IMG/VR virus record: IMGVR_UViG_3300013102_000046
Span: 1-41,867 of that record
Strand: one strand, 5' to 3'
Source: a virus
DNA length: 41,867 nucleotides
In this document: in pieces, positions 1 through 41,867 of the stretch
How the letters are laid out: every line of letters begins with the position of its first letter
Numbering within the stretch: position 1 is the stretch's first letter
Translations under genes and position numbers: made by a program
Notes under the pieces: model-generated
Databases searched by the model: none
The model's input: the letters and a program-made list of their open reading frames with translations, nothing else
What the model was told of the DNA's origin: nothing

Positions 1-31
1 CCGTCCTCTCCCCCCGGGCCTCGCCCCCGTC

Positions 32-58
32 GAATTGGCCCGAAAACGTTGAATTGGC
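32..58. repeat. Left-end direct repeats GAATTGGC
   Basis: The octamer GAATTGGC occurs at 32-39 and again at 51-58, starting 19 bases apart, just inside the left end and before the first gene. Short direct repeats beside a packaging end can be terminase small-subunit binding sites (cosB-like); that role is inferred from position only. The first 30 bases are a C-rich stretch with nothing else recognisable. Confidence 0.4.
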
Positions 59-101
59 GGGGAAAACGGACCCATATCTTACCCGAAAGGCCGGTTCAGC
101 C

Positions 102-791
102 ATGACAGCAAACCTCGGAAATTCAACGATCGTCATTTCAGCCAGAATCGGCGACGGTCAGCCATCTGATATCGGTGAAATCGAGCTGCCCGTAATCGCC
201 GAGGAGACCCGCACCATAGGAAACGTCTCGATCACGGCCCGGGTACGAGTCGATGAGGCCGAACTGAGGAACCGCTTGGCACAGTTCGCCGCCGCAGTAT
301 CCGACGAGATGACATCGCCAGCAGCTGCCGATGCAACCGGCCACCCCCAGCCGCGAATGATCGGAGCAGCCCTGGATATCGACTCGTCGCCGGAGTTCCA
401 AGCCAGACTCGCAGAAGCGAAAGACAGAATGGCCAAGATACAGCCCTCCGGCCTGTTGGATGGCCCCGAACACGTAATCATCGGAGCCCGGCAAGAGGGC
501 AAGACACGTTTGGCGTTGAAATGGCTCAACGACGTCCCCGAGGGCGTCAAGCGAGTACTGATCGTCAAGGACAGCAGCCAGGCAGAACACCTCAAGCTCG
601 ACTGCGGCTTCAGCAAGGCCGATCCCCGCATCATCGGATACCGAACGCTAGTCAACCAGGGCGCTCGCAAGGGCGTGGAATACGGCATTGACGAGTCAGT
701 CCAGATCCTGACAGCAATCCTCGGCCTGAAGGAAAATCCTCGCCTCATTACAGTCGGCCACGCAGAAGCCTGGCAAGCTGCCAAGGCGTAG
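102..791 (+). CDS. P-loop (Walker A) protein, first gene of the packaging end
   Basis: I do not recognise this 229-residue protein as a named family. It has a good Walker A motif, GARQEGKT, at residues 128-135 after a hydrophobic strand (HVII), followed by a possible second strand (RVLIVKD), so it may bind ATP or GTP. The N-terminal half is acidic, with no clear domain. The frame opens at a TTG at 54, but the ATG at 102 has GAAAGG upstream (85-90) and is preferred. It precedes an HTH gene and the terminase genes, so a role in packaging or DNA handling is possible. Function is not established. Confidence 0.7.
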   Translation: MTANLGNSTIVISARIGDGQPSDIGEIELPVIAEETRTIGNVSITARVRVDEAELRNRLAQFAAAVSDEMTSPAAADATGHPQPRMIGAALDIDSSPEFQARLAEAKDRMAKIQPSGLLDGPEHVIIGARQEGKTRLALKWLNDVPEGVKRVLIVKDSSQAEHLKLDCGFSKADPRIIGYRTLVNQGARKGVEYGIDESVQILTAILGLKENPRLITVGHAEAWQAAKA

Positions 792-792
792 C

Positions 793-1191
793 ATGCACGA
801 TCGTCACGCTCTCAGGGAGGCGCACGACCGTGGCGAATCCATCAGAGGCATTAGCCGCTCCCGCGACGCATCAAGGAACGCCGTGCGACGTGCGCTGCGC
901 CCTGGCGCCAGAGACAGCTACTACCGGCCCTCCGCGATAGAAGACGCCGAACCGGCCGTCAGGGACGTGCTCGCTGACTATCCGCAGATGAGCGTCGCAG
1001 ACGTAGCCCTGTTGATCGACTGGAGGAAATCCCGTCGGCAGCTTTCCGACCTAGTGGCTCGTTTGAGGCCCAGATCGGTGTCTGAGTGGCCAGCTGTTCA
1101 GGCACGGGCCTTGGATTCAATCGCCGTCGGCCGCCTTGCCGCTAAGCCGCTCAGCTGCGGCTCGATGAAACTAGGGGAGTTGAAGCTATGA
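793..1191 (+). CDS. Helix-turn-helix DNA-binding protein
   Basis: This 132-residue basic protein starts one base after the upstream stop. The N-terminal part (about residues 5-45, including RGESIRGISR and SRNAVRRAL) looks like the HTH of IS21-type transposase N-termini and similar phage proteins, and a second helical region (about 55-95) may be another HTH. A DNA-binding role is therefore likely. Its place directly before the P27-type small terminase suggests end recognition or late-gene regulation. The 3' end overlaps the next start by four bases (ATGA), so translation is coupled. No strong ribosome site is visible at its own start. Confidence 0.75.
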   Translation: MHDRHALREAHDRGESIRGISRSRDASRNAVRRALRPGARDSYYRPSAIEDAEPAVRDVLADYPQMSVADVALLIDWRKSRRQLSDLVARLRPRSVSEWPAVQARALDSIAVGRLAAKPLSCGSMKLGELKL

Positions 1192-1856
1192 CTGGTAAAG
1201 AGCAAGAAGGCTCTTCCGATCTGATCGAAGCCCCGGATCACCTTCCCGAGCCTGTGGCCGACGTCTGGCGAGAAATCGTCGCCAGCAATGACTTGGCCGG
1301 CAAAGTGGATCGCGCCGCGCTGGAAACCTTCTGCACCCTCATGGCACGCCTCCGCGAAGCCAGGGACAGGATTGAAGAAGAGGGCATGGTGGTCACAGAT
1401 CCCCGCGGCCGAGTCATTCCTCACCCGGCGCTCGCCGTTGAACGGGCCACGGCGGAGCAGATCCGGGCATGGGGCGACAGGTTCGCGCCGCTGGTGAAGC
1501 CGGTCAGGAAGCGCGGTTACATAGCTGACGCGACCGCTCAGACCATCGCGGAAGCCAAACACTTGGAGGGGCCTCGGTTCGCCGGTCCCGTGGCTGCTTT
1601 GAAGACACTCGCTTGGATGGTCGACGAAGCCCAGCGAGACAGCATGGAAGCCCTCCAAAAGGCCATGACAACCACTGTGCCGCAGTACCTCAAGGCTTGC
1701 GCCGAGCTGCAAGTAACTCCCGCCTCCGTGCCGTCGGGCGTCGGGGTGGCGGCTCCAGCACCTACGGAGGGCGAAGAGCCGGCCGAAGGTGAAAAGTCGG
1801 GGGTAGCAAGTGTCTCAGACCTCCAAGCTCGCGCCAGGGCACGCCGATCCGGTTAG
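1188..1856 (+). CDS. terS: Terminase small subunit (P27-like)
   Basis: This 222-residue protein resembles the P27 family of small terminases, which bind the packaging site and load DNA onto the large subunit. Typical features are an N-terminal helical region (LPEPVADVWREI), the segment DPRGRVIPHPAL at about residues 72-83, and the following helix with the ERATAEQIRAWGDRF pattern. The C-terminus is acidic, then Arg/Ala-rich. GGGGAG lies before the ATG, which overlaps the upstream stop. The end overlaps the large terminase start by 47 bases in another frame, an order usual in actinophages. Confidence 0.85.
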   Translation: MTGKEQEGSSDLIEAPDHLPEPVADVWREIVASNDLAGKVDRAALETFCTLMARLREARDRIEEEGMVVTDPRGRVIPHPALAVERATAEQIRAWGDRFAPLVKPVRKRGYIADATAQTIAEAKHLEGPRFAGPVAALKTLAWMVDEAQRDSMEALQKAMTTTVPQYLKACAELQVTPASVPSGVGVAAPAPTEGEEPAEGEKSGVASVSDLQARARARRSG

Positions 1857-3636
1857 TGGCCCGAACGCGGTAGACCCGGGCGACTACTACCGCCAGATCT
1901 GCCATGTTCCGGAGCCGGATCAGTCCGGAGCCAAGCGGAAGAAGATCTACGGATACGCCGAGCCGCGGATCTGCACTCCACCCCTACGTGCTCTGACTCC
2001 GGACACGACGCTTGGCTATGACGTCATTGACTTCGCTCGCGACGTGCTGGGTGTCGATCTGTATCCGTGGCAGAAGGTCCTGCTCTGCCGCATGCTGGAG
2101 CTGCTCCCTGACGGCTCACTGAGGTTCCGTACCGCTGTTGTGCTGATCGCCCGGCAGAACGGCAAGAGCACGCTCTCACAGGTGCTGGCGCTCTGGTTCA
2201 TGATCGTTTGGGGCTGGCCGTTGGTCATGGGCACTGCCCAGGATCTAGAAACGGCCGAGGAAGTATGGCAGGGCGCCGTTGACCTCGTGGAAGAGGATGA
2301 GGAGCTCTCCAAGCTCCTCAAAAGGGTCGTCAAAGTCAACGGCAAAAAAGCTCTGGAGCTGAAGGCGCAGGACCCCAAGGGCAAGGCCACCGACAAAACC
2401 GGCAGCCGTTATAAGGTCAAGGCCGCTAACCGTCGCGCCGGCCGTGGCTTCACAGGCAACCTGATCATGCTTGACGAGTTGCGCGAGCACCAGAACTGGG
2501 AAGCTTGGGGCGCGATCACCAAGACGACCATGGCGCAGGCCGAGGCGTTGATTCTAGCGCTCTCCAACGCCGGCGACATGACGTCGATCGTCCTGAAGTA
2601 TCTGCGGAAGATGGCGCACGAGGCTGTCGGCGATCCTGATGGTATCTGCGAGGAGATCGGAGCTGCTGGACCCACCGCCCTCGACGTCGCCGATCTCGTT
2701 GAAGGTGACGGAGACGAGCTAGACGAAGACGAGCTGGCCGAATTCGAACAGGATGAGGACACGCTCGGCCTCTGGGAATGGTCGGCCCCTCCTGGTTGCG
2801 ACAAGCGCGACCGTCAAGGGTGGGCTCAGGCTAACCCGTCCCTGAACTGGAACGCTGGCTTCACGGAGCGCACCATCGCAGCGGCATGCCGGACCGACCC
2901 TGAGTGGGTTTTCCGAACAGAGGTCCTCTGCCAGTGGTCCGAGGGCACGCTACTGGGGCCGTTCCCGCCCGGCGCGTGGGACAAAGGTAAGAACCCACTC
3001 GAAACCCTGGACGACGGAACCCAGAGAGTTCCGGATGAGCACCGGATAATCCCGGGATCTCCAGTCTGGGCCGGAATTGACCAGTCGCACGACCGTTCCA
3101 TGACGTATATCGCTTTCGGCGGCTACCGGGCCGATGGAAAGTACCAGGTTGAAATCGTCGCCGGCCGTCACGGCTCGGATTGGGTCAAAGCATGGCTCAT
3201 GGACGACAAACGCCGGGGCAGGATCAAGGCGGTGGCCGGGCAGTCGAAGGGCGCACCAGTTTCGCCGCTGATGGAAACACTTGCGGCCGATGAAGAGTTC
3301 ACGATTCCGGTTACCGAGTGGTCAGGCAGTGACTTGACCAGCGGTTGGGCGAACGTCTTTGATGCCGTCCGTGACGGCACAGTCCGACATAACCCTCAGC
3401 CGGTCCTGGACACGGCCGCGGCTGTCGCGGTGTTGAAAATCTTCAGCGGTGGCGCTGCGATCCCTGATCACAGGGCCTCTCCGGCTGAGATTGCCCCACT
3501 GATGGCCTTCATCGCCGCGAAATGGCTCATGAGCCGGCGGGAAGTGGAACCACCGCCACCCCCGCCCCCACCCGCAGCCGTGAAGGCCGAGGAAACGTCC
3601 CAGGTAGACGACAACGTCGCCCATATGGGGTTCTGA
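1810..3636 (+). CDS. terL: Terminase large subunit (ATPase and nuclease)
   Basis: This 608-residue protein drives DNA into the prohead and cuts the genome at the ends. The ATPase domain shows the N-terminal Q-like motif PWQ at about residues 88-90, Walker A ARQNGKST at 114-121, and Walker B LIMLDE at 218-223 with the catalytic glutamate. The nuclease domain begins near WAGIDQSHD. A proline run lies near the C-terminus. The start is GTG at 1810, inside the end of the small subunit gene; no later start codon was seen before the conserved part. The length is normal for phage large terminases. Confidence 0.95.
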   Translation: MSQTSKLAPGHADPVSGPNAVDPGDYYRQICHVPEPDQSGAKRKKIYGYAEPRICTPPLRALTPDTTLGYDVIDFARDVLGVDLYPWQKVLLCRMLELLPDGSLRFRTAVVLIARQNGKSTLSQVLALWFMIVWGWPLVMGTAQDLETAEEVWQGAVDLVEEDEELSKLLKRVVKVNGKKALELKAQDPKGKATDKTGSRYKVKAANRRAGRGFTGNLIMLDELREHQNWEAWGAITKTTMAQAEALILALSNAGDMTSIVLKYLRKMAHEAVGDPDGICEEIGAAGPTALDVADLVEGDGDELDEDELAEFEQDEDTLGLWEWSAPPGCDKRDRQGWAQANPSLNWNAGFTERTIAAACRTDPEWVFRTEVLCQWSEGTLLGPFPPGAWDKGKNPLETLDDGTQRVPDEHRIIPGSPVWAGIDQSHDRSMTYIAFGGYRADGKYQVEIVAGRHGSDWVKAWLMDDKRRGRIKAVAGQSKGAPVSPLMETLAADEEFTIPVTEWSGSDLTSGWANVFDAVRDGTVRHNPQPVLDTAAAVAVLKIFSGGAAIPDHRASPAEIAPLMAFIAAKWLMSRREVEPPPPPPPPAAVKAEETSQVDDNVAHMGF

Positions 3637-3652
3637 TGAAAGGAGCAAGCCA

Positions 3653-4972
3653 ATGGTGAAGTGGTGGAAGTCGGCAAGCTCACGGAAGAACCAAGCCAGC
3701 ACGGCGACCGTGGCCCCGATAACGGAAGTTGGGTACGCGACCAGCGCGACGGAATGGTGGTCCGACCTCGATGAGGAGGAAACCCCCGAACTTCGGTGGC
3801 CTCACAACATCGAGGTCTACGACCGGATGCGCAGGCAGGACGCTCAGATCACATCTGTCCTCCGGGCCATGACGCTGCCGATCCGCCGGACTAAGTGGCG
3901 GATCGATCCCAACGGCGCTAGCCCCGAGGTGGCCCAACGGGTCGCCGATGATCTGGGGCTTCCACTTGTTGGTGCAGAGAACAGCCCAGTGCTGCGGACG
4001 CGGGACAGGTTCTCATGGTCCGAGCACCTGCGGTTGTCCCTGCTCATGCTCCCATTTGGTCATTCGGTGTTCGAACAGCAGTACCGCATCGATGAAGCTG
4101 GCATGGCCAGACTCCGCAAACTTGCATGGCGGCCGCCTAAGACGATCTCCCGCGTTGATGTCGCTCCGGACGGCGGCTTGGTGGCAATCCATCAACACAA
4201 CGCCAAGGAGCCGATGAAAGTGAACCGGCTGGTCGTGTACGTCAACGACCGCGAGGGCGGCAACTGGCTCGGTCAGTCGATCTTGAGGCCGGCCTACAAG
4301 AACTGGCTGCTGAAGGATCGAGCACTCCGGGTGCAGGCTCAGACGCTGGACCGCAACGGTATGGGTGTTCCGGTCTACAAGGGATCGAAGATCCACGACT
4401 CAGTGACCGGTGAGGACCGCATCTCCAGAGAGAACAAGGAACTCGATGCCGGCCTGAAGCTTGCCAGAGGTATCCGCTCCGGAGATAACTCCGGCGGGTC
4501 TATCCCGCATGAAGCCGAGCTGGAACTCAAAGGCGTCACGGGAACCCTCCCGGACGCTGACAAGCCGATCCGCTACTACGACGAGCAGATCGCCCGGGCA
4601 GTTCTGGCTCACTTCCTGAACCTTGGCACCGAGACCGGGTCATGGGCCCTTGGATCGACGTTCGCCGACTTCTTCACGCTGTCGTTGCAAACGCTCGCCA
4701 TGCAGATCGCAGACACCGCAACCCAGCACATCATCGAAGACATCGTGGACGTCAACTGGGGCGTCAACGAACCGGCCCCCCGGCTGGTCTTTGAGGAAAT
4801 CGGCTCGCGGCACGCACCGACTGCCGAAGCCATCAAGATGCTGATCGACTGCGGCGCCATCAAAGCAGACCAGAAACTGGACGACTTCTTGCGCACTGTC
4901 TACGGCCTGCCCGGCTTCGACAAAGCGACCGCGAGGGAACCCGTCCCCCGAACCGCAACGGAGAACAAATGA
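3653..4972 (+). CDS. Portal protein (Mu gp29 / DUF935-like)
   Basis: This 439-residue protein forms the dodecameric ring through which DNA enters and leaves the head. The N-terminal region (IEVYDRMRRQDAQITSVLRAM, then LPIRRTKWRIDP) is characteristic of gp29/DUF935-type portals, as is the later GNWLGQSILRPAYKNW segment. AAAGGAG sits before the ATG. It follows terL by 16 bases and overlaps the protease gene by four bases (ATGA), the usual order in HK97-like head modules. No truncation is evident. Confidence 0.93.
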   Translation: MVKWWKSASSRKNQASTATVAPITEVGYATSATEWWSDLDEEETPELRWPHNIEVYDRMRRQDAQITSVLRAMTLPIRRTKWRIDPNGASPEVAQRVADDLGLPLVGAENSPVLRTRDRFSWSEHLRLSLLMLPFGHSVFEQQYRIDEAGMARLRKLAWRPPKTISRVDVAPDGGLVAIHQHNAKEPMKVNRLVVYVNDREGGNWLGQSILRPAYKNWLLKDRALRVQAQTLDRNGMGVPVYKGSKIHDSVTGEDRISRENKELDAGLKLARGIRSGDNSGGSIPHEAELELKGVTGTLPDADKPIRYYDEQIARAVLAHFLNLGTETGSWALGSTFADFFTLSLQTLAMQIADTATQHIIEDIVDVNWGVNEPAPRLVFEEIGSRHAPTAEAIKMLIDCGAIKADQKLDDFLRTVYGLPGFDKATAREPVPRTATENK

Positions 4973-6246
4973 CAACTCGAATGCTCAAGCCCTCCGCAGC
5001 GCAGGGGCCCTGGTTCCGGATGGAAGCATCGGCCGCCAGCGACGCGGCCGACGTCTACATCTACGAGATGATCGACAGCTGGTGGGGCGTGGACGCCGCA
5101 CAGTTCGTACGCGAGCTGGCCGACCTCGACGTCAGCACGATCAACCTGTGGGTAAACTCCCCGGGCGGATCGGTCTACGACGGCGTGGCCATCATGAACG
5201 CACTCCGCCGGCACAAGGCCACCGTCGTGGCCACCGTTGACGGGCTGGCCGCGTCAGCCGCCTCGTTCATCATCCAAGCAGCCGACGAAGTGATCATGGG
5301 CCAGGGCACAGAGCTGATGATCCACGATGCATGGTCGTTCGCCTGGGGCAACGCCGAGGCGCTCCAGAAAGTCGCAGGCGACCTTGACCGGCTCTCGGCA
5401 ACCATCGCAGGGATCTACGCCGAACGGGCCGGCGGAACCCTTGACTACTGGCGTGAAGCTATGAGGGCAGAGACCTGGTACACCGCGGACGAAGCCGTGG
5501 CAGCTGGCCTCGCCGACCGAGTCGCCAAGATCGCCCCGAAGCCCGAAACCGAGGACGCAAGCAACCGCTTCGACCTCTCCATCTTTGCCCACGCCGGACG
5601 CCAAAACGCGCCGGCCCCGGCAGTCAACAGCCACCACGAACGCAAACCCAAGCCCCTCAGCCTGGTCAACGGTTCTGCGCTCGCCGTGGCAGCTCACATG
5701 GTCGAGAAGGCCATCCCAACACCTCCGGCCGAGCCGAAGGACACCACCAACCCCAAAGAGAAAGGAACCGACACCATGTCGGCAAAACTGAACCAGGGGC
5801 TCCGTGAACGGCTCGGCATCCGAGCTGACGCGGAACTCGACGAAGACGGCCTGTTGGAAGCCTTGGACGAGGCCCTCGAAGAGCAGGAAACGGAAGCGGC
5901 CCCTGCCGCCGCAGCAGCGACTCACGCGCCCGGCACTGTAGTGCTCGATGCAGCGCAGTATCAGGAACTCCGCAACGACGCTGCCAACGGCCGCCTGGCT
6001 CGTGAGCAGCAACTCACCGACCAGCGCACGGCACTCGTGAATGCGGCCGTGCAGGACGGGCGTATCCCGCCGGCACGACGCGAGCACTGGCTCAACTCCC
6101 TCGCCGCTGACCCGGGCGTCGCTGAGACCCTGGCAAGCCTTGAGAAGGGCCTTATCCCCGTGGACAGCGTGGGCTACACGGGCGGCGTGGAGGAATCCAC
6201 GGACGAAGCCGTTGCCTACGATCACATCTTCCCGAAGGGAGCCTAA
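4969..6246 (+). CDS. ClpP-like capsid maturation protease fused to scaffold
   Basis: This 425-residue protein has two parts. Residues 1-190 are a ClpP-like serine protease: NSPGGSVYDG forms the oxyanion region, Ser96 in GLAASAAS is the expected nucleophile, and His119 in MIHDAW the general base. Residues about 270-425 are an acidic, Ala/Glu-rich helical scaffold ending in a capsid-core type region. The protease normally cleaves scaffold and capsid N-termini during prohead maturation. A strong internal start at 5776 could yield the scaffold alone. It is coupled to the portal gene by ATGA. Confidence 0.92.
   Translation: MTTRMLKPSAAQGPWFRMEASAASDAADVYIYEMIDSWWGVDAAQFVRELADLDVSTINLWVNSPGGSVYDGVAIMNALRRHKATVVATVDGLAASAASFIIQAADEVIMGQGTELMIHDAWSFAWGNAEALQKVAGDLDRLSATIAGIYAERAGGTLDYWREAMRAETWYTADEAVAAGLADRVAKIAPKPETEDASNRFDLSIFAHAGRQNAPAPAVNSHHERKPKPLSLVNGSALAVAAHMVEKAIPTPPAEPKDTTNPKEKGTDTMSAKLNQGLRERLGIRADAELDEDGLLEALDEALEEQETEAAPAAAAATHAPGTVVLDAAQYQELRNDAANGRLAREQQLTDQRTALVNAAVQDGRIPPARREHWLNSLAADPGVAETLASLEKGLIPVDSVGYTGGVEESTDEAVAYDHIFPKGA
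5776..6246 (+). CDS. Nested in-frame scaffold protein (internal start)
   Basis: An ATG at 5776, codon 270 of the protease gene and in the same frame, is preceded by AAAGGA (5761-5766) with nine bases of spacing. Starting there gives a 156-residue acidic helical protein corresponding exactly to the scaffold domain. This matches the lambda C/Nu3 arrangement, where the scaffold is made in excess from an internal start. Ribosome site and domain boundary are visible in the sequence; actual use of this start is inferred. Confidence 0.6.
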   Translation: MSAKLNQGLRERLGIRADAELDEDGLLEALDEALEEQETEAAPAAAAATHAPGTVVLDAAQYQELRNDAANGRLAREQQLTDQRTALVNAAVQDGRIPPARREHWLNSLAADPGVAETLASLEKGLIPVDSVGYTGGVEESTDEAVAYDHIFPKGA

Positions 6247-6248
6247 TC

Positions 6249-6608
6249 ATGGGCCAGTACCTGCCCTTGTTCCGCCCGGGCCAGACGGTGACATTTGGTG
6301 TCACCACGGCCGTCACTGGTGGACATCCTGTTGAGGTCGGCTCCGCTGACCGCTCTGTTGCTCCCGCTGGAGCAGCATCCACGAAAGTGGTGGGCGTTGC
6401 CGGTCACGATGCCGCTGTCGGCGACAAGGTGACCGTCGAGGTCAACAAGACAGTTCACTCACTCACTGCTTCTGGAGCGGTCACACGCGGTCAGCGGCTG
6501 GAAGCTGCCGGCGCTGGCAAGGTTCGCACCTTGGCCGCCGGAACGGCGTACTACATCGCGCTCACCTCTGCTGCTGACGGCGCTGCCGTCGAGGCTCTTG
6601 AACTCTAA
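6249..6608 (+). CDS. Capsid decoration protein-like
   Basis: This 119-residue protein is rich in Val, Ala and Gly, with a predicted beta pattern (TVTFGVTTAVTGGHPVEVG, KVVGVAGHDAAVGDKVTVEV). The VVGVAG-DAAVGDKV style is typical of phage head-decoration proteins (DUF2190-like), and the position between the protease/scaffold and the major capsid genes is the expected one. Such proteins stabilise the expanded shell. It starts two bases after the protease stop, with AAGGGAG upstream. Family assignment is by pattern and position. Confidence 0.75.
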   Translation: MGQYLPLFRPGQTVTFGVTTAVTGGHPVEVGSADRSVAPAGAASTKVVGVAGHDAAVGDKVTVEVNKTVHSLTASGAVTRGQRLEAAGAGKVRTLAAGTAYYIALTSAADGAAVEALEL

Positions 6609-6625
6609 GAAAGGACGGTAGTCAG

Positions 6626-7534
6626 ATGAGGACTTACCCCCTCACTCCGAGCCAGCTCTCGGAAGCGACAGCAGCCCAGCTGATCGCATTCACACAGTCC
6701 CCTACCCAGCTGGCCCGTCGCCTCGGCGAGATCCTGACGGCCCAGCAGTTCGTGGGCCTGTTCCTGCTTCAGGGCCGGTACAAAGTCCAGGGTGGCGCCA
6801 TCGCGGTCCCGTCCAACGAGAAGATCCGCACCGAGCGCGGCGCTGAGAAGGTCGCTCCCGGTGCCGAGTACAAGCTGACGCCGCTGAGCGCCGAACAGTA
6901 CGAGATCTACACGACCCAGAAGGACGGCATCGCAACTGAAGTCGTCGATGAGGAAGTAGGCCGCAGCCTGCGCCAGCCCATCGATGACGCGATGCTCTTC
7001 CTCCAGACCGAACTGGTGTTCAGCGCCAACGAGCTGGCATTGGGCGTCATTCAGTCCTCGGTCACGCAGACGCTGGCGGCCGGCGCTACCTGGTCCAACG
7101 GAAAACAGATCCTCAAGGACGCGTTGCGTGTACAGGCAGCTGCCCGACGCCTCAAGCTCGGCTACGCCCTCGACACGGTTGTGTTGAACGGCGAGCAGTA
7201 CGCGGAGGTCATACCCGAGCTGCTCGACGTCCTTCCGGACAACGACAACACCGCATTGACCGGGGACTTCCCGACCATCGCCGGACTGACGTGGATCGCC
7301 AGCGACGACGACGAGTTCTCGGATCCGCTGTTCGTGGACCGTCGGCGTCTGGGCGGCATCGGCCGTGAAGACATCCCCTCGCCGGAGTACAAGCCGGTCG
7401 GTGGCGATACGGGTGTCGAGATCGCGTCCTTCCGTGAGAAGTCGGATAAGACGCGCATCCAGGCCCGCAACCCGCACGTCCCGGTCGTAGCGAACCCGCT
7501 CTCCGGCTTCCACCTCACCGGAACGGGGGCGTAA
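6626..7534 (+). CDS. Major capsid protein (HK97 fold)
   Basis: This 302-residue protein lies at the major capsid position and has features expected of an HK97-fold subunit: a helical N-terminus, then KIRTERGAEKVAPGAEY, a long helix (RQPIDDAMLFLQTELVFSAN), and a C-terminal domain containing LDTVVLNGEQYAEV and GLTWIASDDD. There is no obvious long N-terminal delta domain, consistent with a separate scaffold. AAAGGA precedes the ATG. A long leftward open frame on the other strand is a shadow. Confidence 0.9.
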   Translation: MRTYPLTPSQLSEATAAQLIAFTQSPTQLARRLGEILTAQQFVGLFLLQGRYKVQGGAIAVPSNEKIRTERGAEKVAPGAEYKLTPLSAEQYEIYTTQKDGIATEVVDEEVGRSLRQPIDDAMLFLQTELVFSANELALGVIQSSVTQTLAAGATWSNGKQILKDALRVQAAARRLKLGYALDTVVLNGEQYAEVIPELLDVLPDNDNTALTGDFPTIAGLTWIASDDDEFSDPLFVDRRRLGGIGREDIPSPEYKPVGGDTGVEIASFREKSDKTRIQARNPHVPVVANPLSGFHLTGTGA

Positions 7535-7536
7535 CC

Positions 7537-7896
7537 ATGGCGACCACCAAAGCGACGTACAAGGTAACGGCTCCGGTCGTGAAGGTTGCCGTCGGCCCGG
7601 CTGACGGCAACCGCATCGCACGCTTCATTGACCGCGGAGGCATCATCCCGGACGGTGTCGATCAGGGCCTCCTGGACCAGCTGGTGAAGCTGGGACGGAT
7701 CGAACAGGTCAAGGAAGAGGCCCCCAACGACACCGCAGAAGAAGATGCTGCGCGTGCAGCTGCTGCGCATGCAGCCGCGGATGCCAAGGCTGACGAAGAC
7801 GCAAAGGCGGCGGCGAAGGCAAAGGCCGACGCGGATGCGAAGGCGGCGGCTGAAGCCAAAGCAGCTTCCTCGGCCAAGACAACGGCAACCAAGTAA
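7537..7896 (+). CDS. Small head protein with Ala/Lys-rich coiled tail
   Basis: I do not recognise this 119-residue protein. Residues 1-60 may form a small domain (VGPADGNRIARFIDRGGIIP). Residues about 65-119 are a low-complexity Ala/Lys/Asp repeat with the period AKA-D-AKAAA, likely a helix or coiled coil. It starts two bases after the capsid stop and precedes the head-tail adaptor. Proteins here in related phages are often of unknown function; a role in capsid assembly or head-tail joining is only positional inference. Confidence 0.7.
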   Translation: MATTKATYKVTAPVVKVAVGPADGNRIARFIDRGGIIPDGVDQGLLDQLVKLGRIEQVKEEAPNDTAEEDAARAAAAHAAADAKADEDAKAAAKAKADADAKAAAEAKAASSAKTTATK

Positions 7897-7910
7897 GCGG
7901 GGTGGGCGTC

Positions 7911-8345
7911 ATGGCTGATGATCTTGCAGCGATACCGACGATCGAACAGGCGTGGCGCCCGCTCACTACCGCCGAACAGTCCAGAGCGACGTATTACCTG
8001 GGCATGGCTTCCAGAGCCATAAGGCGGCGCTGGCCAGATGTGGACCAACGCATCGCCAACGACGCTGATCGCCTGTCGGCTGAGGACGTGTCCGACGTCG
8101 TGGTGCAGATGGTGCTGAGCGCCGTGGACGGATCTCCCGTCCGTGGGGCAAAGTCCTTCAGCAAAACGGGCGGCCCGATGTCCTTCTCGGCAACGTTCGC
8201 CACCGCCAGTACCAACCCCTCAACCATTGAGGACTGGATGGTCGAGATCTTCGAAGGTCGGGCGGCTGTCGAACCACGGTTCTGGGCACCTCAGTCTGGC
8301 CGGTACGAGAGCATCTTTGAGTGGCCCGAGGAGGCAAGTCGATGA
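7911..8345 (+). CDS. Head-to-tail adaptor
   Basis: This 144-residue protein fits the gp6/gp15/gp19-like adaptors that sit under the portal: a helical N-terminus (WRPLTTAEQSRATYYLGMASRAIRRR pattern), a middle helical part, and a C-terminal extension ending in FWAPQSGRYESIFEW. The frame opens at GTG 7902, but ATG 7911 is better placed after GGGGTGGG (7899-7906). The end overlaps the next gene by four bases (ATGA). Function is assigned from fold pattern and gene order. Confidence 0.75.
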   Translation: MADDLAAIPTIEQAWRPLTTAEQSRATYYLGMASRAIRRRWPDVDQRIANDADRLSAEDVSDVVVQMVLSAVDGSPVRGAKSFSKTGGPMSFSATFATASTNPSTIEDWMVEIFEGRAAVEPRFWAPQSGRYESIFEWPEEASR

Positions 8346-8677
8346 GCTTCATCAGCACGTTCCCTCCGGAGTACCTGACTGATGTTGTCGTGCTGCGCGG
8401 CGGAGGCCGCGACAAGAAGGGCAACCCGATCACGCCCCAGGAGATTGCGCTCGCGGCATGCATTGTCGCCCCTGGATCGTCGTTCGAGGGTGATAACCGC
8501 TCAGCGGCCGCCACGAGCCGGGCAGCCCTGTATCGGGATATCGACCCCGCGTTCTCCTTCCAGCCCAAGGACCGGGTACGGATTCCCCAAGGCACTCGGA
8601 TGGCCGGCGAGTGGGCCCTGGACGGCCTGCCGGAAGAGTGGCCGATGGGCGTGGAAGTCGCTCTGGTGAGGCCCTGA
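8342..8677 (+). CDS. Head-to-tail stopper
   Basis: This 111-residue protein follows the adaptor. Its composition suggests a small beta barrel, with strands such as LTDVVVLRG and DRVRIP and a closing MGVEVALVRP, as in stopper proteins that close the connector after packaging. The ATG at 8342 overlaps the previous stop (ATGA) and has GAGGAGG upstream (8328-8334). An in-frame codon at 8321 was not chosen because it would extend into the previous gene. Assignment rests on position and size. Confidence 0.7.
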   Translation: MSFISTFPPEYLTDVVVLRGGGRDKKGNPITPQEIALAACIVAPGSSFEGDNRSAAATSRAALYRDIDPAFSFQPKDRVRIPQGTRMAGEWALDGLPEEWPMGVEVALVRP

Positions 8678-8973
8678 TGGCGCTCCGGAAAATGCGGGGC
8701 TCACGCACCTACTACGCCGACGACGAGGGGCTGCGGCAGCTCGGTCAGGGCAGCAAGGTCGCAGCTGTCGCGCTCACAGCAGCTAAGCGCCTCGCCGGAA
8801 ACGCCCAGGCTGCCGGCAAAGGCAACTACGAGGCGGCACCGTCCACGGTGACTGCGGGGTGGAAGAACGAACGGCGTTCGGGGGCTGTGGTCCGCGAGAC
8901 CACCCCCGATGTACGTGACGCCCGCAACGCAATCCTGCTGCGGGTCATGAAAACGATGAGAGGTGGCCGCTGA
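8677..8973 (+). CDS. HK97 gp10-like neck / tail completion protein
   Basis: This 98-residue basic protein begins at an ATG sharing one base with the upstream stop (TGATG). It has a helical N-terminal half (KVAAVALTAAKRLAG) followed by a beta-like part (STVTAGWKNERRSGAVVRE) and a C-terminal helix, a pattern seen in HK97 gp10-like proteins between stopper and tail terminator. Longer in-frame starts upstream lie inside the stopper gene and are unlikely. Function is inferred from order. Confidence 0.65.
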   Translation: MALRKMRGSRTYYADDEGLRQLGQGSKVAAVALTAAKRLAGNAQAAGKGNYEAAPSTVTAGWKNERRSGAVVRETTPDVRDARNAILLRVMKTMRGGR

Positions 8974-9380
8974 TGATGGATGGCTTGGTCTTTCCAGATC
9001 CTCTGGAATGCCTTATGGACCTGATCGACGGGACGGAGCATCTGGACCAGCAAGTCAATGCAGTCCTGAACCTCCCCGCGGACGATTACGGCGTCCTGCA
9101 GGGACCGTTCCCCGTAGTTCTGCTCTACGCCCTACCAGGAGGAACTGAGGGGTACATCGATCGTGTCGACAAGGTCGCGCTTGAATGCTACGCCCCGGGA
9201 CGGGCCGCAGTGAACACGCTCGAATCAATCAAGGCCTTCATCTGCGGCACAGACATCGAAACCGATCACGGTTACCTGGACGGCATCACCGTTGACCAGG
9301 TGCCCACAGATGTTCCGTACACCTCGGACACGCTCAACAAGGCCGACGCGACCTTCTCAGTTACGTCCCGGCCCCTCTGA
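8973..9380 (+). CDS. Tail terminator protein
   Basis: This 135-residue acidic protein lies directly before the major tail protein. It has an N-terminal helix (LECLMDLIDG), a beta segment (FPVVLLYALPGG, RVDKVALECYAP), a helix (NTLESIKAFI) and a C-terminal strand (ATFSVTSRPL), consistent with tail terminators such as lambda gpU that cap the finished tail. Two ATG codons stand at the start; the first shares one base with the upstream stop codon. Family call is by architecture and position. Confidence 0.75.
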   Translation: MMDGLVFPDPLECLMDLIDGTEHLDQQVNAVLNLPADDYGVLQGPFPVVLLYALPGGTEGYIDRVDKVALECYAPGRAAVNTLESIKAFICGTDIETDHGYLDGITVDQVPTDVPYTSDTLNKADATFSVTSRPL

Positions 9381-9432
9381 CCCCTTTCGGGGACCAACAC
9401 AAACCACTTGCCCTTGAAAGGGGTTCTTTGCC
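9381..9432 (+). promoter_or_regulatory. Leader of the major tail gene with short hairpins
   Basis: Immediately after the tail terminator stop lies CCCCTTTCGGGG (9381-9392), a small perfect hairpin, and then CCCTTGAAAGGG (9411-9422), a second imperfect palindrome that contains the GAAAGGGG ribosome site of the major tail gene. This pair could tune translation or mRNA stability of a highly made protein. Only the palindromes are visible; the role is inferred. Confidence 0.35.
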
Positions 9433-10101
9433 ATGCCAACTTTTGACACGCTCCGCCAGGACTTCGACGAGCGGGCACTGATCCGCAAGATCCAAAAGGC
9501 GCTCGCCGTCATCGCTCCGCCGACAGTCGATCTCCCTGACACGCTCTTTACCGGCGCCGGCACACTGCTTGACCTGAAAACGCTCGGCTGGAAGCCGGTA
9601 GGCATCGTCACTCCCGATGGTTACGACTTCGGCCGGGAAATCAGCAAGGAGGATGTCAGCGCCTTCGGTTACGCCGGCCCCGCAAGGTCTGACACCACTG
9701 GCGTTGCTCGATCCGTCACGTTCACGCCGTTGGAACACGGCCGCCGGCACATGCTGGAACTTACCGACGGCCTTGATCTCAGCGCCATCACTCAGGACCA
9801 GACCACTGGCGAAATCGTCTACGACGAGCTTGACCTCCCTATCGGTAAGGAATACAGGCTCCTCATCATCGGCTCGGACGGTCCCGCCGATAACAACTGG
9901 ATCCTGGGCAAGGGCTACCCGCTCGTCAAGCTCGCCAGCACGGACAACGAAAAGTGGGGGTCGAGCGACCCGGTTACCAAGCCGATCACGCTCGACATCT
10001 TCAACGACGACGAGCTGGGAACACCTGCTCGGAAGTACATCGGCGGAACAGGGGCGCTGAAGCACAAGGAAGCCCTGGGCTTCACAGCTGCAACGCCGTA
10101 A
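9433..10101 (+). CDS. Major tail protein
   Basis: This 222-residue protein is the probable tail-tube subunit. It carries patterns seen in actinophage major tail proteins: an early LFTGAGTLLDLKTLGWKPVG segment, VARSVTFTPLEHGRRHMLEL, and a C-terminal part with GKEYRLLIIG and NWILGKGYPLVKL. GAAAGGGG precedes the ATG. It is bounded on both sides by hairpins, as is common for a strongly expressed structural gene, and is followed by the tail chaperone genes. Confidence 0.85.
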   Translation: MPTFDTLRQDFDERALIRKIQKALAVIAPPTVDLPDTLFTGAGTLLDLKTLGWKPVGIVTPDGYDFGREISKEDVSAFGYAGPARSDTTGVARSVTFTPLEHGRRHMLELTDGLDLSAITQDQTTGEIVYDELDLPIGKEYRLLIIGSDGPADNNWILGKGYPLVKLASTDNEKWGSSDPVTKPITLDIFNDDELGTPARKYIGGTGALKHKEALGFTAATP

Positions 10102-10109
10102 CAAAGACC

Positions 10110-10151
10110 GCGGGCCGCGCCACTCTTCCGGGTGGTAGTGGCGCGGCCCGC
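10110..10151 (+). terminator. Strong hairpin after major tail gene
   Basis: CGGGCCGCGCCAC at 10111-10123 pairs perfectly with GTGGCGCGGCCCG at 10138-10150, and G10110 with C10151, giving a 14-bp GC-rich stem with a 14-base loop just after the major tail stop. There is no T-run afterwards, so it may be a partial terminator, an RNase-processing stop or an mRNA 3' stabiliser that keeps tail-tube mRNA high and downstream chaperones low. Confidence 0.6.
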
Positions 10152-10191
10152 TCCAAACCAAAACCACCCAACCCCACCAAGGGAGCCAGCA

Positions 10192-10398
10192 ATGCCGAAA
10201 TTCACCAAAGACGGCCTGACCCTCGAAACTTCCCTCCCCAACGAAATCGCCGGGCTCCGCGCTCAGGGATTCCTCGAGGAGAAGGTAGAGGCGCCGACCT
10301 TCAACGAAGGCGGAGATCTTCCCGCCGGCCTGATCACGGTCACCAACGACACGGGCCGCGCTGAGAGCGTCAAGCCCGTATCCAAGTCCACCAAGTAA
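10192..10398 (+). CDS. Small protein between tail tube and tail chaperone
   Basis: I do not recognise this 68-residue protein. It starts at an ATG after AAGGGAG, and an upstream in-frame extension crosses the hairpin and is rejected. A short helix (LPNEIAGLRAQGF) is followed by an acidic linker and a Lys/Ser-rich end. It lies between the major tail gene and the frameshifted chaperones, so it is probably a late tail-module accessory protein. Confidence 0.65.
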   Translation: MPKFTKDGLTLETSLPNEIAGLRAQGFLEEKVEAPTFNEGGDLPAGLITVTNDTGRAESVKPVSKSTK

Positions 10399-10428
10399 CA
10401 ACCCTCACCACCCGGAGGTAACACCAAA

Positions 10429-10788
10429 ATGACAGCAGCAAAGAACAAAGACCGGCCCATCGGCAACATCAAGCGCGTCAAGGTCGAAGCTGAGAACACA
10501 GATCCTGCCCAGTACCCGCTGGCAAACGGGAAACTGATCACGTTCCCGGACGTCTACGACCTGCCCTTGGAGGACGCCGAAGCATTCTTCGACGATCTCA
10601 ACAACGGTCAGCGCACAGGCAAGATGTCCCCGGCGCTGAAGCGCTGGCTCACGGATGAGGACTACAAAGCCCTCATCGCCGAGTACCCGACTCCCCGGAA
10701 GATCGGCCCTGTTGTCAACGCCGTCATGTCCTACTACGAAAGCGTTTGGGGCACGCCGGGGGAAGATACCGCCTCCGAGAGTTCCTAG
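10429..10788 (+). CDS. Tail assembly chaperone (gpG-like)
   Basis: This 119-residue protein is the short product of the tail chaperone pair, which holds the tape measure protein during tail assembly. GGAGGT precedes the ATG. The end of the gene contains GGGGGAA at 10758-10764, read ccG-GGG-GAA in this frame, which can allow a -1 slip into the overlapping downstream frame. The position between the major tail gene and the tape measure is the universal one for these genes in siphoviruses. Confidence 0.88.
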   Translation: MTAAKNKDRPIGNIKRVKVEAENTDPAQYPLANGKLITFPDVYDLPLEDAEAFFDDLNNGQRTGKMSPALKRWLTDEDYKALIAEYPTPRKIGPVVNAVMSYYESVWGTPGEDTASESS

Positions 10789-11225
10789 CGCGCTACCGGA
10801 AAGAGATCCGCTGTGACCTCATGGAGGTTTACCGCGTTGACCTCACCACCTGGTACGCCGCCGGCAGGTGGGTAGCCCTGCTCGAATACATCGACGGGCT
10901 GCCCGCCGCCAGCAGGCTCAACGAGGCCATAGCCAACGACCCGGAAGCCGCAGCAGCGATCGCCAAGGCGCGGCAGGGCAAAGAACAAAAGGCGTGGACC
11001 CCACGAACGGCCGAGTGGGATCTTCACGCAACGATCCTCAGCTCGATGGCCAACGATCTGAAAACCCTCATTGCCGCCACCATCAAGTCCGGCGGCGGCA
11101 AGCCCGGCGACATCAAGCCGTTCCCCACCCCGCAGACCGCAATCCAGGAGGCCATGAAGGCCGCCGAGCACGAATGGGCTGTGGAGTTCGCCGGCCAGTT
11201 CGGCTTCTCCGCGGAGGACCTGTGA
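10761..11225 (+). CDS. Tail assembly chaperone frameshift extension (gpGT-like)
   Basis: This frame lies -1 relative to the preceding chaperone and overlaps its end. Reading through the slip at GGGGGAA (10758-10764) joins 111 residues of the short form to 154 residues of this frame, a 265-residue product. The extension has the helical T-domain style (RVDLTTWYAAGRWVALLEYI) seen in gpGT proteins. The open frame has a possible TTG at 10746 but no convincing ribosome site, which supports expression by frameshift only. The stop lies 19 bases before the tape measure start. Confidence 0.85.
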   Translation, partial: GRYRLREFLARYRKEIRCDLMEVYRVDLTTWYAAGRWVALLEYIDGLPAASRLNEAIANDPEAAAAIAKARQGKEQKAWTPRTAEWDLHATILSSMANDLKTLIAATIKSGGGKPGDIKPFPTPQTAIQEAMKAAEHEWAVEFAGQFGFSAEDL

Positions 11226-11244
11226 CAACTCAATAGGAGGCCGC

Positions 11245-14200
11245 ATGCCCGTCATTGGCGTAGCCGAAGTTCTCGTGAAGCCCACTTGGAAGGGCACGCA
11301 AGCCGAGGTCGCGAAAGTGATGGACGGCGTCAGCGCGAACGCCGGACGGTCCGCCGGCCAACGGATGGGGCAAGGCGTCTCTGACGGCTTCGCCGAGGGT
11401 GTTTCCAAACTGAAGTCCGAAGTCGCGGCAGCTGAGAAGGTCATTTCCCGCTCACAGGCTCAGATCTCGGCGGCGCAGTCCAAGATCACGGCCTCTACGG
11501 AAGCCGAGACAAAGGCCCTCGGCGCGGTGCGCGTAGCCGAACTGAAACTCCAAGAGGTCCGCGATAACGCCAAAGCCAAAGCCTCCCAGGTTGCAGCAGC
11601 TGAGGAAGCCCTCGCCACGGCTCGCCGCAAGGCAGCCACGGCTACCGGGACTCGGGAGTCAGCTGAGAAGGCGCTCGCCGATGCCACGACGGATCTGAAG
11701 TCCGCTCAGGACAAGTCTGCTGCGTCTTCGGCCGAGTTGGAGAAGAAGCTCAAGGATGTCGGCGATCAGGCTGGCGATTCTGAGAAAAAGGTTAGCCGCC
11801 TCGGTGATGCTGTCTCCAAGGGCCTTAAATGGGGCGCTGTGGCCGTCGGAACTGCGGCGGTTGCGGGCCTCGGTGTGGCTCTGACCAAGGGCTTCAGTCG
11901 CTTGCAGGCGATTGAGAACGCGCGGGCGAAGCTGACCGGCTTGGGTCACGACGCGGAAGCTGTCAAGGGCATCATGAACGACGCAATGGCGGCAGTGAAA
12001 GGTACGGCTTTCGGGCTGGATGAAGCTGCTTCGGTTGCGGCCGGAGCCGTTGCTGCGGGGGTGAAGCCCGGGGAGGATCTTGAGCGGACCCTCCGTCTCA
12101 CGGGTGACGCGGCGACCATTGCCGGTGTCGGTATGGGCGAAATGGGTGCGATCTTCAACAAGGTCGCTTCATCGAACAAGATCCAGGGCGACGTGATCGC
12201 CCAGCTCAACGATGCCGGTATCCCCATCGTGCAGCTGCTCGGCAAGGAACTGGGCACCACAGCTGAGGAGACCCTGAAGCTCGCTTCCGAGGGCAAGGTC
12301 AACTTCGAGACGTTCCAGAAGGCCATGGAATCGGGCCTTGGTGGGGCAGCTCTCAAATCGGGCGAAACCCTCCAGGGCGCTTTCAAGAACACCATCGCTT
12401 CGCTGGGCCGTATAGGCGCCAGCTTGCTCTCTGGTGTGTACCCGAAGATCCGCGATTTCTTCGCAGGGGCTATCGAGTGGCTGAAGCCGCTGGAGGAAGG
12501 CGCGAAGATTGCCGGCGCTGCGATCGGTACTGTGCTGGATTCGGCCCTGACGGGCGCTCAGGGGCTCTGGGATCTGCTGGTGAAGGGCGACTTCACAGGC
12601 AAGCTCACGGCTGCTTTCGGCTGGGAGGAAGATTCGCCTTTGGTGGACTTCCTCCTAAAGGTGCACGACGGCGCAATCGGACTTTACGACCTTCTGGTCA
12701 AGGGCGACTACACGGGGCTGCTTCACCGGGCCTTCGGCTGGGAAGAAGACTCGCGTCTTGTCGACTTCCTCCTGACTGTCCGGGACACGGTCCTGAAGAT
12801 CCCCGACGCCTTGACACGGGTGGTCGAGGTCGGTGGAGATGTCGCCAAGTTTTTGTGGGACATGCGTGTGCCGATCGGCATCATTTCTGGGCTGATTATC
12901 ACTGCCCTTATCCCTCACTGGGTCGCTCTGGGCACCACTGCGCTTTCCAGCGCCATCACCCAAAAGCTCGCCTGGGGCATGACGCAGGCCAGCGCGGCAA
13001 AGGCCGCCTTTGTGCACTCATGGGCGGTGACGGTCATGGTGGGCGGCTGGATCGCCATGGGGGCCGCTGCCGTCCGGTCTGGAGCACAGACGGCGGCCAT
13101 CTGGCTGATGTACCAGTGGGACTCGGTCAAGGCCGTGGCCGCGATGGTGGCAGCCAGGGCCACGATCGTCGGGAGCTGGATCCTGATGGGCGCCCAAGCG
13201 ATGATCAACGGCGCAAGAATCGCGGCTGGATGGCTGCTCGCCATGGGGCCGGTCGGTTGGATCATCGGGATCATCGCGGCCGTAGTGGCCGCCTTTGTGT
13301 GGGCCTACAACAACGTGGGCTGGTTCAAGGACGGCGTCGATGCAGCTATGCGCTGGGTCGGCCAGGCCTTTACCTGGCTCTACGAAAACGCGGTGAAGCC
13401 AGCCTTCGATGGGATCTCATTCGCCCTGGGGTGGCTGTACAACACGATCCTGAAGCCAACGTTCGACGGGATTTTGGCGGCCGTGAATTTCGTGGCCGCA
13501 GGATTCACGTGGTTCTACTCGACGGTTCTGAAGCCAATTTTTGATTCAGCGGCAGTGATCATCGGCGGTTTTTACCTGTTTTTCCGAGGAATCGGTCAGC
13601 TGGTGGCCTCGATTTTCACGTACGTTTTGGTCCCGGTTTTCATGGTCTTCTGGACGGCACTGATTGACGGGTTCGGCCAGATCGGCTCGACAATCGCGTC
13701 CTGGTGGAATTTTGCCGTAGCGATTTTCAACCAGGCTGTCGCTTTTGTCCGTGACGTCCTGAGCGCCACCTTCACGTGGCTGTACGAATCCGTAGTCCGG
13801 CCGGTCTTCGACGGTATCGCCGCGTCAGCTACGTGGCTGTGGAACAGCGTCCTGAAGCCGACCTTCGACGCTTGGGTGTGGTTCTTCACCACAGTCATTC
13901 CAAACGCCCTGAACTGGCTCTATCTGAATGTCGTGAAGCCTGTTTTTGACGGCATCGGAGCAGCCGGTACGTGGCTGTGGAACAGCGTCCTGAAGCCGAC
14001 CTTCGACGCTTGGGTGTGGTTCTTCAACAACGTCCTGGGGCCGGCCTTCACATGGCTGCATCAGAATGTGATTCGGCCAGCCTTCGATGGCATCGGAAAT
14101 GCAGTCAAGTGGGTGTGGGATTTCGTCCTGAAGCCGGTCTTCGACTTCCTGACGAAGACCATCATGGAGGACCTTCCGAAGGCCTTCGATCTGGGCGTCG

Positions 14201-15387
14201 CTGCGGTCAAGAAAATTTGGGAGGGCATCCAAGAGATCGCGAAGGCGCCGGTCCGGTTTGTGATCGACACGGTCATCAACGATGGCCTGATCAACGCCTT
14301 CAACGGCATCGCTGATGTCCTGCCCGGCATTGACAAGCTGCCCCGGGTTGCTCTGCCTTCAGGGTTCGCCCGAGGCGGCGTCCTTCCGGGCATGTCTTCC
14401 TGGCGTGATGGTGACGATCAGCTCGTCCCCATGCGTAAGGGCGAGGGGGTCTATGTATCCGAGGTGATGCGGGATCCGCTGGAGCGGGCGCGGCTGTTCG
14501 CGATGAACCGGGCAGCGATTATGGGCCAGTCCCTCGACAGGGTCAGGGCTATGTTCGGTCAGGGCTTGGCGAAGGGTGGGCTTGTTCACCCGCTGCGGGC
14601 CAGCACCGTCTCCCAGCCTTTCAGCGGAAGCCATAACGGCATCGACTTCGCGGCACCGACCGGCACGCCCATTGCGGCTGCTGGCCCGGGCCGTGTGTCG
14701 TCCGCTGGATGGTCTGCTTACGGCGGTGGCAACGAGATCCATATCGATCATCCGAACGGCTTGCAGACCTGGTACGCGCACCTTTCATCGTTCGCGGTGA
14801 AGCTCGGTCAGATGGTCACTGCTGGGATGAAGATCGGCGAAGTCGGCTCGACCGGCAACTCCACCGGCTCGCACCTGCACTACATGGTGCTCAACGGTGG
14901 GTGGCCGAGCTACGTCAACCCGGCGCCGTATTTGGATGGCGGCGGCGAAGCCGGGACGGGATGGAACCCTATCGCGGGGATCATCGACGGCCTGCTTGAC
15001 CAGTTCAGGAAGGCCTTCCCCGCAGCGGGCATCATGGCCGACATCGCCATTGGTGTGGGCAAGAAGCTGCTGCTGAACGTCTCCGACTTCATCACTGGCG
15101 GAGGCGGCCAAGATGACGGCATCGGTTCCACCGGCTTGCCTTACCTGCACGACCAGGGCGGCATCCTGCCGCCCGGGCTCTCGCAGGTAGTCAACCGGAC
15201 ACAGAAGCCGGAGTACATCCTCAACCCTCAGCAGTGGGATGCAGCGTTCTGGGCTATGGAACAGGCGCAGCGTACTGGCAAGGACCAGCCACTCGTACAC
15301 ATCGAGAACCTTCACACGCGCGATGAGGACGAAGCGGTCCGCAGGATCGAAACATCTCAACGCGACGCACTGGCTCTCACCCGATAG
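11245..15387 (+). CDS. Tape measure protein with M23 peptidase domain
   Basis: This 1380-residue protein sets tail length and is ejected during infection. Residues about 50-180 are a Lys/Ala/Glu coiled coil. A 39-residue tandem duplication (FGWEEDS) begins at about residue 443. Hydrophobic segments lie around 550-700. Residues about 710-970 hold repeats of the pattern WLY-x3-(K/R)P-x-FDGI. An M23 (LytM-type) peptidase domain near 1120-1240 carries His1130, Asp1134 and HLH at 1210-1212, the expected zinc ligands and catalytic site, probably to open peptidoglycan during DNA entry. AGGAGG precedes the ATG. Confidence 0.95.
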   Translation: MPVIGVAEVLVKPTWKGTQAEVAKVMDGVSANAGRSAGQRMGQGVSDGFAEGVSKLKSEVAAAEKVISRSQAQISAAQSKITASTEAETKALGAVRVAELKLQEVRDNAKAKASQVAAAEEALATARRKAATATGTRESAEKALADATTDLKSAQDKSAASSAELEKKLKDVGDQAGDSEKKVSRLGDAVSKGLKWGAVAVGTAAVAGLGVALTKGFSRLQAIENARAKLTGLGHDAEAVKGIMNDAMAAVKGTAFGLDEAASVAAGAVAAGVKPGEDLERTLRLTGDAATIAGVGMGEMGAIFNKVASSNKIQGDVIAQLNDAGIPIVQLLGKELGTTAEETLKLASEGKVNFETFQKAMESGLGGAALKSGETLQGAFKNTIASLGRIGASLLSGVYPKIRDFFAGAIEWLKPLEEGAKIAGAAIGTVLDSALTGAQGLWDLLVKGDFTGKLTAAFGWEEDSPLVDFLLKVHDGAIGLYDLLVKGDYTGLLHRAFGWEEDSRLVDFLLTVRDTVLKIPDALTRVVEVGGDVAKFLWDMRVPIGIISGLIITALIPHWVALGTTALSSAITQKLAWGMTQASAAKAAFVHSWAVTVMVGGWIAMGAAAVRSGAQTAAIWLMYQWDSVKAVAAMVAARATIVGSWILMGAQAMINGARIAAGWLLAMGPVGWIIGIIAAVVAAFVWAYNNVGWFKDGVDAAMRWVGQAFTWLYENAVKPAFDGISFALGWLYNTILKPTFDGILAAVNFVAAGFTWFYSTVLKPIFDSAAVIIGGFYLFFRGIGQLVASIFTYVLVPVFMVFWTALIDGFGQIGSTIASWWNFAVAIFNQAVAFVRDVLSATFTWLYESVVRPVFDGIAASATWLWNSVLKPTFDAWVWFFTTVIPNALNWLYLNVVKPVFDGIGAAGTWLWNSVLKPTFDAWVWFFNNVLGPAFTWLHQNVIRPAFDGIGNAVKWVWDFVLKPVFDFLTKTIMEDLPKAFDLGVAAVKKIWEGIQEIAKAPVRFVIDTVINDGLINAFNGIADVLPGIDKLPRVALPSGFARGGVLPGMSSWRDGDDQLVPMRKGEGVYVSEVMRDPLERARLFAMNRAAIMGQSLDRVRAMFGQGLAKGGLVHPLRASTVSQPFSGSHNGIDFAAPTGTPIAAAGPGRVSSAGWSAYGGGNEIHIDHPNGLQTWYAHLSSFAVKLGQMVTAGMKIGEVGSTGNSTGSHLHYMVLNGGWPSYVNPAPYLDGGGEAGTGWNPIAGIIDGLLDQFRKAFPAAGIMADIAIGVGKKLLLNVSDFITGGGGQDDGIGSTGLPYLHDQGGILPPGLSQVVNRTQKPEYILNPQQWDAAFWAMEQAQRTGKDQPLVHIENLHTRDEDEAVRRIETSQRDALALTR
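12571..12804 (+). repeat. Two 117-base tandem repeats inside tape measure gene
   Basis: Units begin at 12571 and 12688 (117 bases, 39 codons). Both encode DLLVKGD(F/Y)TG, then AFGWEEDS, then LVDFLL. The proteins are closely similar but the DNA has drifted, so this is an established rather than a fresh duplication. Such units change tail length in steps. Confidence 0.8.
13831..14025 (+). repeat. Near-identical repeat in tape measure gene, 138-base period
   Basis: A stretch of about 55 bases at 13831 is repeated almost exactly at 13969 (encoding TWLWNSVLKPTFDAWVWFF). The offset of 138 bases equals 46 codons. At protein level KP-x-FD motifs alternate 19 and 27 residues apart over about residues 710-970, making a 46-residue super-repeat. 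The recent DNA identity indicates a fairly recent in-frame duplication. Confidence 0.8.
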
Positions 15388-15399
15388 GCAGGAGGCCCC

Positions 15400-16398
15400 A
15401 TGGGCATCAGTTACGCGACCCCGTACAGGCCACCGCAGCCAGCGGTGAGCCCCTGGACAAGGACGAAGATGACATGGACCGCCAAAGGGGTGACATGGCC
15501 GCTGACGGACCCGGCATCAGGATTATTCCTGATGCCGGGCGTCCGCGGCCTGGGATCGATCACCACCGAACGGCATGCGACGTCATCGCCCGCGGTCGCT
15601 GGATCCAGACACGAAGGCAACTCGGTCCTTGACCGAAGTGTCTTCTGGCCGACACACATCTTCCACGACGAAGGTTCCGAAGCATGGATTAAACGGGACC
15701 GGGCCTTTTGGGCCGGAATGGACCCTGACGACACGGGCGTCTGGACTGTCTTTCACCCCGGCGGCGGCGTGGCCCGGTCCCTCCGCCTGCGGTTCCGCGA
15801 CGACGGCGACCACACAGTCACCTATGACCCCGTCCGCTACGGCTGGCAAAGCTACGGCATCAACCTGCTCGCCGAACGGCCCCACTGGGAAGGTAATCCG
15901 GTTGTCCAGTCATGGAAGAACCCGGAATACCTGCCGTTCTTCGAACCCAACGGGCCACACCTGTTCAACATCGGCTCCGGGGCGGACGTCAAGCTTGCAA
16001 CGATCGACAATCCGGGCGACGCAGAATCCTTCGCCAGCTGGTATATCGACGGCGAAGCCTCCGAGGCGTCCGTAGGAGTCAACGGGGAGATCGCGCACGT
16101 GCCTTTTCCGGTCCCGGCAGGTAAATGCCTGGTCATCGAGTCGGACCCAGACAGGATCGGGGCAATCATGTACGACGTCTCCCCGGACGAACTGGCCCTT
16201 GGCCCGGATGAACGCAAGAAACCGTCTGAGCGAATCATTGGGGTTGACCTGATCAACCCGGTAGACCGAACAGCGGATCTCGGAGAAGCGGACTTCCCGC
16301 CCATCCCGCCCGGGTCCAAGGTGAAGCTCTCACTCACCCTGGAAGGAACCGGAACAGTCGAAGCAATGCTCCCCACCCTCTACAGGAGGCCATGGTGA
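15400..16398 (+). CDS. Distal tail / minor tail protein
   Basis: This 332-residue protein follows the tape measure and is the expected distal tail (Dit-like) protein joining tube and baseplate. The N-terminal half has the typical pattern LTDPASGLFLMPGVRGLG, then RSVFWPTHIFHDEGSEAWIKRD, and a middle YGINLLAERPHWEG strand region; the C-terminal half resembles a carbohydrate-binding-like beta domain. AGGAGG lies before the ATG. Assignment is from position and architecture. Confidence 0.8.
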   Translation: MGISYATPYRPPQPAVSPWTRTKMTWTAKGVTWPLTDPASGLFLMPGVRGLGSITTERHATSSPAVAGSRHEGNSVLDRSVFWPTHIFHDEGSEAWIKRDRAFWAGMDPDDTGVWTVFHPGGGVARSLRLRFRDDGDHTVTYDPVRYGWQSYGINLLAERPHWEGNPVVQSWKNPEYLPFFEPNGPHLFNIGSGADVKLATIDNPGDAESFASWYIDGEASEASVGVNGEIAHVPFPVPAGKCLVIESDPDRIGAIMYDVSPDELALGPDERKKPSERIIGVDLINPVDRTADLGEADFPPIPPGSKVKLSLTLEGTGTVEAMLPTLYRRPW

Positions 16399-17522
16399 GC
16401 ATCTTCCGAATCGCCGTCTACGACAAGAACCGACAATTCCGATGCCAGATCGGAAACCCATCGGCGCTCGCCGGCACGGTCAGGCACAACATGGTCTCAT
16501 CGTTGGACCTGACCGTGCCGCTCGCGCACGAGAACATTGGTGAGCTCTTCGCCGATGGAGCACGGGTGAAGGTCATGTTCCGTAAACAGCACCTGTTCTC
16601 CGGGGACATCATTTCTGAGGACGGCGAATCAAACGGCGTAAAGGGCTCCGTGACCTTCAACGCCGAAGGCGACCTGGCCGTCTTGAAAGACATCCTTGGA
16701 TGGCCAGTACCGGCGACCGCCATCAGTGACCAGAGCGCCTCCGAGTATCGGACCTATACCGGAAACGCAGAGACCATCATCAAAACGGCCGTCGCTGAAA
16801 ACGGAGTGACCCGCATGGGCGTCCCCGGCCTGGTGGTGGCTCCAAACCTCAACCGCGGCGCAGTGATCCCCGGCGGCGTCCCGCTGCGGATGCATCCGCT
16901 CTTCGACCAGCTGTTCCCCGCAGTGGAAAACGCCGGCCTCGGCGTCACCGTGCAACAGGTTGGCTCCGATCTCGTCCTGGATGTCTACGAGGCGCAGCCC
17001 TACCCGCGCACCCTGCGAGTGAAAGGCCGGACGCTCAAGAGCGTGAAGTGGAACCGGCGTCGCCCGACGGCGTCGCGTGTCGTAATCGGAGGGCAGGGCG
17101 AGGGAGTAGCCCGAAAGTTCCGGCAGCTCATCGACGTGCCCAGAGAAGCCCAGTACGGCATGCGGCGCGAGACATTCCGCGATGCCCGGGACGACAACAC
17201 CGATAGCGTTCTGGACGCTCGGGGCCGGGAAACCTTGGACGAGGCGGGGCCCAAGAACGGGCTGTCACTGGATCTCGTAGGTACAGGGATCTTCCAGTAC
17301 GGCGGCCCAGGCGGATTCCGAGAAGGGATGAGGGTTCCCGTAGAGGTCGCTCCGGGAGTGATCGTCACCGAGATGATTCGCGAAGTGAACTTCAAATGGG
17401 TCTCCAAGGACTACGCCCAAATTACCCCGACAATCGGCGAAATCATCAACCAGCCCGCGCGGATCTTCGCGCAAAGAATTGCCGCCCTCCATAAGGGGCT
17501 GCGGAACCAGGAGCGCCGCTGA
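16395..17522 (+). CDS. Minor tail protein, Gp37-like baseplate hub
   Basis: This protein of about 375 residues resembles the ReqiPepy6 Gp37-like family, the tail-associated hub in actinophages. Visible features are the N-terminal RIAVYDKNRQF strand, LDLTVPLAHEN, and C-terminal TEMIREVNFKWVSKDYAQITPTIG. An ATG at 16392 is only two bases from AGGAGG (16384-16389), so GTG at 16395, five bases away, is preferred; both give nearly the same protein. The gene overlaps the upstream stop. Confidence 0.8.
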   Translation: MSIFRIAVYDKNRQFRCQIGNPSALAGTVRHNMVSSLDLTVPLAHENIGELFADGARVKVMFRKQHLFSGDIISEDGESNGVKGSVTFNAEGDLAVLKDILGWPVPATAISDQSASEYRTYTGNAETIIKTAVAENGVTRMGVPGLVVAPNLNRGAVIPGGVPLRMHPLFDQLFPAVENAGLGVTVQQVGSDLVLDVYEAQPYPRTLRVKGRTLKSVKWNRRRPTASRVVIGGQGEGVARKFRQLIDVPREAQYGMRRETFRDARDDNTDSVLDARGRETLDEAGPKNGLSLDLVGTGIFQYGGPGGFREGMRVPVEVAPGVIVTEMIREVNFKWVSKDYAQITPTIGEIINQPARIFAQRIAALHKGLRNQERR

Positions 17523-18514
17523 TGCCAGTAGCTTTCATTTCCCGCGGATACGACACAACCCCCGCGAAGCCATACAACGAAGACGCGTGGGCCAACGCCC
17601 ACGGGGACTCGTTCATCGGAGCAGCCAAATACGGCGTAAACGGTCCCAGTGACTGGAAAGTCAGCATTGTGGCCAGCGCGACCCGCACCGTTTCCATCGC
17701 CCCGGGCAAAGGATGGGGCGCGGGCGTCACAGACGAGACCGGAGCCAACGAAACCCTCCAATTCACACCATCAGCCTCTGGGGCTCGGTGGGACACAGTG
17801 GCTGTCAGGCGCGATTGGAACCCAACTGCCGGCGTCTCCCAATTTGTCATTATCCCCGGCGGCTCTTCCCGCGCAGTCTCAGGATCGCGGCTGTTCGGTC
17901 CAGGAGACATCGATGACCAGCCCATCGCCTTGGTCCAGATCAAGGAGAACCAGACCCAGCCCGAGGCTGTTGTTGATCTTCGCTGCTGGGCAGCTAACGG
18001 CGGCGTCCTGGTCAAGGACACTGCCGCGCTCGGCTATCTCGCACGTCTGGGGGCAAAGGTGCGCGTGGGGTCAGCGACATGGTTCTACGGGTTGGACGGA
18101 AACGACAATCCTGGCTGGATGAGCGACGCTCCCGACCAGAAGGCGATCCTTCTCTCTGGAGGGTTCGCCCCGTTGGGGGCGGGGATCCTCTCGCCAAACA
18201 CCCGCAAGCATGCTGATGGCCGGGTCTATATGGGCGGGGCAATTGGCGCCTCCGGCACATCAGTGAATGTGGACAAGGCAATCCCAAATCGGTTCAAAGT
18301 CGGGGAAATCGACGTGAGTCATCTACCGGCTGGCATCGAAGTCTTCGAACCGATCGCGACCGCGGCAATGGGCAGGGTTTTCCTCTACGTCTACCCCGTT
18401 GGCCATGCGAAAGCCGGACACGTGGAGTTTGAGGCCACCGTCGCAGCCGGGGTGATCCCAAAGGCAGCGTTCTCGATCCTACTCACGGGCGGTTTTAGTT
18501 GGGCCTCAGCGTAA
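17522..18514 (+). CDS. Minor tail protein
   Basis: This 330-residue beta-rich protein begins at an ATG overlapping the previous stop by one base. The N-terminal region (WKVSIVASATRTVSIAPGKGWG) and the following RWDTVAVRRDW and IALVQIKENQTQP segments are typical of actinophage minor tail proteins around the baseplate. The C-terminal part (about residues 230-330) is a Gly/Ala-rich beta domain. It is the last structural gene before the lysis cassette. No enzymatic motif was seen. Confidence 0.78.
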   Translation: MPVAFISRGYDTTPAKPYNEDAWANAHGDSFIGAAKYGVNGPSDWKVSIVASATRTVSIAPGKGWGAGVTDETGANETLQFTPSASGARWDTVAVRRDWNPTAGVSQFVIIPGGSSRAVSGSRLFGPGDIDDQPIALVQIKENQTQPEAVVDLRCWAANGGVLVKDTAALGYLARLGAKVRVGSATWFYGLDGNDNPGWMSDAPDQKAILLSGGFAPLGAGILSPNTRKHADGRVYMGGAIGASGTSVNVDKAIPNRFKVGEIDVSHLPAGIEVFEPIATAAMGRVFLYVYPVGHAKAGHVEFEATVAAGVIPKAAFSILLTGGFSWASA

Positions 18515-18539
18515 GCGGGCGTATAGGAGGGGCAGACGT

Positions 18540-18893
18540 GTGGACGCTGCGACGATCACAGCTCTTGGGGGGCTCCTCATCGCCTTCGGTGGCGGGGCAT
18601 GGAAGCTCATTGACCGGGCAGACAAGAAGCGCGAACGGCGGGAGGTGGCTGTGGAGGATCTCCTGAAGGCCAGGGTTGCCGTCCTCGAAAAGCAGATTCT
18701 GGAAAAAGATGCCGACCACAAAGCGGACATGCAGAAGCAGGCTGACGCGTTCGAGAAGGAACGTCGGCGGAACAAACGCAATAACACCCGCATGAAAGCA
18801 GCTGCCGGCAAGTGGCGGGAGCAGCTGCTAATGAATGACCTCAAGCCCGACCCCGCCGACTGGCCGGAGGACGAAAATGACGACACTGAATGA
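18540..18893 (+). CDS. Membrane protein with coiled coil, lysis cassette
   Basis: This 117-residue protein has one hydrophobic segment near the N-terminus (about residues 5-24, TALGGLLIAFGGGAWKLI), followed by a long charged coiled coil (RERREVAVEDLLKARVAVLE and on) and an acidic end. The start is GTG at 18540 after AGGAGGGG. It overlaps the next membrane gene by 17 bases. Size, topology and place suggest a holin-like or spanin-like lysis accessory, but a minor structural role cannot be excluded. Confidence 0.65.
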   Translation: MDAATITALGGLLIAFGGGAWKLIDRADKKRERREVAVEDLLKARVAVLEKQILEKDADHKADMQKQADAFEKERRRNKRNNTRMKAAAGKWREQLLMNDLKPDPADWPEDENDDTE

Positions 18894-19749
18894 TACGGAT
18901 CTCGAAGAAGCTGCAGCGCAGGCCGCCAGGTCGCGAAAGTCCGACAAACGTTGGAAATTGGGCCTCGCTTTTGCTGTCCTGCTTCTGGCGGCCGTCACTG
19001 TCCTGGCAAGCATGCTCGCGCAGAACAACGCCCGGCTGGCATCTGAAAACGCGACCTTCGCCTCTCAGCAGCAGGAAGAGAAGAAGGACATCGCCAAGGA
19101 AGCCGGGCGGGCGCTCTGCGGTTCCGGCGATCGCGAGATCTATGACCGTGAGCTGTGCGCCAAGTGGGCTGAGGCGGCCCAGGAACCGGACGTCGCGCCC
19201 ACGGAGCCTCCCCAGATCGGAGGCCCCTCCCAAGCCGATCTGGTGAATGCGTTCCGGGACTACTGCTCGAACGGCAATTGCAAAGGCCAGGACGGGCAGC
19301 CGCCATCCCCGGATGACGTTGCAGCCGCCTTCGCCCGGTTCTGCGCTGACGGGAAGTGCACCGGGCCCGCGGGTAAGGACGCTAAGGACGGCCGCGACGG
19401 CGTTGACGGACAGGGACTCGCGCCCTCGCCGGAGATGGTACTCGCAGCTGTCACGGACTTCTGCTCTACAGGGATCTGCCGAGGCGCGGACGGGGCCACG
19501 GGACCGCCCCCAACGTCCGAGGCAATCCTTGCGGCCGTCCAGCAATTCTGTGCAGCCGACGCGTGCCGCGGACCGGTTGGAGCGACCGGCGAGAAAGGCG
19601 AGAAAGGCGACAAAGGAGACCCTCCTTCGTCCATCACGTACACATCCGGACCGATGGCCGGTTACACATGCACTGCTGACCCGCCCGGATCCAGCACCTA
19701 CACATGCGCCGCACCAGTAGCGCCACCAACCACGGGAGCCAAGCCATGA
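18877..19749 (+). CDS. Membrane-anchored Cys-repeat and collagen-like protein
   Basis: This 290-residue protein has a transmembrane segment at about residues 26-47 with Lys/Arg on the N-terminal side, then a largely extracellular part. Four repeats share the pattern PS-x3-V-x2-A-x3-FC-x4-C-x-G; between them are Gly-x-y collagen-like stretches (GPAGKDAKDGRDG, GATGEKGEKGDKGD). The four C-x4-C pairs could form disulphides outside the cell. GGAGG precedes the ATG at 18877. It sits directly before, and overlaps by four bases, the endolysin gene, so a cell-envelope role in lysis or exclusion is plausible. Function unknown. Confidence 0.75.
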   Translation: MTTLNDTDLEEAAAQAARSRKSDKRWKLGLAFAVLLLAAVTVLASMLAQNNARLASENATFASQQQEEKKDIAKEAGRALCGSGDREIYDRELCAKWAEAAQEPDVAPTEPPQIGGPSQADLVNAFRDYCSNGNCKGQDGQPPSPDDVAAAFARFCADGKCTGPAGKDAKDGRDGVDGQGLAPSPEMVLAAVTDFCSTGICRGADGATGPPPTSEAILAAVQQFCAADACRGPVGATGEKGEKGDKGDPPSSITYTSGPMAGYTCTADPPGSSTYTCAAPVAPPTTGAKP

Positions 19750-20654
19750 ACGACCTTCGTGTGATCATGCTGACCATCGCGAACCAGCTCGCAGGCACGT
19801 ACATCAACGTGGATCGCTTTGCTGGAAACCAGTGCTGGGACTCAGCGGCTAGGGTGTCCCAGCTCATGGGCCTGCCGATCATCAACACCGGCGGCAAAGG
19901 CCGGTGGCCCGGCTGGGCCGGAAATATGTGGGACGCATTCCCGCAATCCAAGGAGATCGACGCGGCCTACTACCGCGTGGGCCCGGATCAGCCGGCCATG
20001 CCCGGAGATAAGGCCATCTGGGGCGACTCGTACTACTTCTACCCGGCAACCCATGTTGCCGACGTAATCGCAGACGCCGGGGGCCTGCTGCTCTGCCTCT
20101 CACAGAACAGCTCCGGCGCCGAACCGTCGCTGCCGGGCTATGACCCCCAATCATCCGGGCCGACCATCATCCAGCACCTGCCCAAGAACGGGCTTCTCGG
20201 CTACATCCGCCCCCGGGCGGGCATCGCCCTGCAGGGCGAAATCACAGAACAGGAGGACACCTTGTCCGAAGCAGAAGTCAGGGAAATCAAGGACCACATC
20301 AACGCGGTGATGATCGGCGGCTATGTATGGGGTGACGAAAAGCGCCCAGGCGTTGCGGCCATCGTGACGGAGAACCAGCACCGCATCGACGCCGGCAACA
20401 GCAAGCTCGACGGCATCACCTCCATCATCGTCCCGGGCGAGAAAGGCAAACGCGACGCGGGCCCGCTCTTCGGGCTGCTGGCGACCATGCGCGGCGAAAA
20501 CGCTGGCCTCCTCGTTGCTCTGCGTGCCACAGGCGCTGGCCAGCCAGTGAATCTGGAAGAAGTCAAGGCGGCGTCCAAGCAGGGCGCCGCTGAGGCGCTA
20601 GCAGACCTGCAAGCAACCGCCACGACCACCGTCACTCTCAGCCAGGAAGGCTAA
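19746..20654 (+). CDS. Endolysin with CHAP domain
   Basis: This 302-residue protein has an N-terminal CHAP amidase/peptidase domain: Cys30 in QCWD and His103 in THVADVI are the expected catalytic pair, with GNMWDAFPQ and PGDKAIWGD between them. Such enzymes cut peptidoglycan. The C-terminal half (about residues 165-302) is helical and Ala/Glu-rich without a recognised wall-binding motif. The ATG at 19746 overlaps the upstream stop (ATGA); an earlier in-frame start lies inside the previous gene. It is followed by the holin, completing the lysis cassette. Confidence 0.9.
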   Translation: MNDLRVIMLTIANQLAGTYINVDRFAGNQCWDSAARVSQLMGLPIINTGGKGRWPGWAGNMWDAFPQSKEIDAAYYRVGPDQPAMPGDKAIWGDSYYFYPATHVADVIADAGGLLLCLSQNSSGAEPSLPGYDPQSSGPTIIQHLPKNGLLGYIRPRAGIALQGEITEQEDTLSEAEVREIKDHINAVMIGGYVWGDEKRPGVAAIVTENQHRIDAGNSKLDGITSIIVPGEKGKRDAGPLFGLLATMRGENAGLLVALRATGAGQPVNLEEVKAASKQGAAEALADLQATATTTVTLSQEG

Positions 20655-20656
20655 CC

Positions 20657-21040
20657 ATGGAGACCTTTGATCCCGCAGCACTCAACGCGCTCGCGGCCCT
20701 CGGCCCGGTAGCCCTCTGGCTGCTTGCCGTCGGCTTCTTCAGCCCTCTTGTGATTGCCGTGATCAAGCAAGCGGGGTGGTCCCCACGCCGGCAAGCCATT
20801 GTGGCGTTCTTGTTCTATGTCGCGGTGGCAACTGTGACTGCTTGGCTCGCTGGCATCTTCAACACAGCTGGCATCATCGTCGCCATCCTGGTCATCTTCG
20901 TCACGGCCGGCAACAGCTACAAGCTACTCTGGAAGCCGACGGGGGTTGCTCCTGCTATTCAGGCAGCTACAACGATCGGCGAGGGAAAGCCCACCGAAGT
21001 GAAGGCCGGCCCCGAACATCGCGCCGAACTTGGAGGATAA
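20657..21040 (+). CDS. Holin
   Basis: This 127-residue protein has about three hydrophobic helices: PVALWLLAVGFFSPLVIAVI, AIVAFLFYVAVATVTAWLAG and TAGIIVAILVIFVTAG, then a charged, likely cytoplasmic tail. It starts two bases after the endolysin stop with AGGAAGG upstream. Size, membrane topology and adjacency to the endolysin identify it as the probable holin that sets lysis timing. No separate antiholin start is evident. Confidence 0.85.
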   Translation: METFDPAALNALAALGPVALWLLAVGFFSPLVIAVIKQAGWSPRRQAIVAFLFYVAVATVTAWLAGIFNTAGIIVAILVIFVTAGNSYKLLWKPTGVAPAIQAATTIGEGKPTEVKAGPEHRAELGG

Positions 21041-23098
21041 GTGCCAGACTACGCATACGATTCCGAGCTAGTAGCGGATCCGTTCTCATTCCAGAGGGCA
21101 GCCAACTCTGCGATCACGATTTACGATGCGAATGACGCGGCTGAGGCATCGCCCCTGGCGCTTAAGGACCTCAAAGGACTGGCTTTGCCTAACCCATTGA
21201 CGTCCAGCGCGGAGGCGTTCGTCCCTGCATTTGTTGCCGGTACAGCGCAGGTCAAGATGGTGGGCGGTGGCCTTCGTGTTGTGCGCTCCAGTTTTCAAGG
21301 CGTACGTGACGAAGCAGTGGCCGCCAAGCTTGCCGCTGAGGAGGCCGCTTCCGATGCTGCGGAAGCTGCGGCGCATGCCCAGGCCCCGACAGATGTGCAG
21401 GTTGACGCAGGCGTGGCCAGGGCGGACATCCCCGGGCAGATTGGGCAAGTACTGCCCCCACTAGTTGCGCCGATTGTTCCGCCGCTCGTGGCTCAAGCCA
21501 TCGCGAACGATCCAACTGTAGCGAACTCGGCCGCAACGATGGCACAGTCGGCCACCGGCCTGATCCCGAAGTGGAAGGCGAACACGGCATACGCCGCCGC
21601 GCAAATGGTAGTGGCTCCCTCCGGGGACTTAGTGACAGCCAAAGTGGCATTCACCTCAGGGGCTTCTTACTCTGACGCGAACTGGAACCTTTCGACAGCG
21701 GCTTCGATGGTAGCCAGCTCCCTGAAGAACAAGGGCGTCCTTGCTAATGGCACGGATATCAACACCCTGCGAGACACGGGCATCTATTACGTTGCTTCCT
21801 CAACAGCCGCGGCGACCATGCCCAACCTGCCATTCACGACTCCTGGGCGAATCATCGTCACGAAGGACCCCGGGGCGACGCTGGTAACCCAGAACGGCAT
21901 CGGAATCCCCTTGACCGGCGGGAACATCTCGCTCTTCACCCGGACTACCCGGTCCGCCACTCTGTGGGATTCTGGGTGGGAGTCCGACCGTCAGGTCAAG
22001 GGGGCCTTGCCTGACGGGACGAACCTAACGACGTTCGCGACGGCTGGTACATGGATCATCACCTCAGCCGCCTCGGCCGCGACCATGAGTGGCCTGCCGC
22101 AGCTCGACGGGGTAACAGTCGCCAACGTGGCTATCCTCCATATCTCCACGTACCCAGGGATTAGTGCAGGCGAAGAGGAAATCACGGTTTACGTGGCTGA
22201 CGGCAACTACGCGAAGTTCAGCCGCGTCCGCCGTATAGCGTCGTCTTGGCCTGGCTGGCAGCACGACAACCCTGCCCCGCTGCCACCTACCGTCACAGCT
22301 GTAAGCGACTCGGGACTGGCCCACACCGTCCTGATGGATAACTTCACCCAGAAAATGGGTGGCATCATCCTGGTGGACACACCAACAATCGCTTTTAGGT
22401 TCGATCACGGGCTGGCGAACTTCAACAACTTCGTCCGCGCAATCTTCGAAGCCTTCAACTGGAAATACTCCCTGGCGCTTTGCTCTGGCCAGTGGGACCG
22501 GGCGGAAAACCTTGGAGTCACCCCATCCACGGTGAATGCCTGGGTGCTCGCCGGACTCGCCGAAATCTGGAACCACACCAAGGACCACGGATCTGGCGAC
22601 AACTCCGAGGCGGCATGGCAGGCTGCAATCCTTGACGGACTTCGTGAGTTGGAGTCGCAGATCCCCGCCGCGGCCGGAAAGATCTTCGGCCTGGCACCTC
22701 CTGGTTCTGCCGGCACCAACTTCGGCGGCTTCATCTTTGGCCAGACTCTTGAAGAGTTTGTGGACTCCGACGGAATCCGCTTCATGTTGCGGCACCACCC
22801 CATCGTGGCTGGCTACCTGGCAACAGAGAAGCGCGTTCAAGATGGCAGGCCCCGCCAAGGGATGGGCCACCGAACGATGGATACCTTCTCTCTCTCGGAC
22901 GTGCAGACGTACGTGGAGCAGGCGAAGGCCACGAAGACGGCTATGCAGTTCATGTTGCACCCGTCCCGTTTGAACACGGCTGGTTATATGTCCACGTCAA
23001 CTCTCACCACGATCATGGATTACGTCAGGGCTGAGGAACTTGCGGGGAACATTAAGGTAGTCAGCCCCTACGAACAGTTGCTCTGCTCTGTCGTCTAA
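21041..23098 (+). CDS. Tail fibre / receptor-binding protein with deacetylase-like domain
   Basis: This 685-residue protein begins at GTG right after the holin. Residues 1-220 are a helical and Pro-rich stalk with an Ala/Glu coiled segment. Two knob-like repeats follow at about 229-320 and 320-420, each with the pattern G-x-L-x-(D/N)GT-(D/N)-(I/L)-x-T. Residues about 445-685 resemble a NodB/CE4 polysaccharide deacetylase: FDHG at 454-457, HTKDH at 512-516 and FMLHPSRL near the end. It probably binds and may trim surface glycan. The usual FDDG is FDHG here, so activity is uncertain. Confidence 0.8.
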   Translation: MPDYAYDSELVADPFSFQRAANSAITIYDANDAAEASPLALKDLKGLALPNPLTSSAEAFVPAFVAGTAQVKMVGGGLRVVRSSFQGVRDEAVAAKLAAEEAASDAAEAAAHAQAPTDVQVDAGVARADIPGQIGQVLPPLVAPIVPPLVAQAIANDPTVANSAATMAQSATGLIPKWKANTAYAAAQMVVAPSGDLVTAKVAFTSGASYSDANWNLSTAASMVASSLKNKGVLANGTDINTLRDTGIYYVASSTAAATMPNLPFTTPGRIIVTKDPGATLVTQNGIGIPLTGGNISLFTRTTRSATLWDSGWESDRQVKGALPDGTNLTTFATAGTWIITSAASAATMSGLPQLDGVTVANVAILHISTYPGISAGEEEITVYVADGNYAKFSRVRRIASSWPGWQHDNPAPLPPTVTAVSDSGLAHTVLMDNFTQKMGGIILVDTPTIAFRFDHGLANFNNFVRAIFEAFNWKYSLALCSGQWDRAENLGVTPSTVNAWVLAGLAEIWNHTKDHGSGDNSEAAWQAAILDGLRELESQIPAAAGKIFGLAPPGSAGTNFGGFIFGQTLEEFVDSDGIRFMLRHHPIVAGYLATEKRVQDGRPRQGMGHRTMDTFSLSDVQTYVEQAKATKTAMQFMLHPSRLNTAGYMSTSTLTTIMDYVRAEELAGNIKVVSPYEQLLCSVV

Positions 23099-23107
23099 GG
23101 AGGGCAC

Positions 23108-23257
23108 ATGGAGGCGCGACTGACCGAGTATTCCAATGCTCGGACCTACGAAGGTGAGGGCGGCCGAACCTACGCCAATCGTGAGGACGCGCTCGAACTT
23201 GCTCGGCGTCTTGCCGACAAGAACCGTGATCTTCTCGAACGGCTCTCTCGGCAATAA
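23108..23257 (+). CDS. 49-residue protein after tail fibre
   Basis: This small gene starts at an ATG after TAAGGAGGG, an excellent ribosome site overlapping the fibre stop. The product is charged and helical (REDALELARRLADKNRDLLE). Its stop at 23255-23257 touches the terminator stem. Function unknown; the strong ribosome site and clean stop support a real gene. Confidence 0.7.
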   Translation: MEARLTEYSNARTYEGEGGRTYANREDALELARRLADKNRDLLERLSRQ

Positions 23258-23294
23258 AAAAAGACCCCCACCCTTAGCGGGTGGGGGTCTTTTT
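23258..23294. terminator. Bidirectional terminator
   Basis: A perfect 16-bp stem, AAAAAGACCCCCACCC at 23258-23273 with GGGTGGGGGTCTTTTT at 23279-23294, surrounds the loop TTAGC. It has an A-run on one side and a T-run on the other, so it can stop both the rightward late operon and the leftward accessory operon. Confidence 0.93.
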
Positions 23295-23456
23295 GTCGTT
23301 GGCGGACATTGCCTTGCGGAGATCGTTTCCGACGGCTTCCCAGTCGGACGGGCGGACGCGCTTAGGCCTCTGAGAGATGAGGCTTTCAGTTGTCTTGCCT
23401 GACAGGTCCATCATCGCGAGAAAGCCTCGCAGCTTACCTACGACCGGCGAAACCAT
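23274..23456 (-). CDS. 60-residue protein, leftward accessory operon
   Basis: This small basic protein contains the segment PKRVRPSDWEAVGNDLRKAM and overlaps the upstream leftward gene by 19 bases. Its last codons are read through the right arm of the terminator and the stop codon lies in the loop. AGGA lies about ten bases before the ATG. I do not recognise it. The coding call is moderate because of its size, but the tandem arrangement and overlap fit a phage gene. Confidence 0.5.
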   Translation of the reverse strand: MVSPVVGKLRGFLAMMDLSGKTTESLISQRPKRVRPSDWEAVGNDLRKAMSANDKKTPTR

Positions 23457-23620
23457 GTGTCCATCTGTTCCTGGGTGACGCCAAGGCTGTGGAGGTCTTC
23501 CATTTCCTTGGGTTCATCGTCAGGCTCGTCTGCTTCGACCGGCTCGGCTGGCGCCTTCCATTCGCCGGCCATGAGGTCATTCAGGTCGGTTCCGTCCGGT
23601 AGGGGCTGATTCTCAGTCAT
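23438..23620 (-). CDS. 60-residue acidic protein, leftward accessory operon
   Basis: This acidic protein of 60 residues starts at an ATG after AGGA and is rich in Asp, Glu and Pro (EPVEADEPDDEPKEME), ending in a short helix. A longer in-frame extension (to 23740) enters the upstream gene and is rejected. Unknown function; the strongly acidic, DNA-mimic-like composition is worth note but not diagnostic. Confidence 0.55.
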   Translation of the reverse strand: MTENQPLPDGTDLNDLMAGEWKAPAEPVEADEPDDEPKEMEDLHSLGVTQEQMDTWFRRS

Positions 23621-23630
23621 CGTCCTGATC

Positions 23631-24311
23631 CTAGCCGAACAGCACTCGGGCGCGAGACTCTGTTGGGTGCAGCTTCCGGCCGTCGTGAAGCCAGACGTTC
23701 TCTTCGTCGTCCTTGGAATAGGTTGCTGCCGCCTCGGCACTCAGGGTGTTGATGTGCTGCTGGACGGCCCTGTCGAAGGAGTCGGCCACAATGTGAGAGT
23801 CATTGAGTTGTGCCGCCGCCTCTCGTTGCTCATTCGCATCGCTGCCTTCTGCCCAGACGTCCCAGATTTTCAAGCCACGTGCTTGGTCCTCCGTGGGCCA
23901 CAGTCGCCGCCCCATGGCGTCGTCGGGGTGCTCGAAGGATCGCTTGTACCAGCGACCCCCCTGTGTGTGAAACAGGGTTGACGGGTTTTCGCCCTTGGGC
24001 CCGAGGAATTCCCGGCGTCCTTTGAATGACCCCGCCAGTTTGTCAACGGCATCGAAGAAGCTTGCGGCCTTCAAGGGTTTCTCGTTGAGTTTCTCAGCTT
24101 CACCGATGCCCGCTACGGCCTCGACCCAGATGTCCCACGCTTGAACTTCCGGCTCTGCATCAATGAACCGTTCGACCATTAGGGTTCTTGGCTTTAGGGG
24201 GACGCTATGGTCGGAGATCCACCGACCACGACACGGATTACCGTCGGGATCGACCATCCCTGTGACCACTACTCCTGCGGGGATAACGTCGTTCTCTTCG
24301 TAGTCCGTCAT
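23631..24311 (-). CDS. Protein of about 90-residue tandem repeats, unknown
   Basis: This 226-residue protein, counted from the ATG at 24311 that follows AAAGAGAGAG, is built of two and a half repeats. Trp31, Trp121 and Trp207 mark unit starts (GRW, GRW, NVW); LKIWDVWAEG and VQAWDIWVEA recur 91 residues apart, and SFFDAV/SFDRAV 94 apart. PTE-x2-AR is shared by units two and three. No known fold was recognised. An earlier in-frame ATG at 24338 lacks a ribosome site. It is between the PIN-like gene and two small genes in one leftward run, so it may share a function with them. Confidence 0.7.
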   Translation of the reverse strand: MTDYEENDVIPAGVVVTGMVDPDGNPCRGRWISDHSVPLKPRTLMVERFIDAEPEVQAWDIWVEAVAGIGEAEKLNEKPLKAASFFDAVDKLAGSFKGRREFLGPKGENPSTLFHTQGGRWYKRSFEHPDDAMGRRLWPTEDQARGLKIWDVWAEGSDANEQREAAAQLNDSHIVADSFDRAVQQHINTLSAEAAATYSKDDEENVWLHDGRKLHPTESRARVLFG

Positions 24312-24383
24312 AAGTATTTCTGCTCTCTCTTTTTGCATCTGGATGTTACTTTGCGATATCGCGCCTTGCCCTCAAGATGCGCC

Positions 24384-25670
24384 CTACAGTAGCCCGGACA
24401 CCTCCAGCTGAGTTCGCCGATCAGCGAGATGGCAGATGTCACCCCTGATCTCATTGGCTTCCCTCTGCAAGTACTCAGCTTCTGAACTGCCCGGGCGGAA
24501 GGTCATAGCTTCAGCCTCCAAGGCGCCGGCCCTTGACTCAACTGCGTCAATTTCGGAAACAACCTTCGCGTGGTCCACTCTTACAGCTTCTCGAAGGGCG
24601 TGCCCCATGGATGCTTCGTCAAGTTGCCAACCCTGCGCAAGACCGTTTTGGAGGCTTTGTCGGGCAGCTGCCATCGCGACAGGGCTTGCTCCGACAGGAT
24701 GATTCAGTGAGACCTGTCGCAGTATGGACTCGACTGTGAAGTCTTGGGCGGCGGCGTGGGCCTCTCTGGCGGCAGCTTGGGCATCGGCAACGACAGCCTC
24801 CATCTCCTGCAGCGCTGCTTCGATCTCCGCCTGACGGTCGTTTCCTGCGGTCTCGTGGAAGAGCCGTTGGTAGAAGTGTGCGCTTTTCGTGATGAGAATG
24901 TCCTGTCCTGTCTCTTCACGAAATTCCTGTATGAGCTCTGGGCGAGGGAGCGTCGGGTGCAGCTTCATCCACCAGTCTTCCTTGCCATCCTCTGTTACGA
25001 AGATGACATCCTTCTTCTCCTGGGTGGCACGATCCATCAGTTGCCTCCAGAGAACGTAATCGCCGTACTTCCGATTGCCTGGTTTGTCCTTTATGTCCAT
25101 ATAGCCCGGAGGTATCTGCTCTCCAAACCGCTTGGATCCCTCCTTGAACAAGCCATCCAGCCGTTGCCTCGAAGGCTTGTCTCCAACGCGGCCATCGAAC
25201 AGCTGAGTGATTCGATCCAAGACCGTGTCCGGCGCCTTGATGCTTGTCAGTTGCGCAATGGAGTCAAGTTCTGCAGTCAGTTCGTCACGATAGACGGTGA
25301 GCGCGTTGATCGCATCTGCTTGGCTCTTCGAGGCCTTCAATCTAGATTGTTTCTTGAACTCGCTCAGCTCATTGATGACAGACTTGATCCGGTTAGCGCG
25401 TTGCTGGTGAGCGTCGGTCTGCCTCGCCCTCTGCTTGTGTGTATTCCGGTGGAACTCCTCTGCGACCTGGTAAGGAATCCACAGCCGATCTTGGCGCTTC
25501 GAAAGCGCATCGAAGTGCTCCGCGGCGGTGGATTCTTGCACGTCGTAGAAGAACAGCAGGAGATTCGTGTCAAGGGTGATGATGCCCTCGTCCCAGATCT
25601 TGTCGATCTCTTCTTGGGTGGGTTGGTGGTAGCCGCGGAACAGATCGCGCAATGTGGTGTCCTCCATCAT
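24384..25670 (-). CDS. PIN-like domain nuclease (PIN_8 type)
   Basis: This 428-residue protein, counted from ATG 25670, has a PIN-like RNase domain: Asp34 in ITLDTNLLL, WIPYQVAEEFHRN with Glu71/72, KYGDYVLW with Asp204, and FVTEDGKEDWW with Glu227, Asp228 and Asp232 match the PIN_8 layout of acidic residues that hold metal ions. Between them is a long helical insert, and the C-terminal third is coiled coil. The frame extends upstream to 25820 but that overlaps the divergent gene. No clear ribosome site. Probably an RNA-cleaving accessory gene, possibly phage exclusion; that role is inferred. Confidence 0.8.
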   Translation of the reverse strand: MMEDTTLRDLFRGYHQPTQEEIDKIWDEGIITLDTNLLLFFYDVQESTAAEHFDALSKRQDRLWIPYQVAEEFHRNTHKQRARQTDAHQQRANRIKSVINELSEFKKQSRLKASKSQADAINALTVYRDELTAELDSIAQLTSIKAPDTVLDRITQLFDGRVGDKPSRQRLDGLFKEGSKRFGEQIPPGYMDIKDKPGNRKYGDYVLWRQLMDRATQEKKDVIFVTEDGKEDWWMKLHPTLPRPELIQEFREETGQDILITKSAHFYQRLFHETAGNDRQAEIEAALQEMEAVVADAQAAAREAHAAAQDFTVESILRQVSLNHPVGASPVAMAAARQSLQNGLAQGWQLDEASMGHALREAVRVDHAKVVSEIDAVESRAGALEAEAMTFRPGSSEAEYLQREANEIRGDICHLADRRTQLEVSGLL

Positions 25671-25748
25671 GAGTGATGAGGTCAATTCAACCGAGAACTC
25701 CGGCGCACACCTAATCGTCTCGGCGCTCAGTGCAACAGAATCTTTGGC

Positions 25749-26132
25749 ATGATGGATGTCGTGATGCTCCACCCCCCGTCCGCTTTCCTGCTCGGAGGCG
25801 TCACCTACGAGTTCGTGCACCCGGAGCGTATTGGCCCCGTGGAGGACGTCCGCTCATGGGAACCGGACAAGTGGCCCAAGGTGCACGCGCAAGTGCCACT
25901 AAAGACTGGTGGCAAGGTTGGTGTCTATGCGCTGGCAACACATTGGAACCGAACCCAGATCAGCATTCAATGGCTGGACGATGACAAAGACAGCCTTACC
26001 GTTTGGCTGCCGAAGGACGATGTCCGACCTGTCACTAACTCTGAGTGGGACATCGACGAATATAACCGCTGCCCAAAGTGGCTTCGGGTGGTTCAGTGGG
26101 GCAAAAGGCTTCCAGGCTTTCTACCCGAGTAG
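25749..26132 (+). CDS. Unknown 127-residue protein, divergent from PIN gene
   Basis: This protein has an N-terminal part rich in Pro and Gly (PSAFLLGGVTYEFVHPERIGP), then a beta-like region (KVGVYALATHWNRTQISIQW) and a Trp-rich C-terminus. I do not recognise it. It is transcribed away from the PIN gene; a 78-base gap separates the starts and should hold divergent promoters. No strong ribosome site is visible and several start codons (25749, 25752, 25764) are possible. It overlaps the leftward DUF3263 gene end by 12 bases. Confidence 0.6.
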   Translation: MMDVVMLHPPSAFLLGGVTYEFVHPERIGPVEDVRSWEPDKWPKVHAQVPLKTGGKVGVYALATHWNRTQISIQWLDDDKDSLTVWLPKDDVRPVTNSEWDIDEYNRCPKWLRVVQWGKRLPGFLPE

Positions 26133-26357
26133 TCGGCTGGCGGTCCGCACCATGGATCGACGTCGGGTCTTGAGTAGAGCTACGGTTGCGGGGCGATAGG
26201 CTACGGCAGCTTCTGTTTGGATAAGCCGGTTGATCTCTTGCCAGTACCTGGTCGGAGACATGCCAAAACGTTCCATGGCGGCTGAATCCAGGGAACCCGC
26301 ATGCTTGAAGTGTTCGCCGGCCAAGTCAAGCATGGCCTTGTGTTGGTCGGTGAGCAT
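26121..26357 (-). CDS. DUF3263 family protein
   Basis: This 78-residue protein has the DUF3263 pattern: a helical N-terminus, RFGMSPTRYWQEINRLI as an HTH-like core, then a basic end (VALLKTRRRSMVR). The family is typical of Actinobacteria and their phages, and probably binds DNA, though its role is unknown. It lies between the accessory island and the probable attP, next to the integrase stop. No clear ribosome site precedes the ATG. The identification supports an actinobacterial host. Confidence 0.75.
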   Translation of the reverse strand: MLTDQHKAMLDLAGEHFKHAGSLDSAAMERFGMSPTRYWQEINRLIQTEAAVAYRPATVALLKTRRRSMVRTASRLLG

Positions 26358-26513
26358 TGTGGAAGCTTAGCGATCAGCACCGACAGAGTAGCTTCGGAAG
26401 AGACTAGGCCCTTTTCACAAATGTGAATTGGTCGCTATCTCACGCGCCATCTACATCAGAGCCGATGCGGGTGGGATCAGACCACAGTCACTAGTGTGAC
26501 TAGGTTCAAATCT
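26358..26513. other. Probable attP region beside integrase
   Basis: This 156-base gene-free stretch lies directly after the integrase stop. It contains TTCACA-AA-TGTGAA at 26414-26427 and AGTCAC-TAGT-GTGACT at 26486-26501, the second only 12 bases from the integrase stop. Serine integrase attP sites are short, next to the integrase gene and partly palindromic. Because the gap on the other side of the gene is only 28 bases, this is the best attP candidate; the exact crossover point cannot be read from one sequence. Confidence 0.4.
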
Positions 26514-27956
26514 CTACCAACGAGGATGAACAGTAACCCGCGCTCGCGGGCGTCCTGGCGCTACCTCCACGTGGGTAATGAGCCGCGACAGAAGATCCCG
26601 CTTCGCGTCAATGGGCAGGATGGCCCAGTTTTCTAGGAGGTCGGGGATGAGGGAGGCAGGCGGCCGTGAGGCAACGACCTGGGCGTCCCGGATGGAGATC
26701 TCCAGTTCCGCCCGCTGCCCCTCCAATTCGTCCCGCAAGCGTCGGTAGGTGTCGTCGGGGATTGTGCCGTCGAGCATCTTGTTGGTGAGCTGGTCCATTC
26801 GCGTGCCCAGCTTGGCCAGCTGCTTCCTGAGGTGCCCTACAACGTCGATGGCTATCGTTGCTTGCTCCTCGGCCCGAGCGGCAAGGTCGGCTTCAGCTTC
26901 GACATTTGCCGCCACATCTTCAAGCCAGGCGAGAACGTCAGTTTCGACGGTGCTGGTCATGACGTACCCACCCGTGTGCTTTCGTTTGCTTCCGACGGCT
27001 CCGCATTTGTACTTGGGAGACCTGTTGGCTCCGTAGAGTCCCGCGTGCATGGTTGCTCCGCACGCGCACCTGATCATTCCGGAAAAGAGGTATTGGGAGC
27101 GTTCGCTGCGGCGATTCACGCGGCGGGTTTCCCTGCGTGCCAGGTATTCGTTCCACTCGGCCTCGGTGATCACGGGTTTATGGATGCCGGGTATGCGTTC
27201 CCCATGGTAGGTGATGTAGCCAGCCCCGAAGCCCTGGTCCATGATCCTTCTGACAGTGCGATCCGACCACAGCCCGTCATTAGAGACGCCGTAACCTGTT
27301 GACGGCCTGGTCGGACCGTCATTGAGCCACTTCACGAGTGAGTAGATCGACTGTCCGGAGAGGTAACGCCGGTAAAGCTCGGCCAGTATCGGCCCGGATA
27401 TTGGATCAGGGCTGAATCCTGCTTCCTTGGTGTACTGGTAACCGAAGCGTGGCTTCCCGTTGGCGGGAATGCCGGCCTTCACGCGCCTGGCATGGGATTC
27501 CTTCCACTGCTCCCCCATCCTCTCTGACTCGAAAGCGGCGAGCTCCGCAAGCATCCCCCGGGCGAACCTGCCTGAGGACGTCGTGGTGTCCATAGGTTCC
27601 GTGGCAGACTCCATGCGGCCGCCGATGCCTTCGACACGGTCAACGGCGATTGCCCAGTCTTTCCGGTTCCTGGATACGCGGCTGATCTTCCAGACAACCA
27701 GGACGTCGGCTGTACCGGCTTCGATCATGCCTATGGCACGCTCGACCTGCCGGCGCTTCCAGAAACGTCCAGTCATGTCCAAGTCTGTGATCGTCTCTAC
27801 GATCTCGTACCCGTTGCGCTCGCAGTGCTGTTCGATGGAGGCCAGCTGCAGCTCCGGGCTGATCATGCCGTCTCGTTCTTTGGATACCCGAATGTAGGCG
27901 ACGGCCCTCTGGGGCGCGTTTTGGACAGCCCTAAGGTGGGCCCTTTGTGTATTCAC
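26514..27956 (-). CDS. int: Large serine recombinase integrase
   Basis: This 480-residue protein catalyses phage integration between attP and attB. The catalytic domain shows YIRVSKERDG with the nucleophile Ser25, VVWKISRVSRNRKDWA and RMGEQWKES; the recombinase domain follows (GYQYTKEAG), then a zinc-ribbon region with CACG and a later CG, and a long coiled coil (about 350-440). The start is GTG at 27956, with no strong ribosome site. Length and domain order are normal for the large serine integrase class common in actinophages. Confidence 0.95.
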   Translation of the reverse strand: MNTQRAHLRAVQNAPQRAVAYIRVSKERDGMISPELQLASIEQHCERNGYEIVETITDLDMTGRFWKRRQVERAIGMIEAGTADVLVVWKISRVSRNRKDWAIAVDRVEGIGGRMESATEPMDTTTSSGRFARGMLAELAAFESERMGEQWKESHARRVKAGIPANGKPRFGYQYTKEAGFSPDPISGPILAELYRRYLSGQSIYSLVKWLNDGPTRPSTGYGVSNDGLWSDRTVRRIMDQGFGAGYITYHGERIPGIHKPVITEAEWNEYLARRETRRVNRRSERSQYLFSGMIRCACGATMHAGLYGANRSPKYKCGAVGSKRKHTGGYVMTSTVETDVLAWLEDVAANVEAEADLAARAEEQATIAIDVVGHLRKQLAKLGTRMDQLTNKMLDGTIPDDTYRRLRDELEGQRAELEISIRDAQVVASRPPASLIPDLLENWAILPIDAKRDLLSRLITHVEVAPGRPRARVTVHPRW

Positions 27957-27984
27957 GGTCGGAAGGCTCTCTAGGTGGAAAGGT

Positions 27985-28404
27985 TCAGGCGGCGAGGCGT
28001 GCGCGGAGGAGTTCCGCCAGGGAGTCGCGTTCTGCTTTGGTCAGGGCGGCGATGTAGTGCTCTACTACGTCGGGCAGGACTCCGAGGCGGTGGGCGATGC
28101 CTACGGCGTCTTGGCGCTCTAGGTAGGCGTCTATGAAATCCTTTTTGGAGATCAGCCTCACGGCCGCCCAGGTGTCAGCCTCTCGTTCCTGCCGGCGGCC
28201 GCGTCCCCTGTGCCGATGAGCCGCGTGCCCCAGTTCGTGCATCAACGTGCACAGCAGCTGCAGGGGGCCGAGCCCAACTCTAAGGGTGATCAGATGGAGA
28301 TCAGCGTCATAACTACCCCACGCACCATCTGGTACCCAGCCGAAGCGGATCCGGACTCCCAACTCTCTTGCGTACGAGTCAGGTGTCCTCGGGATTCTGA
28401 TCAT
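27985..28404 (-). CDS. ImmA/IrrE-family metallopeptidase
   Basis: This 139-residue protein, counted from ATG 28404, has the zinc motif HELGH at residues 56-60 with HELGHAAH, and READTWAA (Glu75/Asp77) as further metal ligand region. ImmA-type peptidases cleave or destabilise the neighbouring repressor and so trigger induction. AGGGGGC lies upstream of the ATG. Its start overlaps the repressor 3' end by 26 bases, so the pair is co-translated. A longer in-frame start lies inside the repressor gene. Confidence 0.88.
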   Translation of the reverse strand: MIRIPRTPDSYARELGVRIRFGWVPDGAWGSYDADLHLITLRVGLGPLQLLCTLMHELGHAAHRHRGRGRRQEREADTWAAVRLISKKDFIDAYLERQDAVGIAHRLGVLPDVVEHYIAALTKAERDSLAELLRARLAA

Positions 28405-28963
28405 GTGCAATGCCCCCTGGTGCTTTCTTGGCCGCCAACGTCTCCCACTGCTCTTTATGCAGACGGTCAATCGCATCATCGCTTAGAGGCACGACAGTAT
28501 TACTTTTCAAGTCCGGGTCGGTCTTCTGTCCAGGGCGAGCGTCACGGCGCTCGCTGGCACGACGGATGTCGATTGGCGGTTCCTGGTCACTGCTGAGTTC
28601 TGCATCTGCTTGGCCCTGATTCATGTCCACGAGGATGCGCAGCATGTCGATGGCTACCTTTCGCGCTTTAGGCGGAAGATTATCGACACCCGCCGGCAAC
28701 TCCTCGGCAAACGGTGGACCGGGGACAGGTTGCCCCGCGGCCGTGAACGCGAGCTGCTCACTAACGCCGGCCAACCAAGCGATGGCCTTGATGGTTACTT
28801 CAGAGGGCGCGGACTTGTAGGTTCCGCTCCTAACCTGGTTGAGCGTCGTGTGAGTAACCCGGTAGCCCTGCTTCTGCGCAAGGATGCTCAACTGCCGAAC
28901 GGACGTCTGATGACGCTCCACGGCAGTCTCCACGAGGTTGCGGAGGCTTGGGTTCATGTTCAC
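28379..28963 (-). CDS. Immunity repressor (HTH)
   Basis: This 194-residue protein has an N-terminal helix-turn-helix region (about residues 18-60: VRQLSILAQKQGYRV, then HTTLNQVRSGTYKSA, and KAIAWLAGVS) and a C-terminal part with no recognised cleavage motif. It is the expected lysogeny repressor, next to the ImmA-like gene and divergent from the Cro-like gene. The start is GTG 28963 after GGGAAGAG; ATG 28957 is an alternative. It probably binds the TGACAAGT boxes just upstream. Confidence 0.8.
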   Translation of the reverse strand: MNMNPSLRNLVETAVERHQTSVRQLSILAQKQGYRVTHTTLNQVRSGTYKSAPSEVTIKAIAWLAGVSEQLAFTAAGQPVPGPPFAEELPAGVDNLPPKARKVAIDMLRILVDMNQGQADAELSSDQEPPIDIRRASERRDARPGQKTDPDLKSNTVVPLSDDAIDRLHKEQWETLAAKKAPGGIAHDQNPEDT

Positions 28964-29136
28964 GGCGGTAACTCTTCCCGGCTATGCCTCGCTATTGGAA
29001 GCGGCGACACGCCATGCTCTGACAAGTGACAAGTCCATCTTTGCAGGTGACAGGCGGAAATTGCCGCTTATCAGTTTGACAAGTAGTGGAATATGGAACA
29101 TGATCAACTTGTCATCTTGAAAAGAGGAGAGTAGAA
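28964..29136. promoter_or_regulatory. Lysogeny switch with TGACAAGT operator array
   Basis: This 173-base gap separates the divergent repressor and Cro-like genes. TGACAAGT occurs at 29020-29027 and 29027-29034 (sharing one base), an imperfect TGACAGG at 29048-29054, again at 29077-29084, and inverted as ACTTGTCA at 29107-29114. The rightward boxes overlap a promoter at 29076-29104. This is the layout of a phage operator region read by repressor and Cro. The leftward promoter could not be fixed. Confidence 0.75.
29076..29104 (+). promoter_or_regulatory. Rightward early promoter
   Basis: TTGACA at 29076-29081 and CATGAT at 29099-29104 are separated by 17 bases and lie 33 bases before the Cro-like start. 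An operator box covers the -35 element (29077-29084) and the inverted one (29107-29114) lies around the likely start point, so the repressor would shut it off in a lysogen. Confidence 0.6.
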
Positions 29137-29496
29137 ATGAACTCAGCAACAATCCGTCGCCGCCCACCACAAGCCAAGAAGGAGGTCTGGATGGAAATCA
29201 GGGATCCGGAATTGATCCGCCGCCGCCGCCTCGCCAAGCGATACACGCAGCGCGATGTAGCCCATCTGGCTCGGCGCTCGCAAGCTGCTGTCCAGCAGGT
29301 GGAGACGGGCAAGATGAAAACGATCTCCGAAGCGTTCGCCATGGGCATCGCATTTGCCCTGGACTGCGACTGGGAGGACCTCTTCATTGATCACGAGCAC
29401 AAAGCCGCGCCCAATGTGGAAGGTGGAACACGAAACGCTTCTCACCGCACGGGGGCCCGCAACGTAGGTCAACACCCTCGCCGGATGCACGTATGA
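29137..29496 (+). CDS. Cro-like helix-turn-helix regulator
   Basis: This 119-residue protein has an XRE-type HTH (about residues 25-80: RRRRLAKRYTQRDVAHLARR, then SQAAVQQVETGKM) and is divergent from the repressor, so it is the expected Cro-like regulator. AGAGGAG stands before ATG 29137. A second, very good ribosome site, AAGAAGGAGG at 29176-29185, precedes an in-frame ATG at 29191, so two forms, of 119 and 101 residues, may be made. The C-terminus is basic and disordered. Confidence 0.85.
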   Translation: MNSATIRRRPPQAKKEVWMEIRDPELIRRRRLAKRYTQRDVAHLARRSQAAVQQVETGKMKTISEAFAMGIAFALDCDWEDLFIDHEHKAAPNVEGGTRNASHRTGARNVGQHPRRMHV

Positions 29497-29810
29497 GCGG
29501 CTACAGAACGGTCCACTCCGTTGAGGCAGTGTCACAGCACCCCACTGATCTTTACCCGAGCGGGGTCTCGGTCCAGCGGCACAGGGTCGAAGTCATTGCG
29601 TGGAATGAAGAGGCTCCTTCGCTGGTAGCGGTCAGCTCCGGCTACGACAACGAGAACACGATGTTCCAGGTCGAGGATCTGGAGCTGTTCATCAAGCTCC
29701 TGCAGCAAACCAAGGCTCTCCTTGAAGCGGCCCCCAAAGACCCCGACGCGGCAGCACCTTCCCCCGCTGCTGCCGCGTCGGCCACCTCGCCCTCAGCGGA
29801 GAACCACTGA
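29493..29810 (+). CDS. Unknown 105-residue early protein
   Basis: The ATG at 29493 overlaps the Cro-like stop (ATGA). The first 75 residues look globular (VQRHRVEVIAWNEEAPSLVA, FQVEDLELFIKLLQQTKALL), the rest is an Ala/Pro/Ser tail. I do not recognise it. As the second gene of the early operon it may be a regulator or host-takeover protein, but nothing specific shows this. Confidence 0.65.
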   Translation: MSGYRTVHSVEAVSQHPTDLYPSGVSVQRHRVEVIAWNEEAPSLVAVSSGYDNENTMFQVEDLELFIKLLQQTKALLEAAPKDPDAAAPSPAAAASATSPSAENH

Positions 29811-29935
29811 GGGCAGAAAGAAGGCGGCCCAGTGCTATTCCGCCAAGAACTCACTGGACCGCCCGCAGATAACCCAAGAGCCAGGCACCTGATCTGAACA
29901 AGGCCTGGCTCTCGAATCAGAAAAGAGTCTAACAA
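29811..29935 (+). promoter_or_regulatory. Gene-free gap with two stem-loops
   Basis: Two inverted repeats lie in this 125-base gap: GGCGGCCCAGTG (29823-29834) with CACTGGACCGCC (29852-29863), one mismatch in 12, and AGAGCCAGGC (29877-29886) with GCCTGGCTCT (29903-29912), perfect over 10 bp. There is no T-run after either. This could be an attenuator, an antitermination site or a small structured RNA. Confidence 0.5.
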
Positions 29936-30169
29936 ATGGTCATCAGAAGACTCCGGCAACTACCGCCGGAAGCCCGCCCTCACATCGCCGCCGCTGGCCG
30001 CGTTCTTGCAGAGGCAACAGCCCGCATGAACAGCATGAGCCCCCGCGAGATCGCAGAGGCCGCCTATACGCCCGGAGGTCCGTCCCTGGAGCAGCTGGAG
30101 AAGCTGGCCGAAGCCCGCCTCATGGGCCGGCCTATCCGCACCGCTATGGTCGCCGCCGAGGTGGCCTGA
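29936..30169 (+). CDS. Unknown 77-residue early protein
   Basis: A helical protein (HIAAAGRVLAEATARMNSMS, LEQLEKLAEARLMGRP) with a basic N-terminus. Only a weak AAGAG ribosome site precedes the ATG. The stop overlaps the next start by one base. Not recognised; its position at the head of the early operon suggests a regulatory or host-interaction role, unproven. Confidence 0.6.
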   Translation: MVIRRLRQLPPEARPHIAAAGRVLAEATARMNSMSPREIAEAAYTPGGPSLEQLEKLAEARLMGRPIRTAMVAAEVA

Positions 30170-30765
30170 TGGCGAACAATGAAGCGGCAGACCTACTCCC
30201 CCGCAATTCCTATTTCCACGCCGTCGATCGGCAGATGGAAACAGACTCCTTCCCGTCCAAGATCATCCCGACAGAACAGGGACGCCGGCACAAGCTCCTG
30301 ACCATCGCCATTCAGGATGCCGAAAACCTCATCGGAGCACTCAAGACGGCCAAACAATTCGACCGCCTGGGCAACATCGAACACGCACTCCCACAAATCA
30401 CGGACGCGCTCGCCGATGTGGTGGCCAAGGCGAACAACTTTGTTGCAGACGTGGAAGTGTCAACGGGCCGTTATCGTGGCGCCGTTGCCACCTCCTCCAC
30501 CGAGGCTGCCGGGGGGCAGCCTGCTGAAACGGCAGCTGCCGTCGATGGCCCCGACGCGTCGGCGGCAGCTGCCTCCACTCCGGAAAGGGAGGGCGACAAC
30601 ATCGCTCATTTCGAGTGGAGTGATCCAACCTCGGCGCCGATGCCGAAGCCGGGCCCTCATCTGGCGTCGGTGTCAATCTTCGACCCGAACGCCTCTCAGA
30701 AAGATCAGCTCGCGGCGTTGGATGCACGCGTGGCTGCTGCACGTTGGGGCGGGGACAGAAGATGA
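30169..30765 (+). CDS. Unknown 198-residue early protein
   Basis: The first 110 residues appear helical and globular (LLTIAIQDAENLIGALKTAK, ALPQITDALADVVAKA), followed by a low-complexity Ala/Pro/Ser linker (about 110-140) and a C-terminal short domain. Start codon overlaps the previous stop by one base, end overlaps the next by four. No known family was recognised. Confidence 0.65.
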   Translation: MANNEAADLLPRNSYFHAVDRQMETDSFPSKIIPTEQGRRHKLLTIAIQDAENLIGALKTAKQFDRLGNIEHALPQITDALADVVAKANNFVADVEVSTGRYRGAVATSSTEAAGGQPAETAAAVDGPDASAAAASTPEREGDNIAHFEWSDPTSAPMPKPGPHLASVSIFDPNASQKDQLAALDARVAAARWGGDRR

Positions 30766-31019
30766 AGACCAGAAAGCGGCTTTTCGCTGTCATTCAGCCC
30801 ATCGGGCACCGCCCGTATAAGGACCGGGCGAATCTTCACTTCCGTGACAACACGGAGCTGACTGCTCAGCTGACGACGTATGCGCGTACCAAGTGGCCGG
30901 TGCCGCAGAAGGTCGCGGTCGATATCCATGCGAAGCAGATCATCGTGGACGGGACACCCCGCGCGAACTTCTCGCTGCATGAGTACCGCGCCGCCGGGGA
31001 CCAGGGGGTGGGTGCGTGA
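30762..31019 (+). CDS. Unknown 85-residue early protein
   Basis: A small basic, beta-leaning protein (KRLFAVIQPIGHRPY, QKVAVDIHAKQIIVDG) started at ATG 30762, overlapping the previous stop. Longer in-frame starts lie within the upstream gene. Not recognised. Confidence 0.6.
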   Translation: MKTRKRLFAVIQPIGHRPYKDRANLHFRDNTELTAQLTTYARTKWPVPQKVAVDIHAKQIIVDGTPRANFSLHEYRAAGDQGVGA

Positions 31020-31216
31020 TGCGCCCGACGGCGCGGGTCGGCCGGTATCGCCGCCGCGCTTACCTCTACGGGCCTCTGGTCATTCTCGGTGCTGCTCTGG
31101 TCCTCATGACGTGCCCCACGATCAACGGCGCTTATCTCGCGGGCATGTTGGTCATGATGGCCGGGGCCGGCGGATTCGTTCTCGAGTCAGGGCCGCAGCC
31201 CAGGCAAAGAAGATGA
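31019..31216 (+). CDS. Small membrane protein, two helices
   Basis: This 65-residue protein has two hydrophobic segments, YLYGPLVILGAALVLMT and YLAGMLVMMAGAGGFVLE, separated by a short loop, with basic ends. The ATG at 31019 shares one base with the previous stop; GTG 31016 is an alternative. A small two-helix membrane protein in an early operon could be an exclusion or envelope protein, but this is inference. Confidence 0.6.
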   Translation: MRPTARVGRYRRRAYLYGPLVILGAALVLMTCPTINGAYLAGMLVMMAGAGGFVLESGPQPRQRR

Positions 31217-31238
31217 TGGCCGGCGATTGGGGGCGCCG

Positions 31239-31562
31239 ATGACAGATAGACCACCAGGAGCCCGCCCCGGCGCCGCCCCAGTACCCCAGACAGCGGACGC
31301 TGTCCCGGTCCTTACTCAGAAGGACCAGGAGAACGTCCACCGCCAGAGGCAGGAACCAGCCACGGAACAAGAGTGGCTAGGCAACCCAGTAGTCCGTGAT
31401 GACGCTGCGTTGCGCCTACTCCGCATCGAACGCACGACCACCCGCGCCCTTTCGGCGTTGCAGGATGGCGAACTCGATGCAGCAATCAGCCGGCTACAGG
31501 CCGCGCTGACCCTTGCCCTGGCGGAGCAAGCATTCAACCACACTTGCGAAGGACAGCCATGA
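31239..31562 (+). CDS. Unknown 107-residue early protein
   Basis: This protein is Pro/Gln-rich at the N-terminus and helical at the C-terminus (LLRIERTTTRALSALQDGEL, AISRLQAALTLALAEQA). No strong ribosome site. Its end overlaps the ParB-like gene by four bases, so the two may be co-translated. Function unknown. Confidence 0.6.
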   Translation: MTDRPPGARPGAAPVPQTADAVPVLTQKDQENVHRQRQEPATEQEWLGNPVVRDDAALRLLRIERTTTRALSALQDGELDAAISRLQAALTLALAEQAFNHTCEGQP

Positions 31563-32941
31563 CACCCGAATTCAGAATGATCCCGGTCGCGGATCTCCTG
31601 GACCACCCACAGAACCCGAGAGACGATCTCGGGGATCCGCAGAAGCTGGCCGAGCTGGCCAACGACATAGCGGAGAACGGCAACACCGAGGCCTTGCATG
31701 TCTTCCCGATCACCGACGGGCAGGAGGCAGGGAAGTTTTTGTTGGTCGCTGGCCACAGAAGAACGGCCGCGGCCCGCCTGGGCAACGTGGACGAGCTGTA
31801 CGCCCGTCTTCGCCCGGATCTGGACACGTTGGATAAGCAGCTCGAAACGATGCTGCGGGAGAACACCCATCGCGAGGGCTTGACCCCGATCAACGAAGCG
31901 AAGGCCATTCAGGCGATGCTCGACTGCGAAGGTATGTCGGTCAAGAAGGTCGCCAAGCGCATCCACCGCTCGGAGACTTTCATCCGTTCCCGCTCCGCCC
32001 TGGTCAAGCTGCCGGAGTCTGCGAAGTCGGCAATCGATGCGGGCCGGATGACGCTGGAGCAGTCTCAGATCTTTGATGAGTTCGCCGACGATGCAGAGGC
32101 CACGGAAGAGCTGACGAGGAACGCTGGCACCAAGGACTGGGACTTCACAGTGAACAGGCTCCGGGGCGCCAAGGTGAGGAAGTTCAAGACTGCCGCGTCG
32201 GAGCAGCTCATCAACGACTTGGGGATCAAGACGATCTCGAGCTACGACTCCTACAGCTCCAATAAGTACAGCCGGGACTACGACAGAGACAAGACGCCTG
32301 CCGAGCGCGTAGCTGCGGGGCAGGTGGCGGTCCTCAGCTCGCACGGCGAATTGGAGTGGTTCGACGTCAAGCAGTCCACGAAGAAGAAACTGACTGACGC
32401 GGAGATCGCGGACAAGAAGCGCCTCAAGGACATCGCGGCTGGCCTTGAGCAGGCCGACGCGTTGTGGCTCGAATTCCTCGAGCGGAAGATCCGCGACGCG
32501 GCCGGGCACTTCGACCGGCCAGAGGATGCCCCGGCTGTGATCACACTGCGGAAGACCATGTTTTCCGGGTACGGCAACAACTACCATTCCCGCGCCGCGA
32601 GGGTCTTGGGGATCTCAACCTCCCCGATTCGATCAGAAGCCGAAACGGAAGCCATCAACGCGGCTATCGACAAGCTCAAGCTGCTGCAGCTGGCGTACCT
32701 CCATGCGTTCCTGCACCTCATGAAGGAAGACCTGCACAAGCCAAGCACGTGGCAATGCAGGTACGCGTGGGACCGATCCTCCTTGCAGAAGTTCCTGGAT
32801 ACCCGTCGCGAGATCTTCGGATACGACGTCACGGCCTATGAGCAGGAAGCCATCGACTACTGGGACGAGAAGGAAAAAGTAGCCGCGGCCGAATCCGCCG
32901 AGAACGACGAGGGGTGGGATCTCGAAGATGAAGACGCCTAA
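31559..32941 (+). CDS. ParB-like protein (ParB/Srx fold)
   Basis: This 460-residue protein has ParB N-terminal motifs: HPQNPR at residues 16-21, GHRR at 65-68, and ENTHREGLTP with INEA at 101-114, followed by a KorB-like HTH region (SVKKVAKRIHRSETFIRSRS). The C-terminal half is acidic with no clear domain. Phage ParB-like proteins bind DNA or nick it, and often sit in early regions; a partition, regulatory or replication role is possible. No ParA partner was found in the window. Confidence 0.85.
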   Translation: MTPEFRMIPVADLLDHPQNPRDDLGDPQKLAELANDIAENGNTEALHVFPITDGQEAGKFLLVAGHRRTAAARLGNVDELYARLRPDLDTLDKQLETMLRENTHREGLTPINEAKAIQAMLDCEGMSVKKVAKRIHRSETFIRSRSALVKLPESAKSAIDAGRMTLEQSQIFDEFADDAEATEELTRNAGTKDWDFTVNRLRGAKVRKFKTAASEQLINDLGIKTISSYDSYSSNKYSRDYDRDKTPAERVAAGQVAVLSSHGELEWFDVKQSTKKKLTDAEIADKKRLKDIAAGLEQADALWLEFLERKIRDAAGHFDRPEDAPAVITLRKTMFSGYGNNYHSRAARVLGISTSPIRSEAETEAINAAIDKLKLLQLAYLHAFLHLMKEDLHKPSTWQCRYAWDRSSLQKFLDTRREIFGYDVTAYEQEAIDYWDEKEKVAAAESAENDEGWDLEDEDA

Positions 32942-33320
32942 GCACTTCCTGAAGCGCAACGCCGATAACGAAGCCGTCTGCGCCTGCGGTTTCCGGCCCG
33001 CGATCCTGGACGACCCAGCGGCCATCGGCATGCAGTGGAAGGCCAAGCGAGACGTCTTTGACCACGTGGACGCGATGTCAGGCTACCGCCCCTCGGCACC
33101 ATTCGAGGTCAGCCCCGACCGACGCTATCCGCGGGCTGGCGTCAGGCCAGGAGCCAGCGGACGGTGGAAGCTCACACTTTGGGACGAGCCCGACGTCATG
33201 CACGCACTCCCAGCCGAACACCAGTGGCACGACACGGCCCGGGAAGCCTTCGACTACGGCCAGCTCGTCATCAGCACCCACCGGCGTTCCGGCACCCGCC
33301 TGAACGGAATGGGCCGCTGA
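32928..33320 (+). CDS. Unknown 130-residue early protein
   Basis: This protein begins inside the ParB-like 3' end (14-base overlap). It has one CACG pair (C-x-C) near residue 18 and conserved Trp/His-rich stretches (WDEPDVMHALPAEHQWHDTA). Possibly a metal-binding or nuclease-regulating protein; I do not recognise it. Confidence 0.6.
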   Translation: MKTPKHFLKRNADNEAVCACGFRPAILDDPAAIGMQWKAKRDVFDHVDAMSGYRPSAPFEVSPDRRYPRAGVRPGASGRWKLTLWDEPDVMHALPAEHQWHDTAREAFDYGQLVISTHRRSGTRLNGMGR

Positions 33321-33616
33321 TGGCCTGGGCCAGCACGGACCAGCGATGGCAAGACCAGAAGATCCGCGTCTACCGCAGCCGATACGACGAAGCCGCCCGG
33401 ATCACCGCGGCACTCGTCATCCGCCGGCAGAACCTCCTGACCGAGATCCTCGCCGACGACCTGGACGGAATCGACACCACCAACAAGTCCCGCCGACTCC
33501 GCCAAACCGACGACGAGCTGGACCTCGCACGCGACAACCACCAAGCCGCCTGGGCAGCCCTCCAAGCAGAAGAAGCCCAGCACCACATCCACGAACCACG
33601 AGAGGCCAGAAGATGA
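33320..33616 (+). CDS. Unknown 98-residue helical early protein
   Basis: The ATG shares one base with the previous stop. The protein is highly charged and helical (YRSRYDEAARITAALVIRRQ, TNKSRRLRQTDDELDLARDN), with a Gln/His-rich end; likely coiled coil. A longer in-frame start is inside the previous gene. Its end overlaps the sliding clamp gene by four bases. Not recognised. Confidence 0.6.
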   Translation: MAWASTDQRWQDQKIRVYRSRYDEAARITAALVIRRQNLLTEILADDLDGIDTTNKSRRLRQTDDELDLARDNHQAAWAALQAEEAQHHIHEPREARR

Positions 33617-34872
33617 CCATCACCACTACAGAACCCACCACAACCGCAGCCCCGGCGCTCGCCGATTTGAAAGTCACGGCCACTGGCACAGAGTGGCTGC
33701 GCAAGCTCTCCGCCGTTGGAGTAGCTATCTCGGCCCGGCCCGCGGTGCCCGTCCTGAGTTTCATGGTCGTGGAGTGCAACCGGGGAAAGGCAACTCTTAC
33801 GGGTTACGACTATGCCAATACTGCGTCGGCCAGGCTGAGTCATGAGCCGGTAGACACTCTGCGCAACTCCAAGGCCCTTGTGCCGTTCCATTGGCTGGTG
33901 AGAACCGTCCGCGTCCTGACTGCACGCAAGCGGGACGTCCCGGTCACTGTTGAGTCGAAGGCGCTGCTGGGGCAGCAGATGGTCACGGTAACGGCCGCGG
34001 GCTACACCATTCCCTTCCTCCACGGGGTGCCCCTCTCGGAGTACCCGCCGATCCCGTCACACGGCGTCCTGGATGTCTTCAACGTTGACAGGAGCGAACT
34101 GGCAGGGGCATTGGACCGCGCAACGGTAGCGGCGAGCAAAGACGACACCCTGCCGCTCCTGACTGCGATCAAGCTGGGATGCAGTGGTAAAAAGCTGACC
34201 ATTCACGCGACGGACCGCTACCGCCTCTCTTCCGAGACGCTGACCTTGTCCCGGAGGGTGCAGGAGTTCACGTTCCTTTTGCAGGCAGCAACGTGGAAAG
34301 CGATGACGAAGCACCTGATCGGCGAACAGATCACTGTCGGAGTTCTGGCAGCGGGCGACATCGCCGGGCGTAGCGGGGGCTGCGAGACCCTGAACATCGG
34401 CTCGGACGACGTTGCGTTCACTCTTTCGCCGGTTAGCGGAGATTACCCGAAGATCGAATCCTTGTTTGAGGCCGAGTACGGCCAGACCGTGGACGTCAAC
34501 CGTCGGGATCTCCTCGATCAGGTGATGGTTGCCAGGGAGCTGAATGAACGGAATACTCCCGCCATCGTCAAGATCGGACCGGGCTCAGTCTCCGTCTCTC
34601 CTAACTTCCACGAGGGCGCGGACCAGGCAGCCACCCCCGTGCTCTTGGCCGACACGGTGAACATCGACGAACCGGCAATGGTCGCCTACAACCCTCACTA
34701 CCTCCTTGAGGCGGTCCGAGCTATGAAGGCCGACGTCGTGAGGTTGTCGATCCACAGCCTGACAAAGCCTCTCTGCCTCTCTCCGGTCAATGAGAAGGGC
34801 AAGAGTCAAGGCACTTATCGGCACCTGATCATGCCCGTACGCCTGCCCAGCGACTACCTGGGCGGCGAGTAA
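33613..34872 (+). CDS. dnaN: DNA polymerase III sliding clamp (beta)
   Basis: This 419-residue protein has the DnaN fold signals: an N-terminal ISARPAVPVLS, a middle PLLTAIKLGCSGKKLTIHATDRYRLS, and the C-terminal MPVRL, in three repeated domains. It tethers a DNA polymerase to the template. No polymerase gene is present in the window, so it may recruit the host polymerase or serve as a hub. The ATG at 33613 overlaps the previous stop; the frame also runs upstream inside the previous gene. Slightly longer than bacterial clamps. Confidence 0.9.
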   Translation: MTITTTEPTTTAAPALADLKVTATGTEWLRKLSAVGVAISARPAVPVLSFMVVECNRGKATLTGYDYANTASARLSHEPVDTLRNSKALVPFHWLVRTVRVLTARKRDVPVTVESKALLGQQMVTVTAAGYTIPFLHGVPLSEYPPIPSHGVLDVFNVDRSELAGALDRATVAASKDDTLPLLTAIKLGCSGKKLTIHATDRYRLSSETLTLSRRVQEFTFLLQAATWKAMTKHLIGEQITVGVLAAGDIAGRSGGCETLNIGSDDVAFTLSPVSGDYPKIESLFEAEYGQTVDVNRRDLLDQVMVARELNERNTPAIVKIGPGSVSVSPNFHEGADQAATPVLLADTVNIDEPAMVAYNPHYLLEAVRAMKADVVRLSIHSLTKPLCLSPVNEKGKSQGTYRHLIMPVRLPSDYLGGE

Positions 34873-35010
34873 ATGGCTTGGATCCAGCTGACCCCAGAAC
34901 AACACGAAGATGCGATGATCGCGCAGCTGCTCAGCCGCCCGCAGAAGCTCAAAACGTGCAGGGCCTGCGACAAGGTGCAGAACGCCCAGGGCGAGTGTGA
35001 TTGCTCATGA
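34873..35010 (+). CDS. 45-residue zinc-ribbon protein
   Basis: This tiny gene starts right after the sliding clamp stop (ATG 34873) and ends overlapping the next start (ATGA). The C-terminal half carries CRAC and CDC pairs, a possible zinc ribbon. Position and tight packing support it as a real gene. Function unknown. Confidence 0.6.
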   Translation: MAWIQLTPEQHEDAMIAQLLSRPQKLKTCRACDKVQNAQGECDCS

Positions 35011-35432
35011 ACGACATCGAAGCGCCGGCACTGAAGGCCGTCACGGTCAAGAACCCGTGGGCATGGTCTATCCTGCACGCCGGCAAGGACGTCGAGAACC
35101 GCTCACAGTCCATCAAGCACCGCGGCACCCTGTACATTCACGCCGCGAAGAAGGACGACGAGGCAGGCTACGAGAATGAGACGTTCCGCCAGGCGCGGGA
35201 CGCTGCTCCGCTGGCCGTGAAGAACGCTGTCCGCCTCCAAGGTCACGTACTCGGAACCGTGGAAGTCGTCGGCTGCCACTATTCCCTCGATTGCAAGACA
35301 GCCGACGGCTACTGCTCCGAATGGGCCCGCCCCGGGATGTACCACTGGGAGCTGGCGAACCCGCGGCCACTCGCGTGCCCATTCCCAGAGATCGGACAGC
35401 TGGGCCTGTGGAATCTGGCGGCAACGAAATGA
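35007..35432 (+). CDS. ASCH domain protein
   Basis: This 141-residue protein has the ASCH-domain start VKNPWAWSILHAGKDVENRS with the G-K-x-x-E-N-R motif, then a beta barrel region (LYIHAAKKD, GTVEVVGCHY). ASCH proteins are thought to bind RNA or modified nucleotides, or act as RNA-processing or modification factors. A longer start (35001) is out of context; ATG 35007 overlaps the previous stop. Role in the phage unknown. Confidence 0.8.
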   Translation: MNDIEAPALKAVTVKNPWAWSILHAGKDVENRSQSIKHRGTLYIHAAKKDDEAGYENETFRQARDAAPLAVKNAVRLQGHVLGTVEVVGCHYSLDCKTADGYCSEWARPGMYHWELANPRPLACPFPEIGQLGLWNLAATK

Positions 35433-35776
35433 GCCGGCCCATGGAGCTCACGATTCATCCTCCAGTTCCGACATTCCCACCGGAAGTGCCCCAGGGCGGG
35501 ACCCCGTTCTCTCAGGCAGTCGGTAGCTTCCGCGCATCTGTGGAATGGCAGGTGGAGCGGATCAAGGAAGCCGCACTCTCGCAAAGCAAGCGTCTGACCG
35601 ACGTCGAGCTCGCGGCCGAGTTCTGGCACGCAGCCCAGGTCGCCACCTACGCACGCGGCCGAATCGACTGGGGACTTGACGTCTACAAGCCGATGTCTGC
35701 TGATCGGGCCGAGGACATCGAACACGTCTTGAGTCGATTCGCGGAGCTTCCCCACTACGACGAAGAAGCGCCATGA
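35429..35776 (+). CDS. Unknown 115-residue early protein
   Basis: Starts at ATG 35429 overlapping the previous stop by four bases. N-terminus is Pro-rich, C-terminal two-thirds helical (FSQAVGSFRASVEWQVERIK, RAEDIEHVLSRFAEL). Not recognised. The upstream in-frame extension belongs to the ASCH gene region. Confidence 0.6.
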   Translation: MSRPMELTIHPPVPTFPPEVPQGGTPFSQAVGSFRASVEWQVERIKEAALSQSKRLTDVELAAEFWHAAQVATYARGRIDWGLDVYKPMSADRAEDIEHVLSRFAELPHYDEEAP

Positions 35777-35949
35777 AAGAGGAGTGCATGCACCCCGGCG
35801 AGCACTGCCAGCCGCTGCACTGCCCTGACTGCGGACGATACAGCCGCCACTCATGGGACACAGGAGGATTCTCCACTCAGAACGGCTGGAACCAGCACTG
35901 GGGAGGGATCTGCATCAAGCATGGCCCCTGGTCGGACTCAGCCGCATGA
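35773..35949 (+). CDS. 58-residue zinc-ribbon protein
   Basis: This small protein has seven Cys/His near the N-terminus (HCQPLHCPDCGRY) with a CPDCG knuckle and a later Cys (GICIKHG), consistent with a zinc ribbon. Starts at ATG 35773 overlapping the previous stop by four bases and ends overlapping the next start. Unknown function. Confidence 0.6.
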   Translation: MKEECMHPGEHCQPLHCPDCGRYSRHSWDTGGFSTQNGWNQHWGGICIKHGPWSDSAA

Positions 35950-36077
35950 CCACCAGCGCAGACCCTGAGCCCCAAGCAGACCCGGCACCGGTACTGACGG
36001 CCAAGCTCGCGCAACTCCTGAAAGACCACCCCGACTTCTACGCCCAAATCTTTCCCACGACAAAGGACAAGTCATGA
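35946..36077 (+). CDS. 43-residue acidic microprotein
   Basis: A short protein with a Pro/Asp N-terminus and a helical end (LTAKLAQLLKDHPDFYAQIF). Start overlaps the previous gene by four bases and end overlaps the next by four, the hallmark of coupled small phage genes. Function unknown. Confidence 0.55.
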   Translation: MTTSADPEPQADPAPVLTAKLAQLLKDHPDFYAQIFPTTKDKS

Positions 36078-36373
36078 GCCAACTGATTCACAAACAAGGA
36101 AAGGCCCGCTGGGTCTACAGATGCGACCTCTGCGCCGTAGAGTTCACCGCCGTTGACCAGCTGCGCATCCTCGAAGCCCGCAACACCCACGTACGCGGCA
36201 GCCTCACCCACCTCCAGAACACCCTGGCCGAGGCCGTCCGCCCCGTCCTTGAGTTCGTCAACGACCTCGCGCTCGCCGCTGAGTCGTTCGGCAAGATCTT
36301 GTTCACTCCGCCCAAAAACCGCCCTCACGATCCGAGTCTGTTGAAGGACCGGCGGAAGTGGGGCGGACGATGA
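36074..36373 (+). CDS. Unknown 99-residue protein with CDLC pair
   Basis: ATG 36074 overlaps the previous stop (ATGA) after AAAGGA. It carries a CDLC pair near the N-terminus, a long helix (HLQNTLAEAVRPVLEFVNDL) and a basic end. The second metal-binding pair is not obvious, so zinc binding is uncertain. Not recognised. Confidence 0.6.
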   Translation: MSQLIHKQGKARWVYRCDLCAVEFTAVDQLRILEARNTHVRGSLTHLQNTLAEAVRPVLEFVNDLALAAESFGKILFTPPKNRPHDPSLLKDRRKWGGR

Positions 36374-36825
36374 CTGATGCTATTGCACCGCTGCTGGCTC
36401 CAGTCCAGAACCGAGTAGACCAAGCCGAAGCCAAACGTGCACAGTCGCGCGCGAACCCCGACCCGATCTTCGACGCCGCGATGATGCTCGCCATCCAAGC
36501 CTCATCCATGGACGTCCCACCACTGCTCGGAGCGCTCGCCGCAGCTGAGGCCGCTCTGGACCAGATGTCCGACGTTGCTGAGCGCGTCTACGAGAAGTTC
36601 GATCGGAACGGCAATGGCTCCATCAACTCACTCCGTCAGGCGGGACGTGCCCAGGGCATCGCTGAAGTCGTTCGCGTTGTTCGTGCAGCCGTGGTTGCTG
36701 CACTCGAAGAATGCACATGCGCCTTGGTCGGGTGCCGGCATCAGCGATCGCTTACTGAGGAAGGCCGACGGCGAGTCCTGGCCGAGATAACCCAGCATGT
36801 TGCGACCACCGGGAGTCTTCAATGA
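36370..36825 (+). CDS. Unknown 151-residue helical protein
   Basis: ATG 36370 overlaps the previous stop. The protein is helical with several Ala-rich segments and a CTC-x5-C cluster near the C-terminus. DRNGNGSIN resembles an EF-hand loop but lacks the last acidic ligand. Not recognised. Confidence 0.55.
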   Translation: MTDAIAPLLAPVQNRVDQAEAKRAQSRANPDPIFDAAMMLAIQASSMDVPPLLGALAAAEAALDQMSDVAERVYEKFDRNGNGSINSLRQAGRAQGIAEVVRVVRAAVVAALEECTCALVGCRHQRSLTEEGRRRVLAEITQHVATTGSLQ

Positions 36826-37238
36826 GCAGCGTTACCGAGGAACTGCATAACTCTCACTCAGCAAACGGAATCAAACGGCCTGGCTGCAAGCTCTGTGAAC
36901 CGACGGCCGTCCACTACGTCGAGCTGACAGCCGCCGAACCAACCAGTGACGGTTGGCGCGACGCACCCAGCCTGAAGTTCGAATGCCGCGGTGACGCAAC
37001 AGCTGAGTGCCACCAATACCCCGATAGCTGCGGTTGTGAGAGCTTCCCCTGCGGTCACCCATACGTGTCACATGCGAAGTGCTGGATGCAGGACTGGTTC
37101 GACACGAACTCTGCCAGCTACGAGGGCGAAGACGGCGACTTCATGGCGGAAGGGGGCCTACCCCGAGACGTAACCCGGTCCGGGCCGATCTCTACGAGCT
37201 GGGAAGAGGAGTACGTGGCATGGGAGTGGATCGCGTGA
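36822..37238 (+). CDS. Cysteine-rich 138-residue protein
   Basis: This protein has CKLC at residues 22-25 and a cluster of Cys in its middle (ECRG, ECHQ, SCGCES, PCGH, KCW), suggesting one or two structural zinc sites. ATG overlaps the previous stop. Function unknown; several early genes here share this zinc-ribbon look. Confidence 0.6.
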   Translation: MSSVTEELHNSHSANGIKRPGCKLCEPTAVHYVELTAAEPTSDGWRDAPSLKFECRGDATAECHQYPDSCGCESFPCGHPYVSHAKCWMQDWFDTNSASYEGEDGDFMAEGGLPRDVTRSGPISTSWEEEYVAWEWIA

Positions 37239-37558
37239 GTACGGAGCAGATGGAAGCCCGGCGGGAGTTGGGGCAGTTGATCATGGGGCGTACTGCGCCC
37301 GCTGCCGCTGACGCGGTCTTGGCCGCCGGATACCGCAAACCCGCAACCATAACGACCGCGGAAGAACTCGACGCACTGCCTGTTGGGTCCGTTGTCGCAA
37401 TGATTGGGTCCGAGCCAGATTCTCCTGCCGTTGCGTGCCGCGCTGCCCGCGGTTGGCAATTTCTTGGGGCTGATCCGGAGCGCCGATATAACTCATCCAG
37501 CCTCATGCCATCCCCCGAACCGATAACCGTATTACATACGCCAGGTGAGGGCGCATGA
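37235..37558 (+). CDS. Unknown 107-residue early protein
   Basis: Begins at GTG 37235 overlapping the previous stop (GTGA); longer in-frame starts at 37220 and above lie in the previous gene. Contains the segment TITTAEELDALPVGSVVAMI, a small beta-rich unit I have seen in actinophage proteins of unknown function. N-terminal part is helical. Not assigned. Confidence 0.6.
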   Translation: MSTEQMEARRELGQLIMGRTAPAAADAVLAAGYRKPATITTAEELDALPVGSVVAMIGSEPDSPAVACRAARGWQFLGADPERRYNSSSLMPSPEPITVLHTPGEGA

Positions 37559-37899
37559 GCCGGGAAGATGCCGTTGCAAAAGCACTGTTCGAGATCCGTG
37601 ACGATCCGTACGACACCGAGAAATGGGAAGAGATCGATTCCTCGGAACGTGAATTGTTCGACTGCCAGGCACGCGCCGCATTAGCAGCGGCAGACCTCTG
37701 GGAGCTGGCCCACGGTACTCACAAGACCAACCTGAACGAAGAAACCGAAGAACGGGTCGCCCGAGCGATCTGCGCGGCTGAGTTCCCCCAAGTGCCGCCC
37801 GCCTACGCATGGAACGTCCAATTCGAGGACGGTCAACGCCACTACCGCGAAATGGCTAGAGCAGCGCTCGCCGCTGCCACCGGAGAAGAGGAGGGGTAG
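37555..37899 (+). CDS. Unknown 114-residue helical protein
   Basis: ATG overlaps the previous stop. Two similar helical segments occur (CQARAALAAADLWELAHGTH and YREMARAALAAATGEEE), and the ends are acidic. Not recognised; such proteins are common in early operons of actinophages. Confidence 0.6.
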   Translation: MSREDAVAKALFEIRDDPYDTEKWEEIDSSERELFDCQARAALAAADLWELAHGTHKTNLNEETEERVARAICAAEFPQVPPAYAWNVQFEDGQRHYREMARAALAAATGEEEG

Positions 37900-38306
37900 T
37901 GAGCGTCCATACCGTAACGGTCACCAAGCTGGACAACATGCACGTTGAGGGCCTCGCTGACGAAGAGTACGTAGACGGCGTGGAGTTCGTCATTGATCAC
38001 TGCCCAGGCGGCGACTGCACAGTGTGGTGGACCTGTGCAGAGTGCGGCAAGTCAGGTCACCAGCCCACCGAGCTAGAAGTGCAGGAAGGTGAATACACAG
38101 CCCACGGAGAGGTCCACCAGCAGATAGACGGCGAGTGGATGGTCGAGTCCAAGAGCTGCGCCGCCCGGGCAACAGACTCCGGTGCTGACGGAATGCAGGA
38201 AGTGGCGCAGGCCGCCGGCCTTGGCACACATCAGATCGATGTCAGCTATTGGGGTGACGGCTGCTGGGAGGTCAGCTTGGTCAAGCTGACCGACTCCGAC
38301 CGGTGA
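37899..38306 (+). CDS. Unknown 135-residue protein with CAEC pair
   Basis: GTG 37899 shares one base with the previous TAG stop. A CAEC pair occurs in the first half (WTCAECGKSGHQP), with more Cys before and after, suggesting a metal site. The C-terminal part (IDVSYWGDGCWEVSLVKL) is beta-like. Function unknown. Confidence 0.6.
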   Translation: MSVHTVTVTKLDNMHVEGLADEEYVDGVEFVIDHCPGGDCTVWWTCAECGKSGHQPTELEVQEGEYTAHGEVHQQIDGEWMVESKSCAARATDSGADGMQEVAQAAGLGTHQIDVSYWGDGCWEVSLVKLTDSDR

Positions 38307-38452
38307 GGCTTTGCCCGGCATGCGGCCATCACCACGGAGCCCCTGGCGACGAGTGGCCGTCCTGCTACGGCTACACCTACCCAGAAGATTCGAACGGCAT
38401 TCGCCGGTGCGCTTGCACCGGCCCAGCGACAGAAGGACAGGTATCACGATGA
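38303..38452 (+). CDS. 49-residue zinc-ribbon protein
   Basis: Starts at GTG 38303 overlapping the previous stop by four bases and ends overlapping the next by four. Carries CPACG and CAC pairs with a His triplet, a probable zinc ribbon. One of several microproteins of this kind in the early operon. Confidence 0.6.
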   Translation: MRLCPACGHHHGAPGDEWPSCYGYTYPEDSNGIRRCACTGPATEGQVSR

Positions 38453-38658
38453 GTGATCAATTCAACAAGCGGTCAATGCCGCTGATTCAGGCAACAAGGG
38501 ATGCGGAGAACCCCAAAACGGGGGTCACGTTAGCCGAGCTGGGCCAGTTCATCCAGGAGGCGGAACGGGCGGGGATCGACCCCCGCACCCCGGTGCTGGT
38601 CCGAGTGGGCTTCGCATCCCAGGTCAAGCAGCTCAAGACCGGCGGCCGCACCCGATGA
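38449..38658 (+). CDS. Unknown 69-residue early protein
   Basis: A small protein with a helical centre (LAELGQFIQEAERAGI) and a beta end (TPVLVRVGFASQVKQL). ATG 38449 overlaps the previous gene. Longer starts lie in that gene. The segment resembles small DNA-metabolism-associated proteins of phages but is not assigned. Confidence 0.6.
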   Translation: MSDQFNKRSMPLIQATRDAENPKTGVTLAELGQFIQEAERAGIDPRTPVLVRVGFASQVKQLKTGGRTR

Positions 38659-38927
38659 AGAAGCAACAACCCGGGCGGGACATCGTCCAGTACGCAGAGG
38701 GCGTGCTCGGTGTGCAGCTGTCACCGTGGCAACGCATACTCCTGCGCGCTGTCATGGAGGGCAGGCCCATAGCCGCAGCCCAGCGCCGGAAATTCTTTTA
38801 CACATCCGCGTCGAGATCGGCGCCAACCACGAAAGCAGGTCCATCCAGTGCCATGGCTGAAGCAGGGCGACGCGGCGGCGAATCACCCCATCGTCCTCTC
38901 GGCCGTGGAAATGGACGACGCCGATGA
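38655..38927 (+). CDS. Terminase-N-terminus-like microprotein
   Basis: This 90-residue protein starts at ATG 38655 overlapping the previous stop. Residues 9-35 (DIVQYAEGVLGVQLSPWQRI and on) closely match residues 71-97 of the phage's own large terminase (DVIDFARDVLGVDLYPWQKV), including the PWQ motif before the ATPase domain. No Walker A follows. The C-terminal part overlaps the next gene by 80 bases and is low-complexity Arg/Gly, so the real protein may be shorter. May be a decoy or regulator of packaging, or a remnant. Confidence 0.6.
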   Translation: MKKQQPGRDIVQYAEGVLGVQLSPWQRILLRAVMEGRPIAAAQRRKFFYTSASRSAPTTKAGPSSAMAEAGRRGGESPHRPLGRGNGRRR

Positions 38928-39903
38928 CAGGATTCTCAACGAATGCTTCGGTTTCGTCGCCCGCTGCGCGACCCAGGCCGCAGCGTACGAGCAGGACTAC
39001 ATCATCAGCGTCGGCACGGCCCGGCAAATGGCTGGTTCCCTCGGCCGCTACAACGAACTGATCAAAGCTGCGAAGTTCTGCGGCTACCTTTCGGAAACGT
39101 CAATCACAGTGGAAGGCGAGCAGCGCAAGGCGTTCAAGCTGGTTGAGGACAACGACCTCTTCCACATGATCCTGAAGGCCGAGCGTGAGTGGGACAACCA
39201 GAGAAAGAAGGACACGCGGAACAATGAACTGACGTGGAGAGTAAGAGCCCGCGACGGCGACGCATGCAGATACTGTGGCAAGTCAGTCGCCTGGGGAGAC
39301 ACCAAATCCGGACGTGGCGCCACCTATGACCACACCAACCCCGGCAAAGCGGCCACAGTAGACACCCTCGTTGTCTGCTGCCGCGAATGCAACGGACGCC
39401 GCCAAGACGATCCCGAGAGCACCTGGAAGACCCTTCCAGTTCCGGCAGAGCCGATCATTGGCCCCGCAACGGCCGCTTTCATCGCCAAGCACGGCACCCC
39501 GATCGAACCCACCTACACCCGCCCAACCGCAACACCGGCCACCAGCGCCGCGGCAACGGACGACACGAACCCCGTAGAGCAGCCCCCGCAGGCCGCTCCG
39601 GGACCAGACGAGGCAACGGCTTACTCCGGCCCGTCCAACGAGTCACCGGCCCACACAGCCGCGGCCAAGCACCAACCGGCAGCGACGGGACACCCGGCTG
39701 CAACGGGATCTAGAACCAACACCAGACCAAATCCTGACCCAGGACATCGGTATCCCGGATCTGGATTCGTCGGGACGGGTAGGGAAGGGACGGGTCTGGC
39801 AGGTAAGGGCAGTGAAGGGCAGGAAGCCCCGCACGCAACCCAAGGCAAACCCAAGAACCAAACCAAGAGAAGAAGACGCCCCCGAAACCGAGGACGGAAC
39901 TGA
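38848..39903 (+). CDS. HNH endonuclease with replication-type N-terminus
   Basis: This 351-residue protein starts at GTG 38848. Residues 1-110 resemble the winged-helix start (MPWLKQGDAAANHPIVL) of phage replication proteins of the DnaD/initiator kind. Residues about 125-190 are an HNH nuclease: Cys140 and Cys143 (CRYC), Asp161-His162, Cys177/178 and Cys181-Asn182. The C-terminal third is Pro/Thr/Gly-rich low-complexity with a Gly-rich end (GSGFVGTGREGTG). It may cut or process DNA in replication. The start overlaps the small gene before it. Confidence 0.75.
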   Translation: MPWLKQGDAAANHPIVLSAVEMDDADDRILNECFGFVARCATQAAAYEQDYIISVGTARQMAGSLGRYNELIKAAKFCGYLSETSITVEGEQRKAFKLVEDNDLFHMILKAEREWDNQRKKDTRNNELTWRVRARDGDACRYCGKSVAWGDTKSGRGATYDHTNPGKAATVDTLVVCCRECNGRRQDDPESTWKTLPVPAEPIIGPATAAFIAKHGTPIEPTYTRPTATPATSAAATDDTNPVEQPPQAAPGPDEATAYSGPSNESPAHTAAAKHQPAATGHPAATGSRTNTRPNPDPGHRYPGSGFVGTGREGTGLAGKGSEGQEAPHATQGKPKNQTKRRRRPRNRGRN

Positions 39904-39905
39904 AC

Positions 39906-40238
39906 ATGCCTACCAAACGACTTTCATCGCACAACTCACCATCAGAAGACCAGTTCCAAGAGTCCGTACTGGAACTCGCCCAATACCTCAGTTACGAACT
40001 GCGCTACCACAACCCGGATAGCCGGCGGTCTCAGGCGGGCTTCCCGGATCTCGTCCTCGGCAGTTTGTCCAGGAGGCGTGTCCTATTCCGGGAACTGAAG
40101 ACCGCAACAGGTCGGGTGCGTCCTGCCCAGGTCATTTGTTTGAAGATCCTCAAAATGGCCGGCCTCGATGCTGACGTGTGGCGTCCCGAGGATCTGAAGA
40201 GCGGCCGGATCCAGCGAGAACTGAGAGGGGACAAATGA
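39906..40238 (+). CDS. VRR-NUC domain nuclease
   Basis: This 110-residue protein has the VRR-NUC layout: an early Glu-rich helix (EDQFQESVLELAQYL), GFPDLVL with Asp48, FRELKTATG with Glu63-x-Lys65, and the Q-motif in RPAQ (Gln75). VRR-NUC proteins are small structure-specific nucleases, often in phage replication or recombination. It starts two bases after the previous stop and overlaps the next by four. Confident family call. Confidence 0.88.
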   Translation: MPTKRLSSHNSPSEDQFQESVLELAQYLSYELRYHNPDSRRSQAGFPDLVLGSLSRRRVLFRELKTATGRVRPAQVICLKILKMAGLDADVWRPEDLKSGRIQRELRGDK

Positions 40239-40987
40239 CCACCTGCACGACGCCGGATTGCTACCGGGTGACGTCACTCTACCTGTGCACCGACTGCATC
40301 ATTGAGCTGGATTCTCTTCTCGCCGACGTTGGACCGCTCCTTCAGTTCATTGGGGGCGCTATCGACCAGACGGCTGTGACCAGGAGCCCGGGTGCAAGTG
40401 GAGGTGGTGGTGGCCACGCAAAGTCGCAACCGGCGATGAATGTGGACGCCTACCTTCTGCGGGCATGGCTCCACCAGCTCCCGGAACGCGCCCATGCAAC
40501 TGCAATGGACAACCCGAAAGCTGGAGAGATCTTGTTCATGGCGCGGGACTGGGTTCAGAGAGCACGTGACCTGGTGTGGGGTCCAGAGGATAAGCGCGTC
40601 TATGGTCAGTGCGAGGAGCTACTCGAAGGCGAAGATCAGGACGATGATCCGATTCCCTGTGACGGGCGGCTCGTTGCCCACCCGGACGATGTCACGGTGA
40701 AGTGCCCGTCATGTAACACCGTCCACCATGTAAGTGAGGTGATGGACAAGCTGAGACTGAAGGCCAGGGGAGTGCCAATGCCGCCGCGGGCTGTACGTGA
40801 GTACCTTCAGCGGAAGACCAAGGTGGTGATACTCAAGAAGGACTTCGAGAACTGGGTCCAGCTAGGGAGGTTGCGGTACGTCCTGGACCGTGTGACAACG
40901 ACAAGGAAACCGCAGCGGGTCTACTATCCCGGTGACGTTCTCAGGGTGTTCGAGTACATGCATGGTCGGAGACGGATGCGGGTCTGA
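40235..40987 (+). CDS. Zinc-finger and HTH-like regulator, last early gene
   Basis: This 250-residue protein starts at ATG 40235 after GAGAGGGG. It has two metal-binding regions: C-x4-C (CTTPDC) with CTDC at the N-terminus, and CDG followed by CPSC in the middle. The C-terminal third (PPRAVREYLQRKTKVVILKK) looks like an HTH or small DNA-binding domain. As the last gene before a terminator it may switch on late genes; this role is inferred. Confidence 0.65.
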   Translation: MTTCTTPDCYRVTSLYLCTDCIIELDSLLADVGPLLQFIGGAIDQTAVTRSPGASGGGGGHAKSQPAMNVDAYLLRAWLHQLPERAHATAMDNPKAGEILFMARDWVQRARDLVWGPEDKRVYGQCEELLEGEDQDDDPIPCDGRLVAHPDDVTVKCPSCNTVHHVSEVMDKLRLKARGVPMPPRAVREYLQRKTKVVILKKDFENWVQLGRLRYVLDRVTTTRKPQRVYYPGDVLRVFEYMHGRRRMRV

Positions 40988-41040
40988 AAATGTAGTACCC
41001 TAAATCCGAGGGGATAGCTGTCCCTACAGCTTTGAGTGAA
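40988..41040 (+). promoter_or_regulatory. Inverted repeat between early operon and terminator
   Basis: AGCTGT (41016-41021) pairs with ACAGCT (41026-41031) around CCCT, and TACCCT occurs upstream at about 40996 as a weak -10 match. A small promoter, operator or RNA structure before the terminator is possible; only the palindrome is clear. Confidence 0.35.
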
Positions 41041-41068
41041 GGCCTCGACGGATAACCGTCGGGGCCTT
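41039..41068 (+). terminator. Terminator after early operon
   Basis: GGCCTCGACGG (41041-41051) pairs with CCGTCGGGGCC (41056-41066) around ATAA, with one G-U pair, extended by AA/TT, followed by TTTGTC. A typical factor-independent terminator closing the early operon; the HNH gene starts five bases later. Confidence 0.82.
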
Positions 41069-41072
41069 TGTC

Positions 41073-41396
41073 ATGTCCAGCCGAGGCGGTGAGTCTGACG
41101 TGAACGGTTTGAGCATCCCCGCGTGGTCAGGCCGTCGAGCCGGTGAGGCGTTACTCAAGGTCAAAGCCGAAGGGCGCCGCAAGAACACCGACTGCTGCAT
41201 CTGCAAGCAGAGTATCGACTACTCGCTGACCTATCCGCACGAGCAATCGTGCAGCGTACAGCACCTGAAGTCGCGGAAGCTGTACCCACAGCTGACGTGG
41301 GACCCAAGCAACTGGGCTCCAGCTCATTTGTCCTGCAACAAGGCAGCCGGCCCAGGCGAAGACCTCGGCATGGGCGTGATGTCCGAGGACTGGTGA
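41073..41396 (+). CDS. HNH endonuclease near right end
   Basis: This 107-residue protein has CCICK with Cys41 and Cys44, VQHLKSR with His64, and HLSCNK with His85, Cys88 and Asn89, the HNH layout. HNH proteins next to the ends often assist terminase in cohesive-end cutting (as in HK97 gp74). ATG 41073 follows the terminator without a clear ribosome site; GTG 41100, after AGGCGGTGAG, may be the real start. Its 3' end is repeated in the next gene. Confidence 0.85.
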   Translation: MSSRGGESDVNGLSIPAWSGRRAGEALLKVKAEGRRKNTDCCICKQSIDYSLTYPHEQSCSVQHLKSRKLYPQLTWDPSNWAPAHLSCNKAAGPGEDLGMGVMSEDW

Positions 41397-41830
41397 CCAT
41401 GGCCCGAACAGTTGTCGTGCTCTGCGGCCCACCGGGTGCCGGCAAGACGACAGCGGCCAGACAGTCCGGTCTCACAGTGTTTGACCGTGACGATCCAGAG
41501 TGGACAAGCGAACGCCAGTTCACCGACGCGCTAGCCGCAGTCGGCACCGATCCGAAAGCCAACGCCGTTGTCATCCGAACCGGAGCGACATCGGCAGCGC
41601 GAGCCAAGGCAGCCCAGATGGTCGCCGCGACCCACGTCTTCCTACTGACCGCCAGCCAACACGAGCTGACACAACGCATCAGGCAACGCGACCGAGCGGA
41701 CAAGGTCAACACCCTCATTGGTGTGAAGACATGGTTTCAACGCTTCGACCGAACCGACGGTGTCAGGGACTTCCCCGGCTGGTCGAGGATCCACAAACCA
41801 GACCTCGGCACCATGTCCGAGGACTGGTGA
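41361..41830 (+). repeat. Shared 3' end of the last two genes (direct repeat)
   Basis: GACCTCGGCA at 41361-41370 and ATGTCCGAGGACTGGTGA at 41379-41396 recur at 41801-41810 and 41813-41830, differing only by a six-base (two-codon) shorter spacer in the second copy. Both copies are at gene ends and code for DLG...MSEDW. The identity at DNA level suggests a fairly recent duplication or a conserved DNA site near the terminus. Confidence 0.8.
41399..41830 (+). CDS. P-loop kinase-like protein
   Basis: This 143-residue protein has Walker A GPPGAGKT at residues 10-17, FDRDDPEW as a possible metal-binding acidic segment, and a later RQRDRAD helix with basic residues as in small nucleotide or polynucleotide kinases. 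A longer in-frame start (41249) lies in the HNH gene; ATG 41399, two bases after its stop, is chosen. It ends in the same MSEDW residues as the HNH gene. It is the last gene before the right end. Confidence 0.75.
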   Translation: MARTVVVLCGPPGAGKTTAARQSGLTVFDRDDPEWTSERQFTDALAAVGTDPKANAVVIRTGATSAARAKAAQMVAATHVFLLTASQHELTQRIRQRDRADKVNTLIGVKTWFQRFDRTDGVRDFPGWSRIHKPDLGTMSEDW

Positions 41831-41867
41831 ACCGCCAAAAAATCCAGCCTCTCGCCAGCCCGGACAC
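41831..41867. other. Right end of window, no gene
   Basis: These 37 bases after the last stop hold an A-run (CCAAAAAATCC) and then GC-rich sequence. Together with the C-rich first 30 bases of the window this would form the cohesive-end junction if the ends are virion ends. No hairpin or gene was seen. Confidence 0.4.

Follow-up and report, generated by a model that had tools for sequence, protein, structure and literature searches.

A PIN_8-family nuclease gene in a variable cargo slot of an Arthrobacter-type temperate phage: a candidate single-protein defence gene

Gene layout of the island and its slot

The stretch of DNA analysed here (the window, 41,867 bases) is a virus record from an Arthrobacter-type temperate phage and is near-complete. 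The match to Arthrobacter phage Cole begins with the first base of each genome and recurs at the right end, where window positions 41084-41408 align with 41467-41793 of 41834 in Cole; with both ends matched, the window is close to complete. Its lysogeny side carries a serine integrase gene (26514-27956, minus strand; PF00239, 1.4e-28; phrog_95, 1.7e-100) and repressor-like genes. Beside this lies an island of four genes, all on the minus strand, in the order PIN_8-family nuclease (24384-25670), 235-residue repeat protein (23631-24338), acidic 60-residue protein (23438-23620, an open reading frame with its ATG at 23620 and its stop at 23438-23440) and basic 60-residue protein (23274-23456). The four read as a single operon of coupled genes: only 10 nt separate the repeat gene from the start of the acidic gene, which has AGGA ahead of it, the basic gene overlaps the 3' end of the acidic gene, and the final codons of the basic gene extend into the hairpin of a terminator. 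GC content is 56-60% in the island vs 62% in the genome. The terminator lies at 23257-23292, where a GC-rich hairpin whose two strands each have T-runs (-31.1 and -32.0 kcal/mol, z ~ -6.7) forms a strong bidirectional intrinsic terminator at the common end of the late operon and the island. The initial annotation had placed four leftward genes between a late terminator and the lysogeny module; all four are present, the gene layout agrees with that position, and the terminator is real and also bidirectional. A promoter scan found a single weak site, fewer than chance would give, and scans for Rfam families around the island and for tRNA genes across the window were negative.

To the left, the slot is bordered by the tail protein gene that ends the late operon (21041-23098, plus strand; phrog_11373, 8.8e-138), which has a homolog in the same place in phages Kumotta and MargaretKali and is followed by a 49-aa open reading frame at 23108-23257. 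The right border, placed by flank comparison, is a backbone gene of 127 aa (25749-26132, plus strand) conserved in 55 Arthrobacter phage records; its homologs are frequently accompanied by a DUF3263 helix-turn-helix gene, as here (26121-26357, minus strand; PF11662, 2e-17; orthologs in Faja, RadFad and Seahorse). In Kumotta and MargaretKali the tail-gene homolog is followed by a single rightward gene and then, ~1 kb on, by the homolog of 25749-26132; in the window the same two landmarks enclose 2.65 kb and the four leftward genes. Other Arthrobacter phages carry different leftward cargo between their late genes and their integrase/immunity genes (the 25749-26132 border gene being present in only part of the phages compared): a membrane protein, a lipase/esterase and a hypothetical protein in Cole, QuinnAvery, Nandita, Zaheer, Ryan, Gusanita, Bauer and RadFad, with Popper similar; a large membrane protein in Elesar, Maja and Zucker; and hypothetical proteins in Faja. 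By this comparison the island is cargo in a known kind of variable slot, whose near-empty state is seen in Kumotta and MargaretKali, and the earlier suggestion that cargo sits here between late and lysogeny genes is borne out.

Such slots have precedents. Mycobacteriophage lysogens are described as expressing defence genes from a variable region between the lysis and immunity cassettes, and Gordonia phage lysogens from a comparable central region (PMC7542560, PMC6426596, PMC6426606). The island likewise consists of accessory genes between late and integration/immunity genes that differ between relatives. As those accounts present them, Butters gp30/31, Sbash gp30/31 and CarolAnn gp43/44 resemble the island in their site between lysis/late and integration/immunity genes, and in varying between close relatives. 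They differ from it in that their defence was proven experimentally, whereas a defensive role for the island is predicted from sequence, and in that the passages describing them mention no PIN domain.

The PIN protein

The PIN protein matched PF18476 (PIN_8) with 1.2e-55 and 189.4 bits against a cut-off of 26.1, over profile positions 1-225 of 227, and phrog_9788 with 1.4e-61. By these matches it is a PIN_8 member; nothing excludes membership, and its first assignment as a PIN nuclease holds. When it was aligned with 37 proteins from viral contigs, D34, E72, D204 and D232 were invariant across all 38, a diverse set, and the PPGxxD and KxDW motifs were also kept (residue numbers refer to the 428-aa ATG reading; 6 is to be subtracted for the TTG start). 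Asp34 and Asp204 had been proposed as catalytic acids; both are in the invariant set, together with Glu72 and Asp232. Two starts are available, ATG 25670 (428 aa) and, six codons inside, TTG 25652 (422 aa). The latter is preceded by a perfect GGAGGA at 7-nt spacing; the closest PIN relative, in a prophage of Arthrobacter sp. MYb23 (53% over residues 7-298), is also TTG-started at that point, and the family N-termini begin there. For these reasons TTG 25652 is likely the true start. Together, the full-length frame, the invariant catalytic set and the good Shine-Dalgarno sequence argue against a neutral passenger heading to loss, a reading that the accessory slot and the near-orphan state of the partner reading frames would fit but that we regard as highly improbable.

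AlphaFold2, given the 38-protein alignment, returned a confident model (pLDDT 89.6). In this model the core (~ residues 30-262) has the alternating strands and helices of the PIN type and is split by an antiparallel coiled-coil arm, a long helical hairpin at 67-141. A predicted C-terminal helical module follows (277-427; helices 277-323, 330-345, 352-388 and 396-427). The coiled-coil C-terminus first read from the sequence agrees with the modelled helices from 277 on, and its description as sensor-like is supported in so far as the module is helical in the model and, across the family, variable as in a sensor. Among viral structures, the best fold match of the model (E 0.0046) carries the annotation 'PIN like domain'. 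Searches of the PDB with the PIN protein, both by sequence and by fold, gave no credible solved relative, so RNase activity is predicted from the PIN family.

We also compared the protein with known PIN systems. No PADLOC model matches it, and only one of 38 PIN_8 relatives had any PADLOC match (PDC-S06, 2e-4). The CRISPR-associated CARF-PIN effectors gave a weak PADLOC match to the PIN part (E 0.022), and Pfam and PADLOC scans found no CARF domain in the window protein. VapBC modules have a PIN-domain nuclease in common with it, but differ in size, in gene order and in having a VapB-like antitoxin. This bears on the idea of a toxin-antitoxin pair for prophage maintenance, in which the PIN protein would be a toxin checked by the acidic or another small protein. 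Although PIN toxins are typical of VapBC modules and the same operon encodes an acidic 60-residue protein, the supposed toxin is the first gene, is 428 aa long and lies two genes from the acidic reading frame; the VapC-type profile PF01850 reached only E 0.13, below its cut-off; and no antitoxin domain was found in the partner genes, the two small proteins among them. Furthermore, most PIN_8 relatives stand apart from other genes of their strand: at 67 of 109 PIN_8 loci, with genes called by a simple script, the 60 bp on either side of the PIN gene contain none. We therefore consider a toxin-antitoxin pair quite unlikely.

The repeat, acidic and basic proteins

The repeat protein, whose start is possibly the internal ATG 24311, is indeed built of repeats, as first thought: it consists of two diverged units of ~80-90 residues (local score 52 vs a shuffle mean of 25, with 1 of 1000 shuffles as good). 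Its domain pattern is WDIWxEG...LNExPIxAESFDDAV...RLxPTExxAR, and each unit is separately matched by outside relatives. Two of these, from Micrococcaceae, hold the domain singly: one adjoins a phage-type lysis peptidase (L140:1492-1764), the other lies beside a host gene (L141:1498-1773). The L140 protein had weaker matches in phages Phabio, 201phi2-1, Summit and Sixama. An unnamed domain of ~85 residues (W..W.EG...LNE.PI.AESFDDAV...W...RL...E..AR..FG), duplicated in the window protein, is common to actinobacterial loci and large Pseudomonas and Stenotrophomonas phages. Neither 395 Actinomycetes genomes nor the viral contigs gave a match to a profile of the repeat domain, run with no positive-control genome, and structure prediction of the repeat protein from its single sequence gave pLDDT 35. 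The basic protein is related by tblastn to Arthrobacter phage Gusanita gp36 (60% identity, E 1e-6), where the arrangement differs; for the acidic protein no relative was found.

Do the four genes form one system? The initial annotation had seen in them a possible set of effector, sensor and inhibitor and had proposed their co-occurrence elsewhere as a check. None of the repeat, acidic and basic proteins was found in any other PIN_8 locus fetched, whether from plasmids, viral contigs or host genomes, so that the co-occurrence check gave no association and the proposed set is unsupported. Even the MYb23 prophage, which carries the closest PIN relative, has none of the three partners, and relatives of the repeat and basic proteins occur in phages that have no detectable relative of the window PIN protein. 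A single four-protein defence system, in which the PIN RNase would be the effector, kept in check by the acidic protein, while the repeat protein would act as its sensor or partner, could draw on the single coupled operon with its own terminator, on the possible need of a PIN nuclease for an inhibitor, and on the presence of the repeat domain in unrelated phages, which may mean that it binds something general. On the distribution of the partners, we judge such a system very unlikely.

PIN_8 distribution, C-terminal variation and proposed role

PIN_8 relatives were found in 63 plasmid records, 73 viral contigs and 38 genome loci, with a 9-member alignment used to search the viral contigs and a 2-member alignment the genome contigs; single-protein searches of the viral contigs with the PIN or the repeat protein gave no match. 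The window protein shares all the catalytic acids and the split layout with this family, whose members occur on plasmids, prophages and chromosomes and are annotated in plasmid records as DUF4935 or 'PIN-like domain-containing protein'. Genomes with a PIN_8 score above cut-off numbered 23 of 297 in Actinomycetes, 9 of 298 in the family of Arthrobacter sp. MYb23 and 0 of 14 among reference genomes; on these counts the presence of PIN_8 is patchy, the pattern of a mobile gene. Chromosomal neighbours, as scored by PADLOC and Pfam with no control set, include protein kinases, AbiEii and a restriction enzyme among many others.

Tyrosine integrases are present in 31 of the prophage records, and in 14 of these records the distance from the PIN gene to such an integrase is at most 3 kb (3.9 expected; 0 of 1000 random placements), although this permutation overstates independence because there is kinship among some of the prophages. 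The integrase-near genes are often convergent with the tyrosine integrase. From their settings, PIN_8 genes are recurrent prophage cargo, captured repeatedly. In the MYb23 prophage, too, the PIN gene is opposed to the lysis genes. The same prophage carries, between its lysis genes and integrase, a second accessory gene that by eye encodes an AAA/OLD-like ATPase of 598 aa (L010:1736-3532).

The distribution also bears on whether the PIN protein might instead serve the lytic cycle or the control of lysogeny, as an RNase with which the phage processes or degrades host or own RNA. It is a nuclease domain in a phage gene, and many phages carry RNA-processing enzymes. However, the PIN gene runs against the late operon; it appears dispensable, because relatives leave the slot nearly empty or fill it with other genes; and its homologs are common on plasmids and chromosomes, whereas tblastn with the PIN protein over 50,697 annotated phage records gave no match. 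A lytic or lysogenic role of this kind is unlikely in our judgement.

Within the family, the C-terminal 112-200 residues diverge far faster than the nuclease core. Of the pairs whose cores are 40-50% identical, only 15% have recognisably similar C-termini. The C-terminal half of the window protein differs from that of its relatives, which is the usual state in PIN_8. The proteins L041 and L012 are 65% identical in their PIN cores and not recognisably similar in their C-terminal modules, a contrast which suggests that the C-terminal half has been replaced. Near-exact tandem repeats of 16, 17 or 25 residues were seen in the C-termini of 6 of 82 PIN_8 proteins (L012, L013, L028, L008, L065 and L069). 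At the DNA level the units are 48 or 51 bp in 5-7 copies, and in L028 and L012 they match at 95-96%, which indicates recent expansion. Two of 38 scanned PIN_8 proteins end in a PcrA/UvrD Tudor domain (PF21196, best 5.5e-14); judged from C-terminal sequence these are probably L030 and L064. In PcrA this domain contacts RNA polymerase, and its presence on a PIN_8 nuclease hints at transcription complexes as a target. Finally, the rapid change of the C-terminal half would fit a trigger or targeting module caught in an arms race.

A published precedent exists for a PIN protein that acts by itself. DS-3, an E. coli one-protein PIN defence reported with DefensePredictor, is described as lost on catalytic mutation, as having no antitoxin and as thought to be self-inhibited (PMC13092281), and thus shows that a single-PIN-protein design can defend against phage. 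Compared by description, DS-3 and the window protein as read here have in common a one-protein design, a PIN domain whose parts are separated in the sequence, the lack of an antitoxin and a proposed auto-inhibition. In the PIN_8 relatives no partner is conserved and most of the genes are solitary, so that a PIN_8 protein may work without a partner. A blastn search of E. coli genomes with one Klebsiella PIN_8 core gave no match, a single probe that does not decide kinship with DS-3. Literature searches on PIN_8/DUF4935 in defence turned up no publication that identifies the family as defensive. The island had been put forward as the home of an undescribed system; PIN_8 itself is already catalogued (PF18476, phrog_9788) and DS-3 is published, and the word 'undescribed' is correct only in part.

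Altogether, our preferred reading, which we hold at about even confidence, is that an accessory ('moron') operon occupies a variable slot here, and that the PIN_8 nuclease, with a putative function in defence, is most likely the one part of it that does the work. The constant nuclease half, the fast-changing C-terminus and the lack of conserved partners suggest a single-protein device, which probably protects the host cell from other viruses. The PIN gene would be expressed from the prophage, and the coiled-coil arm and C-terminal helices of its product may keep the protein inactive. Some component or effect of an incoming phage would then touch the fast-evolving C-terminal module, upon which the metal-dependent PIN centre would cut RNA (tRNA or mRNA) and so bring growth, or the production of phage, to a halt. 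The three genes downstream would be separate passengers on a shared transcript, at most accessory; a joint function would, however, also agree with their tight coupling to the PIN gene in this phage. More tentatively, and with somewhat less than even confidence, PIN_8 as a whole may be a widespread single-gene anti-phage system, undescribed so far, in which an RNase half that is constant and self-inhibited is joined to a trigger half that evolves fast and can be exchanged.

If this is right, the annotation 'PIN-like domain' would stand for a mobile immune gene that prophages and plasmids carry across bacteria, and it is in the variable C-terminal half that the trigger being sensed should be sought. 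For this phage family, the near-empty slot of Kumotta provides the reference state against which cargo can be compared.
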